From Microbacterium sp. cx-55 (GTDB lineage: Bacteria > Actinomycetota > Actinomycetes > Actinomycetales > Microbacteriaceae), in the NCBI RefSeq assembly GCF_021117345.1, contig NZ_CP088261.1:434001-498000 (forward strand): a stretch of 64,000 nt of DNA, written 5' to 3'. Made by a program: the position numbers and the translations under genes. Below are positions 1 to 64,000 of this stretch, one piece after another; within the stretch, counting starts at the first letter, position 1; each line of letters begins with the position of its first letter. Below the pieces are notes generated by a model. That model was not told the DNA's origin and searched no databases. It worked only from the letters and a program-made list of their open reading frames with translations.

Positions 1-482
1 AGTTCGACCATGTGCGGGAAGAGCACGACCCCCGTCAGGCATCCGGCAGCGAACAGGGGGAGTGCGGCGAACACGAATCCGAAGGTGTACCTCTTCTCCC
101 GGCGCGTGAGGCCGGGGGCGAGGTAGGCGAGGATCTCGTACAGCCAGACCGGGCTCGAGAGCGCCGCCCCCGCGACCACCGCGATGCGGATGCGCAGGTC
201 GAACGCCCCGGTGACACTGTCGAAGTTGAGGCTCGCCGCGCGGGATTCGGCGAGCTGGTCGATCGGGGCGCGCAGGACGTCGAGGATGCCGTCGGAGGCG
301 ACAAACCCCAGGACGACCGCGATCGCGAGCGCCGCCGTTGCGCGGGTCAGCCGGGTGCGTGCTTCACGGGCGTGCGCGGCGAGCGGCATCCGCTCGCCGG
401 TGGTGCGCTCGGTCGCCTCCGTTCCGGCAACGGTCTCCCCGGCAACGGTCCCGGCGGCCCCGGCGACGGCGGCGGGGGTCAC
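1..482 (-). CDS. tatC: Sec-independent protein translocase TatC (C-terminus cut off by window edge)
   Basis: Integral membrane receptor of the twin-arginine translocation pathway, which recognises Tat signal peptides and exports folded proteins. About 160 residues are inside the window. The translation contains recognisable TatC blocks: a first membrane segment (ALAIAVVLGFVASDG), a region ending in SSPVWLYEILAYLAPGL, the cytoplasmic TRREKRYTFGF loop, and the next membrane segment. The GTG at 482 overlaps the tatA stop (GTGA), suggesting translational coupling. An internal ATG at 389 (MPLAAHAREARTRL) matches the usual TatC N-terminus better, so the first 31 low-complexity residues may not be translated. 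The reading frame runs off position 1. Confidence 0.88.
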   Translation of the reverse strand, partial: MTPAAVAGAAGTVAGETVAGTEATERTTGERMPLAAHAREARTRLTRATAALAIAVVLGFVASDGILDVLRAPIDQLAESRAASLNFDSVTGAFDLRIRIAVVAGAALSSPVWLYEILAYLAPGLTRREKRYTFGFVFAALPLFAAGCLTGVVLFPHMVE

Positions 483-706
483 GGGGCGAGCCCGGGCGAC
501 GGCGTCGTACGGGTGGTCGGCGCGTCGGACGGGTCACCCGCGGGCGAGGCGACGGGCGCGGGTGCGGCGTCGACGGCCTCGGTCTTCAGGATGCGGACCG
601 ACTGACCGACGCTCTTCGCGAGGGCGGGGAGCTTCGCCGCGCCGAAGACGAGAAGCACGATGGCGAGGATGATCAGCGCGTGCCATCCGGTGAGATTCTG
701 CAGCAT
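479..706 (-). CDS. tatA: Twin-arginine translocase subunit TatA/E
   Basis: Small 75-residue pore-forming Tat subunit. It has the classical layout: a short N-terminal membrane helix (WHALIILAIVLLVFGAAKL), the FG hinge, an amphipathic helix (PALAKSVGQSVRILKTE) and a Pro/Thr/Ala-rich tail. A Shine-Dalgarno AAAGGAAA lies about 7 nt before the ATG. The stop overlaps the start of tatC, and the gene sits 29 nt downstream of a Tat-signal lipoprotein, so substrate, TatA and TatC appear to be one transcription unit. No TatB-like gene is seen nearby, which is common in Gram-positive bacteria. Confidence 0.9.
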   Translation of the reverse strand: MLQNLTGWHALIILAIVLLVFGAAKLPALAKSVGQSVRILKTEAVDAAPAPVASPAGDPSDAPTTRTTPSPGLAP

Positions 707-735
707 GGGTGGTTTCCTTTCCAGAACGGGTGGGG

Positions 736-1698
736 TCAGCGTCCGCCGCCGCCGGCCGGAGCCGCGGCCTGGGACGGGGTGGTCGTCGTGTCGACGCGGG
801 CGACGAGCGAGACGGCGTAGCCCGTCGTGACGTCGCCCGTGACGGTGGCCAGCTGCAGCGCACCGCCGTCGTCGCCGAAGACGTTGTCGCTGTCGAGCGA
901 GACCTGGGCGAGGTTGCGGCTCGACCCGTCGTACTCCGAGAGCGCGTAGACCGCGTCGCAGGCATCCTGCGGCAGGGCGACCTGGGAGGTCGCGATCGCG
1001 TTCGCCGCATCCGTGATCCGGTCGACACTCGGGTACACCTCGAAGTGGATGTGGGGCCAGCGCCCCGAGTAGCAGGCCGGGAAGATCGAGGTGAAGGTCA
1101 CCGCGCCTACGGCATCCGCGACCTGCACACCGCGGAGGTAGGTGACGACTTCCAGGCCGTCCGAGTACATCGAGTACCCGCCGCCGGCGTCGCAGTGCCA
1201 CGCGTACACCGCGGCCCCCGTGAACGGAACGTCGCCGCCCGCGGTGTCGAGGATCGTGAGGGTGAGGGTCATCGGAACGCCCGCCGCCGTCGCGCCGCCG
1301 TCGATGCTGGAACGGAGGTCGCTGCGCACGATGCCGGATTGTTCGAGGATGTCGACACCGTTCGAGCCGTCGGCCGGGTAGGGGCCGGCGGTCTCGTCGG
1401 GGATCTCGCCGACGGGGAGCGCGGACGAGGACGTGGCCGTCGCGGACGAGGACGGCGCGGCAGCCGTCGTGGCGGTGGATGCGCTCGTGCTGGCGCCGGA
1501 TGCGGTGGGCGTGCACGCGGCGAGCACGGCGACGCCGGCACCGAGTCCGACGAGGCTGAGGACACCGCGACGACTCATCAGGGTGCGGACGTCGAACGGC
1601 GCCCCCTGATCGACGACCTCCTCGTCGGCACGATCGAGCAGGCGGCCCTCGTAGGCGGGGCCCTGCGGGGTCTGTTCGGGAACGGGGATGCGGGTCAT
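736..1698 (-). CDS. Intradiol ring-cleavage dioxygenase-like Tat lipoprotein
   Basis: A 320-residue exported protein of the intradiol dioxygenase family (catechol/protocatechuate-type non-heme Fe(III) enzymes; extracellular members exist). A twin-arginine signal (MSRRGVLSLVGLGAG, Arg43-Arg44) is followed by a lipobox ending LAAC at Cys62, so it is probably Tat-exported and lipid-anchored. A Ser/Thr/Ala linker leads to the catalytic domain with ETAGPYPADG, AWHCDAGGGYSMY and GRWPHIHFEVY. Tyr175, Tyr210, His216 and His218 are the expected iron ligands. The start at 1698 has GGAGG 5 nt upstream; a shorter form beginning at the ATG at 1578, just before the twin arginines, has no clear ribosome site. 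The aromatic substrate is unknown. Confidence 0.85.
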   Translation of the reverse strand: MTRIPVPEQTPQGPAYEGRLLDRADEEVVDQGAPFDVRTLMSRRGVLSLVGLGAGVAVLAACTPTASGASTSASTATTAAAPSSSATATSSSALPVGEIPDETAGPYPADGSNGVDILEQSGIVRSDLRSSIDGGATAAGVPMTLTLTILDTAGGDVPFTGAAVYAWHCDAGGGYSMYSDGLEVVTYLRGVQVADAVGAVTFTSIFPACYSGRWPHIHFEVYPSVDRITDAANAIATSQVALPQDACDAVYALSEYDGSSRNLAQVSLDSDNVFGDDGGALQLATVTGDVTTGYAVSLVARVDTTTTPSQAAAPAGGGGR

Positions 1699-1786
1699 GG
1701 TGGCCTCCGGGGGAGCGAGTATCTGCGTCGTCTCCTCACCCTGACCGACGGTCTTCGCCGGCCGCCATGCGCTTGCTATGCGCCTC

Positions 1787-2491
1787 CTATGAGGGATCGC
1801 CCTGCGCGTTCGACGGCGGAGTGCCGCCCTCGGCAGGCGGAGCCGCGGCCTGCGCCTGCAGTCGGAGATCGAGGAACTGCCGCACATCCGCCAGTTCCTG
1901 GGCCGACACGCTGTGCCCTAGACCGGGGTAGACGCGCCCGCTCAGATCGGCGTGGGTGGGCAGCCATTCGATCGTGTGGGCGACGAGCGGTGCGGGAATG
2001 ACGGTGTCGGCCGTGCCCCGCCCCCAGAAGACCGGCGGACGCGTCTGCGCGAGCGCGGCGTCGCCCGGCAGCGCCCCCGGCGTCGCGTAGCCGCTCAGGC
2101 CCACGACGAACGCGAAGCGCTCCGGATGCAGACGGAGCGCCTGCAGAGCGACCGCCGCGCCCTGCGAGAACCCGAGCAGACCGATCGTGTCGGCATCCGT
2201 GTGCGCGTCGATCCACGCCACCAGGCGCGCGGCCGCATCCGTCGTCGGCTGCGCCGAGCGTCCGTCGAGACCGTCGATCGGGTACCACGAGTACCCCGGC
2301 GACGGCCACGGCGGCGCGAGCGGTGCGCGGACCGCGGCGATCGCGAAAGCCTCGGGCAGGTGCGGCACGAGGCCGAACAGGTCGCGCTCGTCCGATCCGT
2401 ACCCGTGCAGGAGCACGAGAAGAGGTTTGCCCTCACGCGGCCCGTCCGACCAGAGAACGGCGGCGTCGTCGAGGGTGTCTGCGGGGATCAC
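1787..2491 (-). CDS. Alpha/beta hydrolase, carboxylesterase/phospholipase type
   Basis: Predicted soluble serine esterase of 234 residues. The translation shows the oxyanion segment LLVLLHGYGSDERDL, the nucleophile elbow GFSQG with Ser109, an acid in GTADTVIP (Asp162) and the catalytic His193 in GLGHSVS, the full triad of the carboxylesterase 2/phospholipase family. The frame is open to 2554, but that would run over the divergent Nudix-like gene; GTG at 2491 has AGGA about 9 nt upstream and also a CAGGAT hexamer exactly 6 nt before it. It lies 88 nt upstream of the dioxygenase gene on the same strand and may be co-transcribed. The natural ester is not predictable. Confidence 0.85.
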   Translation of the reverse strand: MIPADTLDDAAVLWSDGPREGKPLLVLLHGYGSDERDLFGLVPHLPEAFAIAAVRAPLAPPWPSPGYSWYPIDGLDGRSAQPTTDAAARLVAWIDAHTDADTIGLLGFSQGAAVALQALRLHPERFAFVVGLSGYATPGALPGDAALAQTRPPVFWGRGTADTVIPAPLVAHTIEWLPTHADLSGRVYPGLGHSVSAQELADVRQFLDLRLQAQAAAPPAEGGTPPSNAQGDPS

Positions 2492-2540
2492 GACATCATC
2501 CTGACATCGGGTGGCGACACGGGCGAGCGAGGGGGTGGGG

Positions 2541-2546
2541 TATACA
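2541..2546 (+). promoter_or_regulatory. Putative -10 element for a leaderless transcript
   Basis: TATACA stands exactly 6 nt before the ATG at 2553. The GGAG between them is too close to the ATG (2 nt) to act as a normal ribosome site, which favours leaderless initiation. An in-frame GTG at 2559 would restore normal spacing to that GGAG and is the alternative. Confidence 0.45.
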
Positions 2547-2552
2547 GGAGAC

Positions 2553-3185
2553 ATGCCGGTGCGTACCCCCGATCCCGACCCGAACGAGCCCGAAGACGAC
2601 GGCGGCGCCGCGCGCGATCCGCTCGGACTCGGTGAGAACGCCGGCGGTTCGCTGCCCGGCAGCGCCTCGAACCCCGCGTGGCTGAGCGATATCGAGCTCG
2701 CCGAGATGCGTCGGCGGTTGCCGATCGTCTACGTCGAGGCGATCCCGGTGCGCACCGACGGCAACGGTGCGGTGACGCAGGTGGGTATCCTGCTGCGCGC
2801 CACCCCGCTCGGTGAGATGACGCGCTCGATCGTGTCGGGCCGGGTGCGGTACGGCGAGACCATCCGCGACGCGCTGTTCCGGCACCTGGAGAACGATCTC
2901 GGTCCGATGGCGTTCCCCCTGCTGCCGCCCTCGCCCACCCCGTTCACGGTCGCGGAGTACTTCCCGATGCCCGGGGTCAGCGCGTTCCACGACGACCGCC
3001 AGCACGCGATCTCGCTCGCGTACATCGTGCCGGTCACGGGCACGTGCGAACCGCGCCAGGATGCGCTCGAAGTGACGTGGATGGAGCCGGAGGAGGCCGC
3101 ATCCGACGCTCTCGCCGCCGAGATGGAGGGCGGTCGCGGCACCCTCGTCCGCCTCGGTCTCGCCTCCGTGGGCGCGCTCCGCTGA
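2553..3185 (+). CDS. Nudix-like protein of the DUF4916 type, degenerate Nudix box
   Basis: A 210-residue protein with a disordered acidic N-terminus (about 35 residues) and a Nudix fold. It resembles the actinobacterial DUF4916 group: LPIVYVEAIPVRTDGNG, VSGRVRYGETIRDALFRHLE and DRQHAISLAYIVPVTG. Read against the Nudix box GX5EX7REUXEEXGU, the first Gly and Glu and the Arg are present, but the REUXEE core reads RHLEND, so the usual catalytic metal-binding glutamates are changed. It may hydrolyse poorly, use different ligands, or only bind nucleotides. Divergent from the esterase gene; no partner gene in the neighbourhood suggests a pathway. Confidence 0.8.
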   Translation: MPVRTPDPDPNEPEDDGGAARDPLGLGENAGGSLPGSASNPAWLSDIELAEMRRRLPIVYVEAIPVRTDGNGAVTQVGILLRATPLGEMTRSIVSGRVRYGETIRDALFRHLENDLGPMAFPLLPPSPTPFTVAEYFPMPGVSAFHDDRQHAISLAYIVPVTGTCEPRQDALEVTWMEPEEAASDALAAEMEGGRGTLVRLGLASVGALR

Positions 3186-3207
3186 CCTCGCTCCGACCCG
3201 CCGAACG

Positions 3208-4278
3208 TCAGGGTGTGCGGGTCTCGCGGGCGATCGCGGCGACGAACGCGTCGACGTCCTGCTCGGTCGTGTCGAACGAGCACATCCACCGCACCTCGCG
3301 GCGGAGCGCATCCCAGTCGTAGAAACGGAAGCTCTCGCGGAGCCGGTCGGCCACGCCCGCCGGCAGTGTCGCGAAGACCCCGTTCGACTGCGTCGGCTGC
3401 GTGAACGTCACGCCCTGCACCGACCCGTCGGCGAGGCCCGCCTCGACCCCCGCGCGGAGGCGCTGCGCCATGGAGTTCGCGTGCCGGGCGTTCTGCAGCC
3501 AGAGGTCGCCCTCGAGCAGCGCCACGAGTTGCGCCGAGAGGAAGCGCATCTTCGACGCGAGCTGCATGTTGAGCTTCCGGAGGTAGGTGAGCCCGGTGGA
3601 TGCCTCCGGGTCGAGCACGACGATCGCCTCGGCGCCGAGTGCACCGTTCTTCGTGCCGCCCAGGCTCAGCACGTCGACGCCCGCGTCACGCGTAAAGGCG
3701 GCCAGCGGAACGTCGAGCGATGCCGCCGCGTTCGCGATTCGCGCACCGTCGAGGTGCAGCCGCATCCCGTGTCCGTGCGCGTGGTCGGCGAGGGCGCGGA
3801 TCTCGTCCGGTGTGTAGACGGTGCCGAGCTCGGTCGACTGCGTGATCGACACGACCAACGGCTGCGCGCGGTGCTCGTCGCCCCATCCCCAGGCCTCGCG
3901 GTCGACGAGTTCGGGCGTCAGCTTGCCGTCCTCCGACGGCACGGTGAGCAGCTTCATCCCGCCGACCCGCTCGGGCGCGCCGCCCTCGTCCACGTTGATG
4001 TGCGCGGTCGCCGCCGCGATCACCGCGCCCCAGCGCGGCAGCATCGACTGGAGACCCGTGACGTTCGCGCCGGTGCCATTGAAGACGGGGGATGCCTCCG
4101 CGCCCGCACCGAAGTGCGCCGTCACGACCTCCTGCAGCCGGGCGGTGTACTCGTCCGCGCCGTACGCGCTCTGGTGTCCGCCGTTCGCGGCCGCGATCGC
4201 GGCGAGGACGTCGGGGTGCACGCCCGAGTAGTTGTCGGACGCGAAGCCGCGGAGCGCAGTGTCATGCAGGGTCGTCAT
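3208..4278 (-). CDS. Low-specificity threonine aldolase (PLP enzyme)
   Basis: Fold-type I PLP enzyme of 356 residues, normal for the beta-eliminating lyase/threonine aldolase family, splitting L-threonine or allo-threonine to glycine and acetaldehyde. Landmarks are the N-terminal FASDNYSGVHP, the PLP-stacking region around ATAHINVDEGG, Asp177 in HLDGARIANAA that contacts the PLP nitrogen, and the Schiff-base Lys210 in LSLGGTKNGALG. The start codon is preceded by TAGGCT and a 6-nt gap, so it is probably leaderless. It converges with the Nudix-like gene, stops 22 nt apart. Exact substrate preference is inferred from the family. Confidence 0.9.
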   Translation of the reverse strand: MTTLHDTALRGFASDNYSGVHPDVLAAIAAANGGHQSAYGADEYTARLQEVVTAHFGAGAEASPVFNGTGANVTGLQSMLPRWGAVIAAATAHINVDEGGAPERVGGMKLLTVPSEDGKLTPELVDREAWGWGDEHRAQPLVVSITQSTELGTVYTPDEIRALADHAHGHGMRLHLDGARIANAAASLDVPLAAFTRDAGVDVLSLGGTKNGALGAEAIVVLDPEASTGLTYLRKLNMQLASKMRFLSAQLVALLEGDLWLQNARHANSMAQRLRAGVEAGLADGSVQGVTFTQPTQSNGVFATLPAGVADRLRESFRFYDWDALRREVRWMCSFDTTEQDVDAFVAAIARETRTP

Positions 4279-4284
4279 GTCTCC

Positions 4285-4290
4285 AGCCTA
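4285..4290 (-). promoter_or_regulatory. Putative -10 element (TAGGCT) for leaderless threonine aldolase mRNA
   Basis: On the minus strand TAGGCT is followed by GGAGAC and then the ATG at 4278. The 6-nt distance puts the expected transcription start on the start codon. The same geometry recurs at other genes in the window. Confidence 0.5.
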
Positions 4291-4331
4291 CGAGCGGCGC
4301 CGGGCCGTCGCCGCCGCATCCGCCCGACTGG

Positions 4332-4382
4332 AAAAATCGCCAGGACAGGATGATCGGGCCTGCATCGTCCTGTCCTGGCGAT
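4332..4382 (-). terminator. Intrinsic terminator of the DUF6421 gene
   Basis: Two 19-bp arms (4336-4354 and 4364-4382) pair with a single mismatch around a 9-nt loop. On the minus strand the hairpin is followed by a run of five T. It lies 28 nt beyond the stop of the gene ending at 4411. Confidence 0.85.
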
Positions 4383-4410
4383 ATCTCCTACGCCGGAGAG
4401 GCGGCGGGGC

Positions 4411-5865
4411 TCAGTCGGCGCCGCGGATGCCGGCGGTCGACGCGATGACGGGGCGCATCTTCTTCTCCAGCGCCTCGAAGAACATCGACAGCGGGAACTC
4501 GTCCTCGCGGACCGCGTTCGTGAACCCGGACGGCGGACCGGCGAGCACCTCGTCGGGGAGTCCCCGTGCCCACACCGACGCCGGATGCGGCGTCAGCACC
4601 GAGCGCACCAGGTCGTACGCGGCGAGCCAGTGCGCGGTCTTCGGCCGGTCGATCGACTCCCAGTAGAGCCGGTCGATCGCGTCGGCGAGGGCGACGACCG
4701 CATCCGGGATCGCCTCCCAGTCGATCGTGAGACGCGTGTCGGTCCAGTGCAGCACCTCGTGGCGGTGCAGCCACGCGAACAGCAGCTGACCGCCGAGCCC
4801 GTCGTAGTTGCGCACGCGCGAGCCGGTGATCGCGAAGCGGAAGATGCGGTCGAACACCACGGCGTACTGCACGAGCACCGCGTGCTGGAGCATGTCGTGC
4901 TCCACCGCGGTGAGATCGTCGCCGTTATCGACCCGCTCCTGCAGGCGCGTGCGGATGCGGACGCACTCGCGGAACGCCGTCAGGTCGCACCGCAGTTCTT
5001 CCAGTGAGTAGAGGAAGTACGGCATCCGCTGCTTGATCATGAACGGATCGAACGGCAGGTCACCGCGCATGTGCGTGCGGTCGTGGATGATGTCCCACAT
5101 CACGAACGTGCGCTCGGTGAGCGCCTGGTCGGTCAGCATCCGCGCGGCGTCGGCCGGCAGATCGAGTTTCGTGATCTCGGATGCGGCCGCCACCACGCGC
5201 CGGTAGCGCGCGGCTTCGCGGTCCTGGAAGATCGCGCCCCACGTGAAGGTCGGCACCTCGCGCATCGCCACGGTCTCCGGGAACAGCACGGCGGAGTTCG
5301 TGTCGTACCCGGGCGTGAAATCGACCAGGCGGAGCGACACGAACAGGCCGTTGGTGTACTCGGTTTCGAGCGCGCCGATGAACTCGGGCCAGATCACTTC
5401 GACGAGCACGGCTTCGACGAATCGATTGCTCGAGCCGTTCTGCGTGTACATCGGGAAGACGACCAGGTGACGCAGCCCGTCGACGCGGTGCTGCTGCGGC
5501 TGGAAGGCGACGAGAGCGTCGAAGAAGTCGGGAACTCCGAAGCCCTCGGCCGACCAGCGCAGGAGGTCGCCGACCAGTGCGTCGAGGTAGGCGGCATCGT
5601 GCGGGAAGCGCGGAGCGAGCGCACGCACCGAGGCGACGAGCGTGTCGACGTGCCGGCGCGCGGCGGGTCCGTCGTGCTCCTCGGGAACCGATCCGTCGGC
5701 GGCCTGCAGCTGCTGCAGTGCGACGGCGGCGTCCTTGAGAGCGAGCCAGGCCGGATCGTTCTCCACGTCTGCCGCGAGCGCCGGGATGACCTCGTCCTCG
5801 ACGACCTCGGGTTCGCCGACGATGGCCTTCTGCTCGTAGGTGGGGAGCGCGGCTTGGGTAGACAT
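4411..5865 (-). CDS. DUF6421 family protein, function unknown
   Basis: A 484-residue soluble protein that I recognise as the actinobacterial DUF6421 family; no biochemical role is known to me. Conserved-looking blocks include LVVFPMYTQNGSS, LVEVIWPEFIGALE, DFTPGYDTNSAVLFPET, FTWGAIFQDREAARYR, and a His/Asp-rich stretch FVMWDIIHDRTHMRGDLPF followed by DPFMIKQRMPYFLYSLEELR. The His and Asp content of that stretch suggests a metal or nucleotide site, which is only inference. ATG at 5865 has GGAGG 5 nt upstream, and the annotated start excludes a proline/arginine-rich extension that would come from the promoter region. Single gene with its own strong terminator. Confidence 0.72.
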   Translation of the reverse strand: MSTQAALPTYEQKAIVGEPEVVEDEVIPALAADVENDPAWLALKDAAVALQQLQAADGSVPEEHDGPAARRHVDTLVASVRALAPRFPHDAAYLDALVGDLLRWSAEGFGVPDFFDALVAFQPQQHRVDGLRHLVVFPMYTQNGSSNRFVEAVLVEVIWPEFIGALETEYTNGLFVSLRLVDFTPGYDTNSAVLFPETVAMREVPTFTWGAIFQDREAARYRRVVAAASEITKLDLPADAARMLTDQALTERTFVMWDIIHDRTHMRGDLPFDPFMIKQRMPYFLYSLEELRCDLTAFRECVRIRTRLQERVDNGDDLTAVEHDMLQHAVLVQYAVVFDRIFRFAITGSRVRNYDGLGGQLLFAWLHRHEVLHWTDTRLTIDWEAIPDAVVALADAIDRLYWESIDRPKTAHWLAAYDLVRSVLTPHPASVWARGLPDEVLAGPPSGFTNAVREDEFPLSMFFEALEKKMRPVIASTAGIRGAD

Positions 5866-5957
5866 GGGAACCTCCGATCTGCGGGGTCGGGCCGGCGGAT
5901 CCGGCGCGATAAGCGGATGCGGACCAGCGTATCCGCCGCATCCGGGTGACACGGTGC

Positions 5958-5990
5958 GGGGCGGGGTGGCCCTGATGGCCACCCCGCCCC
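5958..5990 (-). terminator. Perfect 14-bp GC hairpin after the ABC substrate-binding protein gene
   Basis: Arms 5958-5971 and 5977-5990 are perfectly complementary around the loop CTGAT. It follows the stop at 6001 at the end of the 13.2-6.0 kb minus-strand operon. There is no T-run, so termination strength is uncertain. Confidence 0.55.
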
Positions 5991-6000
5991 GGCTTCGGTG

Positions 6001-7152
6001 TTACGCCCCGCCCTCCGTGAGCGTGACGTCGATCGGGGCGAAGTCCGCCCCGGTGAGGTCGAGTCCCGCGTCCGCGAGCTCGTCGAGAGCCTTCTGGATC
6101 CACTCGTTGGAGTACGCCGTGGCGGGCGGCTCCTCGGTGATGAGGTGGGCGCCGGTCTCGTTGACCGCGGCGAGGGCGCCGGCGACCGTCTTGTCCCAGG
6201 CGGCCTCGTCGATCACGCCGATCCCGCCCTCGGACGGCCAGATGAGCTTGTTCGTCTCATTGACCATCCAGAGCTCGTGGCTCGGTCCCCATCCGGAACC
6301 GGCCGCGATCGTGATCTCGGACGCTTCTTCGGGGTTCTCGGCCGCGTACGCCCAGCCCTTGATGACGGCCTTCAGGAAGGCGACCGTCGTCTCCTGGTAC
6401 TCGGTGTCGCCCTCGAGGCGTTCGGTGTCGGCCCAGATCGCGTCCTGCAGCATCGCGCCGGCGGTGTCCTCGTAGCTGATGACGTTGAAGTCATCGGGCG
6501 TGTAGAGCTCGCCGGTGTCGGGGTCGACGGTCTCGAGCAGCTGCGCGTACTCGTTGTAGGTCATCGCCTGCGCGGCGTCGATGTCGCCCTGCAGGAAGGC
6601 GTTCATGTTGAAGTCCTGCGTGATGATCTCGACCGTCGAGGCGTCGAGCCCCTCGGCCGCCATCGCGGCGAAGATCTCCCACTCGTTGCCGAAGCCCCAG
6701 GAGCCGATCTTCTTGCCCTCGAAGTCGGCGACCGAGTCGATGCCGGAGTCTGCCCACGAGACCTGCAGTGTGCCGGACCGCTGGAAGATCTGCGCGATGT
6801 TGGTGAGGTTCGCGCCGGCCTCGATGGATCCGAGAACCTTCGGGACCCACGCGATCGCATAGTCGACGTCGCCGTTCGCGAGCGCGTCCTGCGGCACGAT
6901 GTCGCCGCCGGAGGGGATGATCTCGACGTCCAGTCCTTCCTCTTCGAAGAAGCCCTGGTCGACGGCGGCGAAGTAGCCGGCGAACTGCCCCTGGGGCAGC
7001 CACTGCAACTGCAGTTTCACCGACGTCAGTTCGTCGTCGCCGGTGGCGGCCGGCTCCGCGTCGCTATCGCCCCCCGAGCAGGCGGCGAGAACGAGGGCGC
7101 CGACGGCGGCGAGTGAGGCGGCCGTGAGCATGCGGCGAGTGCTGTGTCTCAT
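6001..7152 (-). CDS. ABC transporter substrate-binding lipoprotein, NMT1/THI5-like (SsuA/ThiY type)
   Basis: A 383-residue periplasmic-binding-type lipoprotein, the capture subunit of the importer encoded upstream. The signal peptide ends in a lipobox (LVLAACSGG, acylated Cys25). The mature part has NMT1/THI5 features: KLQLQWLPQGQFAGYFAAVDQGFFEEEGLDV in strand-helix order, GSWGFGNEW, and TQDFNMNAFLQGDIDAAQAMTYNEYAQ. This fold binds thiamine pyrimidine precursors, sulfonates, riboflavin or related heterocycles. Its operon partners (dihydropyrimidinase, amidohydrolase, F420-type oxidoreductase) suggest a pyrimidine or hydantoin ligand; that is inference. A ribosome site AAAGGAA precedes the start, and the gene is last in the operon, 69 nt after a permease gene. 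Confidence 0.88.
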   Translation of the reverse strand: MRHSTRRMLTAASLAAVGALVLAACSGGDSDAEPAATGDDELTSVKLQLQWLPQGQFAGYFAAVDQGFFEEEGLDVEIIPSGGDIVPQDALANGDVDYAIAWVPKVLGSIEAGANLTNIAQIFQRSGTLQVSWADSGIDSVADFEGKKIGSWGFGNEWEIFAAMAAEGLDASTVEIITQDFNMNAFLQGDIDAAQAMTYNEYAQLLETVDPDTGELYTPDDFNVISYEDTAGAMLQDAIWADTERLEGDTEYQETTVAFLKAVIKGWAYAAENPEEASEITIAAGSGWGPSHELWMVNETNKLIWPSEGGIGVIDEAAWDKTVAGALAAVNETGAHLITEEPPATAYSNEWIQKALDELADAGLDLTGADFAPIDVTLTEGGA

Positions 7153-7221
7153 GTCGTTCCTTTCATGTGCGGTGGTGCATTCCGCGGCGCCCGGGTGGCG
7201 CAGGGACGAGGGTGGGTGCCG

Positions 7222-8001
7222 TCAGTGTCGGCGCCGGACGGCGGCGCGCTCCAGCAGCAGGGTGACGACGTAGAAGAGCAGTCCGAGCAGGATCGCGGCG
7301 AACACGTACGCCCAGGCGCGCGCGTAGGCGCTCGTGGCCGCCGAGGTCGAGATCATGGCGCCGAGCCCGCCGCGGGGTCCGCCGAAGTACTCGGCAACGA
7401 GGGCGGAGATCACGGCGAGCGAGGAGGCGAGGCGGATGCCGGTGAACACGAACGGGAGAGCGGTCGGGAGCGTGACCGCGCGCAGCACCTGCCCGGACCC
7501 CGCCGCGTACGCCCGCATCAGATCGCGGTGCACGGGCAGCACCTGCCGGAAGCCGCGCAGCGTGTTCACGAACACGGGAACGAATGAGGCGAGGGCGGCG
7601 ATCGTCTGGCGGCCGACCTGGCTGTCGGCACCGAACATCGAGTTCAGCACCGGTGCGAGGGCGACGATCGGGATGACGGCGAGCCCGGCGACGACCGGCG
7701 CGGTCATCAGGTCGAGGATGCGCCAGCGCGCCGCAAGTGCCGCAAGGGCGATGCCGAGCAGCGCTCCCACGATCAGGCCCACGAGCGCGTTCGTTCCCGT
7801 CGTGAGCGCGGCGGCGCCGATCGCGGGCGCGAACGCGAGGAATTCCTCGACGATCTCGGCGGGACCGGGCAGCAGATAGTCGTCGACCCCGCCGAGGCTC
7901 ACGAGCACCTGCCACAGCACCAGTGCGAACACGCCGACGGCTACGGGCGCGACCACCCGCAGCCAGGTGCGCTCGCCGCTGATCGCGGCCGACGACATCA
8001 T
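7222..8001 (-). CDS. ABC transporter permease (BPD type), first subunit
   Basis: A 259-residue inner-membrane permease with about six hydrophobic segments. The cytoplasmic EAA-like loop reads YAAGSGQVLRAVTLPTALPFVFTGIR, typical of SsuC/TauC/ThiX permeases. The start ATGATG overlaps the stop of the ATPase gene (ATGA), so the two are probably translationally coupled. Another permease gene of the same family lies on the other side of the ATPase, so the transporter may be a permease heterodimer rather than the more usual homodimer. Confidence 0.88.
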   Translation of the reverse strand: MMSSAAISGERTWLRVVAPVAVGVFALVLWQVLVSLGGVDDYLLPGPAEIVEEFLAFAPAIGAAALTTGTNALVGLIVGALLGIALAALAARWRILDLMTAPVVAGLAVIPIVALAPVLNSMFGADSQVGRQTIAALASFVPVFVNTLRGFRQVLPVHRDLMRAYAAGSGQVLRAVTLPTALPFVFTGIRLASSLAVISALVAEYFGGPRGGLGAMISTSAATSAYARAWAYVFAAILLGLLFYVVTLLLERAAVRRRH

Positions 8002-8813
8002 CGGTTCTCCACGCCCCGCGGCGCGGGTGCGCCCTGGTGCAGCGCTTCGCGAACGGCCGTCACCATCGCGAAGAACGTCTCGTCCTCGCGGAGCGCCTCG
8101 GTGCGCGTCGCGCCCTCCAGCTGCATCGGAACGATCTCCTGGATCCGGCCGGGGCGCGGAGACATCACGACCACCCGGTCGGAGAGGAACACGGCCTCGG
8201 GGATGGAGTGCGTGACGAACACCACGGCCGCCCCGGTCTCGCCGCAGATGCGCACGAGCTCGGTCTGCATCCGCTCCCGGGTCATCTCATCGAGTGCGCC
8301 GAACGGTTCGTCCATCAGCAGCAGCTTGGGGCTCTCCGCGAGCGCGCGAGCGATCGCGACGCGCTGCTGCATTCCGCCCGACAGCTGGTCGGGATAGCGG
8401 TCGGCGACGTCGGCGAGCCCGACCATCGCGAGGAGGTCCGCCACCCGTGCGCCGCGCCCCTTCACGCCGTGCAACTCCAGCGGCAGCGACACGTTGCCCG
8501 CGACGGTCCGCCAGGGCAGCAGCCCCGCCTGCTGGAACGCGATGCCGTAGTCCTGGTCGAGGCGGGCGCGCGCCGGCGGCTTGCCGAACACCGAGATCGT
8601 GCCGGCGGTGGCCTGGTCGAGGTCGGCGATCAGTCGCATGAGCGTCGACTTGCCGCATCCGGACGGTCCGATCAGCGAGACGAATTCGCCCGGGGCGACG
8701 TCCAGGTCGATGCCCTGCAGGGCCTGGACGGGCCCGGTTCGTGTCGCGAACGTCTTGTCGACGCCCGAGATATGGACGGCCGGTGGGGCCGTGGTGCTGC
8801 GGTCGATGCTCAC
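7998..8813 (-). CDS. ABC transporter ATP-binding protein (SsuB/TauB type)
   Basis: The energising ATPase of the importer, 271 residues. Walker A is GPSGCGKST, the Q-loop lies in AFQQAGLLPWRTV, the signature is LSGGMQQR, Walker B is LLLMDEPFGALD and the H-loop is VTHSIPEA. It belongs to the nitrate/sulfonate/taurine subfamily, matching the NMT1-like binding protein. The frame is open to 9620, but the start is the GTG at 8813, which overlaps the upstream permease stop (GTGA) and has GGAGG about 6 nt before it; the upstream part is another frame of the permease gene. Confidence 0.9.
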   Translation of the reverse strand: MSIDRSTTAPPAVHISGVDKTFATRTGPVQALQGIDLDVAPGEFVSLIGPSGCGKSTLMRLIADLDQATAGTISVFGKPPARARLDQDYGIAFQQAGLLPWRTVAGNVSLPLELHGVKGRGARVADLLAMVGLADVADRYPDQLSGGMQQRVAIARALAESPKLLLMDEPFGALDEMTRERMQTELVRICGETGAAVVFVTHSIPEAVFLSDRVVVMSPRPGRIQEIVPMQLEGATRTEALREDETFFAMVTAVREALHQGAPAPRGVENR

Positions 8814-9778
8814 GCGTTGTCCTCCCCGCGTCGGTAATTCTTGAGTACGGCGCCGAGCAGAGCCACGAACGCGGCGGATACGAGCCCGAGCGCGATGGCG
8901 CCGAAGATCGGGCCCCAGGGCTTCGCCGGATCGCCCGATGCCTGCCCGGCGTACTGGATCAGGATGCGGCCGATGCCGCCCTGAAGGCCGGTGGATACCT
9001 CGGCGACGACGGCGCCGACGACGGCGCCCGCCGCACCGAGCCGGAGCGCGGGGATGAGGTACGGGACGGCGGCCGGGAGGCGCAGGTGCAGGAGCGTCTG
9101 CCACGAACTCGCGGCGTACGTGTGCAGCAGTTCGGTGTGGATGCGGTCGGGGGACTGGAGCCCCCGCAGCGCGCCGACCGCGACCGGGAAGAACGCCAGA
9201 TAGCTCGCGATCAGCGCGACGCTCATCCAGTCCTCCCACTCGAACGAGCCGATCTCGATCCGCGAGCCCCAGCTCTTCACGATGGGGGCGAAAGCGATGA
9301 GCGGTACGGTCTGGCTGAGCACGATCCAGGGGAGGATCGCCCACTCCGCGATCCGCCAGCGCTGCATGAGGAGCGCGAACGCGAACCCGACGATGACGCC
9401 GACGATCCAGCCGACCGCGGCGATCCCGAGGGTGACGAGGGCGGCGAGCAGCACCTCGAGCCAGAGCGGACGCGCGGTCGGTGAGGAGGTCACCGGTTCG
9501 AGCAGGCGGGTCGCCATCTCCCAGATGTGCGGCATCGCGAGGTCCGTCGTCCGCGGCAGCACACGCAGCTCCCCGATCACGACGCCGTCCGCGGGGCCGA
9601 GGAACTTGTACAGCTCCCACAGCACCGCGACCGCCACGACGCCCGCGAGGCCGTAGGCCCCGGCGCGCAGCATCCGTCCGCCGCTCGCGCTCTTCTTCCG
9701 CCCGCGAGACGGCAGTGGGGCCTCGAGACGTTGGTCCGGAACCACCGTCTCGTCGCCGAACTGCGGTTTCGTCGTCAT
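8810..9778 (-). CDS. ABC transporter permease (BPD type), second subunit
   Basis: A 322-residue permease with a 35-residue charged cytoplasmic N-terminus and about six to seven membrane segments. The coupling loop is YAASSWQTLLHLRLPAAVP. It is related to the permease at 7222-8001 but longer, with an insertion between the first two membrane segments. The ATG at 9778 overlaps the stop of the oxidoreductase gene (ATGA) and its own stop overlaps the ATPase start, so three genes form a tight coupled block. Confidence 0.88.
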   Translation of the reverse strand: MTTKPQFGDETVVPDQRLEAPLPSRGRKKSASGGRMLRAGAYGLAGVVAVAVLWELYKFLGPADGVVIGELRVLPRTTDLAMPHIWEMATRLLEPVTSSPTARPLWLEVLLAALVTLGIAAVGWIVGVIVGFAFALLMQRWRIAEWAILPWIVLSQTVPLIAFAPIVKSWGSRIEIGSFEWEDWMSVALIASYLAFFPVAVGALRGLQSPDRIHTELLHTYAASSWQTLLHLRLPAAVPYLIPALRLGAAGAVVGAVVAEVSTGLQGGIGRILIQYAGQASGDPAKPWGPIFGAIALGLVSAAFVALLGAVLKNYRRGEDNA

Positions 9779-10791
9779 CGCTTGGCGGTGATGTGCTCGG
9801 AGAGCGCGGGGATGACGGTTTCGCCGTAGACCCGCATCGTCTCCTCCTTGTTGTCGTGCTGGAGGTAGCCGGCGAACTGGGTCACGCCGATCGCGCGAAG
9901 CTGTTCGAGCTTGGCGATGTGCTCTTCGGCGGTGCCCAGGATGCAGAACCGGTCGATGATCTCGTCGGGCACGAAGTCGACGTGGTCGTTGCCGGACTTT
10001 CCGTGCGAGTTGTAGTCGTAGCCCTCGCGGCCCGCGATGTAGTCGGTGAGCGCTGCGGGAACATCGCCCTCGGTGCCGTACTTCGAGACGATGTCGGCGA
10101 CGTGGTTGCCGACCATCCCCCCGAACCAGCGGCACTGGTCGCGCATGTGGTCGATGTCGTCGCCGATGTACATCGGGGCGGCGACGCAGAAAGCGATCGA
10201 CTCCGGGTCGCGGCCGGCGGCGGCGGCCGCATCCTTGACGACCTTGATCATCCAGGCGGCGATGTCGACGTCGGCCAGCTGCAGGATGAAACCGTCGCCG
10301 ACCTCGCCGGTCAGCTTCAGGGCGAGCGGACCGTACGCGGCGACCCACACGTCGAGTTCCGATCCCCGGCTCCACGGGAACTGCAGCGTGGCGCCGTTGT
10401 ACTCGACCGCGCGGGAGTTGCCCAGTTCGCGGATGACGTGGATCGACTCGCGCAGCTCCCGGAGGGTCGTCGGCTTGCCGTTCGTCACCCGCACGGCCGA
10501 GTCGCCGCGACCGATGCCGCAGATCGTCCGGTTGCCGTACATCTCGTTCAGTGTGGCGAAGACGGATGCGGTCACGGTCCAGTCGCGCGTCGCCGGGTTC
10601 GTCACGAACGGCCCGACGGTCACCCGCCTCGTCGCGTTCAGGATGGCGGAGTGCACGACGTACGGCTCCTGCCACAGCAGGTGCGAGTCGAACGTCCACA
10701 CGTGGCTGAAGCCGTGGGCCTCGGCGAGCTGTGCGAGCTGCACCGTGCGGGATGCGGGCGGGTTGGTCTGCAGGACGACGCCGAAGTCCAT
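9775..10791 (-). CDS. LLM-class F420-dependent oxidoreductase (TIGR03842-like)
   Basis: A 338-residue TIM-barrel enzyme of the bacterial luciferase-like family, close to the F420-dependent branch (related to methylene-tetrahydromethanopterin reductase). Landmarks are MDFGVVLQTNPPASRTVQLA, GFSHVWTFDSHLLWQEPYV, GPFVTNPATRDWTVTASV, CGIGRGDSAVRV and VWVAAYGPLALKLTGEVGDG. The cofactor is inferred from the subfamily. The genes on both sides are the importer and a dihydropyrimidinase, so it may reduce or oxidise the imported ring before or after opening; no classical dihydropyrimidine dehydrogenase is present in the window. GGGGGAA precedes the start. Confidence 0.85.
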   Translation of the reverse strand: MDFGVVLQTNPPASRTVQLAQLAEAHGFSHVWTFDSHLLWQEPYVVHSAILNATRRVTVGPFVTNPATRDWTVTASVFATLNEMYGNRTICGIGRGDSAVRVTNGKPTTLRELRESIHVIRELGNSRAVEYNGATLQFPWSRGSELDVWVAAYGPLALKLTGEVGDGFILQLADVDIAAWMIKVVKDAAAAAGRDPESIAFCVAAPMYIGDDIDHMRDQCRWFGGMVGNHVADIVSKYGTEGDVPAALTDYIAGREGYDYNSHGKSGNDHVDFVPDEIIDRFCILGTAEEHIAKLEQLRAIGVTQFAGYLQHDNKEETMRVYGETVIPALSEHITAKR

Positions 10792-10835
10792 GTCGTTCCC
10801 CCTTCTTACTGCTGTCTGTCTGGGTGCCCCGGTCG

Positions 10836-10909
10836 ATGTCCCACTATTTGCTGTCCATGTCCCACAATTTGCCGTTCTGACAGCGGCAAAGCGGCAAAAA
10901 GTGGGACAT
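10836..10909. repeat. Tandem 21-bp repeat plus inverted third copy in the operon gap
   Basis: Two 21-bp copies lie head to tail at 10836-10856 and 10857-10877, both beginning ATGTCCCAC, with three differences. A third copy of the core (ATGTCCCACTTTTTGCCG on the minus strand) lies inverted at about 10892-10909. Copies two and three can form a roughly 18-bp hairpin with two mismatches. A GCGGCAAA pair lies between them. The element sits in the only sizeable gap of the operon (10792-10935) and may be an operator, an mRNA-processing hairpin or a small mobile-element footprint. Confidence 0.75.
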
Positions 10910-10935
10910 GGGTGGCAGACCTGGGGGAGCTCGCC

Positions 10936-12378
10936 TCAGATGAGGTACTGGCTGAGGCCGCGCGGGATGTAGCGGCCGTCGCCCGCGCGACCGAGGTACG
11001 CGCCGCTGTCGACCACGACCTTGCCGCGCGAGAGGACGGTGTCCACGTGGCCGTCGATCTCGAAGCCGTCCCACGCGGAGTAGTCCATGTTCATGTGGTG
11101 CGACTTGCCGGGGCCGATGCCGATCGAGGTGTGGCCGTTCGGGTCGTAGACGACGACGTCGCCGTCGGCGCCGGGCTGGATGACGCCCTTCTTCCCGTAC
11201 ATGCCGAACATCCGCGCCGGCGTCGTGCTGGTGAGCTCGACCCATCGCGGCAGGGTGATCTGGCCGGTGACGACGCCCTGGTACATGAGGTCCATCCGGT
11301 GCTCGACCGACCCGATGCCGTTGGGGATCTTCGAGAAGTCGCCGATCCCCATGTCTTTCTGGCCCTTCATGCAGAACGGGCAGTGGTCGGTGGAGACCAT
11401 CTGGATGTCGTTCGTGCGCAGGCTCTGCCACATGTGGTGCTGGTGGCCCTCGTGCTTCGACCGGAGCGGCGTCGAGCACACCCACTTCGCGCCCTCGAAA
11501 TCGCCCCACTCCTCGCTCGACGCGCCGAGCTGGTCTTCGAGGCTGAGGTAGAGGTACTGCGGGCAGGTCTCCCCGAACACGTTCAGGCCGCGGTCGCGGG
11601 CGGCGGCGATCTGTTCGACCGCCTGCTTGGCGCTCACGTGCACCACATAGAGCGGTGCGCCGGTCAGGTCGGCGATCATGATCGCGCGGTGGGTGGCTTC
11701 TTCCTCGGCCTGCCACGGGCGGGTGGTGCCGTGGAAGTACGGCGACGTGTGCCCTGCATCCCGTGCCTGCTGCACGAGGACGTCGATCATCGCGCCGTTC
11801 TCGGCGTGCATCATCATCATCGCGCCGTTGTCGGCGCCCTTCTGGAACGCGCGCAGGATCTGGCCGTCGTCGGAGAGGAACACGCCCCTGTAGGCCATGA
11901 AGAGCTTGAAGCTCGTCACGCCCTCGGCGATCAGTTCGTCCATCGCGGTCAGCGAGGACTCCTGCACGTCCGACAGGATCTGGTGGAAGCCGTAGTCGAT
12001 CGCGCAGTTGCCGGCGGCCTTCTCCTGCCAGGCGTAGTACTGCTCGAGGATGTTCTCTTCCGGGTACTGCACGACGAAGTCGACGATCGAGGTGGTTCCG
12101 CCGATCGCCGCCGCGCGGGTGCCGGTCTCGAAGGTGTCCGAGGCCTGCGTTCCCCCGAACGGCATCTCCATGTGGGTGTGCGCGTCGATGCCGCCGGGGA
12201 TCACGTACTTGCCGGTCGCATCGACGACCGTGTCGACGGATGCGGTGAGGTCGTGCCCGAGCAGGGTCGACCCGGGAGCGAGAACCGCGACAATGGTCTC
12301 GCCGTCGATCAGCACATCCGCCTCGCCCGTGCCGGTCGCGTTGACGACGGTGCCGCCGGTGATGAGTGTCGTTGCCAT
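10936..12378 (-). CDS. hydA: Dihydropyrimidinase / hydantoinase
   Basis: Cyclic amidohydrolase of 480 residues, expected to open dihydropyrimidines or hydantoins to N-carbamoyl amino acids. All binuclear zinc ligands are visible: His67 and His69 in DAHTHMEM, the carboxylated Lys158 in TSFKLFMAYRG, His191 in MMMHAENG, His247 in YVVHVSA and Asp331 in STDHCPF. The start at 12378 has AAGGCGA upstream and lies 11 nt after the nitrilase gene stop; the frame is open far upstream only because it runs antisense-free through that gene. Stereo- and ring-specificity cannot be read from sequence. Confidence 0.93.
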   Translation of the reverse strand: MATTLITGGTVVNATGTGEADVLIDGETIVAVLAPGSTLLGHDLTASVDTVVDATGKYVIPGGIDAHTHMEMPFGGTQASDTFETGTRAAAIGGTTSIVDFVVQYPEENILEQYYAWQEKAAGNCAIDYGFHQILSDVQESSLTAMDELIAEGVTSFKLFMAYRGVFLSDDGQILRAFQKGADNGAMMMMHAENGAMIDVLVQQARDAGHTSPYFHGTTRPWQAEEEATHRAIMIADLTGAPLYVVHVSAKQAVEQIAAARDRGLNVFGETCPQYLYLSLEDQLGASSEEWGDFEGAKWVCSTPLRSKHEGHQHHMWQSLRTNDIQMVSTDHCPFCMKGQKDMGIGDFSKIPNGIGSVEHRMDLMYQGVVTGQITLPRWVELTSTTPARMFGMYGKKGVIQPGADGDVVVYDPNGHTSIGIGPGKSHHMNMDYSAWDGFEIDGHVDTVLSRGKVVVDSGAYLGRAGDGRYIPRGLSQYLI

Positions 12379-12389
12379 GACGGGTCGCC

Positions 12390-13238
12390 TTATGGTGCCG
12401 AGATCGGGCCGTAGGAGTCCGGCCGCCGGTCGCGGAAGAACTGCCAGTCGTCGCGCATCTCCTGCACGAGGTGCATGTCGAGATCCCGGATGAGGATCTC
12501 TTCGTGCTCGGAGGATCCGCGCTCGCCGACGAAGTTGCCGCGCGGGTCGATCACCTGGCTGGTGCCGTAGAAGTCGACGGCGAGGTCGCCGTACTCGTTG
12601 TCTTCGCGCCCGACGCGGTTCGGCTGCAGCACGAAGTAGCCGTTCGCGACGGCGGCGGCGGGTCCTTCGACCTCCCACAGGCGGTTGCTCAGACCGGGCT
12701 TGGTCGCGTTGGGGTTGAACACCATGTGCGCGCCGTTCAGGCCGAGGGCGCGCCATCCCTCCGGGAAGTGCCGGTCGTAGCAGATGTAGAGCCCGACCTT
12801 GCCGACGGCGGTGTCGAAGACGGGGTAGCCGAGGTTTCCCGGACGGAAGTAGAACTTCTCCCAGAACCGGTCGAGGTGGGGGATGTGGTGCTTGCGGTAC
12901 GAGCCGAGCACGGAGCCGTCCGCATCCACCATGACGGCGGTGTTGTAGTAGACGCCGGTCTGCTGCTCCTCGTAGATCGGGAGCACCATCACGAGACCGA
13001 GTTCCTTCGCGAGAGCGGCGAAGCGCTGCACGATGGGGCCGTCCACGGGCTCCGCGTAGCCGTAGTACTTCTTGTCCTGCGTGATGCCGAAGTAGGGGCC
13101 GTAGAAGAGCTCCTGGAAGGAGATCACCTGGGCGCCCTGCGCCGCAGCCTCCCTCGCGAACCCCTCGTGCTTGTCGAGCATCGACGCCTTGTCGCCTGTC
13201 CAAGTCGTCTGCGTGATCGCTGCGCGGACCGTCGTCAT
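12390..13238 (-). CDS. Carbon-nitrogen hydrolase (beta-ureidopropionase / N-carbamoyl amino acid hydrolase-like)
   Basis: Nitrilase-superfamily amidase of 282 residues. The catalytic triad is Glu43 (ISFQELFYG), Lys116 (GSYRKHHIPH) and Cys153 (LYICYDRHFPE). Placed directly before a dihydropyrimidinase, the likely reaction is hydrolysis of the N-carbamoyl product to a beta-amino acid, CO2 and ammonia. ATG at 13238 has GGAGG 6 nt upstream and is preferred over upstream in-frame codons. It is the first gene of the seven-gene operon; no regulator is encoded within it. Confidence 0.9.
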   Translation of the reverse strand: MTTVRAAITQTTWTGDKASMLDKHEGFAREAAAQGAQVISFQELFYGPYFGITQDKKYYGYAEPVDGPIVQRFAALAKELGLVMVLPIYEEQQTGVYYNTAVMVDADGSVLGSYRKHHIPHLDRFWEKFYFRPGNLGYPVFDTAVGKVGLYICYDRHFPEGWRALGLNGAHMVFNPNATKPGLSNRLWEVEGPAAAVANGYFVLQPNRVGREDNEYGDLAVDFYGTSQVIDPRGNFVGERGSSEHEEILIRDLDMHLVQEMRDDWQFFRDRRPDSYGPISAP

Positions 13239-13290
13239 CGTCGCCTCCAAGTGGGTGAACCGGGTGTGCGGAACCATATCGTTCACGGGG

Positions 13291-13308
13291 GTCGCCGGCT
13301 ACGGCGAC
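13291..13308. repeat. Perfect 7-bp inverted repeat in the divergent intergenic region
   Basis: GTCGCCG and CGGCGAC flank GCTA, 53 nt upstream of the amidohydrolase gene. The 254-bp region between the divergent operon and kinase gene has no other clear signal apart from the kinase -10. It could be an operator for the minus-strand operon, but chance is possible at this GC content. Confidence 0.35.
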
Positions 13309-13480
13309 GGGTCCGTCCCCGTGGGGTCATCTTTCGGGATCGACATTTCTCGGCCGTTTCGCCCTGTGACGGGGTGGTTAATGCTCCCGTGTATCCGCGG
13401 GCGGGAGCGGGAAGGCCGCGCTCGGGAACGGGCGTGGCGGGATACATCGGCAGACGGATGCTGCGGCGGGCGCCGCGCCG

Positions 13481-13486
13481 TAGCGT
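13481..13486 (+). promoter_or_regulatory. Putative -10 element (TAGCGT) for leaderless kinase mRNA
   Basis: TAGCGT is followed by GGAGGA and then GTG at 13493. The GGAGG is only 1 nt from the GTG, too close for normal use, so the hexamer spacing favours leaderless translation. Confidence 0.5.
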
Positions 13487-13492
13487 GGAGGA

Positions 13493-14674
13493 GTGTTCCG
13501 TCCACTGAAGACCTGGCAGCTCGTCGTCGACGTCGGCGGCGCTCTTGTCTTCATCGTGCTGTTCGGCGGCCTCTTCGCGTCCGGCGGTGCCGATTCCCCG
13601 CTCCAGGAGTTCTTCGTCGCCCTCGGGATGGCGGCGGCGCTCGCGGTGCGACGGAAGTCGCCGGCGTTGTCTCTCGCGGTCGCGTGGGTCACCGCGATCG
13701 CGCAGATGGCGCTCGGGATGACGCCGACGGCCGCGAACCTCGCCGTGTTCGGGGTGCTGTACGTGACGGCCGCCTACGGATCGCGGCTCGTGTTCTGGCT
13801 GGGCTTCGCGTCATCCTTCGTCGGTGCGGCGGCGATCGCGCTCTACCTGGTCGTGGTGATCCCCGCCTTCGCTGGAAGCACTATCGCGGTCGGCAACCTC
13901 CCGATCGTTCTGTTGGTGATGCTCGCCGCGGGCTTCGCCCTCCTACTGTCGTGGACCGCGGGCGCGCTCGTGCGGACCGCCGCCCGCGCGGCGCAGAACC
14001 GGATCGCCCGCGACCGCGCGCAGGGCGAGGCGGCCGCGGAGCAGGAGCGGGTGCGGATCGCCCGCGACATGCACGACGTCGTCGCGCATTCCCTCGCGGT
14101 CGTCATCGCGCAGGCCGACGGCGCGCGGTACGCCGCAGCGGCCGACCCGTCGGTGGCGACCGCGGCGCTCTCCACGATCTCCACGACGGCACGCGCTGCC
14201 CTCGCCGACGTGCGGATGCTGCTCACCCAGCTGCGGCACAGCCAGGGCGACGGGCCGCAACCCGGGATCACCGACCTCGACGATCTCTTCGCGCAGGTGC
14301 GGGCGGCGGGCGTAGATCTGCGGATCGAGGTCGCGCCGCTGCCGCCGGACGATGTTCCGGCATCCGTGCAGCTCGCGGTCTTCCGCATCCTGCAGGAGGC
14401 CCTGACCAACGCGCTCCGGCACGGGGGTGCGGGGCCTGTCCGCGTGCACCTCGCCTGGCACGGCGACCGTTGCGACCTCGCCGTGCGCAATCCGCTGCCC
14501 CCGCGCAGCGCCGCCCGTGCGGGGCTCGACATCGACGCGGTCGAGCGCGGCCCCGGCCACGGCATCATCGGCATGCGCGAGCGTGCGCAGCTCGTGGGCG
14601 GGTCGCTTCGGGTCGGACCCGACGACGATCAGTTCGTCGTCACGGCCACCCTTCCGATCGGAGAGCGCTCATGA
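13493..14674 (+). CDS. Two-component sensor histidine kinase (HisKA_3/NarL-partner type)
   Basis: A 393-residue membrane kinase. Residues 1-160 hold about five hydrophobic segments and no large extracellular domain, so the signal is probably sensed in or at the membrane. A short linker leads to the dimerisation box RIARDMHDVVAHSLAVV with phospho-acceptor His194, then an ATPase domain with the N-box LTNALRHGG and G-box GHGIIGMRERA. The stop overlaps the start of the response regulator gene (ATGA). The downstream MacB-type ABC genes are probable targets, by analogy with envelope-stress modules; this is inference. Confidence 0.9.
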   Translation: MFRPLKTWQLVVDVGGALVFIVLFGGLFASGGADSPLQEFFVALGMAAALAVRRKSPALSLAVAWVTAIAQMALGMTPTAANLAVFGVLYVTAAYGSRLVFWLGFASSFVGAAAIALYLVVVIPAFAGSTIAVGNLPIVLLVMLAAGFALLLSWTAGALVRTAARAAQNRIARDRAQGEAAAEQERVRIARDMHDVVAHSLAVVIAQADGARYAAAADPSVATAALSTISTTARAALADVRMLLTQLRHSQGDGPQPGITDLDDLFAQVRAAGVDLRIEVAPLPPDDVPASVQLAVFRILQEALTNALRHGGAGPVRVHLAWHGDRCDLAVRNPLPPRSAARAGLDIDAVERGPGHGIIGMRERAQLVGGSLRVGPDDDQFVVTATLPIGERS

Positions 14675-15318
14675 AGAACACCATCCGCGTGGTGCTCGTC
14701 GACGACCAGGGTCTCTTCCGGGCGGGCATCCGGATGCTGGTCGATTCGCAGAGCGACCTCGAGGTCGTCGGCGAAGCCGCGGACGGCCGCGAGGCGATCG
14801 CGGTCGTCCGCGCGACGCGGCCCGACGTCGTGCTGATGGACATCCGGATGCCGGTGCTCGACGGTCTCGCCGCGACCGCCGAACTGCTGCAAGACCCGGA
14901 TCCGCCGCGGATCGTGATGCTCACGACCTTCGATCTCGACGAGGCCGCCGCCCGCGCCATCCGTCAGGGCGCGAGCGGGTTCCTCCTGAAGGACGCGGAC
15001 CCCGAGTTCCTGCTGGCGGCGATCCGCACCGTGCACGCGGGATCCGCCGTGATCGCCGCCGCCGCGACCCGCGATCTCTTCGCGCGATTCGCGGATGCGG
15101 CACCCGCCCCGGTTCCGTCGACCTTCCTCACCCTCACCGAGCGCGAGCGGGAGATCTTCGCGCTCGCCGCGAGAGGGCTCTCGAACGCCGAGATCGCGGG
15201 CCGCGAGTTCCTCTCCGAGGCGACGGTGAAGACGCACATCAGTCGGATCCTCGCGAAGCTGTCGCTGCGCGACCGGGTGCAGCTCGTCGTCTTCGCATTC
15301 GAGCACGGTCTGGCCTGA
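14671..15318 (+). CDS. NarL/LuxR-family response regulator
   Basis: A 215-residue transcription factor. The receiver domain has the acidic pair Asp11-Asp12, phosphorylation site Asp57 (VLMDIRMP), the TTFD segment and Lys107 (FLLKDAD). The C-terminal LuxR-type helix-turn-helix covers about residues 148-210 (LTEREREIFALAARGLSNAE, then EATVKTHISRILAKL). It is translationally coupled to the histidine kinase and is therefore its cognate partner. Confidence 0.93.
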   Translation: MKNTIRVVLVDDQGLFRAGIRMLVDSQSDLEVVGEAADGREAIAVVRATRPDVVLMDIRMPVLDGLAATAELLQDPDPPRIVMLTTFDLDEAAARAIRQGASGFLLKDADPEFLLAAIRTVHAGSAVIAAAATRDLFARFADAAPAPVPSTFLTLTEREREIFALAARGLSNAEIAGREFLSEATVKTHISRILAKLSLRDRVQLVVFAFEHGLA

Positions 15319-15399
15319 GCAGCATCCGGTTCGGATGTCATCCTCCGGATGTAGACCGGCCGCGACCTCGGGCTGACGCGGCGGGCAGGCCCCGATTTC

Positions 15400-15405
15400 T
15401 AGCGT
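15400..15405 (+). promoter_or_regulatory. Putative -10 element (TAGCGT) for a leaderless ABC transporter mRNA
   Basis: TAGCGT, CGGGGT, then ATG at 15412. It lies in the 93-nt gap after the response regulator gene, so the ABC genes can be expressed separately from the kinase genes and could be controlled by the regulator. Confidence 0.5.
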
Positions 15406-15411
15406 CGGGGT

Positions 15412-16185
15412 ATGCACATTCCTTCCAGCGAACTCGGGCTCGCGGCCCGCGTCCAACGACTCACGAAGACCTACGGCACCGGCGACGGCGCCGTGCGCGC
15501 GCTCGACGATGTCGGTGTCGGCATCCGCCGCGGTGATTTCACCGCGATCATGGGCCCGTCCGGATCGGGCAAGTCCACGCTCATGCACATCATGGCGGGC
15601 CTCGACGCCCCCACCCGGGGCAGCGTGTGGATCGGTGACACCGAGATCACCGGGCTCTCCGACCTCGATCTGACGATCCTCCGGCGACGGCGGATCGGGT
15701 TCGTGTTCCAGTCGTTCAACCTCGTGCCGACGCTCGACGCCCTCGGCAACATCATGCTGCCCTTCGACCTCGACGGACGCCGCCCGACGGCGCTCGAGCG
15801 GTCGCGGATCGATGGCCTCATCGAGAGTCTGGGGCTCACGGGCCGGGTGCGGCACCGGCCGCACCAGCTCAGCGGCGGACAGCAGCAGCGCGTCGCGATC
15901 GCTCGCGCCCTCGCCACCGCGCCCGATCTGGTGTTCGCCGATGAACCGACCGGCAACCTCGACTCGCGCACCGGGCGCGAGGTGCTGGGGCTCCTTCGCG
16001 CCGCCAGTCGCGACCACGGCCAGACGATCGCGATGGTCACGCACGATCCGATCGCCGCGAGCCACGCCGACCGCGTGCTGCACCTGGCCGACGGCCGCGT
16101 GGTCGCCGACCAGCGCGGGCAGACGGCCGAGGAGATCTCGGCCTTTATGCTCGCCGCCGAGCTCGGTGCGGAGGCGTCGGCGTGA
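15412..16185 (+). CDS. ABC transporter ATP-binding protein (MacB/LolD type)
   Basis: A 257-residue ATPase of the MacB/LolD/FtsE group that works with FtsX-like permeases in peptide, antibiotic or lipoprotein handling rather than in classical import. Walker A is GPSGSGKST, the Q-loop FVFQSFNLVPTLDALGNI, signature LSGGQQQR, Walker B LVFADEPTGNLD and H-loop VTHDPIAA. Its stop overlaps the permease start (GTGA). It follows a two-component system, an arrangement often seen for envelope-stress or antimicrobial-peptide resistance exporters. Confidence 0.92.
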   Translation: MHIPSSELGLAARVQRLTKTYGTGDGAVRALDDVGVGIRRGDFTAIMGPSGSGKSTLMHIMAGLDAPTRGSVWIGDTEITGLSDLDLTILRRRRIGFVFQSFNLVPTLDALGNIMLPFDLDGRRPTALERSRIDGLIESLGLTGRVRHRPHQLSGGQQQRVAIARALATAPDLVFADEPTGNLDSRTGREVLGLLRAASRDHGQTIAMVTHDPIAASHADRVLHLADGRVVADQRGQTAEEISAFMLAAELGAEASA

Positions 16186-17663
16186 GCGCCGGTGTTCTCG
16201 CCCCGACCGATCGCGGCGGGGAACGACGGATGCCGCGGGCCACCACATCCGTCGCCTGGATGCGCGAGCGCGGGATGGGGGCGAGCGTGCTCGTCGCGAC
16301 CATCTCGACCGCATTCGGGGTGGTGCTGCTGTCGGCGACGGGGTTCATCTCGGCGATGCTGCGCGCCAACTCCTACATCGGCGACAGCGAGATGCTCGCC
16401 GTCGTGCTCGCGATCCTGTCGGTTCTGCTGGTCGGGGTGGCGGTGTACGTCGCCTCGATCGTGACGGCGAACACGTTCGCGACGGTCGTGGCCGGGCGCA
16501 CGCGCCGGATCGCGTTGCTGCGGCTGATCGGTGCGTCGGCGCGGTCCCAGCGCGCCGAGATCGCCCGACAGGGACTCCTCGTCGGTGTGGTCGGGGCGGT
16601 TCTCGGGCTTCTCGTCGGGATCGGCGTCGCGGCGGTCGGTGTCGCTCTTGCCGAGCGCGCGCTCGGGCTGCCGGACCTCTCTTTCCCGCTGCTGCGGGTC
16701 GAGCTGCTGGCCCCGGCGTTCGTCGTCGCTCTCACGACGTGGGCTGCCGCGTGGGCGGGTTCGCGCCGGGTGCTGACGGTCACGCCGCTGCAAGCGCTCG
16801 CCGGATCGGTCGAGCGCACCCACGAAGCCGTCGGCGGTCGGCGCGGCCGGAACGTCGTCGCGCTGGCGCTGCTGATCGTCGGCGTCGCGCTCCTGGCGCT
16901 CGGCATCCTGGCGGGACTCCTGTCACCGCTCGGCGTCGTGATCGCCTTCGGCGGCGGGCTGCTGTCGTTCACGGGCCTCATCCTCGGGTCGACGCTCATG
17001 ATGCCGCCCGTGCTCCGCCTGGTCGGCCGATTGTTCGGCGACTCGGCGACGGCGCGGCTCGCGGCGGAGAACGCGTTGCGCTATCCCGAGCGATCCAGTC
17101 GGATGGCGATCGGCGTCGTCATGGGCGTCACCCTCGTGACGATGTTCGCCGTCGCGATCGAGTCGACGAAAGCGCTCCTCGAGCGGTCCGCCGACGGCGC
17201 CCTGCCCGCCGACATGGTCACGATCCTCGACGGCTTCTCCGCGATCATGATGGGGCTCGTGGCCGTCAGTGCGGTCATCGCCGGCGTAGGACTCGTGAAC
17301 CTGCTCACCATCGGCGTCGTGCAGCGCCGCCGGGAGCTCGGACTGCTCCGCGCCCTCGGTGTCTCGAACGCGCAGGTGCGCCGGATGGTGCTTCTCGAGG
17401 CCGCGCACATCACCGTCACCGCGACGCTCACGGGCCTCGTGCTCGGCGTCGTCTACGGCTGGGCCGGCGCCCAGTCGCTGCTCGGCACGGTTCCCGGAGA
17501 TCCCGACCAGTACAGCGGCCCCACGTTCGTGCTCCCGGCCGTGCCGCTGATCCCCGTGCTGGTCATCGTCGCGGCGACGGCAGTACTGACGCTCATCGCC
17601 GCCGTCGTCCCGACGCGCCTCGCGACGCGGGTGACCCCGGTCGCCGCCCTCGCGGAGGGGTAA
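16182..17663 (+). CDS. FtsX-like ABC transporter permease
   Basis: A 493-residue membrane protein containing two FtsX-type repeats, each with several membrane segments; around eight to ten are visible. The conserved loops RTRRIALLRLIGASARSQR and RRRELGLLRALGVSNAQVRR mark the two repeats. It lacks the large extracellular loops of bacitracin-type permeases, so the substrate is open. The GTG start overlaps the ATPase stop; an in-frame ATG at 16230 is possible but the overlap supports coupling. It converges with the next gene, stops 5 nt apart. Confidence 0.88.
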   Translation: MSAGVLAPTDRGGERRMPRATTSVAWMRERGMGASVLVATISTAFGVVLLSATGFISAMLRANSYIGDSEMLAVVLAILSVLLVGVAVYVASIVTANTFATVVAGRTRRIALLRLIGASARSQRAEIARQGLLVGVVGAVLGLLVGIGVAAVGVALAERALGLPDLSFPLLRVELLAPAFVVALTTWAAAWAGSRRVLTVTPLQALAGSVERTHEAVGGRRGRNVVALALLIVGVALLALGILAGLLSPLGVVIAFGGGLLSFTGLILGSTLMMPPVLRLVGRLFGDSATARLAAENALRYPERSSRMAIGVVMGVTLVTMFAVAIESTKALLERSADGALPADMVTILDGFSAIMMGLVAVSAVIAGVGLVNLLTIGVVQRRRELGLLRALGVSNAQVRRMVLLEAAHITVTATLTGLVLGVVYGWAGAQSLLGTVPGDPDQYSGPTFVLPAVPLIPVLVIVAATAVLTLIAAVVPTRLATRVTPVAALAEG

Positions 17664-17668
17664 CGGGG

Positions 17669-18166
17669 CTACGCCGGGGCATCCCCGTCGTGCGCCCAGG
17701 TGGGGGCGAGGGCGCGGATGCGGGCACCTCGCCACTGCCAGGCCGCCCAAAGCCCGGGCCAGAGGAGCGGTGCGACGCGGCCGCCGATCACGAGTCGATC
17801 ACGCCAGAGGGTCCTGCCGGGTTCGCCGGGCGCGGGGGAGATGGCCATCTGGTGGTCCCAGACATCGAGCGAGGCGAGCGGACCCGACAGCGGCGTGCCG
17901 CTGTCACGGAAGATTCGCACGTCACCGTGCTGCTCGGTGACGACGCGGTCGCTCACCGAGATCAGCTGCGCTCCGAGCGGCAGGAGCCCGCCGAGGAACA
18001 GCCCCACGGCCGCATCGTCGCCCGGCTGCCAGATGGTCGGCAGCGGCGCCATCGGCTGCATGTCGACGAACGGACCGTAGAGCTCCGCGACCGCTCGGGG
18101 GGAGTGGAGCGCGCGCCAGGCCGCATCCGGATCGCAGTCGATCGTGAACTTCAGCAGGATGCGCAC
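17669..18166 (-). CDS. SRPBCC-like (START-superfamily) hypothetical protein
   Basis: A 165-residue soluble protein beginning RILLKFTIDCDPDAAWRAL, a pattern typical of SRPBCC ligand-binding proteins, followed by mixed beta strands and a terminal helix containing GGRVAPLLWPGLWAAWQWR. No catalytic residues can be assigned. GTG at 18166 is the longest start and has no clear ribosome site; a GACACT hexamer stands 6 nt upstream. It faces the permease gene tail to tail with almost no gap, so the two genes must share their terminator region. Function unknown. Confidence 0.65.
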   Translation of the reverse strand: MRILLKFTIDCDPDAAWRALHSPRAVAELYGPFVDMQPMAPLPTIWQPGDDAAVGLFLGGLLPLGAQLISVSDRVVTEQHGDVRIFRDSGTPLSGPLASLDVWDHQMAISPAPGEPGRTLWRDRLVIGGRVAPLLWPGLWAAWQWRGARIRALAPTWAHDGDAPA

Positions 18167-18261
18167 GCCACCAGTGTCGCACCGCCACCGGCGGAGACCC
18201 CGGGGGCTTGCCCGCCGCGTCGCAGAGCGTCATGCGCGGGCGGCACCCGGATCGTCCGTTC

Positions 18262-18267
18262 TACGCT
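18262..18267 (+). promoter_or_regulatory. Putative -10 element (TACGCT) for leaderless comB-like mRNA
   Basis: TACGCT, GGTCCG, then ATG at 18274. No ribosome site is seen upstream of the ATG. Confidence 0.5.
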
Positions 18268-18273
18268 GGTCCG

Positions 18274-18897
18274 ATGCCCACCGCGTTCGACCAGTCCCGC
18301 TATCAGATCCGCGTCGAATGGGGCGTCGACGGCCTCGCCCGGCTCGCCCCGTCGGACGTCGTGGTGGTCGTGGATGTGCTTACCTTCTCCTCGCAGGTGA
18401 CGGATGCGGTCGCCGCCGGCGACGGCATCCTCCTGGCCACCGGTCTCGCCGCGGGGGAGGAAGCGGCATCCGTCGCGGCCGCCGCGGCCGCATCCGGCGC
18501 GCACGTGCTCCTCGGCTCGCTCCGCAACGCGGCCGCGGTCGCGAAGGAGGCGCTCGCCGAACAGCAGCGGCGCGGCGCGCGTACCTCGATCGCGGTGATC
18601 GCCGTGGGCGAGCGCGCCGGCGCGGCGACTCGGTTCGCCGTCGAAGATCAGCTGGGCGCCGGCGCCATCATCGACGCGCTCGGTGCGCTGGGCATCGACC
18701 ACACGTCTCCCGAGGCGGCGGCCGCGTGCGAGGCGTTCCGTGGTCTGCGCGCCGCCGTGAGGCACCTGCTCACGGCCAGCGGATCCGGTCAGGTGCTGAT
18801 CGAAGCCGGGCGTCGCGACGACGCGCTCGCGGCGGCCCAGGTCGACGCGACGCACGTGGTGCCCGTCCTCCGCGACGGGATCTTCGTCTCGGTCTGA
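18274..18897 (+). CDS. 2-phosphosulfolactate phosphatase family protein (ComB-like)
   Basis: A 207-residue protein of the ComB family, whose archaeal member removes phosphate from 2-phosphosulfolactate in coenzyme M synthesis; bacterial members are Mg-dependent phosphatases of less certain role. The family patterns VVVVDVLTFSSQVTDAVAAG near the N-terminus and GSLRNAAAVA in the middle are visible, as is the glycine-rich IAVIAVGERA. The frame is open 22 codons further upstream but the ATG at 18274 follows a -10-like element at 6 nt. No coenzyme M genes accompany it, so the substrate is unknown. Confidence 0.8.
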   Translation: MPTAFDQSRYQIRVEWGVDGLARLAPSDVVVVVDVLTFSSQVTDAVAAGDGILLATGLAAGEEAASVAAAAAASGAHVLLGSLRNAAAVAKEALAEQQRRGARTSIAVIAVGERAGAATRFAVEDQLGAGAIIDALGALGIDHTSPEAAAACEAFRGLRAAVRHLLTASGSGQVLIEAGRRDDALAAAQVDATHVVPVLRDGIFVSV

Positions 18898-18920
18898 GGC
18901 TGTGCGCCTGCCGCTGCGCA

Positions 18921-19409
18921 TCAGCGCGGAGTGAGTGCGGCGACGCGCTCCGCGCGGGTGATCTCGCGCCGGGTCCACGTGAACGCGTGGCGCGGGTCGA
19001 ACCGCGGGGCGCAGATCGCGCAGGACGTCTCCCGTGTCGCGCGCCGGTGTCGGTACGCGACATGACCGGCCGGGCACACCCCCACCCACGGAGCCAGTTC
19101 CACCGCCGTCTCGCCGGCGTGCGTCGTGCCGCCGATGTAGCCGAGCTCTTTCGCGACCCGCTTCCACCGCGGACCGTGCCCGGCCTCGGCGCCCGCGACC
19201 GCGTGCGCGACCTCGTGCAGCAGGGTCTGATGGTTCGTGTCGTCGTCGTAGCGTGCGGAGAGATACCGCGAGACGCTGATGCGCTTCCGACTGAAATCGC
19301 ACAGCCCGGCACGGCGCTTCGCGTTGTCGAAACCGAAGCTCCACGAATCGTCGAGGTGGAGGGCGATCAGGGCATCAGCCCAGACGCGGATGCGCTGCAG
19401 ATCCGACAT
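18921..19409 (-). CDS. SprT-like zinc metallopeptidase domain protein
   Basis: A 162-residue SprT-family protein. The zinc motif is HEVAH (His65, Glu66, His69) with a third candidate ligand His78 in AGHGPRWKRVAKELGY. A C-terminal zinc-ribbon-like region has CPAGH and CAIC. Eukaryotic relatives (Spartan) cleave DNA-protein crosslinks; bacterial members are poorly characterised, so protease activity is inferred. TAGTTT lies 6 nt before the ATG. It converges with the comB-like gene. Confidence 0.85.
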   Translation of the reverse strand: MSDLQRIRVWADALIALHLDDSWSFGFDNAKRRAGLCDFSRKRISVSRYLSARYDDDTNHQTLLHEVAHAVAGAEAGHGPRWKRVAKELGYIGGTTHAGETAVELAPWVGVCPAGHVAYRHRRATRETSCAICAPRFDPRHAFTWTRREITRAERVAALTPR

Positions 19410-19415
19410 GATCCG

Positions 19416-19421
19416 AAACTA
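19416..19421 (-). promoter_or_regulatory. Putative -10 element (TAGTTT) for leaderless sprT-like mRNA
   Basis: On the minus strand TAGTTT is followed by CGGATC and the ATG at 19409, with no Shine-Dalgarno sequence. Confidence 0.5.
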
Positions 19422-19438
19422 GATCCGGGGTCCGACAC

Positions 19439-19966
19439 TCAACTGGCGACGGATGCCGCCACCCGGCGTCGGTCGACGGCGTCGATCGCGAGCAGGGTCG
19501 ATTCGAGCTGTTCCTCGGGCGCGCCGGCCTGCTGGCGGAAGAACAGCTCGCGCTTGAAGTCGGCGCGCGCGCCGTCCAGGTCGTCGTCGTCCAGGCGCAC
19601 CATGCCGCGGTGATGGCTGGCGAACGCGGCGATACCGGCCCAGCCGTGCCCCTCGGCCTCTGCGGCGCAGGCCGTCAGCTCCTGCTCGGCCGCGGCGAGC
19701 TGGCCGCGTTCCTGCTGGATCGTGGCGTGCAGGATGCGGGCGCGCAGCAGGTCCTTGCGGGTGCCCGCCATCCGTGCCGTCCGTACGGACTGGTCGGAGA
19801 TCTGCAGAGCCTCGTCGAAGTCGCCGGTCACCTTGAGCAGCCACACGCGCTCGAGGAGCGCCGGAAGACTGCGCTGCGGGCCGATCTCGGCCAGCCGCTC
19901 CCGGCATTCGCGCTCGTCGACGATCTCGCGCAACGTGTCCGGGTGGTAACCCCTGATGTAGCTCAC
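19439..19966 (-). CDS. TPR-like helical hypothetical protein
   Basis: A 175-residue, mostly helical protein with tetratricopeptide-like spacing: LPALLERVWLLKVTGDFDEA, RTARMAGTRKDLLRARILHA and AGIAAFASHHRGMVRLDDDD followed by GARADFKRELFFRQ. Such repeats bind other proteins. GTG at 19966 has GGAGGGAG about 6 nt upstream; longer forms run into the tandem repeats upstream. No signal peptide or membrane segment. Function unknown. Confidence 0.7.
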   Translation of the reverse strand: MSYIRGYHPDTLREIVDERECRERLAEIGPQRSLPALLERVWLLKVTGDFDEALQISDQSVRTARMAGTRKDLLRARILHATIQQERGQLAAAEQELTACAAEAEGHGWAGIAAFASHHRGMVRLDDDDLDGARADFKRELFFRQQAGAPEEQLESTLLAIDAVDRRRVAASVAS

Positions 19967-20046
19967 GACTCTCCCTCCGCGATCGGTTCTTCCAGTGTGC
20001 GGGATGCCCCGCGCCCTCCCCGCCTCCCACGCCGACGACCCCTCCG

Positions 20047-20165
20047 CCGACCCACCCCCTTGTCTCCGACCCACCCCCTTGTCTCCGACCCACCCCCTTG
20101 TCTCCGACCCACCCCCTTTGACCCCGCTCGCTGAGGGGTGGCTCGGCGACAGAGGGGTGGGTCGG
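20047..20165. repeat. Four 19-bp tandem repeats with inverted copies
   Basis: Three identical 19-bp units (20047-20065, 20066-20084, 20085-20103) and a diverged fourth (20104-20122) begin CCGACCCACCCC. Two inverted partial copies follow at 20132-20146 and 20148-20165. The last direct unit and the inverted copies can pair as a hairpin. It is in the 233-bp gap between two minus-strand genes and is extremely C-rich on the plus strand (G-rich on the minus strand), with GGGGGTGGG tracts that could also form G-quadruplex. Confidence 0.8.
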
Positions 20166-20199
20166 CGACGTCAGGAGTGGGGACGTCAGGGGGGCGACG

Positions 20200-21066
20200 T
20201 CAGCGCTCGAAGACGGAGGAGGCGGGCATCGGCGACGGGGTGGCATCGGCATCCGTCGCGGGACTCGCGCCGCGGGCGAAGTCCTCGAGCTCCTCGCCGT
20301 GCGCGACCTTCGCCGGGTGGGGACCGGCGGCCATCAGTCGCGGCAGCCACTCGGTGGGGAGCGGGGCGGCGGATGCGGCGAGCACGAGGTTGCCGAAGCG
20401 CCGGCCCTTCAGCGTCTGCACCTCGGCCAGCAGCGCGATCTCCGGCAGCACGGCGCGCACGGTCGCGACCTGCCGGCGCGCGAACGCAAGGCCCGAACCG
20501 TCGGCGACGTTCACCAGCAGCACGCCGTCGGGGGCGAGGAGGGCGGCCGCGGCGCGGTAGAACTCGACGGTCGTCAGGTGCGCCGGGGTCTGCGCGCCGG
20601 CGAACACGTCCGCCACCAGCAGATCCACGTTGCCGACGAGCGCCGCGGGAAGACGGCCGAGACCCTCGCGGGCGTCACCGATCCGGATACGGATGGCCGC
20701 GCCGCGGGGGAGCGGTAGCTCGGCGCGCACCAGCTCGACCAGTGTGGGCTCGAGCTCGATCACCTGTTGGCGGGACCCCGGGCGAGTGTGCTCGATGTAG
20801 CGGGGGATCGTCAGGGCGCCACCGCCGAGGTGGACGGCGGTCAGGGGTTGGCGCGGCATCCGGAGCTGGTCGATCACCGCGCCCATCCGCCCGACGTATT
20901 CGAAGTGCAGGTGGGTGGGGTCGTCGAGATCGACGTGCGACTGCGGGGTGCCGGCGACCTCAAGCTCGTACCCGCTCGTGAACCCCGAGGGGACAATGCG
21001 GGCGATCGTGCCGTCCGAGAGGCGCGCCTCGGGACGAGGGACATCTTCGCGTCGGGCCCGGGCCAT
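20200..21066 (-). CDS. Spermidine synthase-like SAM-fold protein
   Basis: A 288-residue class I methyltransferase-fold protein related to polyamine aminopropyltransferases. The glycine-rich nucleotide loop is AVHLGGGALTIPRYI, the acidic end of strand two is VIELEPTLVELV, GDAREGL follows, and LLVADVFAGAQTPAHLTTVEFY is the expected catalytic-face segment. Actinobacterial members rarely have proven spermidine synthase activity, so the substrate is open. The start at 21066 is preceded by TACGGT at 6 nt. Divergent from rpoB; the promoters lie in the shared 278-bp region. Confidence 0.82.
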   Translation of the reverse strand: MARARREDVPRPEARLSDGTIARIVPSGFTSGYELEVAGTPQSHVDLDDPTHLHFEYVGRMGAVIDQLRMPRQPLTAVHLGGGALTIPRYIEHTRPGSRQQVIELEPTLVELVRAELPLPRGAAIRIRIGDAREGLGRLPAALVGNVDLLVADVFAGAQTPAHLTTVEFYRAAAALLAPDGVLLVNVADGSGLAFARRQVATVRAVLPEIALLAEVQTLKGRRFGNLVLAASAAPLPTEWLPRLMAAGPHPAKVAHGEELEDFARGASPATDADATPSPMPASSVFER

Positions 21067-21072
21067 GGCTTC

Positions 21073-21078
21073 ACCGTA
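21073..21078 (-). promoter_or_regulatory. Putative -10 element (TACGGT) for leaderless spermidine-synthase-like mRNA
   Basis: On the minus strand TACGGT, GAAGCC, then ATG at 21066. Confidence 0.5.
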
Positions 21079-21155
21079 ACCCCCGCCGAACCGCACCGCT
21101 CACACCCCCGCGGCGCGCGTATACCGCAGGTCGCGAAACTCGTCAAGAATCCGAC

Positions 21156-21184
21156 TGGACATCGTGACATCCCCGACCTATAGT
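21156..21184 (+). promoter_or_regulatory. rpoBC promoter, near-consensus
   Basis: TGGACA (21156-21161) and TATAGT (21179-21184) are separated by 17 bp, close to the SigA consensus. This leaves a 5' leader of about 150 nt before the rpoB TTG. It is one of the best housekeeping promoters visible in the window. Confidence 0.75.
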
Positions 21185-21344
21185 TGGTAGTTGCGCTCCG
21201 ATTCCCCCTGTCTTCATATGGTGGTCGGCTGTGCGTACGTGCCCCCGCAGATTGCGGCGTGAGGTGCGAACGCGTGGGGATCGATTCGAGCACTCCATCT
21301 GACACGAGGATCACAGGCCCTATACGGGCCATGGAGGTTATCCC

Positions 21345-24848
<3,504 letters not shown>

Positions 24849-24888
24849 TCCGGCCAGGCGACGAACAGAATCCGACACAGGAGAACTA

Positions 24889-28764
<3,876 letters not shown>

Positions 28765-28774
28765 GCGAGGCGAA

Positions 28775-28800
28775 AGCCGCACGAGTTCGCTCGTGCGGCT
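28775..28800 (+). terminator. Perfect 11-bp hairpin with TTCG loop after rpoC
   Basis: Arms 28775-28785 and 28790-28800 pair perfectly around TTCG, starting 11 nt after the rpoC stop. No T-run follows; it may terminate together with the next hairpin or protect the 3' end. Confidence 0.6.
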
Positions 28801-28810
28801 GAAGCCTTCC

Positions 28811-28847
28811 CGCAGGGGCCTCGAGCATCACGCTCGGGGCCCCTGCG
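28811..28847 (+). terminator. Second hairpin after rpoC
   Basis: Arms of 15 bp (28811-28825 and 28833-28847) with one G-U-type mismatch around a 7-nt loop. Together with the preceding hairpin it separates rpoC from the next gene. Confidence 0.55.
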
Positions 28848-28924
28848 GCGTTGCGCGCGAGTCCCCGCGCGCCGCTGCGGGGTCGCCCGCCCGCTCGCCC
28901 TTACCGTTGTCCGGGGAGGGGAAA

Positions 28925-29536
28925 ATGGCACGCATCGGCGGACGCAACAGCGCCTTGGCCTGGTTCGTCGGTCTCGTGTGCGCGGGCGTTGTCGTCACGC
29001 TCGTGGTGTTGGCGGAACCGGCGATCCCGATGGCTACGCAGCTCGTGGGCGACACGCTCCGGGGTTCTGCCCCCAAGCCCGCGCCGACCCCGACCCGCAC
29101 ACCCGACGCGGTGACCACGTCGACCCCCGAATGCCACGCGCTCTACAGCGAGGCGCTCTGGTCGGAGCTCACCCAGCGCGCCGGCGGAGACCCGGTGCAG
29201 GACGCGTCGCCGCCTGCGGCATCGATCGCGTCGCTCACCACCGCGCTCGCGCCGCAGGTGCGCGTGTCCTGCACGTTCACCGGCACCAACACCGGCCGGA
29301 TCGCGACGACCGTGTCGGACGTCGCGCCGGACGCCGCCGACATCGCGCGTGCCACGCTCGAGGCCGGGGGGTTCGCCTGCGCCGCCTTCGGCGACGGGGT
29401 GCGCTGCGAGCACGACGCGGCGGACGGCGTGGAGGAGCAGACCATCCGTGACGGCGTCTGGATCGCCTCGACCTTCTCGGGCTGGCATCCCTCGCGCTAC
29501 ACCGACCGGATGGTGCGTCAGGTCTGGCCCGACTGA
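28925..29536 (+). CDS. Membrane-anchored secreted hypothetical protein
   Basis: A 203-residue protein with an N-terminal membrane anchor (LAWFVGLVCAGVVVTLVVLA), a Pro/Thr linker and an extracytoplasmic domain with four cysteines. No known family was recognised. The domain matches the lipoprotein at 30594-31175: both carry a Cys near the domain start, a TGR-TT-S segment, a G-C-G-RCE segment and a terminal YTD motif, so the two are paralogues converging on the palindrome array. ATG at 28925 has GGGAGGGG upstream. Confidence 0.75.
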   Translation: MARIGGRNSALAWFVGLVCAGVVVTLVVLAEPAIPMATQLVGDTLRGSAPKPAPTPTRTPDAVTTSTPECHALYSEALWSELTQRAGGDPVQDASPPAASIASLTTALAPQVRVSCTFTGTNTGRIATTVSDVAPDAADIARATLEAGGFACAAFGDGVRCEHDAADGVEEQTIRDGVWIASTFSGWHPSRYTDRMVRQVWPD

Positions 29537-29592
29537 CCCCCCCCGGTCTTCTGCCGCAGCGCCAGGTGCTGGTGGGTGGTGCGTGTTCGTGT

Positions 29593-29716
29593 GGTCACGC
29601 TGCGTGGTGAGCACGCGGCGGTGTCTACTCGCGCTGCGCGATGCACACGCGGCGGTGTCTGGTCGCGCTGAGCGAAGCACGCGGCGGTGTGTGGTCGCGC
29701 TGAGCGATGCACGCGG
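29593..29716. repeat. Tandem repeat of about 34 bp, 3.7 copies
   Basis: Units at 29593-29626, 29627-29660, 29661-29692 and a partial 29693-29716 share CACGCGGCGGTGT and a CGCGCTG-GCGA core. They form the left part of the gene-free repeat region between the paralogous genes. No coding potential is evident. Confidence 0.75.
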
Positions 29717-29842
29717 ACGCGGGCGCATGCCCCCGGCGGCCCTTGCCCGCCTCCCGCCAGTCCCGATGCCAGTACCCGCATCCGCGTGCACCGCTTCGTT
29801 CGCACGTGCAGGCGCCGAGTCTCTCGGAGCTCGTTCCGTCCG

Positions 29843-30464
29843 CTCACGTGTCGCAATCGGTCGGCCGCGCATGCACATTGCGCCACGTGAGCGCGGGTGT
29901 GAGGTGCTCACGTGTCGCAATCGACCGCGTCACGCGACGGGTTGCGTCACTTGAGCACGCATGTGGGCGTCAGCGTTCGCGCGGCCGCGCCCGCGCGCGA
30001 GGAGCTCACGTGTCGCAATCTGTCGCGTACGGATGCGGGTTGCGTCACTTGAGCACGCATGTGGGCGTCAGCGCTCGCGCGGCCGCGCCCGCGTCCGTCC
30101 CTGTGAGCGTGGGCACCCGTCCCCGCGCGCCTGAGGCGCTCACGTGTCGCGATCTGCCGGCTGTGGATGCGGATTGCGCCACGTGAACTCAAGTGTGAGG
30201 TGCTCAAGTGTCGCAATCGACCGCGTCTCGCGACGGATTGCGCCACGTGAGCGAGCCTGTGGGCGTCAGCACTCGCGCAGCCGCGTGAGTGCCCGTGCCC
30301 GAGCCCGTGCCCGAGCCCGAGCCCGTGCCCGTGCCTGCGCGCGCTGTGACGCTCACGTGTCGCGATCTGCCGGCTGTGGATGCGGATTGCGACACGTGAG
30401 GTCGAGCGGGAGGCGCTCAGGTGGCGGAATCGGCTGGGTCGCGCGACGGATTGCGTCACGTGAG
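29843..30464. repeat. Array of seven 49-bp imperfect palindromes in A-B pairs
   Basis: Seven units, each exactly 49 bp, built as a 16-nt left arm (consensus CTCACGTGTCGCAATC), an 18-nt centre and a 15-nt right arm (consensus ATTGCGCCACGTGAG): 29843-29891, 29907-29955, 30005-30053, 30139-30187, 30203-30251, 30352-30400, 30416-30464. Arms pair at 12 to 14 of 15 positions in the units checked. Two centre classes exist. Class A (units 1, 3, 4, 6) is mostly asymmetric; class B (2, 5, 7) ends GCGACGG and in units 2 and 5 has its own small palindrome. A and B units occur as pairs separated by exactly 15 bp three times (113-bp composites). Unit 3 is a lone A followed by the same GTGGGCGTCAGCG tail as unit 2. 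No cas, integrase or transposase gene is nearby. Confidence 0.85.
30289..30336. repeat. Hexanucleotide repeat GTGCCC/GAGCCC, eight copies
   Basis: Eight hexamers in perfect register, alternating GTGCCC and GAGCCC (last copy GTGCCT), between palindrome units 5 and 6. It explains why this inter-unit gap is longer than others. Confidence 0.8.
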
Positions 30465-30584
30465 CGTGCGTGAGTGCGAGCGTGCGGGGCGTGCGTGCGG
30501 GCGTGCGGGCGTGCGGGGCGTGCGTGCGTGAGCGAGCGAGCGAGCGGAGGAGCGAGCGGGAGCGAGCGTGAGTGAGCGGGCACC
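30465..30584. repeat. Low-complexity G-rich simple repeats
   Basis: Runs of CGTGCGTG, GTGCGGGC and GAGCGAGC make up the right end of the repeat region, up to the stop of the lipoprotein gene at 30594. No gene is visible. Confidence 0.75.
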
Positions 30585-30593
30585 CGCGGCGGG

Positions 30594-31175
30594 TCAGCCG
30601 AAGACGGCGGCGATGACGGAGTCGGTGTACCCGCTGGGGGCGAGGTTGCGGTAGCTCGTGTCGATCAGGATGTCGTCACGCCAGAAGAGGGTGCGACCGT
30701 CGGTGACGGGGTACTCCTCGTCGATCCAGGTCTTCTCGCAGCGGGTGCCGCCGTCCGGGGTGTAGCAGGTGTACCCCTCGCTGTCGGCGAGGCCGTTCAG
30801 CAGATCGAGGGCTGGGCCCCGCGCCATCCGCGAGATCGTGGTCGACAGCCGCCCGGTGTCGGTGTCGGGGCGACCCCAGAGGCAGACGAGCGAGCCGTCG
30901 GCCTGCGTGCCGACGTCCGACCCGTACGCGGGGTCGTTCAGGGGCAGATCACCGAATTGGGCGAGCACGGGCTCCGACACGAGCGCGCGGCAGTCGGTCG
31001 GGACGGCGACCGGCGTGGCGGTGGGTGTCGGCGTCGCCGCGGGAGCGGCGGATGCGGTCGCACTCGGCGGAGGAGTGCGCGGAGACGTCGGGCTCGGATC
31101 GGGCGCGCACGCGGTGAGGAGGATCATCGCGAACACGGCGACGGAGCCTGCGACGGCGGTGCGGATGCGGACCAT
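30594..31175 (-). CDS. Lipoprotein, paralogue of the protein at 28925-29536
   Basis: A 193-residue lipoprotein: signal MVRIRTAVAGSVAVFAMILL, lipobox LTAC, then a Pro/Ser/Thr linker and a domain with SLVCLWGRPDTDTGRLSTTI, GYTCYTPDGGTRCEKTW and APSGYTDSVIAAVFG. The cysteine, TGR, RCE and YTD landmarks match the convergent membrane-anchored protein on the other side of the array. Function unknown. ATG at 31175 was chosen because TACCGT lies exactly 6 nt upstream; GTG two codons earlier would overlap that spacing. Confidence 0.78.
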   Translation of the reverse strand: MVRIRTAVAGSVAVFAMILLTACAPDPSPTSPRTPPPSATASAAPAATPTPTATPVAVPTDCRALVSEPVLAQFGDLPLNDPAYGSDVGTQADGSLVCLWGRPDTDTGRLSTTISRMARGPALDLLNGLADSEGYTCYTPDGGTRCEKTWIDEEYPVTDGRTLFWRDDILIDTSYRNLAPSGYTDSVIAAVFG

Positions 31176-31181
31176 GCCCAC

Positions 31182-31187
31182 ACGGTA
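31182..31187 (-). promoter_or_regulatory. Putative -10 element (TACCGT) for leaderless lipoprotein mRNA
   Basis: On the minus strand TACCGT, GTGGGC, then ATG at 31175. Confidence 0.5.
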
Positions 31188-31291
31188 GCGCGTGCGATGC
31201 GTGGCGCGCCTGCGCGCCTCCGCGGCGTCGGCGGATCGGCGAGTTAACCTCTCGAAAGCGGGCGTGTGCCCCGCGTGAGGAGCGGAGAGCG

Positions 31292-32317
31292 ATGAGTGAC
31301 CAGAAGACGCCGTCGGCAGGAGAACCCGTCGACGAGCCCGGCTCGGTCGACGATGTCGTGGGCCGCGCCAACGAAGGACTCGCCGAGGCGGAAGCCGCGA
31401 AGCGAGATGCCGCCGAGCGCGAAGCCCTGGCTCGTGACGACCTCGCCCGTGAAGATGAGGTGATCGCCGCTCGCGAGACGGTCGTCACCGAGCGCACCGG
31501 CGACGGAACGCCCGTGACCGAGACCGTCGTGGCCGAAGAGGTGTCCTCGCCCGTTCGCGACACCGCGTCGAGCTCGAACGACGACGTGCCCTGGTACGAC
31601 CGTCCGGAATCCGTACCGATGGACCCCGAGCCCGCACCGGCGGGGGCCGCGTACGCATCCGACTCGTCCCGCGCCGCCGACCGCACTGCCGCGGTCGAGG
31701 AACGACCCACCGAGCGCGTGCCGGTCGCCGAGACCGCGTACGCCGCACCGCAGCCGATCTTCGTGCAGGCGCCCGAGGCTCCTCGTCCGCTGGGCAACCG
31801 CGGCGCCGTGGGTGCCATCGGCCTGCTCGCTGCGCTCGCGTTCGCCGTCCTGTCGTTCGCCATCATCTTCGGATACGGCTTCCTGACCGGCGCGGTCGAC
31901 CCGGCTTCGGCCGCGACCGACGCGCTCGAGATCATCTCGAACGCCGTGTTCTGGGTTCCGGTCATCGTCTTCTACCTCGCGTTCTGGCTGCTCGGTGCGG
32001 TGCTCAACCGGGCGCGCTGGGCGCACTGGGTCATCTGGGGTCTGCTCGTGGGCGTCGCGTCATACGGCGGATACCTGCTCGGCGTGCTCTTCGCCGCTCC
32101 CTTCTGGGATCTCACCGCCCGCCAGGGCCGCGAGCTTCTCGAGGGTCAGCTGTTCTCGCCGCTCGCGATCCTCGCGTTCGTGCTCGGCCGGGAACTCACG
32201 ATCTGGTTCGGCGCCTGGGCGGCGAAGCGCGCGGGGCGCATCACCGAGCTCAACGAGCAGGCGCAGCGCGAATACGAGCGCACACTCGAAGCGGGCCCGC
32301 AGCTCGTCCGCGCGTAG
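31292..32317 (+). CDS. Membrane protein with acidic N-terminal region, unknown function
   Basis: A 341-residue protein. Residues 1-165 are acidic, Ala/Glu-rich and probably partly coiled coil (GLAEAEAAKRDAAEREALAR), with no signal peptide. Then come about four membrane segments (AIGLLAALAFAVLSFAIIFG, NAVFWVPVIVFYLAFWLLGA, WVIWGLLVGVASYGGYLLGV and a weaker one near FSPLAILAFVLGRE) and a basic tail. The cytoplasmic N-terminus would be the interaction surface. The start has GGAG upstream. It leads a run of four closely spaced genes ending with an FHA protein. Not recognised. Confidence 0.72.
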   Translation: MSDQKTPSAGEPVDEPGSVDDVVGRANEGLAEAEAAKRDAAEREALARDDLAREDEVIAARETVVTERTGDGTPVTETVVAEEVSSPVRDTASSSNDDVPWYDRPESVPMDPEPAPAGAAYASDSSRAADRTAAVEERPTERVPVAETAYAAPQPIFVQAPEAPRPLGNRGAVGAIGLLAALAFAVLSFAIIFGYGFLTGAVDPASAATDALEIISNAVFWVPVIVFYLAFWLLGAVLNRARWAHWVIWGLLVGVASYGGYLLGVLFAAPFWDLTARQGRELLEGQLFSPLAILAFVLGRELTIWFGAWAAKRAGRITELNEQAQREYERTLEAGPQLVRA

Positions 32318-32320
32318 CGC

Positions 32321-32803
32321 ATGACTGTACAGGGCGAGGGGTCCGGGCCGGTGGCCTGGCCCCTCGCTCTCGTTTTGACGGGCGTCGGGTTTCTGGCGCT
32401 CGTGATCGCAGGGCTCGGCATCGGAAGCCTGAACGCGGATGCGGATGTCATCGCGGTTCCGGGCCTCGGACCGCTCCCCGGGCCGCTCGCCGTCGTCGGG
32501 AGCGGCGTCGCCTACGCGTTGGTGGCGTGGCAGGCGGTGCGGCTCGCGCGGCCCCGATTCACGGCCGTCATCGGGGTGACGATCGCGTCGTACCTCGCCT
32601 ACGGCATCGTCGGTGGGGTCGCCGCCCTGTTCGCGACGGGGTCGCTCGGCGCGACAACGACCGTCGCCATCGAGCTGCTGCTGCGCTGGCCGGGGCTCGT
32701 CGTCGCCGCATCCGCGGCCATCGCCTCGTGGTGCGCGATCGCGCTCGTACGCACCCGCGCCACCCAGCCCCGGTGGCCGTGGGAGCGCGACGACGAGGAG
32801 TAA
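32321..32803 (+). CDS. Small multi-pass membrane protein, unknown function
   Basis: A 160-residue protein with about four hydrophobic segments (WPLALVLTGVGFLALVIAGL, PGPLAVVGSGVAYALVAWQA, VIGVTIASYLAYGIVGGVAA, LVVAASAAIASWCAIALV) and a charged C-terminus. It begins 3 nt after the previous stop, so it is probably translated from the same mRNA. Not recognised as a known family. Confidence 0.68.
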   Translation: MTVQGEGSGPVAWPLALVLTGVGFLALVIAGLGIGSLNADADVIAVPGLGPLPGPLAVVGSGVAYALVAWQAVRLARPRFTAVIGVTIASYLAYGIVGGVAALFATGSLGATTTVAIELLLRWPGLVVAASAAIASWCAIALVRTRATQPRWPWERDDEE

Positions 32804-32810
32804 TCGTCCG

Positions 32811-33536
32811 ATGGACGGCGGTTCGCTGCCCGCAGACCGCGGGAAATCCGCTGATGACGCTACCGTTGACAGCGTGGAGCGCTCGCTCGAGACGCAGGTC
32901 AGCCAGGCAGTCGACGCCTGGCTGCGCTGGTTGCCCCGATGGGAGCCCGCGACCCATCGCGGACGTGTGGCCGTGTGCCGTCGGTGCCTCGGTTCGCCCA
33001 TCCTCTCGGCCGCCGGTGTCGGCGCCGACGTGCCGCACGGCGTGCAGCACGGGCTCTCCACGAGGATCAAGGTCATCGTCGACCATGCCGTCGCCGATTA
33101 CACGGCCAGGAACCTTCCGCTCCTGCAGGCCGAGCTCGACCAGCAGGCCGTTCGCAACAGGTCGCGGTCATACCGGCCTGCGGAGGGTCTGGAGCCCGAG
33201 TTCGACGGACTGCCGCTCGATCCCGAACCGCTCCCGGGCCAGCCGTTCCTCTTCACCATCTCGGGCCTCGCGGCCGACGCGGATGCGGGCGTCCCCGACC
33301 TCCCGCCCCTCAGCGACGCGGCGAAGGCCGCGCTCCGGCAGGAAGTCGGACTCGCCGACGACTACGCGAACATGATCGGCCGTGAGGTGTGCGCAATCCT
33401 GCTGCATCACCGCATCCGCATACAAGCCTCCATCGCGGAGTATGTGGAACCGCAGATCGCCGCCATGCTGGATGAGTTGACCCGATCCCTCGACGCTCCC
33501 TTCGATCCTCGCGATCTCGACGGCCCGACCCTCTGA
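32811..33536 (+). CDS. Hypothetical helical protein of unknown family
   Basis: A 241-residue soluble protein with an amphipathic N-terminus (ETQVSQAVDAWLRWLPRW), a conserved-looking CRRCLGSPILSAAGVGADV segment, TRIKVIVDHAVADYTARNLP and a helical C-terminal part rich in His and Arg. No family was recognised. Two starts are possible: ATG at 32811, with GAGGAG about 10 nt upstream, or GTG at 32874, which follows TACCGT by 7 nt and would begin at VERSLETQ. The second removes a poorly ordered 21-residue extension. Same strand and spacing as the neighbouring membrane and FHA genes. Confidence 0.65.
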   Translation: MDGGSLPADRGKSADDATVDSVERSLETQVSQAVDAWLRWLPRWEPATHRGRVAVCRRCLGSPILSAAGVGADVPHGVQHGLSTRIKVIVDHAVADYTARNLPLLQAELDQQAVRNRSRSYRPAEGLEPEFDGLPLDPEPLPGQPFLFTISGLAADADAGVPDLPPLSDAAKAALRQEVGLADDYANMIGREVCAILLHHRIRIQASIAEYVEPQIAAMLDELTRSLDAPFDPRDLDGPTL

Positions 33537-33544
33537 GGCACCAC

Positions 33545-35140
33545 ATGACAGACACATACGCCAGCTGGCTCCTGCTGACCACCTTGATCTCGAGCGCGCT
33601 CGGTCTGTTGGTCTACGTGTGGACGGCTCTCGCCCTCGGAGCGGTCTTCGCGAAGCTCGGCGTCGAGCGGTGGAAGGCCTGGGTGCCGTTCTACAACTAC
33701 GCGGTGCTGCTCGGGCTCGGCGGTTTGTCCGGATGGCTCGTCCTCCTGCTGCTGATCCCCGTCTTCGGCGGCATCTTCGTCTTCGTCGCGGTCGTGACGG
33801 CCGCGCACCGCGTGAACGTGGTCTTCGGCTACGGGCCCGGCATGACGGTGCTCGCCGCGCTCCTTTTCCCCGTGTGGGCGAGCGTGCTCGGCTTCGGCGC
33901 CGCACGCCCGGTGCATCCGATCCCCGCGCGCACGTCGGCCGCGGATCAGGGCGGGCAGTACGACGATCGCTACGACCGTGCATACGCGCAGGGGGATGAA
34001 CTCTCCGGCCGCCGCTCGGTGCCGTCGCCCTCGGCGTGGATCCCGCCGGCACCTCCGGCTCCCGGCCAGGAGGCTGCGGCTCCCGCGCTTCCGCCGGCCG
34101 CGCCCGTCGCGCCCGCGGTCGCCCCCGCGCCCGCCTGGGGCGAGCCGTATCGGGCGCCGGCCGCGTCCTCGGCTCCGGATGCGTATGCCGCCCCGCCGGT
34201 GACCCCCACGGCTCCGCCGGTTGATCCGTACGCGACCCCCGCCGCTCCCGCGCTCCCCGTCTCCGAGCCCGTTCTGCCGTCGACCGAGGAGACCGTCCGG
34301 CCCGAGCCGGCGGCCACCCCGGCCGCGCCCGCCGTGATGTCGTGGTGGCAGCCCGCGATCGTCGAGGAGAGCGACGACGCGGATGCTGCGGGTGCCCGGG
34401 ACGACGACGCATCCGCCGTCGATCTGCCCGACTGGGCGCGCCCCGTGTCGTCGGCCCCGGTCGAGCCGGCTCCGGTCGTCCCGCCCGCCCCGGTCGTCCC
34501 GCCGGCTCCGGCCGCGGTGGAGCCGATCCCGGCACCGCCGATCGCGCCCCCGGAACCGCCCGAGCCGTCCGACGCTCCGGCTCCGGCCTCGTCGATCGCC
34601 GACGTCTTCGCCCCGCCGACGAGCCCGCGCGTGATGCGTGACTCGTTCCTTCCCGAGTCGGATGCGTTCCCGGAGGCATCGGGGGAGGTGTCCGCGGTGG
34701 TCGGGTCGCCGATCGCCGGACCCCCGCGGTCGGCGACCGCATCCGTCTCGGCGGCCCGCCCGGGTGTCGGTGACTTCGTCGAAGACACGGTGATCGCCTC
34801 GCGCCGCCGGCCGAAGTGGGCACTCACGCTGCCTGACGGCAGCTCGGTCGACATCGCGGGTGACACCGTCGTGCTCGGACGCCGGCCCGTGCCGGTGCAT
34901 TCCGCACCGGGAGCGCAGCTCGTGCTGGTCGTCGATGACACCCGGACCGTCTCGAAGACGCACGCGCTGCTGCGTCGGCGCGCGGATGCCTGGATGCTCT
35001 CCGACCTCGGATCGACGAACGGGGTCGTCGTGATCGACGGCGAGACCGAGATCGAGGTCGACCCGGGAGCCGACCACGAGGTGCTCGAACGCTTCCTGCT
35101 GGGGGATGCGGAGCTACGCCTGGCGCGAACGGACGCGTGA
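33545..35140 (+). CDS. Membrane-anchored FHA-domain protein with Pro/Ala-rich linker
   Basis: A 531-residue protein in three parts. Residues 1-120 hold about three to four membrane segments and a WKAWVPFYNYAVLLGLGG motif that resembles DUF5684. Residues 125-400 are a disordered Pro/Ala/Val linker with repeats such as APVVPPAPVVPPAPA. Residues about 425-510 form a forkhead-associated domain (VVLGRRP, TVSKTHALLRRR, LSDLGSTNGVVV), which binds phosphothreonine. In Actinobacteria such proteins act with Ser/Thr kinases in cell-envelope control or secretion; no kinase is encoded here. GAGG lies 6 nt before the ATG. Confidence 0.85.
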   Translation: MTDTYASWLLLTTLISSALGLLVYVWTALALGAVFAKLGVERWKAWVPFYNYAVLLGLGGLSGWLVLLLLIPVFGGIFVFVAVVTAAHRVNVVFGYGPGMTVLAALLFPVWASVLGFGAARPVHPIPARTSAADQGGQYDDRYDRAYAQGDELSGRRSVPSPSAWIPPAPPAPGQEAAAPALPPAAPVAPAVAPAPAWGEPYRAPAASSAPDAYAAPPVTPTAPPVDPYATPAAPALPVSEPVLPSTEETVRPEPAATPAAPAVMSWWQPAIVEESDDADAAGARDDDASAVDLPDWARPVSSAPVEPAPVVPPAPVVPPAPAAVEPIPAPPIAPPEPPEPSDAPAPASSIADVFAPPTSPRVMRDSFLPESDAFPEASGEVSAVVGSPIAGPPRSATASVSAARPGVGDFVEDTVIASRRRPKWALTLPDGSSVDIAGDTVVLGRRPVPVHSAPGAQLVLVVDDTRTVSKTHALLRRRADAWMLSDLGSTNGVVVIDGETEIEVDPGADHEVLERFLLGDAELRLARTDA

Positions 35141-35153
35141 ACCCGACACGCGT

Positions 35154-35183
35154 TTGACCGGCTCCGGTCCGGGCGCGTATCAT
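35154..35183 (+). promoter_or_regulatory. str operon promoter
   Basis: TTGACC (35154-35159) and TATCAT (35178-35183) with an 18-bp spacer. It begins 13 nt after the FHA gene stop and leaves a leader of about 240 nt before rpsL. Confidence 0.7.
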
Positions 35184-35262
35184 TGGTAGGGTGTGCGCTC
35201 TTGCGCGCCCTGCGTCGTGCCTCGGTGTGCTGCAGGAGCGTCGGGGCCGCCATCTCAGGGAA

Positions 35263-35280
35263 TGTCCTGCGAACAGGACA
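35263..35280 (+). other. Hairpin in the rpsL leader
   Basis: TGTCCTG and CAGGACA pair perfectly around CGAA inside the 240-nt leader (35190-35430). The leader holds no gene. It may be a regulatory site for a ribosomal protein, but that is inference. Confidence 0.4.
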
Positions 35281-35430
35281 CCCCCACGGCATACCCACCA
35301 TTCACTCGCGTCAGTCATTCTGCCGCCTGGGTGGGTCCGCGTGAGCCCGACCCGACACGGAACGCAAAGATCCGTCACGGCCGGGGGAGACCACGACGCT
35401 GTCACCGTGCAGCACAATCAAGGAGAGAAC

Positions 35431-35799
35431 GTGCCAACCATTCAGCAGTTGGTTCGCAAGGGCCGCTCGCCGAAGGTCACCAAGACCAAGGCGCCCGCCC
35501 TCAAGTCGAACCCGCAGCAGGCCGGCGTCTGCACTCGCGTGTACACGACCACGCCCAAGAAGCCGAACTCGGCGATGCGCAAGGTCGCCCGCGTGAAGCT
35601 GCGCAACGGCACCGAGGTCACCGCCTACATCCCCGGTGAGGGCCACAACCTGCAGGAGCACTCCCTCGTGCTCGTGCGCGGCGGTCGTGTGAAGGACCTT
35701 CCGGGTGTCCGTTACAAGATCGTCCGCGGCGCCCTGGACACCCAGGCCGTCAAGAACCGCAAGCAGGCCCGTAGCCGCTACGGCGCGAAGAAGGGTTAA
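35431..35799 (+). CDS. rpsL: 30S ribosomal protein S12
   Basis: Decoding-centre protein of 122 residues, normal length. GTG start with AAGGAGAG 5 nt upstream. The streptomycin-linked segment [25 protein letters not shown] region (ending at the R of KLR) and the [15 protein letters not shown] segment carry the wild-type lysines, so a streptomycin-sensitive ribosome is predicted. First gene of the str operon, 5 nt before rpsG. Confidence 0.98.
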
Positions 35800-35804
35800 G
35801 GAAT

Positions 35805-36275
35805 ATGCCTCGTAAGGGTCCCGCCCCGAAGCGCCCCGTTGTCAACGACCCGGTGTACGGTGCTCCCATCGTCACCCAGCTCGTCAACAAGATCCTCGTC
35901 GACGGTAAGAAGTCGCTCGCGGAATCGATCGTCTACGACGCTCTCCGCGGCGTCGAGTCGAAGAACAGCCAGGATGCTGTCGCCACGCTGAAGAAGGCGC
36001 TCGACAACGTCCGTCCGACCCTCGAGGTCAAGAGCCGCCGCGTCGGTGGCTCGACCTACCAGGTTCCGGTCGAGGTCAAGCCGCACCGTGCGAACACCCT
36101 TGCACTGCGCTGGCTCGTGAGCTACGCGAAGGGTCGTCGTGAGAAGACGATGACCGAGCGTCTGCAGAACGAGATCCTCGACGCATCGAACGGCCTCGGT
36201 GCCGCGGTCAAGCGCCGCGAAGACACCCACAAGATGGCCGAGTCGAACCGCGCCTTCGCGCACTACCGCTGGTAA
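35805..36275 (+). CDS. rpsG: 30S ribosomal protein S7
   Basis: Primary 16S rRNA-binding protein of the small-subunit head, 156 residues, full length. Starts [11 protein letters not shown] and contains [19 protein letters not shown] and [15 protein letters not shown]. In other bacteria S7 represses the str operon by binding its mRNA; whether that holds here cannot be seen. A strong hairpin separates it from fusA. Confidence 0.98.
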
Positions 36276-36283
36276 ACAGCGGC

Positions 36284-36316
36284 GCGCCGGCCCCGGGCGA
36301 GTCCCGGGGCCGGCGC
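36284..36316 (+). terminator. Perfect 14-bp hairpin between rpsG and fusA
   Basis: Arms 36284-36297 and 36303-36316 pair without mismatch around CGAGT. There is no T-run, so it may attenuate, stabilise or mark processing rather than fully stop transcription, since fusA follows only 36 nt later. Confidence 0.6.
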
Positions 36317-36352
36317 ACCCACGACATCCGTCACCACAAGTAAGGACATCCC

Positions 36353-38467
36353 GTGGCACAAGACGTGCTCACCGACCTCACCAAGGTCCGCAACATCGGC
36401 ATCATGGCTCACATCGACGCCGGCAAGACGACGACGACCGAGCGCATCCTGTACTACACGGGAACCAACCACAAGATCGGCGAGACCCACGACGGCGCCT
36501 CGACGACCGACTGGATGGAGCAGGAGCAGGAGCGTGGCATCACGATCACCTCCGCTGCTGTCACGTGCTTCTGGGACAAGAACCAGATCAACATCATCGA
36601 CACCCCCGGTCACGTGGACTTCACGGTCGAGGTGGAGCGCTCGCTCCGCGTCCTCGACGGTGCCGTCGCCGTCTTCGACGGCAAGGAGGGCGTCGAGCCC
36701 CAGTCCGAGACCGTGTGGCGTCAGGCCGACAAGTACAACGTCCCGCGCATCTGCTTCGTCAACAAGATGGACAAGCTCGGCGCCGACTTCTACTTCACGG
36801 TCGACACGATCATCAACAAGCTCAAGGCGAAGCCCCTCGTCATCCAGCTGCCCATCGGCGCCGAGAACGACTTCCTCGGAGTCATCGACCTCGTCGAGAT
36901 GCGCGCACTGGTCTGGGCCGGCGACGCCAAGGGTGATGTCACCATGGGCGCCAAGTACGACGTCCAGGAGATCCCGGCCGACCTCGCCGACAAGGCTGCG
37001 GAGTACCGCCAGAAGCTGCTCGAGACGGTCGCCGAGACCGACGACGCGCTTCTCGAGAAGTACTTCGGCGGTGAGGAGCTCACGGTCGCCGAGATCAAGG
37101 GCGCCATCCGCAAGCTCACCGTCACCTCGCAGATCTATCCCGTGCTGTGCGGCTCCGCGTTCAAGAACCGCGGCGTTCAGCCGATGCTCGACGCGGTCGT
37201 GGACTACCTCCCGTCCCCGCTCGACGTGCCCGCGATCGAGGCGCACGACCCGAAGAACGAAGAGATCGTCATCGAGCGGCACGCCGACCGTGACGAGCCC
37301 TTCACCGCGCTCGCGTTCAAGATCGTGACGCACCCCTTCTTCGGTCGTCTGACCTACATCCGCGTGTACTCCGGTCACCTGGACTCCGGCGGACAGGTCG
37401 TCAACTCGACCAAGTCCAAGAAGGAGCGCATCGGGAAGATCTTCCAGATGTACGCCAACAAGGAGAACCCGGTCGACTCGGTCACCGCCGGTCACATCTA
37501 CGCGGTCATCGGCCTCAAGGACACGACCACGGGCGACACGCTCTCCGACTCGCAGCACCAGGTCGTGCTCGAGTCGATGACGTTCCCCGAGCCGGTCATC
37601 GAGGTTGCGATCGAGCCCAAGACCAAGGCTGACCAGGAGAAGCTGGGTCTCGCGATCCAGAAGCTCGCGGAGGAGGACCCGACGTTCCGCGTCGAGCAGA
37701 ACTCCGACACCGGTCAGACCGTCATCAAGGGCATGGGCGAGCTTCACCTCGACATCCTCGTCGACCGCATGAAGCGTGAATTCCGCGTCGAGGCGAACGT
37801 CGGCAAGCCGCAGGTCGCGTACCGCGAGACGATCAAGAAGACCGTCGAGCGTCACGACTACACGCACAAGAAGCAGACCGGTGGTTCGGGTCAGTTCGCG
37901 AAGATCCAGTTCGCGCTCGAGCCGCTCGAGGTCACGGCCGACAAGACCTACGAGTTCGAGAACAAGGTCTCCGGTGGTCGTATCCCGCGCGAGTACATCG
38001 GACCCACCGACCAGGGCTTCCAGGACGCAATGAACGTCGGCGTGCTCGCCGGCTACCCCATGGTGGGCGTCAAGGCGATCCTGCTCGACGGTGCATCGCA
38101 CGATGTCGACTCCTCCGAGATGGCGTTCAAGATCGCCGGATCCATGGGCTTCAAGGAGGCGGTCCGCAAGGCGAACCCCGTCATCCTCGAGCCGATCATG
38201 TCGGTCGAGGTCCGTACTCCCGAGGAGTACATGGGCGACGTCATCGGCGACCTGAACTCGCGTCGCGGACAGATCCAGTCGATGGAGGATGCGGCCGGCG
38301 TCAAGGTCGTCCGTGCCAACGTCCCGCTGTCCGAGATGTTCGGCTACATCGGTGACCTGCGCTCGAAGACCTCGGGTCGCGCCGTCTACTCGATGGAGTT
38401 CGACAGCTACGCCGAGGTGCCCCGCGCCGTGGCAGACGAGATCGTCCAGAAGAACAAGGGCGAGTAA
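36353..38467 (+). CDS. fusA: Elongation factor G
   Basis: Ribosomal translocase GTPase of 704 residues. GTP-binding motifs are [23 protein letters not shown] and NKMDK; switch I and the tetradomain body are intact ([20 protein letters not shown] in domain II entry, [14 protein letters not shown] in domain III-IV). GTG start with AAGGA 7 nt upstream. It is the third gene of the str operon. Confidence 0.98.
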
Positions 38468-38472
38468 TCGCC

Positions 38473-38502
38473 CGGGATGCGGCGGTCCGCCGCCGCATCC
38501 CG
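38473..38502 (+). terminator. Perfect 13-bp hairpin after fusA
   Basis: Arms 38473-38485 and 38490-38502 (CGGGATGCGGCGG and its complement) around TCCG, 6 nt after the fusA stop. It contains the GGATGC/GCATCC word in both arms. A separate tuf promoter lies just downstream. Confidence 0.6.
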
Positions 38503-38548
38503 AGTTCTCCTGGTTCCCAGCGAAGGGCGATCGATGCCATTCGACGGG

Positions 38549-38578
38549 TTCACAACTTCACACCGCACTCTCTACTAA
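38549..38578 (+). promoter_or_regulatory. Candidate tuf promoter
   Basis: TTCACA (38549-38554) and TACTAA (38573-38578), 18-bp spacer, between the fusA hairpin and tuf. It would allow tuf to be expressed at a higher level than the rest of the operon. Confidence 0.45.
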
Positions 38579-38656
38579 ACTGAGAACCATCCCCGCAGCG
38601 TGCCGGTCGCAAACCAGCGCCCGGATTCGCTGCACAACCGTCCTGAGGAGGACCCA

Positions 38657-39850
38657 GTGGCTAAGGCCAAGTTCGAGCGGACCAAGCCGCACGTGAACAT
38701 CGGAACGATCGGTCACGTCGACCACGGCAAGACCACGCTCACCGCAGCAATCTCGAAGGTGCTCGCCGACAAGTACCCGTCGGCCACCAACGTGCAGCGC
38801 GACTTTGCGTCTATCGACTCCGCTCCTGAAGAGCGTCAGCGCGGTATCACGATCAACATCTCGCACGTCGAGTACGAGACCCCCAAGCGCCACTACGCGC
38901 ACGTCGATGCTCCCGGGCACGCCGACTACATCAAGAACATGATCACCGGTGCCGCTCAGATGGACGGCGCGATCCTCGTGGTCGCCGCCACCGACGGCCC
39001 GATGGCTCAGACCCGCGAGCACGTGCTGCTCGCGAAGCAGGTCGGCGTGCCGTACCTGCTCGTGGCGCTCAACAAGAGCGACATGGTCGACGACGAGGAG
39101 ATCCTGGAGCTCGTCGAGCTCGAGGTTCGCGAGCTGCTCTCGAGCCAGGACTTCGACGGCGACAACGCCCCCGTCGTCCGCGTCTCGGGCCTCAAGGCTC
39201 TCGAGGGCGACGCCGAGTGGGTCGAGAAGATCGTCGAGCTCATGGAAGCCGTCGACGAGTCGATCCCCGACCCGGTGCGTGACAAGGACAAGCCGTTCCT
39301 CATGCCCGTCGAGGACGTCTTCACGATCACCGGTCGTGGAACCGTCGTCACCGGTCGTGCCGAGCGTGGCACCCTGGCCATCAACTCCGAGGTCGAGATC
39401 GTCGGCATCCGCCCGACGCAGAAGACCATCGTCACGGGTATCGAGATGTTCCACAAGCAGCTCGACGAGGCCTGGGCCGGCGAGAACTGTGGTCTGCTCC
39501 TGCGCGGCACCAAGCGTGACGACGTCGAGCGCGGCCAGGTCGTCGTGAAGCCCGGTTCGGTCACCCCGCACACCGGCTTCGACGGCACCGCCTACATCCT
39601 GTCCAAGGAAGAGGGCGGCCGTCACAACCCGTTCTTCACGAACTACCGTCCGCAGTTCTACTTCCGCACCACCGACGTCACCGGCGTCATCACGCTGCCC
39701 GAGGGCACCGAGATGGTCATGCCCGGCGACACCACCGACATGGCCGTCGAGCTGATCCAGCCGATCGCTATGGAAGAGGGCCTCGGCTTCGCGATCCGTG
39801 AGGGTGGCCGCACCGTCGGCGCCGGCACGGTGACCAAGATCACCAAGTAA
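38657..39850 (+). CDS. tuf: Elongation factor Tu
   Basis: GTPase that delivers aminoacyl-tRNA, 397 residues. Motifs are [18 protein letters not shown] and NKSDMVDD; domain II and III are complete, ending [14 protein letters not shown] at 38657 has GAGGAGG about 6 nt upstream; the frame is open 19 codons earlier but that part overlaps the promoter region. It ends the str cluster and is followed by a hairpin. Confidence 0.98.
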
Positions 39851-39863
39851 TATCTGCGTCAGT

Positions 39864-39899
39864 CGACACCCCTCGGGCCTCACGGTCCGGGGGGTGTCG
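39864..39899 (+). terminator. Hairpin after tuf
   Basis: About 15 bp with G-U pairs: CGACACCCC against GGGGTGTCG with a paired inner part around TCACG, 14 nt after the tuf stop. No T-run. Confidence 0.55.
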
Positions 39900-40007
39900 T
39901 CGTTCGCGACGTCGCCATCGGTGGAGATTTAGCCCGCGGATGCGGCGCGCCGCCGCCACGGCAACGTTACGGCCAGGTAAAGAAACGTCACGGATACCCC
40001 CCTCAAC

Positions 40008-40037
40008 TTGAGAATCGGCTGAGTGAGCGGTTACTGT
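40008..40037 (+). promoter_or_regulatory. Candidate promoter of the LPATG surface protein gene
   Basis: TTGAGA (40008-40013) and TACTGT (40032-40037) with an 18-bp spacer in the 282-bp gap after tuf. The rest of that gap holds the tuf hairpin and a small AAGAC-TTTCG-GTCTT stem near 40054; no gene is seen. Confidence 0.5.
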
Positions 40038-40132
40038 CGCATGAGGGGCAGACAAGACTTTCGGTCTTATTCGTTCCTCCGGCCACATTCACGCGAGTGA
40101 GGCGCCGCCTCAAACCCCACGGAGATCACATC

Positions 40133-40651
40133 ATGAAGAGCCTTCGCACCAAGCTCGCAGCGGTCGTTATCGCCGCTGCCGCCATCATCGCGGCACCTGC
40201 CGCGGCCAACGCCTACACCCCGGTCGCTCCCGGTGGCGCGAACCAGACGGTCGCCCCCGGTGGCACCGTCACGGTTCCGTTCACCGGCTTCGCGCCGAAC
40301 GACACGGTCACCTTCGTCCTCACGGGCGAGAACGCGGCCGGAGCAACGCTCGCGGCCGTGAAGACCGCTGTGAACACCAAGACCATCGCCAAGGTCTCTT
40401 CGGCGTCGGGCGCTGTTTCGGTGGCCGTCACGCTTCCGACCAACGCGACCGGCTCATACCGGCTCGTCGGTACGGGCGCAGCGGGCGGAGTCGCCGAGGC
40501 GACGATCGTCGCTGGCGCAGCCGGTGGCCTGCCGGCAACCGGTGTCGACAGCGCGTCCCTCATGGGCGTCTGGATCGGCGGCGGCGTGCTGCTGCTCGGC
40601 GGCCTGGCCGTCACGGTCTTCGCAGTTCGTCGTCAGCGCGAGACCGTCTGA
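40133..40651 (+). CDS. LPATG-anchored cell-surface protein
   Basis: A 172-residue exported protein: signal peptide KLAAVVIAAAAIIAAPAAANA, one immunoglobulin-like beta domain (VAPGGTVTVPFTGFAPNDTV, GENAAGATLAAVKTAVNTK), then the sorting signal LPATG, a membrane helix and an RRQRE tail, so sortase should attach it to the cell wall. GGAGA lies 7 nt before ATG 40133. The protein at 61294-61827 is a paralogue with a damaged sorting motif. Isolated between str and S10 operons with its own promoter and terminator. Role unknown, probably adhesive or structural. Confidence 0.85.
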   Translation: MKSLRTKLAAVVIAAAAIIAAPAAANAYTPVAPGGANQTVAPGGTVTVPFTGFAPNDTVTFVLTGENAAGATLAAVKTAVNTKTIAKVSSASGAVSVAVTLPTNATGSYRLVGTGAAGGVAEATIVAGAAGGLPATGVDSASLMGVWIGGGVLLLGGLAVTVFAVRRQRETV

Positions 40652-40665
40652 CCTTCGCTTCACGG

Positions 40666-40697
40666 AGAACCCCCGGACCGAAAGGTCCGGGGGTTCT
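40666..40697 (+). terminator. Strong terminator hairpin of the LPATG gene
   Basis: Perfect 14-bp stem (40666-40679 and 40684-40697) capped by GAAA, starting 14 nt after the stop. The 3' arm ends GGTTCTTGC with a short T-rich end. Confidence 0.75.
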
Positions 40698-40754
40698 TGC
40701 GTGCGAGGGAGCGGCTCCCGCCTCGGCGACACGCCGTAACAGACACGCCCGAGT

Positions 40755-40783
40755 TTGCGACACGCCCGGGCGGCACGTAGACT
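40755..40783 (+). promoter_or_regulatory. S10 operon promoter
   Basis: TTGCGA (40755-40760) and TAGACT (40778-40783) with a 17-bp spacer. The transcript would have a leader of about 290 nt before rpsJ. Confidence 0.65.
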
Positions 40784-40939
40784 GTTGAGGTTCCACATTC
40801 CGGCGGCTCACGCCCCGGATCACTGTCAGGGCAGTGCATAGGCGGCGCGAAAGCGCGACAACCTAGGCCGCGGACAGCAGAACAACACATCCCACACCTC
40901 GCATCCCGGAAACGGGCGCTTCCACGCGTGCGAGGGCGG

Positions 40940-40962
40940 GACCGGAGCCACCGGCTCCGGTC
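40940..40962 (+). other. Leader hairpin upstream of rpsJ
   Basis: GACCGGAGCC and GGCTCCGGTC pair perfectly around ACC, in the S10 leader (40784-41078). The leader has no other gene. It could be an attenuator or ribosomal-protein target; an L4-type control is known in enterobacteria but not shown here. Confidence 0.45.
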
Positions 40963-41078
40963 TGACATCAGAACAGTGGTGCGGTCACCGTGAAAGCGGG
41001 AGAAGTGCCCGGCGCGTAAGCGTCACCGTGCGTCCGATGCCCCAGAGGTATGACGCGAGAAAAGAGAGTGAGCAGACA

Positions 41079-41387
41079 ATGGCGGGACAGAAGATCCGCA
41101 TTCGCCTGAAGTCGTACGATCACGCCGGGCTCGACAGCTCCGCGCGCAAGATCGTCGACACCGTGACCCGTGCCGGCGCGACGGTCGTGGGCCCCGTGCC
41201 CCTGCCGACCGAGAAGAACGTCGTCGTCGTCATCCGGTCGCCCCACAAGTACAAGGACAGCCGCGAGCACTTCGAGATGCGCACCCACAAGCGCCTCATC
41301 GACATCATCGACCCGACGCCCAAGGCCGTCGACTCGCTGATGCGTCTCGACCTCCCGGCCGACGTCAACATCGAGATCAAGCTCTGA
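41079..41387 (+). CDS. rpsJ: 30S ribosomal protein S10
   Basis: Small-subunit head protein, 102 residues, full length ([17 protein letters not shown] ... VNIEIKL). It opens the S10-spc-alpha cluster. ATG at 41079 has only a weak GAGAGTGAG upstream. Confidence 0.97.
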
Positions 41388-41395
41388 GGTCCGGT

Positions 41396-42055
41396 ATGTC
41401 TGACATCAACTCCAAGGTCTCCCACGGTCTGCTCGGCACCAAGCTCGGCATGACCCAGGTGTGGAACGAGCAGGGAAAGCTCATTCCCGTCACCGTGATC
41501 CAGATCACCCCGAACGTGGTCACCCAGGTCCGCACCCCCGAGAAGGACGGCTACAACGCCGTTCAGATCGCCGCCGGCCAGATCGACCCGCGCAAGGTCA
41601 CGAAGCCCCTCGAGGGTCACTTCGAGGCCGCCGGTGTCACGCCGCGTCGCCACCTCACCGAGATCCGCACGGCCAACGCCGCGGACTACTCGCTCGGCCA
41701 GGAGCTCACCGTTGACGGTGTGTTCGAAGGCGGCCAGCTGGTCGACGTCGTCGGCACCAGCAAGGGCAAGGGCTTCGCCGGTGTCATGAAGCGTCACAAC
41801 TTCAAGGGCACGGGCGCCTCGCACGGTGCGCACCGCAACCACCGCAAGCCCGGTTCGATCGGCGCATCGTCGACCCCGAGCCGCGTCTTCAAGGGCATGC
41901 GCATGGCCGGCCGTATGGGTGGCGAGCGCGTGACCGTCCTCAACCTCACGGTGCACGCCGTCGACGCCGAGAAGGGCCTGCTGCTCGTCAAGGGCGCCGT
42001 CCCCGGTGCTCGTGGCCGCATCGTCTTTGTCCGCAACGCAGTGAAGGGTGCCTGA
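41396..42055 (+). CDS. rplC: 50S ribosomal protein L3
   Basis: 219-residue large-subunit protein reaching the peptidyl-transferase centre; contains [36 protein letters not shown] and the [20 protein letters not shown] loop. It lies 8 nt after rpsJ and its end closely abuts rplD. Confidence 0.98.
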
Positions 42056-42059
42056 ACGC

Positions 42060-42719
42060 ATGGCTGACTCCACGCTCGCGCTCGACGTCCGCACCTCCGG
42101 CGGCAGCACGACCGGTTCGGTCGAGCTCCCCGCCGAGCTGTTCGACGTCAAGACGAACATCCCGCTCATCCACCAGGTCGTCGTGGCGCAGCTCGCCGCC
42201 GCACGCCAGGGCACGCACTCGACCAAGCGTCGCGGCGAGGTCTCCGGCGCCGGCCGCAAGCCGTTCAAGCAGAAGGGCACCGGTAACGCCCGTCAGGGTT
42301 CCATCCGTGCCCCGCACATGACCGGTGGTGGCATCGTCCACGGTCCGAAGCCGCGCAATTACTCGCAGCGCACCCCCAAGAAGATGGTCGCCGCGGCCCT
42401 TCTCGGAGCGCTCAGCGACCGCGCCCGCGGATCCCGTCTGCACGTCGTCGACAGCTTCGGCATCGAGGGCGCCCCGTCGACCAAGTCCGCCGCATCCGTG
42501 CTGGCGACCCTGGCTCCGACGAAGAACGTCCTCGTCGTCATCGAGCGTGACGACGAGATCACGGTCAAGAGCGTTCGCAACCTCGCGTACGTTCACGTCC
42601 TGACGTTCGACCAGCTGAACGCCTACGACGTGCTCGTCTCCGACGACATCGTCTTCACCAAGGCCGCCCTCGACGCGTTCGTCGCGTCGAAGTCGTCCAC
42701 CGAGGAGGTCTCGGCATGA
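42060..42719 (+). CDS. rplD: 50S ribosomal protein L4
   Basis: 219 residues. The exit-tunnel loop includes [24 protein letters not shown] at 42060 is 4 nt after the rplC stop; an upstream in-frame codon at 42048 lies inside rplC and is not preferred. The stop overlaps rplW (ATGA). In some bacteria L4 autoregulates this operon. Confidence 0.97.
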
Positions 42720-43015
42720 CCGCCGTGAACAAGGACCCGCGCGAGATCATTCTGAAGCCGGTCGTTTCGGAGAAGAGCTACGGTCTCATCGACGAGGGCA
42801 AGTACACGTTCTACGTGGACACCCGCGCCAACAAGACCGAGATCAAGCTCGCCATCGAGAAGATCTTCGGCGTCAAGGTGGCCTCGGTCAACACGATCAA
42901 CCGCGTCGGCAAGCTCCGTCGCACCCGCTTCGGGATCGGCAAGCGCAAGGACACCAAGCGCGCCATCGTCACCCTGAAGTCGGGCACCATCGACATCTTC
43001 ACGGCAGTCGGCTGA
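42716..43015 (+). CDS. rplW: 50S ribosomal protein L23
   Basis: 99-residue protein at the tunnel exit, where it contacts trigger factor and SRP. Contains [20 protein letters not shown] and [20 protein letters not shown]. Overlaps the rplD stop by 4 nt. Confidence 0.97.
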
Positions 43016-43039
43016 CGGTCGGGATAGAGGACACAGATT

Positions 43040-43879
<840 letters not shown>

Positions 43880-43892
43880 GTAGGAACAGAAG

Positions 43893-44174
43893 ATGCCACG
43901 CAGTCTTAAGAAGGGCCCCTTCGTCGACGAGCACCTGCTTCGCAAGGTCGTGTCGCAGAACGAGGCGGGTTCCAAGAACGTCATCAAGACCTGGTCACGT
44001 CGCTCGATGATCGTCCCGGCAATGCTGGGTCACACGATCGCCGTGCACGACGGACGCAAGCACATTCCTGTGTTCGTGACCGAGACCATGGTCGGCCACA
44101 AGCTGGGCGAGTTCTCGCCCACCCGCACCTTCCGCGGCCACGTGAAGGACGACAAGAAGGGCCGCCGCCGCTGA
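43893..44174 (+). CDS. rpsS: 30S ribosomal protein S19
   Basis: 93 residues: [38 protein letters not shown] and [16 protein letters not shown]. Small-subunit head protein that contacts S13. Normal length and place between rplB and rplV. Confidence 0.97.
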
Positions 44175-44196
44175 CGCGGGGGCACAGGGAGAAGAA

Positions 44197-44592
44197 ATGG
44201 TGGAGTCCATCGCACGCGTGCGACACATCCGCGTGACCCCTCAGAAGGCTCGTCGTGTCGTTGCGCTCATCAAGGGGAAGCAGGCCGAAGAGGCCCTCGC
44301 CATCCTGAAGTTCGCACCTCAGAGTGCCAGCGAGCCGATCTACAAGCTCGTCGCCTCGGCGATCGCCAATGCGCGCGTCAAGGCCGACAAGGACAACGAG
44401 TTCCTCGATGAGCAGGACCTGTTCATCACAAACGCGTTCGTCGACGAGGGCACGACGCTCAAGCGGTTCCGGCCGCGAGCGCAGGGTCGCGCGTTCCAGA
44501 TCAAGAAGCGCACCAGCCACATCACGGTCGTCCTCGCGACGCCCGCGGTCGCTGATGCTGCTTCGACCCAGACCAAGAAGGCGAGCAAGTAA
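44197..44592 (+). CDS. rplV: 50S ribosomal protein L22
   Basis: 131 residues; tunnel-wall protein with [20 protein letters not shown] and [20 protein letters not shown], the beta-hairpin linked to macrolide action. Its stop overlaps rpsC by one base (TAATG). A short Ala/Thr/Lys tail extends the C-terminus. Confidence 0.97.
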
Positions 44593-45353
44593 TGGGACAG
44601 AAAGTAAACCCGTACGGCTTCCGCCTCGGTATCACCACCGACCACGTGTCGCGTTGGTTCTCGGACTCGACGAAGCCCGGTCAGCGCTACGCCGACTACG
44701 TGGCCGAGGACATCCGCATCCGGAAGCTGCTGCTGACGAGCCTCGATCGCGCGGGCGTCAGCAACATCGAGATCGAGCGCACGCGTGACCGCGTTCGCGT
44801 CGACATTCACACCGCCCGCCCGGGCATCGTGATCGGCCGCCGGGGAGCTGAGGCCGAGCGCATCCGCGGCGACCTCGAGAAGCTCACCAGCAAGCAGATC
44901 CAGCTGAACATCCTCGAGGTCAAGAACCCCGAGGCCGACGCCCAGCTCGTCGCGCAGGGAATCGCCGAGCAGCTCTCCGCACGTGTGGCCTTCCGCCGCG
45001 CGATGCGCAAGGGTCTGCAGGGCGCTCAGCGTGCCGGTGCCAAGGGCATCCGGATCCAGGTGTCGGGTCGTCTCGGCGGCGCCGAGATGAGCCGGTCGGA
45101 GTTCTACCGCGATGGTCGTGTGCCGCTGCACACGCTGCGCGCGAACATCGACTACGGCTTCTACGAGGCCAAGACCACCTTCGGCCGCATCGGCGTGAAG
45201 GTCTGGATCTACAAGGGCGATCTCACCAACAAGGAACTCGCTCGCGAGCAGGCCAACGCGCCGAAGGCTCCCCGCGGTCGTGACGACCGTGGTGGCGACC
45301 GTCGTCGTCCGCCTCGCAACGAGGCCCCCGTCGCAGAAGGAGCGTCTGCCTGA
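44592..45353 (+). CDS. rpsC: 30S ribosomal protein S3
   Basis: 253-residue mRNA-entry protein with a KH domain ([20 protein letters not shown]) and [20 protein letters not shown]. The Arg/Gly/Pro-rich C-terminal tail is longer than the minimal form, as in other Actinobacteria. TGATG overlap with rplP. Confidence 0.97.
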
Positions 45354-45772
45354 TGCTTATTCCCCGCAAGGTCAAGTTCCGTAAGCAGCACCACCCGGGT
45401 CGTTCCGGGCAGGCTACCGGCGGCACCACGGTGTCGTTCGGCGAGTACGGCATCCAGGCGCTCACCCCGGCCTACGTGACCAACCGTCAGATCGAGTCCG
45501 CTCGTATCGCCATGACGCGTCACATCAAGCGTGGCGGAAAGGTGTGGATCAACATCTACCCCGACCGCCCGCTGACCAAGAAGCCGGCCGAAACCCGCAT
45601 GGGTTCCGGTAAGGGTTCGCCCGAGTGGTGGGTGGCGAACGTCAAGCCGGGTCGCGTCCTCTTCGAGGTCGCCGGCGTGAGCGAAGAACTCGCTCGCGAG
45701 GCACTGACCCGTGCCATTCACAAGCTGCCTCTCAAGGCACGCATCATCAAGCGCGAGGAGGGCGACGCGTAA
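45353..45772 (+). CDS. rplP: 50S ribosomal protein L16
   Basis: 139 residues, normal length: [40 protein letters not shown]. Located near the A- and P-site tRNAs. Overlaps rpmC by one base (TAATG). Confidence 0.97.
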
Positions 45773-46086
45773 TGGCGATCGGCACCAAGCAGCTCGCTCC
45801 GAGCGAGCTCGACACGTTCGAAGACCAGCGCCTCGTCGAGGAGCTGCGCAAGGCCAAGGAAGAGCTGTTCAACCTGCGCTTCCAGTCGGCCACCGGCCAG
45901 CTCGAGAGCCACGGTCGCATCCGCGCCGTCAAGCGCGACATCGCGCGGCTGTACACGGTGATCCGGGAGCGCGAGCTGGGCATCCGTGCCACGCCCGTCG
46001 CCGCACCGGCGCCGGAGAAGGCGAAGAAGACGAAGGCGAAGAAGACCGAGGACACCTCGGCCGTCGCCGAAGGAGGGGCTGAGTAA
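45772..46086 (+). CDS. rpmC: 50S ribosomal protein L29, C-terminally extended
   Basis: Core L29 ([40 protein letters not shown]) ends near residue 72. About 30 further residues (Lys/Ala/Glu, [11 protein letters not shown]) extend it to 104, longer than the 60-70 residues common elsewhere. Tunnel-exit protein next to L23. Overlaps rpsQ by one base. Confidence 0.95.
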
Positions 46087-46418
46087 TGGCCACCACGAAG
46101 AAGGCTGCTGTTGAAGAGCAGACCACCGGCCACGAGAGCTCCGAGCGCGACGTCCGTGACGTCAACGCCCGCGGTTACCGCAAGGCCCGCCGCGGCTACG
46201 TCGTCAGCGACAAGATGGACAAGACCATCGTCGTCGAGGTCGAAGACCGCGTGAAGCACCCGCTGTACGGCAAGGTCATCCGCCGTACGTCGAAGGTCAA
46301 GGCTCATGACGAGACCAACTCGGCCGGCATCGGCGACCTCGTCCTCATCAACGAGACCCGTCCGCTGAGCGCTACCAAGCGCTGGCGCCTGGTCGAGATC
46401 CTCGAGAAGGCCAAGTAA
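46086..46418 (+). CDS. rpsQ: 30S ribosomal protein S17
   Basis: 110 residues. The S17 core ([36 protein letters not shown]) follows a 30-residue acidic N-terminal extension, present in many Actinobacteria. ATG overlaps the rpmC stop. Confidence 0.96.
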
Positions 46419-46452
46419 GCCCTCGGGCTTCTTGGAACCCAAGGAGTAACAA

Positions 46453-46821
46453 GTGATTCAGAACGAATCCCGCCTCAAGGTCGCCGACAACACCGGTGCG
46501 AAGGAGCTGCTCACCATCCGTGTGCTCGGCGGCTCCAACCGGCGTTACGCGGGCGTGGGTGACGTCATCGTCGCCACCGTCAAGGACGCGATCCCGGGCG
46601 GAAACGTCAAGAAGGGCGATGTGGTCAAGGCTGTCGTCGTCCGCACCGTCAAGCAGACCCGTCGTCCCGACGGGTCCTACATCAAGTTCGACGAGAACGC
46701 CGCCGTCATCCTGAAGAACGACGGGGAGCCTCGCGGCACCCGCATCTTCGGACCGGTCGGTCGTGAGCTTCGTGACAAGAAGTTCATGAAGATCGTCTCG
46801 CTGGCCCCGGAGGTCATCTGA
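46453..46821 (+). CDS. rplN: 50S ribosomal protein L14
   Basis: 122 residues, full length: [20 protein letters not shown] and [20 protein letters not shown] start at 46453 with AAGGAG upstream. 34-nt gap from rpsQ. Confidence 0.97.
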
Positions 46822-46823
46822 TC

Positions 46824-47183
46824 ATGGCGAAGATCAAAAAGGGTGACCTGGTTCAGGTCATCACGGGCGCCAAGCCCGAGCGCGGCGGAGACCGTGGGAA
46901 GCAGGGCAAGGTCCTCGAGGTCCTCGCCGAGCAGAACCGCGTCATCGTCGAGGGCGTGAACTACGTCACGAAGCACAACCGCGTGGGTCAGACCCAGCGC
47001 GGTACCAAGACGGGTGGCATCGAGACGTTCGAAGCTCCCATCCACATCTCCAACGTCGCCGTCGTCGACCCCTCGACCAAGAAGCCGACCCGTGTCGGCC
47101 GCCGGGTCGAGGAGCAGACGAAGGACGGCGTGAAGCGCACCGTTCGCGTGCGCTTCGCGAAGAAGTCAGGCAAGGACCTCTGA
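46824..47183 (+). CDS. rplX: 50S ribosomal protein L24
   Basis: 119 residues with the KOW motif ([29 protein letters not shown] in order). Assembly-initiating protein of the large subunit. TGATG overlap with rplE. Confidence 0.97.
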
Positions 47184-47770
47184 TGAGCACCGACACTGCC
47201 GCGGTGGCTGGCAAGATCCAGCCCCGCCTGAAGCAGAAGTACCGTAGCGAGATCCAGCAGAAGCTGCAGGACGAGTTCGGGTACAAGAACGTCAACCAGA
47301 TCCCCGGTCTCGTGAAGGTCGTGGTGAACACCGGTGTCGGCGAGGCAGCTCGCGACAGCAAGGTGATCGATGGTGCGGTCGACGACCTCACCAAGATCAC
47401 CGGCCAGAAGCCGATCGTCACCAAGGCCCGCAAGTCCATCGCGCAGTTCAAGCTGCGCGAGGGCCAGGCGATCGGTGCGCACGTCACCCTCCGTGGTGAC
47501 CGCGCCTGGGAGTTCCTGGACCGTCTGGTCAACCTCGCTCTGCCCCGTATCCGCGACTTCCGCGGTCTCTCGGACAAGCAGTTCGACGGAAACGGCAACT
47601 ACACGTTCGGTCTGCAGGAGCAGTCGGTCTTCCACGAGATCGATCAGGACAAGATCGACCGCGTTCGCGGTTTCGACATCACCGTCGTCACCGATGCGAA
47701 GACGGATGCAGAGGGCCGGGCACTGCTCCGTCACCTCGGCTTCCCGTTCCAGCAGGCCGAAAGCGCGTAA
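47183..47770 (+). CDS. rplE: 50S ribosomal protein L5
   Basis: 195-residue 5S rRNA-binding protein: [40 protein letters not shown] and [20 protein letters not shown]. It is followed by rpsH, not by the rpsN gene that usually sits here. Confidence 0.97.
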
Positions 47771-47780
47771 CACCCCGACG

Positions 47781-47796
47781 TCGGCATCCGCCGACT
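47781..47796 (+). other. Short hairpin in the rplE-rpsH gap
   Basis: GTCGGC and GCCGAC around ATCC in the 89-nt gap where rpsN is found in many other genomes. No rpsN remnant (no zinc-ribbon CxxC coding) is visible in any frame here. Confidence 0.4.
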
Positions 47797-47859
47797 TCCA
47801 CCACAGGTCGGCCGTCGTGTAACGGCGGTCGAAACCTGGTGAACGAAGGAATCACACTC

Positions 47860-48258
47860 ATGACGATGACAGACCCGGTCGCAGACCTGCTGACCCGTCT
47901 GCGCAACGCGAACTCGGCGCACCACGACTCCGTGTCGCTGCCGAGCTCCAAGCTCAAGACCCACATCGCCGACATCCTCAAGCAGGAGGGCTACATCTCC
48001 GGCTGGGAGCTCGAGGATGCCCGCGTCGGACAGACGCTCACCCTGACGCTGAAGTACGGCCCGAACCGCGAGCGGTCGATCGCCGGCATCAAGCGCGTCT
48101 CGAAGCCCGGACTGCGCGTGTACGCGAAGTCCTCCGAGATCCCCAAGGTCCTCGGCGGCCTCGGCGTCGCCATCCTGTCCACCTCCTCCGGTCTGCTCAC
48201 AGACCGTCAGGCCGAATCGAAGGGCGTGGGTGGGGAAGTCCTCGCCTACGTGTGGTGA
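47860..48258 (+). CDS. rpsH: 30S ribosomal protein S8
   Basis: 132 residues, normal length: [20 protein letters not shown] and the C-terminal [16 protein letters not shown] at 47860 has GAAGGA upstream; an upstream in-frame codon at 47839 lacks a site. In enterobacteria S8 represses this operon. Confidence 0.97.
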
Positions 48259-48264
48259 CGCTGA

Positions 48265-48801
48265 ATGTCTCGTATCGGACGTCTTCCCATCGACATCCCC
48301 GCCGACGTCACCGTTTCGGTGGCCGGTAAGGATGTCACCGTCAAGGGCCCCAAGGGCGAGCTGCAGCTGACCGCTGCGTCTCCCATCGAGGTCAAGGTCG
48401 AGGAGAACCAGGTTCTCGTCACCCGCCCCGACGACGAGCGCGAGTCCCGGTCGCTTCACGGCCTGACCCGCACGCTCATCGCCAACAACATCATCGGCGT
48501 CACCCAGGGCTACACCAAGGGCCTCGAGGTCGTCGGCACGGGTTACCGCGTCGCGCAGAAGGGCTCGTCCGTCGAGTTCGCTCTCGGCTTCTCGCACCCC
48601 GTCCTCGTCGAGCCCCCCGCGGGCATCACGTTCACGGTCGAAGGCAACAACAAGGTCACCGTGAGCGGCATCGACAAGCAGGCCGTCGGTGAGGCGGCTG
48701 CCAACATCCGCAAGATCCGCAAGCCCGAGCCGTACAAGGGCAAGGGTGTGCGCTACGCCGGCGAGATCGTTCGGCGCAAGGCCGGAAAGGCTGGTAAGTA
48801 A
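48265..48801 (+). CDS. rplF: 50S ribosomal protein L6
   Basis: 178 residues, two L6 repeats; [20 protein letters not shown] and [20 protein letters not shown]. Elongation-factor-binding region of the large subunit. Confidence 0.97.
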
Positions 48802-48803
48802 CC

Positions 48804-49163
48804 ATGGCCGTGACTTCGAAGTCAGACGCGCGTACGCGCCGTCACCTCCGTCTTCGCAAGAAGATCGTGGGCTCGCCCGAACGTCCGCGCCTCGTCGTGA
48901 CCCGCTCGGCCCGCCACGTGTTCGTGCAGGTCGTCGACGACAGCCTGGGCCGCACCGTGGCCTCCGCCTCGACGCTCGAGACGGATCTGCGTGGATTCGA
49001 CGGCGACAAGACCGCCAAGGCGCGCAAGGTCGGCGAACTCGTCGCAGAGCGTGCGAAGGCCGTTGGTGTGTCCGACGTCGTGTTCGATCGTGGCGGTAAC
49101 CGCTACGCCGGACGCGTCGCCGCGATCGCCGAGGGCGCCCGCGAAGGAGGGCTGAACCTGTGA
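48804..49163 (+). CDS. rplR: 50S ribosomal protein L18
   Basis: 119-residue 5S rRNA protein: [20 protein letters not shown] and [20 protein letters not shown]. Its stop overlaps the rpsE start (GTGA). Confidence 0.97.
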
Positions 49164-49864
49164 GTGACAACAAGGAGACCGAAGTGACCACCGATGCCGC
49201 TCAGGCACCCGAGGCGGCTGCGGCCGCCGAGGCGACCGGGGCCACCGAGGCTCAGCGTGAGCCCCGCGAAGCCCGTCGTGGCGGTCGCGAGCGCAACCCC
49301 AACAAGGATCGCAACTCGCGTGACCGTTCGGAGAGCCAGTTCCTCGAGCGCGTCGTGACCATCAACCGCGTCTCGAAGGTCGTCAAGGGTGGTCGTCGCT
49401 TCAGCTTCACCGCTCTCGTCGTCGTCGGCGACGGCAACGGTGTGGTCGGCGTCGGCTACGGCAAGGCCCGCGAAGTTCCCCTGGCAATCTCCAAGGGTGT
49501 CGAAGAGGCCAAGCGCAACTTCTTCCGCGTTCCGCGCACCGGCTCGTCCATCCCGCACCCGGTGCAGGGTGAGGCCGCTGCCGGCGTCGTGCTGCTGCGT
49601 CCGGCTGCTGCCGGTACCGGTGTGATCGCCGGTGGTCCCGTCCGCGCCGTCCTCGAGTGCGCCGGTGTGCACGACGTGCTGTCGAAGTCTCTGGGTTCGT
49701 CGAACACGATCAACATCGTGCACGCGACGGTCGCCGCGCTGAAGCAGCTCGAAGAGCCCCGCCACGTCGCGGCCCGTCGTGGCCTCGACTTCGACCAGGT
49801 CGCCCCGGCACGCCTCGTGCGTGCTGAGGCCGAGGCCGCTGCGGCGCAGAAGGTAGGTTCCTGA
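49160..49864 (+). CDS. rpsE: 30S ribosomal protein S5, N-terminally extended
   Basis: 234 residues. The S5 core begins near residue 55 ([20 protein letters not shown]) with the double-stranded RNA-binding fold and [20 protein letters not shown]. The first 50 residues are Glu/Ala/Arg-rich and longer than in E. coli S5 (about 166). The GTG start overlaps rplR. It shares a one-base overlap with rpmD. Confidence 0.95.
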
Positions 49865-50049
49865 TGGCTGAGCGTCTGAAGGTGACGCAGATCAAGTCCA
49901 AGGTGAGCGAGAAGCAGAACCAGCGTGACACGCTGCGCAGCCTCGGTCTGAAGCGGATCGGCGATTCTGTCGTCCGTCCCGACGACGCGCAGACGCGCGG
50001 TTACGTCAAGACCGTCGCCCACCTCGTAAAGGTTGAGGAGATCGACTGA
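49864..50049 (+). CDS. rpmD: 50S ribosomal protein L30
   Basis: 61 residues: [20 protein letters not shown] and [15 protein letters not shown]. Normal length. TGATG overlap with rplO. Confidence 0.96.
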
Positions 50050-50615
50050 TGGCTGAGAACGACAAGGTCGAGGCCGCGGCTGCCGAGAAGGCTCCCGCGA
50101 AGAAGACCGCCGCGCGCAAGCCGGCCGCCAAGAAGGAGGCGGCCCCGGCCGCCAAGAAGGACGTCGCCGCGTCGCGTCCCGGTGTGCTGAAGGTGCACCA
50201 CCTGCGTCCCGTTCCCGGATCCAACACGGCGAAGACCCGTGTCGGCCGTGGTGAGGGCTCGAAGGGTAAGACGGCAGGCCGTGGCACCAAGGGCTCGAAG
50301 GCCCGCTACCAGGTGCGTCCCGGCTTCGAGGGTGGGCAGATGCCTCTGCACATGCGCACCCCGAAGCTGCGCGGGTTCAAGAACCCGTTCCGCGTGGAGT
50401 ACCAGGTCGTGAACCTGGAGAAGCTCGCGGAGCTGTACCCGTCCGGTGGCGCTGTCACCGTCAGCGACCTGGTCGCCAAGGGTGCGGTGCGCAAGAACGA
50501 GAAGGTCAAGGTGCTCGGCACCGGAGACATCTCGGTGAAGCTGAACGTCGAGGTCGACAAGGTCTCGGGTTCTGCGGAGCAGAAGATCGTCGCCGCCGGC
50601 GGCACCGTCAAGTAA
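50049..50615 (+). CDS. rplO: 50S ribosomal protein L15, N-terminally extended
   Basis: 188 residues. The first 44 are Ala/Lys/Pro repeats ([20 protein letters not shown]) resembling histone H1-like tails; the L15 core follows from [20 protein letters not shown] through [20 protein letters not shown]. Last gene before secY, followed by a hairpin. Confidence 0.95.
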
Positions 50616-50622
50616 TCCGCGT

Positions 50623-50653
50623 ACAGGGGTCGGGAGCATGCTTCCGGCCCCTG
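50623..50653 (+). terminator. Hairpin between rplO and secY
   Basis: ACAGGGGTCGGGA pairs with TTCCGGCCCCTGT (G-U pairs allowed) around GCATG or similar, 8 nt after the rplO stop. No long T-run; it may be partial, as secY starts 105 nt later. Confidence 0.55.
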
Positions 50654-50757
50654 TTGCGTCCCCTCTCCGAGGTCCCCTCCGTCGATCCCCTCTGCGTGGG
50701 ATAACCTGGTGACCTGTGTGCGCACCGCGCGCCGGAACCCTTTCTGGAGGAATCCAC

Positions 50758-52083
50758 GTGTTCAGCGCTATCGCGCGCGTGTTCCGTACGCCTGACCTGC
50801 GTCGGAAGATCGCATTCACCCTGGGCATCATCGTGCTCTACCGGCTCGGTGCCCATGTGCCCTCGCCTTTCGTCGACTTCTCCAACGTGCAGTCGTGTCT
50901 TGCCGACACGTCGAACACGCAGGGTGTGCTGTCGCTGGTCAACCTCTTCTCCGGCGGTGCCCTGCTGCAGCTGTCGATCTTCGCGCTGGGCGTCATGCCC
51001 TACATCACGGCGACGATCATCGTGCAGCTGCTGCGTGTGGTCATCCCGCACTTCGAGACCCTCTACAAGGAGGGACAGGCCGGGCAGGCTCGTCTGACGC
51101 AGTACACGCGTTACCTCACGATCGCGCTGGCGCTGCTGCAGTCGACGACCCTCGTCACGGTCGCCCGCAGCGGCCAGTTGTTCGGCAACACCGGTGTGAC
51201 CGCGTGCGAGCAGCTCCTCACGAACGACGCCTGGTGGGCGCAGCTGCTGATGATCATCACGCTGACCGCCGGCACCGGCCTCATCATGTGGTTCGCCGAG
51301 CTCGTGACCGAGAAGGGCGTCGGAAACGGCATGTCCCTCCTCATCTTCACCTCGATCGCCGCGACGTTCCCCGCCGCGATGTGGTCGATCTGGCAGTCCC
51401 GCGGCTTCGAGGTCTTCCTCCTCGTGCTCGCGATCGGCGTCGTGATCGTCGCGCTGGTGGTGTTCGTCGAACAATCGCAGAGACGCATCCCGGTGCAGTA
51501 TGCGAAGCGGATGGTGGGGCGTCGCACCTACGGCGGCACGAACACCTACATCCCGATCAAGGTGAACATGGCCGGCGTCGTGCCCGTCATCTTCGCCTCG
51601 TCGCTCCTCTACATCCCCGCGCTGATCTCGCAGTTCAACCAGACCCCCGGTGAAGACGGCGCACTGCCGGGCTGGGTCGTGTGGATCCAGAACTACCTGA
51701 CGCGCGGCGACCACCCGCTGTACTGGTTGCTGTACTTCCTGCTCATCGTCGGCTTCACGTACTTCTACGTGGCGATCACCTTCAACCCGGTCGACGTCGC
51801 CGACAACATGAAGAAGTACGGCGGCTTCATCCCGGGAATCCGCGCCGGCCGCCCCACGGCGGAGTACCTCGACTACGTGCTGACCCGCATCACGCTGCCG
51901 GGCTCCATCTATCTGGGTCTGGTCGCGCTCATCCCGCTCATCGCTCTGGCGACCGTCAGCGCGAACCAGAACTTCCCGTTCGGTGGCACGTCCATCCTGA
52001 TCATGGTCGGCGTGGGACTCGAGACGGTGAAGCAGATCGACGCGCAGCTGCAGCAGCGCCACTACGAAGGGCTGCTGCGATGA
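50758..52083 (+). CDS. secY: Preprotein translocase subunit SecY
   Basis: Channel subunit of the Sec translocon, 441 residues, ten membrane segments. Landmarks are ITATIIVQLLRVVIPHFE, EGQAGQARLTQYTRYLTIAL, the cytoplasmic RRIPVQYAKRMVGRRTYGGT loop that touches SecA and ribosome, and GIRAGRPTAEYLDYVLTRIT. GTG at 50758 has GGAGGAA upstream. The stop overlaps adk by 4 nt (ATGA). Confidence 0.97.
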   Translation: MFSAIARVFRTPDLRRKIAFTLGIIVLYRLGAHVPSPFVDFSNVQSCLADTSNTQGVLSLVNLFSGGALLQLSIFALGVMPYITATIIVQLLRVVIPHFETLYKEGQAGQARLTQYTRYLTIALALLQSTTLVTVARSGQLFGNTGVTACEQLLTNDAWWAQLLMIITLTAGTGLIMWFAELVTEKGVGNGMSLLIFTSIAATFPAAMWSIWQSRGFEVFLLVLAIGVVIVALVVFVEQSQRRIPVQYAKRMVGRRTYGGTNTYIPIKVNMAGVVPVIFASSLLYIPALISQFNQTPGEDGALPGWVVWIQNYLTRGDHPLYWLLYFLLIVGFTYFYVAITFNPVDVADNMKKYGGFIPGIRAGRPTAEYLDYVLTRITLPGSIYLGLVALIPLIALATVSANQNFPFGGTSILIMVGVGLETVKQIDAQLQQRHYEGLLR

Positions 52084-52676
52084 GTGCGACGCCTCGTCTG
52101 TTGATCGTCGGACCCCAGGGTTCGGGCAAAGGAACCCAGGGAAGCCGGGTCGCCCGCGCCTTCGAGATCCCCGCGGTGTCGACCGGAGACGTCTTCCGCG
52201 CGAACATCGCGGATGGCACTGAGCTCGGCCGGCAGGTGCAGCAGATCATCGCGGCCGGAAACCTGGTGCCCGACGAGCTGACGAGCGCCGTCGTTCGCGA
52301 CCGCCTCGCGCAGCCGGATGCCGCATCCGGATTCCTGCTCGACGGGTATCCGCGCAACCTCGGCCAGGTCGCCGATCTGGATGCCTTCCTGGAAAGCCGC
52401 GACGAGAGCCTCGAAGCCGTCATCGAGCTGAGTGTTCCGCGCGACGAGAGCATCGCCCGTCTGTCGCTCCGTGCGGCCGAGCAGGGCCGCACCGACGACA
52501 CCGAAGAAGTCATCGCGAACCGGCTCTCGATCTACGAGCGCGAGACATCGCCCATCCTGGGCGTCTACCGCGAGCGTGGGCTCGTCGATTCGATCGACGG
52601 CGTCGGAACGCTCGACGAGATCACCGAACGCATCCTCACCGCGCTGATCGCGCGCGGGTTGAACCCCGCTTCCTGA
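52080..52676 (+). CDS. adk: Adenylate kinase, short-lid form
   Basis: Interconverts AMP, ADP and ATP; 198 residues. P-loop GPQGSGKGTQG, AMP-binding STGDVFRANI and GFLLDGYPRN, lid region EQGRTDDTEEVIANRL. The lid is short with no zinc cysteines, as is usual in Actinobacteria. Coupled to secY. Confidence 0.97.
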   Translation: MSATPRLLIVGPQGSGKGTQGSRVARAFEIPAVSTGDVFRANIADGTELGRQVQQIIAAGNLVPDELTSAVVRDRLAQPDAASGFLLDGYPRNLGQVADLDAFLESRDESLEAVIELSVPRDESIARLSLRAAEQGRTDDTEEVIANRLSIYERETSPILGVYRERGLVDSIDGVGTLDEITERILTALIARGLNPAS

Positions 52677-52679
52677 GCT

Positions 52680-53510
52680 GTGCTGCGTCGATCCATCTAC
52701 AAGACACCCGCTCAGCTGCGGTCCATGCTCGAGCCCGGGCGGATCACGGCGGAGGCGCTGCAGGCGGTCCGTGAGATCGTGGCGCCGGGAGTCACGACCG
52801 CAGAACTCGACGCCGCTGCCGCACGGGTCATCACCGGCCGCGGTGCGGAGTCGAACTTCCAGCTCGTCCGCGGGTACCGGCACACGACGTGCGTGTCGGT
52901 GAACGAGCAGGTCGTGCATGGCATCCCGGGAGATCGTGTGCTCGAGGCGGGCGATATCGTGTCGATCGACGCGGGGGCGCAGTTCCGCGGATGGAACGGT
53001 GATTCGGCGATCACGATCGTCGTCCCGGACGAGGCGCGCCCCGAGCTCGTCGCGGCACGCGAGGAACTCTCGCGCGTCACCGAGGGATCGATGTGGGCGG
53101 GGATCGCGGCGATGTCCCGCGCGGCGCACATCGGCGAGATCAGTGCCGCGATCGAGGACCACATCGTCGGAGCGGGGCACCGATACGGCATCCTGCGCGA
53201 TTACGTGGGTCACGGCATCGGACGCAAGATGCACGAGGCGCCCTCGGTGTTCAACTACCGGGTTCCGGATCCAGGCCCCCGCATCCAGCCCGGACTCGTG
53301 CTGGCCATCGAGCCGATGGTCGTCGCCGGATCGGAAGAGACACTCGTCGAAGACGACGACTGGACGGTGTCGACGGTCGACGGTTCGGCCGGCTCACACT
53401 GGGAACATAGCGTCGCCGTGCATGATGGCGGCATCTGGGTGCTCACCGCTCCCGACGGCGGAGCCGCAGGGCTCGAGCCGTTCGGTGTGCGCCCCGTCGA
53501 ATTCGAGTAA
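52680..53510 (+). CDS. map: Methionine aminopeptidase, type I
   Basis: Removes the initiator methionine from nascent proteins; 276 residues. All five metal ligands are present: Asp97, Asp108, His178, Glu211 and Glu242. The GTG start is 3 nt after the adk stop. The C-terminus has about 20 extra residues after the HWEHSVAV motif. Confidence 0.96.
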   Translation: MLRRSIYKTPAQLRSMLEPGRITAEALQAVREIVAPGVTTAELDAAAARVITGRGAESNFQLVRGYRHTTCVSVNEQVVHGIPGDRVLEAGDIVSIDAGAQFRGWNGDSAITIVVPDEARPELVAAREELSRVTEGSMWAGIAAMSRAAHIGEISAAIEDHIVGAGHRYGILRDYVGHGIGRKMHEAPSVFNYRVPDPGPRIQPGLVLAIEPMVVAGSEETLVEDDDWTVSTVDGSAGSHWEHSVAVHDGGIWVLTAPDGGAAGLEPFGVRPVEFE

Positions 53511-53521
53511 GGACTTACGCA

Positions 53522-54193
53522 ATGGCAGCCGCAAAGGGCAAAACGAACTGGTTCGCGATCTGGATCAGTGTGGCCGCGGTCGTTGTGATCGTGGCCGTGG
53601 GCGCACTCGTGGTGTTCATGAACAACGTTGCGAGTGGGCCGGGAGAGGTGCCCGAGGCGTCGAACGTCGACCAGTCAAGCGGCGCGATCTCCTTCGGTAC
53701 CGGCACCGACACGGTCGACACCTACATCGACTTCATGTGCCCGTACTGCAACCAGTTCGAACAGACCGAGGGCGACGAGATCCAGAAGCTCGTCGCGTCC
53801 GGCGACGTCACCCTGAACGTGTACCCGGTGTCGATCCTCGACCGGCTGTCGCAGGGCACGGAGTACTCGAGCCGTGCGGCCAGCGCCATGTACTCCGTCG
53901 CTGTCGCCGACCCCGCGAACTCCTACGCGTTCCTGCAGGCGCTCTACGCCAACCAGCCGGCGGAGAACTCCGCGGGTCTGACGGACGAGCAGATCGTGCA
54001 GATCGCCCGTGACGCGGGTGTCGACGTCACGCCCGAGCTCGAAGAGTCGATCACCTCGCACGAGTACCTCCAGTTCGCCAAGTCGCGCGAGCTGCCCGAG
54101 GGATCCACGGGAACGCCGACGCTCGTGGTCAACGGCACCATCGTGCCCGTCACCTACGACCCGCAGGCGGATATCGTCGACCGCCTCTCGTGA
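53522..54193 (+). CDS. Membrane-anchored DsbA-family thioredoxin-fold protein
   Basis: A 223-residue protein with an N-terminal membrane anchor (AIWISVAAVVVIVAVGALVVF) and an extracytoplasmic thioredoxin-fold domain. The active site is FMCPYCNQFE (Cys73, Cys76), and the cis-proline region is GSTGTPTLVVNG, as in DsbA/BdbD/MdbA proteins that form disulfides in exported proteins. It sits between map and infA in the ribosomal cluster, 11 nt after map. Physiological partner unknown. Confidence 0.9.
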   Translation: MAAAKGKTNWFAIWISVAAVVVIVAVGALVVFMNNVASGPGEVPEASNVDQSSGAISFGTGTDTVDTYIDFMCPYCNQFEQTEGDEIQKLVASGDVTLNVYPVSILDRLSQGTEYSSRAASAMYSVAVADPANSYAFLQALYANQPAENSAGLTDEQIVQIARDAGVDVTPELEESITSHEYLQFAKSRELPEGSTGTPTLVVNGTIVPVTYDPQADIVDRLS

Positions 54194-54262
54194 GATCCGG
54201 GTTCCGTCCCGCTCATCCCGTTCCGCTCGTCGGCCGCCGCGCCACGCGGCAGCGGCCTCGGG

Positions 54263-54291
54263 TGGCGGGACCGGAAACTATCACGTATAGT
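54263..54291 (+). promoter_or_regulatory. Candidate infA promoter
   Basis: TATAGT at 54286-54291, identical to the rpoB -10. The matching -35 (TGGCGG, 54263-54268, 17-bp spacing) is poor. It would give infA and the genes beyond separate transcription from map. Confidence 0.45.
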
Positions 54292-54384
54292 TGATCTTTG
54301 GCGCTTTGCGCCCTTGTTGGCGTGTCGTCACGCCGAATCCCATCCACCGCAGATCGATCGGTCTGCACAAGCATTAACGAGGCT

Positions 54385-54606
54385 ATGGCTAAGAAAGACG
54401 GTGTCATCGAGATCGAGGGCACGATCTCCGAGGCTCTGCCGAACGCGATGTTCCGCGTCGAGCTCAGCAACGGACACAAAGTGCTCGCCACGATCTCCGG
54501 AAAGATGCGGCAGAACTACATCCGCATCATCCCCGAAGACCGTGTCGTCGTGGAGCTGTCGCCCTACGACCTCACCCGCGGTCGCATCGTCTATCGCTAT
54601 CGCTAG
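54385..54606 (+). CDS. infA: Translation initiation factor IF-1
   Basis: 73 residues, an S1-type OB-fold: [20 protein letters not shown] and [20 protein letters not shown]. Binds the ribosomal A site during initiation. ATG at 54385 has GAGG only 3 nt upstream; the frame is open upstream but only through leader sequence. Confidence 0.97.
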
Positions 54607-54663
54607 ACCGGTCGAGAAGTAACGTCCCGCACAGCGGGAACGAAGACAGCGAACAGGAACATC

Positions 54664-54780
54664 ATGAAGGTCAACCCCAGCGTCAAGCCGATCTGCGATC
54701 ACTGCAAGGTGATCCGTCGCCACGGACGCGTCATGGTCATCTGCAAGTCCAACCCGCGCCACAAGCAGCGCCAGGGCTGA
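54664..54780 (+). CDS. rpmJ: 50S ribosomal protein L36, zinc form
   Basis: 38 residues, found by reading the sequence between infA and rpsM: begins [19 protein letters not shown] and ends in PRHKQRQG. Cys11, Cys14 and Cys27 with His33 form the usual zinc ribbon (C+ type). AGGAAC precedes the ATG. Confidence 0.96.
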
Positions 54781-54784
54781 TGAC

Positions 54785-54809
54785 GGATGCGGCGCGCGTC
54801 GCCGCATCC
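54785..54809 (+). terminator. 9-bp hairpin after rpmJ
   Basis: GGATGCGGC and GCCGCATCC pair around GCGCGTC, 4 nt after the stop. No T-run. The 151-nt gap to rpsM holds no gene; an AGGAGAG ribosome site precedes rpsM. Confidence 0.5.
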
Positions 54810-54931
54810 ACTGCACAACTGAACACACATCGGCAGGATCGATGAACCCGCGTCCGCGCGGGGAACACCTCGGGTCGGAGGCCCGAGCACAGATCCTGCT
54901 CCATACCTCCACCGACTCCTAGGAGAGCCGC

Positions 54932-55306
54932 ATGGCACGTCTTGCCGGCGTCGACATCCCGCGCGATAAGCGCGTGGTGATCGCACTCACGTACATCTAC
55001 GGCATCGGCCGTACCCGTTCCGTCGAAATCCTCGCGTCCACCGAGATCGACGAGAGCATCCGCGTCAAGGATCTGACCGACGAGCAGCTCGTCGCGCTCC
55101 GTGACTACATCGAAGTCAACTACAAGGTCGAGGGTGACCTGCGCCGCGAAGTGGCTGCAGACATCCGTCGCAAGGTCGAGATCGGTTCCTACGAGGGCAT
55201 CCGCCACCGCCGGGGCCTTCCTGTGCGCGGCCAGCGCACCAAGACCAACGCGCGTACGCGCAAGGGTCCCAAGCGCACCGTCGCCGGCAAGAAGAAGGCG
55301 CGCTAG
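54932..55306 (+). CDS. rpsM: 30S ribosomal protein S13
   Basis: 124 residues, full length: [20 protein letters not shown] and [20 protein letters not shown]. Small-subunit head protein at the subunit interface. Confidence 0.97.
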
Positions 55307-55340
55307 GTCGCGCCGCCCCCAGGTTTAGGAGAACAGACAC

Positions 55341-55739
55341 ATGGCACAGGCCAAGACCGCGGCGCGCAAGCCCCGCCGCAAAGAGAAGAAGAACATCGCT
55401 GTGGGCCAGGCCCACATCAAGTCGACGTTCAACAACACGATCGTTTCGATCACCGACCCGTCCGGTGCGGTCATCAGCTGGGCATCGTCCGGCGGCGTGG
55501 GCTTCAAGGGCTCGCGCAAGTCGACCCCGTACGCGGCCGGTATGGCTGCCGAGTCGGCTGCCCGTCAGGCCGCCGAGCACGGCGTCAAGAAGGTCGACGT
55601 CTTCGTGAAGGGCCCGGGTTCCGGACGCGAGACGGCGATCCGTTCGCTGACCGCTGCCGGCCTCGAGGTCGGTTCGATCCAGGATGTGACGCCGCAGGCG
55701 CACAACGGCTGCCGTCCGCCGAAGCGTCGCCGCGTCTGA
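55341..55739 (+). CDS. rpsK: 30S ribosomal protein S11
   Basis: 132 residues: [20 protein letters not shown] and [18 protein letters not shown]. Normal length; platform protein. A TTCG-capped hairpin follows it. rpsD, often next, is not here. Confidence 0.97.
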
Positions 55740-55747
55740 CGCTGCGA

Positions 55748-55773
55748 GCCGGGGTGCCTTCGGGCACCCCGGC
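55748..55773 (+). terminator. Perfect 11-bp TTCG hairpin between rpsK and rpoA
   Basis: GCCGGGGTGCC and GGCACCCCGGC around TTCG, 8 nt after the rpsK stop. No T-run. A TATAGC at 55848-55853 may be a weak -10 for rpoA. Confidence 0.55.
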
Positions 55774-55879
55774 GACCCGTATGTCCGGGGAGCGGCGCGT
55801 CCGCATCCGCCGGTGAAAAACTCAACACCTCACCCACGCAAGTGTCATATAGCGGGCACTTAGCCGAAAGGAACACATC

Positions 55880-56869
55880 GTGCTCATCGCACAGCGTCCC
55901 ACTCTGACCGAGGAGAAGGTCGGGGAGTTCCGCAGCCGCTTCATCATCGAGCCGCTCGAGCCCGGCTTCGGTTACACCATCGGCAACGCGCTTCGTCGCA
56001 GCCTCCTGTCTTCCATCCCCGGTGCCGCCGTCACCAGCATCCGCCTCGATGGCGTGCTGCACGAGTTCAGCACCATCCCGGGTGTCAAGGAAGATGTCAC
56101 CGAGATCATCCTGAACATCAAGCAGCTCGTCGTTTCGAGCGAGCGCGACGAGCCCATCACCGCGTACCTGCGCAAGACGGGTGCGGGCGAGGTCACGGCC
56201 GCCGACATCTCGGCTCCGGCCGGCGTCGAGGTCCACAACCCCGAGCTCGTCATCGCGACCCTGAACGACACGGCCCGCTTCGAGCTGGAGCTGACGATCG
56301 AGCGTGGCCGCGGCTACGTCTCGGCGACGCAGAACCGCAACGAGTACGCCGAGGCCGGTCAGGTTCCGATCGACTCGATCTACTCGCCCGTGCTCAAGGT
56401 CAGCTACCGCGTCGAGGCGACTCGTGCCGGGGAGCGTACCGACTTCGACAAGCTCATCCTGGATGTCGAGTCGAAGCAGTCCATCGCGCCGCGTGACGCG
56501 GTCGCGTCGGCCGGTCGCACGCTCACCGAGCTGTTCGGTCTCGCTCGCGAGCTGAACGTCGAAGCCGAGGGCATCGAGATCGGCCCCGCGCCGGTCGAGG
56601 CCGTGCTCTCCAACGAACTGTCGATGCCGATCGAGGACCTCGATCTGTCGGTGCGTTCGTACAACTGCCTGAAGCGCGAGGGCATCAACACGGTGTCGGA
56701 GCTGGTCGCCCTCTCCGAGACCCAGCTGATGAACATCCGCAACTTCGGTCAGAAGTCGGTCGACGAGGTGCGCGACAAGCTCACTTCGCTCGGTCTGTCG
56801 CTGAAGGATTCGGTGCCCGGTTTCGACGGCGCCCACTTCTACAACGGCTACGACGAAGAAACCGTCTGA
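55880..56869 (+). CDS. rpoA: DNA-directed RNA polymerase subunit alpha
   Basis: 329-residue assembly and promoter-contact subunit. N-terminal dimer domain ([20 protein letters not shown]) and C-terminal DNA-binding domain from about 250 ([35 protein letters not shown]). GTG start with AAAGGAAC upstream. Confidence 0.98.
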
Positions 56870-56904
56870 CCGGCCTTCCCCTGAGAACTCTGGAGTAACT
56901 GAGA

Positions 56905-57480
56905 ATGCCTAAGCCCACGAAGGGTCCCCGCCTCGGAGGCGGTCCCGCACACGAGCGCCTGATGCTGGCGAACCTGGCTGCCGCGCTGTACACGCACAAG
57001 TCGATCACGACGACGGAGACGAAGGCCAAGCGCCTGCGTCCCCTCGCCGAGCGCCTCATCACGTTCGCGAAGCGCGGCGACCTGCACGCGCGTCGTCGCG
57101 TGCTGACGGTCCTGCGTAACAACAAGGACGCCGTCCACGAGCTGTTCGCGGAGATCGCGCCCCTCGTCGCCGAGCGCGACGGCGGTTACACCCGCATCAC
57201 GAAGATCGGCAACCGCAAGGGCGACAACGCTCCCATGGCCGTCATCGAACTGGTGCTCGAGCCCGTCGTGAAGAAGTCGGCGTCGTCGAAGTCGGCTCCG
57301 GCCTCGAAGACCGAGGCCGCTCCCGTCGCCGAGGCTCCCGTCGAGGAGGCTCCTGCAGAGGAGTCCGCCGCCGACGAGGCCGGCGCAGAGTCGCCCGAAG
57401 AGGGCGCCGCTGCCGAGGCTGACGCTGCGGATGCGGTCGAGGCTCCGGCCGAGGCCGACGCGGAGAAGAAGTCCGAGTAA
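56905..57480 (+). CDS. rplQ: 50S ribosomal protein L17, C-terminally extended
   Basis: 191 residues. The L17 core ([40 protein letters not shown]) ends near residue 120; about 70 further residues are Ala/Glu/Asp/Pro-rich and acidic ([20 protein letters not shown]). Acidic tails of this sort are common in actinobacterial L17. Last gene of the cluster, followed by a strong terminator. Confidence 0.96.
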
Positions 57481-57506
57481 TCGGAACCGCCGGGGAGACC
57501 CGGCCC

Positions 57507-57552
57507 AAAGCGAAACCCGCGGGACTCATCCGAGTCCCGCGGGTTTCGCTTT
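57507..57552 (+). terminator. Strong intrinsic terminator of the alpha operon
   Basis: A perfect 21-bp stem (57507-57527 against 57532-57552) with loop ATCC, followed directly by further T residues. Begins 27 nt after the rplQ stop. The A-rich 5' side of the stem lets it also work for the convergent acyltransferase gene. Confidence 0.9.
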
Positions 57553-57576
57553 TGCGCGCCCGCGTGTGCACGCCAT

Positions 57577-57649
57577 CCGCGAGACGGGATCTGGGCGCCG
57601 AGACCGTGGGGTAACCCCGCTGTCTCGGCGCGAAGATCCCGTCTCGCGG
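57577..57649. repeat. Large 73-bp nested palindrome
   Basis: Outer arms of 15 bp pair perfectly (57577-57591 and 57635-57649), then a 4-nt internal loop on each side, then CGCCGAGAC with GTCTCGGCG, then a GGGGT/ACCCC top. It lies between rplQ and the convergent acyltransferase gene, just after the alpha-operon terminator. It may be a second, bidirectional terminator or a dispersed palindromic element. Confidence 0.75.
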
Positions 57650-57680
57650 TCGGATGGGGGCGGAAGGGCGCTGCCGGAGG

Positions 57681-59603
57681 TCAGGAGGGGTGCGGGGCGC
57701 CGGGGGGCTGGAACAGTTGCTCCTGGCGGAGCTCCTGGGCGAAGCGGCGCTGCTCGGCGAACTCCGCGGAGCGGGCCTGCGCGCGCTGCGCCTGCTCGAG
57801 CGCGTCGGCGACCGCATCCGCGAACACGCGCCCACCCGCCTCGCCGGGGTGGATGTGGTCGCCGGCAAGCAGGTCCGGATGCGGGGCGATCGCGTCAGCC
57901 CAATCTGCAACCTGCACGGTCGGATGCGTGCGCGCGTACTCCGACAGCTCGGTGTTGACTCCGGCGATCCAGTCCCGAGGAGCGAATGCGTTCACGAGCA
58001 CGAGCTGACGGTCGGGACCGATGGCGTCGAGGATGCTGTCGAGCGAGCGCTCCGAGATCGCACCGTTCGTGCCGAGTGCGACCACGACGTAGGGCCGAAG
58101 CTGCCCGGCTGCGGCGAGGTCGCGGAGGATTCCCGGAGCGGCATACATCGACCTGGAGACGGCGGCGTCAACGTGGATGCCGGGAAAGCGGGCGAGAAGA
58201 CCCGGTGCCGATGCCAGCATGACCGAGTCTCCGACGGCCGTGATCTGATCGCCCGTCACTCCCGGGCCGGCAGGGATCCGTTCCGCGGGCGGGTTGTCGC
58301 GGAGGGCGGCCATGCCCGCTTCGACGACGGCCTCGCCGCTCGACACGGCCGGCGCCGAGACCACACCCGCGACGGTGCCGGCGAGGAGCGCGACGGATGC
58401 CGCGACCGCGGTCACGACGGCCGCGCGGCGGCGTCCTCCGCTCCGGATACCGGCGCGGAGGGCACGGATGCTGCCGCGGAATCCGAGGCGCCGCACCGGC
58501 ATCTCGCAGAAGCGGTACGACGCCTCCGTGGCGACGAGCGCGATGGCGAGGGCGGCCGCGCCGATCCACACGGGGAACGGGCGGTCGGGCCCCGTCTCCT
58601 GTACGGCGGCCACGAGGAGCACCAGCACCGGCCAGTGCCAGAGGTACAGGCCGTAGGAGCGGTTGCCGAGCCACCGAAGCAGCCCGACGTCGAGTACTCT
58701 CCCGAACACCGAGCCCGGCCAGCATCCGGCGACGATCGCCACGGCGGACAACCCGCTGGCGGCCAGCAGTGCGCCCGGGAACGTGGCGATCGTCTGCCCC
58801 TGCGGGATGGTGGCGACCGCGATGAGGCCGATCGTCGCCATGATGCCGACGGCCTCGGCCCCGCGGCGCACGGCGGCACGCTGCACCCATGCGCGCTGGC
58901 TCACGGTTCGCCAGAGGAACGCGACCGCGACTCCCAGCAGCAGTCCGAACGCGTGCGTGTCGGTGCCGAAGTAGACGCGGGTGATCTCGGCACTGACGGA
59001 TGCGGGCGTCGCGCCTCCCGTGATGACGAGCGCCGTCATCCATCCGGCCGACGCGGCACCGAGCGCTCCGACGATCGCGACGCGCATCCAGGTGCGGGGG
59101 AGGAGGAGCAGAAGCAGGAGCAGAACCGGCCAGACGAGGTAGAACTGCTCTTCGACCGCGAGTGACCAGAGGTTCCGGAAGAGCTCGGAGCCGTCGGCGC
59201 CGAAGTAGTCCGCACCCGCGGAGATCGAGGCCCAGTTGTAGCTGAACGTCACCGCGCCGAGGAGCTGCCGACCGAGACCGACGAGGATGTCGCCGCCGAG
59301 CATCCACGCGGCGCTGGCGGCGACGACGAGGACGAGGGCGAGCGCGGGGAGGAGGCGTCGAGCACGCCGCCGCCAGAACGCCAGGAGGCCGATGCGGCCG
59401 GTATCCGACTTCTCACGGAGGAGGAGCGAGGTGATCAGGAACCCGCTGATGACGAAGAAGACGTCGACCCCGATGAAGCCGCCGCGCACCCACGAGCCGG
59501 GGAAGAGGTGGTAGATCACGACGAGCGCGACGGCGATCGCGCGGAGGCCGTCGAGGCCGGCGAACCGGGCGCGCGGAGGAGTCGGGGATTCGTGGGGGAT
59601 CAT
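57681..59603 (-). CDS. OafA/YrhL-type acyltransferase with SGNH domain
   Basis: A 640-residue membrane enzyme that probably O-acetylates a cell-surface polysaccharide. Residues 1-375 form an acyltransferase-3 domain with about ten membrane segments: FAGLDGLRAIAVALVVIYHL, GGFIGVDVFFVISGFLITSL, FWRRRARRLLPAL and NLWSLAVEEQFYLVWPVLL. The second part is an SGNH hydrolase: block I ITAVGDSVML with the nucleophile Ser, VVALGTNG, and the DHIHP with the terminal Asp-His. The C-terminal 40 residues are Gln/Ala/Arg-rich. ATG at 59603; the RBS is unclear. Confidence 0.88.
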   Translation of the reverse strand: MIPHESPTPPRARFAGLDGLRAIAVALVVIYHLFPGSWVRGGFIGVDVFFVISGFLITSLLLREKSDTGRIGLLAFWRRRARRLLPALALVLVVAASAAWMLGGDILVGLGRQLLGAVTFSYNWASISAGADYFGADGSELFRNLWSLAVEEQFYLVWPVLLLLLLLLPRTWMRVAIVGALGAASAGWMTALVITGGATPASVSAEITRVYFGTDTHAFGLLLGVAVAFLWRTVSQRAWVQRAAVRRGAEAVGIMATIGLIAVATIPQGQTIATFPGALLAASGLSAVAIVAGCWPGSVFGRVLDVGLLRWLGNRSYGLYLWHWPVLVLLVAAVQETGPDRPFPVWIGAAALAIALVATEASYRFCEMPVRRLGFRGSIRALRAGIRSGGRRRAAVVTAVAASVALLAGTVAGVVSAPAVSSGEAVVEAGMAALRDNPPAERIPAGPGVTGDQITAVGDSVMLASAPGLLARFPGIHVDAAVSRSMYAAPGILRDLAAAGQLRPYVVVALGTNGAISERSLDSILDAIGPDRQLVLVNAFAPRDWIAGVNTELSEYARTHPTVQVADWADAIAPHPDLLAGDHIHPGEAGGRVFADAVADALEQAQRAQARSAEFAEQRRFAQELRQEQLFQPPGAPHPS

Positions 59604-59671
59604 GGCGGAAGGGTCCTGCGGGGACCCTCCAGTCTACGGCCGGACCTCGTTCGCGCCGAGTCGTCGGCCCG

Positions 59672-59677
59672 TAGGCT
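59672..59677 (+). promoter_or_regulatory. Putative -10 element (TAGGCT) for leaderless truA mRNA
   Basis: TAGGCT, GGTCGG, then ATG at 59684; no Shine-Dalgarno sequence. Confidence 0.5.
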
Positions 59678-59683
59678 GGTCGG

Positions 59684-60523
59684 ATGCGGATCCGCCTCGA
59701 CATCGCCTACGACGGCACGCATTTTCGCGGATGGGCGCGTCAACCCGGGCTTCGCACGGTGCAGGGAACGCTCGAGGATGCGCTCGCCCGCATCCTGTCG
59801 GGAACCCCGACCCTCGTGGTCGCGGGGCGCACCGACGCCGGTGTGCACGCGAGCGGACAGGTCGCGCATCTGGATCTGGACGAGGCGCAGGTGCGGCGAC
59901 TGACGCTGGGGCGACGCACGCCGGATGACCCGGTCGCGGCGCTCGCGGCGCGCGTGCGGGGCGTGCTGGGCGCGTACCCCGACGTGACGCTGCGGCGCAC
60001 CTCGCTCGCCCCGGAGGGTTTCGATGCGCGGTTCTCCGCCGTCTGGCGGCGCTACGCCTACCGTCTCGCCGATGACAGCACCGGCTACGACCCGTTCCAG
60101 CGCGAGCGTACGACGCAGGTGCGCGGCCACCTCGACGTCGCGGCGATGGACGCGGCCGCGCGCTCGCTCATCGGTCTCCACGACTTCGCGGCCTACTGCA
60201 AGCCGCGCGAGGAGGCCACCACCATCCGCACGCTTCTCGAGTTCGACTGGCATCGCGACGAGGATGGCGCGCTGATCGCGAATGTGCGGGCGGATGCGTT
60301 CTGCCACAGCATGGTGCGCGCCCTCGTCGGGGCGTGCGCCGCCGTGGGCGCGGGGCGGCTCGAGGTCGCCGACGCGGCGCTGCTGCGTGACGCGGCGGTG
60401 CGTACGAGTGCGTTCGCGGTGCTCGCCGCGCGGGGCCTCGTCCTGGCGGAGGTCGGCTACCCCGCCGACGAGCTGCTGGCCGGTCGGGCCGCGCAGACGC
60501 GGGCACGACGCGTCGCCGACTGA
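59684..60523 (+). CDS. truA: tRNA pseudouridine(38-40) synthase TruA
   Basis: Modifies U38-U40 in the anticodon stem of tRNAs; 279 residues. The catalytic Asp51 is in VVAGRTDAGVHASGQVAHL; YDGTHFRGWARQP and RSLIGLHDFAAYCKPRE are typical. Its place after the ribosomal cluster (rplQ-truA) is common in bacteria, here interrupted by the minus-strand acyltransferase gene. Leaderless start likely. Confidence 0.95.
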   Translation: MRIRLDIAYDGTHFRGWARQPGLRTVQGTLEDALARILSGTPTLVVAGRTDAGVHASGQVAHLDLDEAQVRRLTLGRRTPDDPVAALAARVRGVLGAYPDVTLRRTSLAPEGFDARFSAVWRRYAYRLADDSTGYDPFQRERTTQVRGHLDVAAMDAAARSLIGLHDFAAYCKPREEATTIRTLLEFDWHRDEDGALIANVRADAFCHSMVRALVGACAAVGAGRLEVADAALLRDAAVRTSAFAVLAARGLVLAEVGYPADELLAGRAAQTRARRVAD

Positions 60524-60590
60524 CGCCTACCTTTGAGTTCGTCAAGCGGTCACGGCGCGGCCATCCGCCGGGCCTAGGGTGGGGTATCTG

Positions 60591-61286
60591 ATGAAGGTCA
60601 TCTCCTACAACCTCCGCAAACACCGCGCTGCGGTGGAGATCGCGGATCTCGCCGATCGCCACGGCGCCGACATCCTCTGCTTGCAGGAGGCCGACACCAC
60701 CGACCTCCCCGAGCGCACCGGCGGGCTCCGTCTCGCCGATGCCACGGTGCGCAACCGCTTGGGACTCGCGGTCTACTACCGCGAGAGCAGCTTCCGCCTC
60801 GAGGAGGTGCGGGCGCTATCGCTGAAGAAGTCCCTGCACGACCGGGTGCTGAAGCCGGCGGAGGAGCGGATGCTGGGCGTCCGGCTGCACGACATCGACG
60901 CCGGCCAGGAGTTCATCGTGGCGTCCTTCCACGCGGCGCCGCTGACCGCGCTGAACTCGCTCCGGCGGCATCAGATCCGCACGGCGCTCGGGGCGCTGCA
61001 GAACCTCGGCCCCGGTCTCCCGGCCCTGATGGTCGGGGACTACAACTACCCGGTCTTCAAAGAGAAGCTCGGTCAGCGCGTGCGCGATCAGGGCTACGAG
61101 CTCACCCTGAGCGACTCGCGCACCTACACGCGGTACCGCTTCTTCCGCGGGCACTACGACTTCGCGACGTCGTCGGGGTTCGAGATCGCGCACGTCAGGA
61201 CGCTCCCGCAGGGGCTCAGCGACCATCTGCCGATCCTCGTCACCGCCGAGCTGCCGAGCGCGTCGTCGGCGTCCCGCGTCGCCTGA
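60591..61286 (+). CDS. Endonuclease/exonuclease/phosphatase family protein
   Basis: A 231-residue metal-dependent hydrolase of the EEP fold: VISYNLRKH (Asn for metal), ILCLQEAD (Glu), SFHAAPLTALNSLRR (His), MVGDYNYP (Asp, Asn) and GLSDHLPILV (Asp-His). It may cut DNA, RNA or a phosphodiester, and cannot be narrowed from sequence. ATG at 60591; GGGG at about 7 nt is a poor ribosome site, and TAGGGT (60575-60580) is a possible -10. Confidence 0.85.
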   Translation: MKVISYNLRKHRAAVEIADLADRHGADILCLQEADTTDLPERTGGLRLADATVRNRLGLAVYYRESSFRLEEVRALSLKKSLHDRVLKPAEERMLGVRLHDIDAGQEFIVASFHAAPLTALNSLRRHQIRTALGALQNLGPGLPALMVGDYNYPVFKEKLGQRVRDQGYELTLSDSRTYTRYRFFRGHYDFATSSGFEIAHVRTLPQGLSDHLPILVTAELPSASSASRVA

Positions 61287-61293
61287 TCGGCGC

Positions 61294-61827
61294 TCAGTCG
61301 GCGTGACGTCGCCGGTGCCGGGCGACCGTCGCCGTCACGGCGATGAGCGCGCCGGCGACGATGAGTGCGGCGCCTCCCACCCAGATGCCAAGCACCGACT
61401 GGCTGTCGATTCCCGTGACCGAGAGGCTGCCCACGGTCACCGTGACGGTGTCGCCGGGCGTCGAGGGCGAGAACACGGCGATCGTGTAGGCGCCGGCTGC
61501 ATCCGCGGGGAAGGTGACGGTGAGCGGATCGAGGCCCCCGTCGGAGTTCGCGCGCGCGTCGGTATAGATGCGGGTCTCGAGTGCCGTCCGCACCATCGCG
61601 AACGTGACACCCGAGGCGTTCTCGCCGCGCACCGTGATCGTCACCTGCTCACCCGGGGTGAAGACGTCCGCCGCGACGCTCAATTGCACGGAGCCGCCGG
61701 GGTCGACGGATGTCTGCGTCACGCGGGCGGCGTCGTTCGGGGGATAAGCGAACGCGGCAACCGGAACGAGGGTCAGAATCGCGGCGAGGGCGGATGCGGC
61801 CGCGAAACGCGACAGTCGACGGGGCAT
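61294..61827 (-). CDS. Exported surface protein, degenerate LPXTG paralogue
   Basis: A 177-residue protein similar to the LPATG protein at 40133-40651. Signal peptide AAILTLVPVAAFA, an immunoglobulin-like domain (GENASGVTFAMVRTALETR) and a C-terminal membrane helix with RHRRRHAD tail. The sorting motif is SLSVTGIDSQSVLGIWVGG, in place of LPATG: the Leu and Thr-Gly remain but Pro is replaced by Ser, so sortase cleavage may be lost and the protein may stay in the membrane. Start at 61827 has a weak GGAA site. It follows the DUF4012 gene by 55 nt on the same strand. Confidence 0.8.
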   Translation of the reverse strand: MPRRLSRFAAASALAAILTLVPVAAFAYPPNDAARVTQTSVDPGGSVQLSVAADVFTPGEQVTITVRGENASGVTFAMVRTALETRIYTDARANSDGGLDPLTVTFPADAAGAYTIAVFSPSTPGDTVTVTVGSLSVTGIDSQSVLGIWVGGAALIVAGALIAVTATVARHRRRHAD

Positions 61828-61882
61828 TGCATTCCGTTCAGCCGGGGGGAGCGGCACAGCGGTGAGGGCGGGTGTTCTGAGA

Positions 61883-63664
61883 TTATCCCGCGGCCGAGCA
61901 GCGGGCTTCGACCTCTTGCGCTTTTCCGGGGAGGACGGGGGTGGTCTCGGCGACGAGCGATGCGGTCGGCGGCGTCCGCACCCGGACGGTGGCGGTCGCC
62001 TCTTCGCCCGGGCGGAGCGTCGTCGACCAGGTGAGCACGGTGCGTCCGCTGTCGGTGCCGGTACCGAAGCCGGTCTCGGATCCGCCGCCGGATGAGGAGG
62101 TCGCCACGACCTCGCTGCCCTCGGGCAGGTACAGGTAGGTGATGGTCTCGGTGAGGCCGGCCTCCACCCCGAAGCCGCCGTTACCGGTGATGTAGGCCGG
62201 GAGAGAGGCGGCATCCGCGGGAGCATCGTCTCGGAGCGTGACCGTGAGCGCGGCGTCGGGCGTGGACTCCGTGTCGGTGCACCAGGCGACGCCGGTGCCG
62301 AGCGTCATGTAGTAGTCCATCTTCGATCCGGTGCCGTCGTTGACGTATACGCCGAACGCGGTCTGCTCCGCATCCGTCTCGGGAAGGTCCCCCTGCAGGG
62401 TCGTGCCGTCGAGAATCGCCTGCTCGGTCTCGTTCGCGTTCCAGATGAGCAGCCGCTGCTCCTCGCCCGCTTGCGCGAGTGCGCTGATCAGCGTCGCGGG
62501 GTCGGCGCTCCCGGCGGCGAGAGCGCCGAAGACGGATGCGGCGGCGGCCTGGAAGAACGCATCCTGATCGGCGGGCCGCTCATACCGCTGGTAGACCTCG
62601 TTGAGGAGGAGCTGCGTGGCGTTCTCGCTGCTGAGCACGTCTCCGGTCGGTAGCGTGATCGGCCCGGTCGCTTTCAACAGGTACGACAGGGCGACGGGGT
62701 CGAGTGAGAGCACTCCGTCGACCTGGGTGCCGGTCTCGCGGGCCCACATCTCGCGGGCGAGTTCGGCGGCGAGGGGGAACGACGGCACCTGGGTCGCGTT
62801 CTGGATGAACTGGGCGGGCTTCGCGCCCATGATTCCGGTCAGCTCCGGGCCGATGTCGAGCACCGGGGTGTCGTACTTCGTGAAGTCCGAGGATGATCCC
62901 TGGGCGGCGAGAGTGAGCGAGCCGTCCTCGGTGTGGATCATGGCCATGGCCCCGACGATGCCGCCGAGCGAGCGCCACTCGGCGTTGTTCTGGAACACGA
63001 CCAGGTAATTGCGAGGGCCGTCTTCGCCGAGCATCGCGGGCATGAGCGCTGTGGTGCGGCTGACCGCATCCGCCGCCGTCTGCACCGTGCCGAGCAGCTC
63101 CCCGACCTCGTCGACGCTCGTCGCGAGCACGGGCAGAAGCGGGCCGCGGTCGATGTTCTGCAGGGTGTTCGCCGCGACGCCGACCTGCGCTGCGCTCGAG
63201 GCGGCCGCCGTCTGCATGGAGTCGAACTTGGTGAGGTCGAAACGGCCATCTGTCGGGCGCAGCGAATCGACGGAGAAGGTCGAGGCCAGATCGACGAGGG
63301 GCTCGAGCGCGGATCCCGCGACGTCGTCGATGGATGCGGCGAGCGTGCCGACCGTCGACAGCTGAGGGCCGACCCACGGAAGCGATTCGGCCGCTGTCCA
63401 GATCGGGTCTGACGTCAGCGCGCGCGCCGCCGCGGTGTCGGAGGAGATGGCGGGAAGACCGGCCGCTGCGGTGGCGGGATCGCCGACGTCGGCGGAAAGC
63501 TGACGGGCGGCGGATTCCGCGGATCGGAGGTGCGAATAGGCGAGGTATCCGCGCACACCGAGCCACGCGGCCGCGGCCACGGTGAGCACGGCGACGGCCA
63601 GGAGGACCCACACGAAGACGCGGCCCGCCGTTCGAGCCGGGCGCGGAAGCAGCGGATTCGTCAC
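61883..63664 (-). CDS. DUF4012 family membrane-anchored protein
   Basis: A 593-residue extracytoplasmic protein with one N-terminal membrane helix (VFVWVLLAVAVLTVAAAAWL). DUF4012 members are found near exopolysaccharide and surface-protein genes, but no activity is established. Segments include VVFQNNAEWRSLGGIVGAMA, NATQVPSFPLAAELAREMWA and LTWSTTLRPGEEATATVRV. GTG at 63664 is preceded by TAGGGT at 6 nt. The small degenerate LPXTG gene downstream is probably in the same transcript, so the two may form a surface complex; that is inference. Confidence 0.85.
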   Translation of the reverse strand: MTNPLLPRPARTAGRVFVWVLLAVAVLTVAAAAWLGVRGYLAYSHLRSAESAARQLSADVGDPATAAAGLPAISSDTAAARALTSDPIWTAAESLPWVGPQLSTVGTLAASIDDVAGSALEPLVDLASTFSVDSLRPTDGRFDLTKFDSMQTAAASSAAQVGVAANTLQNIDRGPLLPVLATSVDEVGELLGTVQTAADAVSRTTALMPAMLGEDGPRNYLVVFQNNAEWRSLGGIVGAMAMIHTEDGSLTLAAQGSSSDFTKYDTPVLDIGPELTGIMGAKPAQFIQNATQVPSFPLAAELAREMWARETGTQVDGVLSLDPVALSYLLKATGPITLPTGDVLSSENATQLLLNEVYQRYERPADQDAFFQAAAASVFGALAAGSADPATLISALAQAGEEQRLLIWNANETEQAILDGTTLQGDLPETDAEQTAFGVYVNDGTGSKMDYYMTLGTGVAWCTDTESTPDAALTVTLRDDAPADAASLPAYITGNGGFGVEAGLTETITYLYLPEGSEVVATSSSGGGSETGFGTGTDSGRTVLTWSTTLRPGEEATATVRVRTPPTASLVAETTPVLPGKAQEVEARCSAAG

Positions 63665-63670
63665 GCCCTC

Positions 63671-63676
63671 ACCCTA
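63671..63676 (-). promoter_or_regulatory. Putative -10 element (TAGGGT) for leaderless DUF4012 mRNA
   Basis: On the minus strand TAGGGT, GAGGGC, then GTG at 63664. The same GAGGG could serve as a ribosome site only at very short spacing. Confidence 0.45.
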
Positions 63677-63708
63677 CGGGGTGCGTCCGGGCAGGCTTCG
63701 CGCGAGTC

Positions 63709-63714
63709 TAGACT
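63709..63714 (+). promoter_or_regulatory. Candidate -10 element of the terminal lipoprotein gene
   Basis: TAGACT, same as the S10 operon -10, 33 nt before the ATG at 63747. No convincing -35 partner was seen. Confidence 0.4.
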
Positions 63715-63746
63715 GACGGAATCATTGCCATCGGATGGGGGAACAG

Positions 63747-64000
63747 ATGACGCGCAGTCGCCGGTATGCGGTGGCCGCCGCGACGCTTGCCGCCCTCCTC
63801 GCCCTGGCCGGATGCGGGCAGGCGCCGTGGAATGCGGGCGGTGCGGGGGCGTCCCCTTCGCCGTCGGCGAGCCGCAACAGCCCCGTGCCGACGCCGGTTT
63901 CGAACGATCTGTCGAGCGGGTCGACGCAGCGCCAGGTCACGGCCGGTGCCGTTGCCGCCACGATCGACTACTGGTCGACGCTCTCGATGGACCGGTGGAC
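63747..64000 (+). CDS. Lipoprotein, truncated by window end
   Basis: The first 84 codons of an exported lipoprotein: signal SRRYAVAAATLAALLALAGC with lipobox LAGC, then a Ser/Pro linker and the start of a domain (AATIDYWSTLSMDRW). GGGGGAA precedes the ATG. The rest is beyond the window; no family was assigned. Confidence 0.72.
   Translation, partial: MTRSRRYAVAAATLAALLALAGCGQAPWNAGGAGASPSPSASRNSPVPTPVSNDLSSGSTQRQVTAGAVAATIDYWSTLSMDRW

Follow-up and report, generated by a model that had tools for sequence, protein, structure and literature searches.

The array of seven palindromes described here is probably a set of clustered recognition sites in a two-part system that comprises a nuclease and its cognate 51-bp palindrome. 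It lies in the window, by which we mean the whole 64,000-bp stretch of DNA analyzed (positions 434001 to 498000 of a 3,271,299-bp single-contig genome, hereafter the host genome, G000). The evidence points to nuclease-plus-repeat systems of a family not described so far. The initial annotation of this DNA knew of no described family that matched the unit, and we likewise found no description of the element, or of a nuclease-palindrome pairing of this kind, in the open-licence literature; the term-searched text of the RepRanger paper (PMC12306157) has no mention of Microbacterium.

Seven equal palindromes between two convergent genes

Alignment of the copies counted in an outermost conserved G and C, which gives all seven units an identical length of 51 bp (17-bp arm, 17-bp centre, and 17-bp arm). 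The initial annotation had correctly described seven units of one length but had measured them as 49 bp (16, 18, and 15 nt). Its three pairs with an equal gap (units 1-2, 4-5, and 6-7) stand, with an exact internal gap of 13 bp in place of 15 bp and composites of 115 bp in place of 113 bp, and unit 3 does lie outside any pair. The unit consensus starts with GCTC. The CACGTG core ascribed to the arms is not universal, since one arm reads CACTTG in units 2 and 3, CAAGTG in unit 5, and CAGGTG in unit 7. We called genes with a codon-usage caller, and start positions are approximate.

28925..29536, + strand, left convergent neighbour gene of the array (codon-usage gene caller)
29842..29892, + strand, unit 1, 51-bp palindrome (unit scan and alignment)
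29893..29905, no strand, 13-bp linker between units 1 and 2 (gaps between units in the host genome peak at 12 to 13 bp, 35/71)
29906..29956, + strand, unit 2, 51 bp (unit scan and alignment)
30004..30054, + strand, unit 3, 51 bp, unpaired (unit scan and alignment)
30138..30188, + strand, unit 4, 51 bp (unit scan and alignment)
30189..30201, no strand, 13-bp linker between units 4 and 5 (alignment)
30202..30252, + strand, unit 5, 51 bp (unit scan and alignment)
30351..30401, + strand, unit 6, 51 bp (unit scan and alignment)
30402..30414, no strand, 13-bp linker between units 6 and 7 (alignment)
30415..30465, + strand, unit 7, 51 bp (unit scan and alignment)
30594..31181, - strand, right convergent neighbour gene of the array, lipoprotein-like by eye (codon-usage gene caller)

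The C termini encoded by the two neighbours (28925-29536 and 30594-31181) look alike by eye, and the genes are perhaps paralogues. Just before the array, window positions 29592-29716 hold about three copies of a 32- to 34-bp repeat that by eye looks unrelated to the units. At 20047-20118 there is a perfect tandem repeat of 19 bp in 3.8 copies (CCGACCCACCCCCTTGTCT).

The palindrome is dispersed and of fixed length

A BLAST-type search of the host genome gave 106 match rows, and a scan of the stretches around these and further matches found 102 units in 26 clusters. The dispersed copies that the initial annotation had suggested looking for thus exist in 25 clusters besides the array, and because the element recurs in these, the seven-unit array is far beyond chance. 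All 26 clusters are intergenic; the flanking genes are convergent at 12 of them, codirectional at 11, and divergent at 3. Ninety-six units are 51 bp long, five are 50 bp, and one is 57 bp; when a total length of 45 to 59 bp was allowed at 21 host loci, there were 85 matches at 51 bp, 4 at 50 bp, 1 at 57 bp, and none at any other length. Identity between host loci is 85% in the arms, 61% in the inner flanks, and 34% in the 7-bp loop, the last being the chance level given the composition of the loop.

We found the same geometry in other genomes. Among 168 units in classified intergenic clusters, taken from 100 loci of other genomes with 44 to 71 bp permitted, 117 were 51 bp long, 29 were 61 bp, 14 were 60 bp, 4 were 50 bp, and one each was 49, 52, 59, and 62 bp. 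The gaps there were 22 to 23 bp in 29/72 and 12 to 13 bp in 9/72. Increments of about 10 bp, seen in the unit as in the gap, would fit a protein that meets both sites on one helix face. Across the genus the arms drift, and the unit is nearly always 50 to 51 or 60 to 62 bp long, with a variant of 53 to 54 bp in one genome (G008). Random variation in length in other strains would, according to the initial annotation, have pointed to neutral duplication; in the other species examined, one length was found again.

An exact pattern that left 6 to 36 bases free in the gap matched in 36 of the 198 genomes of the genus. Its forward matches sum to 259, and 1 match to the reversed control pattern was seen; the 79 forward places listed span 51 bp in 60 cases, 61 bp in 6, and other lengths in 13. 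With a stricter pattern, 55 stretches matched in a collection of 84,980 species, all from Microbacterium (55/55), and they span 51 bp save three (61, 61, and 50 bp). Clear cases in other genera of the family are 60 to 62 bp long in G059, G115, G183, G282, and G206 and 54 bp long in G280. A family-wide pattern search matched 14/299 genomes, several at scattered spans that look like chance; the model search of the 299 genomes scored 19 candidates per genome, and the R1 search in 59 genomes misses diverged types. A loose pattern matched 14 contigs of viral sequences, with mixed spans. Another locus (L175, about 4840-5190, G398) holds intergenic tandem copies of a CTCAACTGAGGATTCGAG-type repeat whose core is palindromic and which may belong to another family.

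The palindrome brackets a nuclease gene

Two host clusters, at 274135-274384 and 275458-275758, bracket a single gene 188 kb from the array.

G000:C1:274497-275444 (stop included), strand not given, nuclease gene, 315 aa if the chosen ATG is right

The product has an AbiEi-like half fused to a half with the Vsr/homing-endonuclease fold. Its C terminus matched DUF559 above the curated cutoff and REase_MTES_1575 just below it, and the catalytic domain has a Vsr-type fold. Residues E215, D247, H264, and D274 are invariant in 60/60 aligned sequences; E-D-x-H-D are the conserved residues of EDxHD/Vsr-fold endonucleases, to which these may correspond. The AbiEi alignment had a high rmsd, Foldseek alone returned nothing at an E value of ≤0.001, and a search of solved structures by sequence gave a single weak match (3hrl, E value of 0.3). 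Read by eye, the neighbours of the gene are a lipoprotein-like gene and a clpC-like gene, and no AbiEii toxin was recognized among them.

When we searched the unit-holding loci, most of which had been chosen solely for containing units, for the nuclease, there were 17 matches, including 9 distinct loci with units on both sides. These nine fall in Microbacterium and one other genus (G183), and their units lie 286 to 334 bp before and 16 to 85 bp after the matched region. Some of the other matches repeat the same loci; at the threshold used, L095 and L099 had a downstream unit only and L110 had none. In other scans, units appeared ahead of the L095 gene and flanked the L099 gene (in L257) and the L110 gene on either side. 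The initial annotation had offered a REPIN-like element as one possibility and had suggested a look for nearby RAYT-type genes. The layout bears out the REPIN-like idea, with dispersed palindromes that also bracket one nuclease gene, but the identity does not: a search of the host genome for a Y1 (PF01797) RAYT transposase gave no match at an E value of ≤0.001, and the control matched 5/14 named genomes.

Most nuclease loci have a palindrome of their own

A relative of the nuclease was found at an E value of ≤1e-10 in 56/59 genomes of the genus. We sought palindromes of any sequence on both sides of 30 of the best nuclease loci, the host locus included, and 19/30 had a matched upstream and downstream pair with a score of ≥40.5. 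The 870 mismatched pairs had a median of 31.5, a 99th percentile of 40, and a maximum of 44, and 1/197 control genes reached the threshold. That control gene (L166, 2581-3255, G483) lies between two unit clusters. In the 19 passing loci, the downstream palindrome starts −3 to 128 nt from the stop codon and in most of them the upstream palindrome ends no more than about 170 nt from the assumed start. Among the 11 loci below the threshold, three are cut short by contig ends, one is broken by a stop, and six are weak or ambiguous (G019, G051, G031, G008, G020, and G057); G017 is also below it, yet a consensus search places three units on either side of its gene.

TGTC-type loci aside (such as G000, G028, and G050), the palindrome changes from one locus to the next, so that most nuclease loci carry a palindrome peculiar to them, and some of these palindromes are dispersed. 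When 17 such palindromes, joined, were matched against the 17 genomes, totals ranged from 1 (G045) to 44 (G021); they count both strands and include copies at the nuclease locus. At least 9/17 genomes have their own type away from the nuclease locus, and at least four have it in nine or more places (≥17 in G021, ≥16 in G032, ≥11 in G024, and ≥9 in G049, followed by ≥2 each in G052 and G013 and ≥1 each in G042, G056, and G035); in 8/17, no such copy was among the matches listed. Places holding the type of another locus numbered at least 8 (G049 type in G052, 7; G024 type in G007, 1). The G049-type palindromes of G052 (≥7) occur beside the palindrome of its own nuclease and TGTC-type units. In that genome a nuclease bracketed by TGTC-type units was not found, and in G045 and G055 the palindrome at the best nuclease match is unlike the dispersed TGTC-type units; all three genomes conflict with the proposed pairing. 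Nuclease identity and arm similarity were weakly correlated by a Mantel test (r = 0.199, 41 of 5000, 19 loci). Among the 59 genomes of the genus, the 17 that are R1-positive, with the host left out, hold closer relatives of this nuclease than the 41 that are R1-negative (p = 2e-6).

Clusters lie mostly at the 3′ ends of genes and often differ by whole units

Of 119 classed clusters (23 from the host and the others from other genomes, with many loci mutually orthologous), 58 lie between convergent, 53 between codirectional, and 8 between divergent genes, which places them mostly at gene 3′ ends; 5 further clusters overlap a called gene and 1 is at an edge. The p value of 1.8e-10 for convergent against divergent positions is too small, since counts from orthologous loci are not independent, and it is the ratio itself that serves as the evidence. 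In some cases the same intergenic region holds clusters in different species. We aligned eight orthologous pairs; the units are kept in both species and six pairs differ by whole units, although such positional conservation is overstated because the loci from other genomes, these pairs included, were chosen for holding units. Linkers within one cluster are often similar, so clusters do grow by local duplication.

A host function could produce much of this pattern. The AbiEi-like half or another protein might bind the palindromes on behalf of the cell, as a roadblock, an insulator, or a means of chromosome organization, with the bracket at the nuclease gene serving autoregulation. We consider this somewhat unlikely. 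It would account for the ratio of 58 to 8, for cluster positions common to orthologous loci and the units kept in the aligned pairs (all chosen for units), for arms that are conserved while loops drift, and for the position of 22/26 host clusters within 1 Mb of dnaA, which lies at the contig start (p = 0.009). However, the unit numbers found range, at limited sensitivity, from none to about 100 among species of one genus, and avoidance of promoters is equally expected if purifying selection removes harmful copies. Since the upstream palindrome is near the start codon, the 5′ half of the bracket could be due to autoregulation, but this does not cover the palindrome past the stop codon. By eye, cluster positions in G031 and G411 lean toward the origin in a similar way.

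It is unlikely that the nuclease gene and its two palindromes transpose together as a mobile gene with palindromic ends, the solitary palindromes being remnants or passengers. The short distances between palindromes and gene in the 19 passing loci would suit such a unit, and the intergenic region aligned to the G024 nuclease locus contains palindromes alone in G017 and G466. Against this, the nuclease gene is at the same place before the clpC-like gene (by eye) in the host, G050, and G051, where it was therefore inherited in place. Nor did 183 cross-species comparisons yield an insertion footprint with a readable junction; these loci were mostly chosen for units, and among 17 apparent empty sites the five viewed were too diverged to read.

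A signal probably read in double-stranded DNA

Constant geometry despite variable sequence, which the initial annotation took to suggest selection on a DNA or RNA structure, is real, and the evidence favours its DNA side, a signal read in double-stranded DNA. Within the host genome, the cells changed on both arms number 4 compared to 11.6 in shuffles, so there is no compensatory change. In codirectional clusters, mismatches along the direction of transcription comprise 133 G-U and 110 A-C, and 18 clusters favour G-U and 11 favour A-C, which shows no transcribed-strand bias. We place the signal in the DNA because of these two results. Between genomes the arms do change jointly (114 cells compared to 66, a count affected by relatedness), as expected if the recognizer drifts.

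A hairpin in transcripts, acting as a bidirectional terminator or a 3′-end stabilizer, is therefore very improbable, even though the units stand at 3′ ends with a convergent bias and the stem would be strong. Besides the missing covariation and G-U bias, a loop is not expected to change in length by steps of a helical turn, and a run of ≥4 T within the next 8 nt follows 9/524 unit flanks; the hairpin RNA of the initial annotation thus finds no support. On the same count we rejected an intrinsic terminator, whose U-run after the GC hairpin is nearly absent. Rfam gave 0 matches in the window at the gathering score.

We give still less credence to sites for a topoisomerase such as gyrase, which is conserved across genomes, whereas the arm sequence varies from genome to genome and most nuclease loci have their own palindrome. 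The location downstream of genes and the phasing of about 10 bp do recall gyrase sites, as which the E. coli BIME-2 elements have been reported (PMC6379681). Neutral local duplication, for which the similar linkers inside one cluster speak, is refuted as a full account, because one length is shared by the 26 clusters and by other species, with centres and linkers that are unrelated.

Proposed mechanism and relation to known systems

In the two-part system that we favour, the first part would be the nuclease gene and the second the 51-bp palindrome that brackets it and forms the 26 clusters. Subunits of the nuclease, presumably two, would read the inverted arms in double-stranded DNA from one face of the helix; this reading would explain why the centre is free in sequence and fixed in length to about the helical turn (51 or 61 bp). 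A second pair may dock 13 or about 22 bp away. Poor-armed copies would escape recognition and decay, copies would last or multiply chiefly at the least harmful places, namely 3′ ends and the spaces between convergent genes, and clusters would grow and shrink by whole units. RAYTs have been proposed to act in the spread of REPINs, and on this model the nuclease would be the likeliest spreading agent, through a cut or nick followed by repair copying. What the sequences demonstrate is the dispersal and geometry of the unit, a signal at the DNA level, the location of the clusters, the bracketing, palindromes specific to most nuclease loci and dispersed in some cases, and co-occurrence with the nuclease. 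From these we infer that the nuclease binds and cleaves the palindrome and that the palindrome is mobile. A broader proposal, which we hold tentatively and at slightly less than an even chance, is that microbacteria carry a large selfish two-part family in which an AbiEi-like/EDxHD nuclease, bracketed by its own helically fixed palindrome, spreads it, a second, independently evolved solution of the RAYT-REPIN kind that is able to switch specificity at a single locus.

Like RAYT-REPIN and REP-BIME systems, the element consists of dispersed intergenic palindromes that are often clustered and have a species-specific sequence, and one cognate nuclease or transposase gene, here for another enzyme, has the dispersed palindrome on either side. 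Unlike in RAYT-REPIN systems, no Y1 (HUH) transposase was found, the enzyme joins AbiEi-like and Vsr-fold halves, and the unit is 51 or 61 bp long with a free centre of fixed length. The REP of those systems is some 20 to 37 nt long with a GTAG/GTGG head (listed in PMC2817692), which is absent from our unit consensus. We keep the element apart because enzyme and unit form both depart from the defining features of RAYT-REPIN; if layout were given more weight, it could be called a variant of that kind.

EDxHD/Vsr-fold homing endonucleases such as I-Bth0305I differ in that the nuclease here is joined to an AbiEi-like half and its gene lies between genes, bracketed by palindromes, with no intron or intein noticed at the loci viewed. 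The type IV toxin-antitoxin system AbiE has one operator in place of many genomic sites; here a nuclease domain is fused, and no AbiEii was recognized by eye. The nuclease belongs to the same protein family as the DUF559/REase_MTES_1575 proteins, and a HEPN fusion protein contains the MTES_1575 domain, which was named there as a novel REase of the Vsr family (PMC3710099). No link of these proteins to palindromic repeats was found in the open-licence literature, including the consulted sections of PMC3710099.

If the pairing holds, DUF559/MTES_1575 proteins, a common and little-studied family usually annotated as "endonuclease domain-containing," have a predicted DNA target beside many of their genes. 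Their specificity would then be directly testable, and nature would supply a set of nuclease-site pairs. It would also follow that dispersed extragenic palindromes accompanied by their cognate nuclease arose beyond the RAYT family, a point relevant to the question of why bacteria retain such repeats.

A second nuclease-palindrome pair in the host genome

The host genome has a second relative of the nuclease at 1083260-1083976, 35% identical, which is bracketed by its own palindrome with a score of 47, as had been predicted. In 316,522 bp of host DNA scanned, this palindrome has four further copies, each of 53 bp nested in 74 bp. Three lie between called genes (window 10836-10909, L019, and L027) and one is inside a called gene (L010).

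10836..10909, + strand, one copy of the palindrome of the second pair, 53 bp nested in 74 bp (palindrome scan)

The copy in the window has an extra half-site, a direct repeat, 21 bp away.
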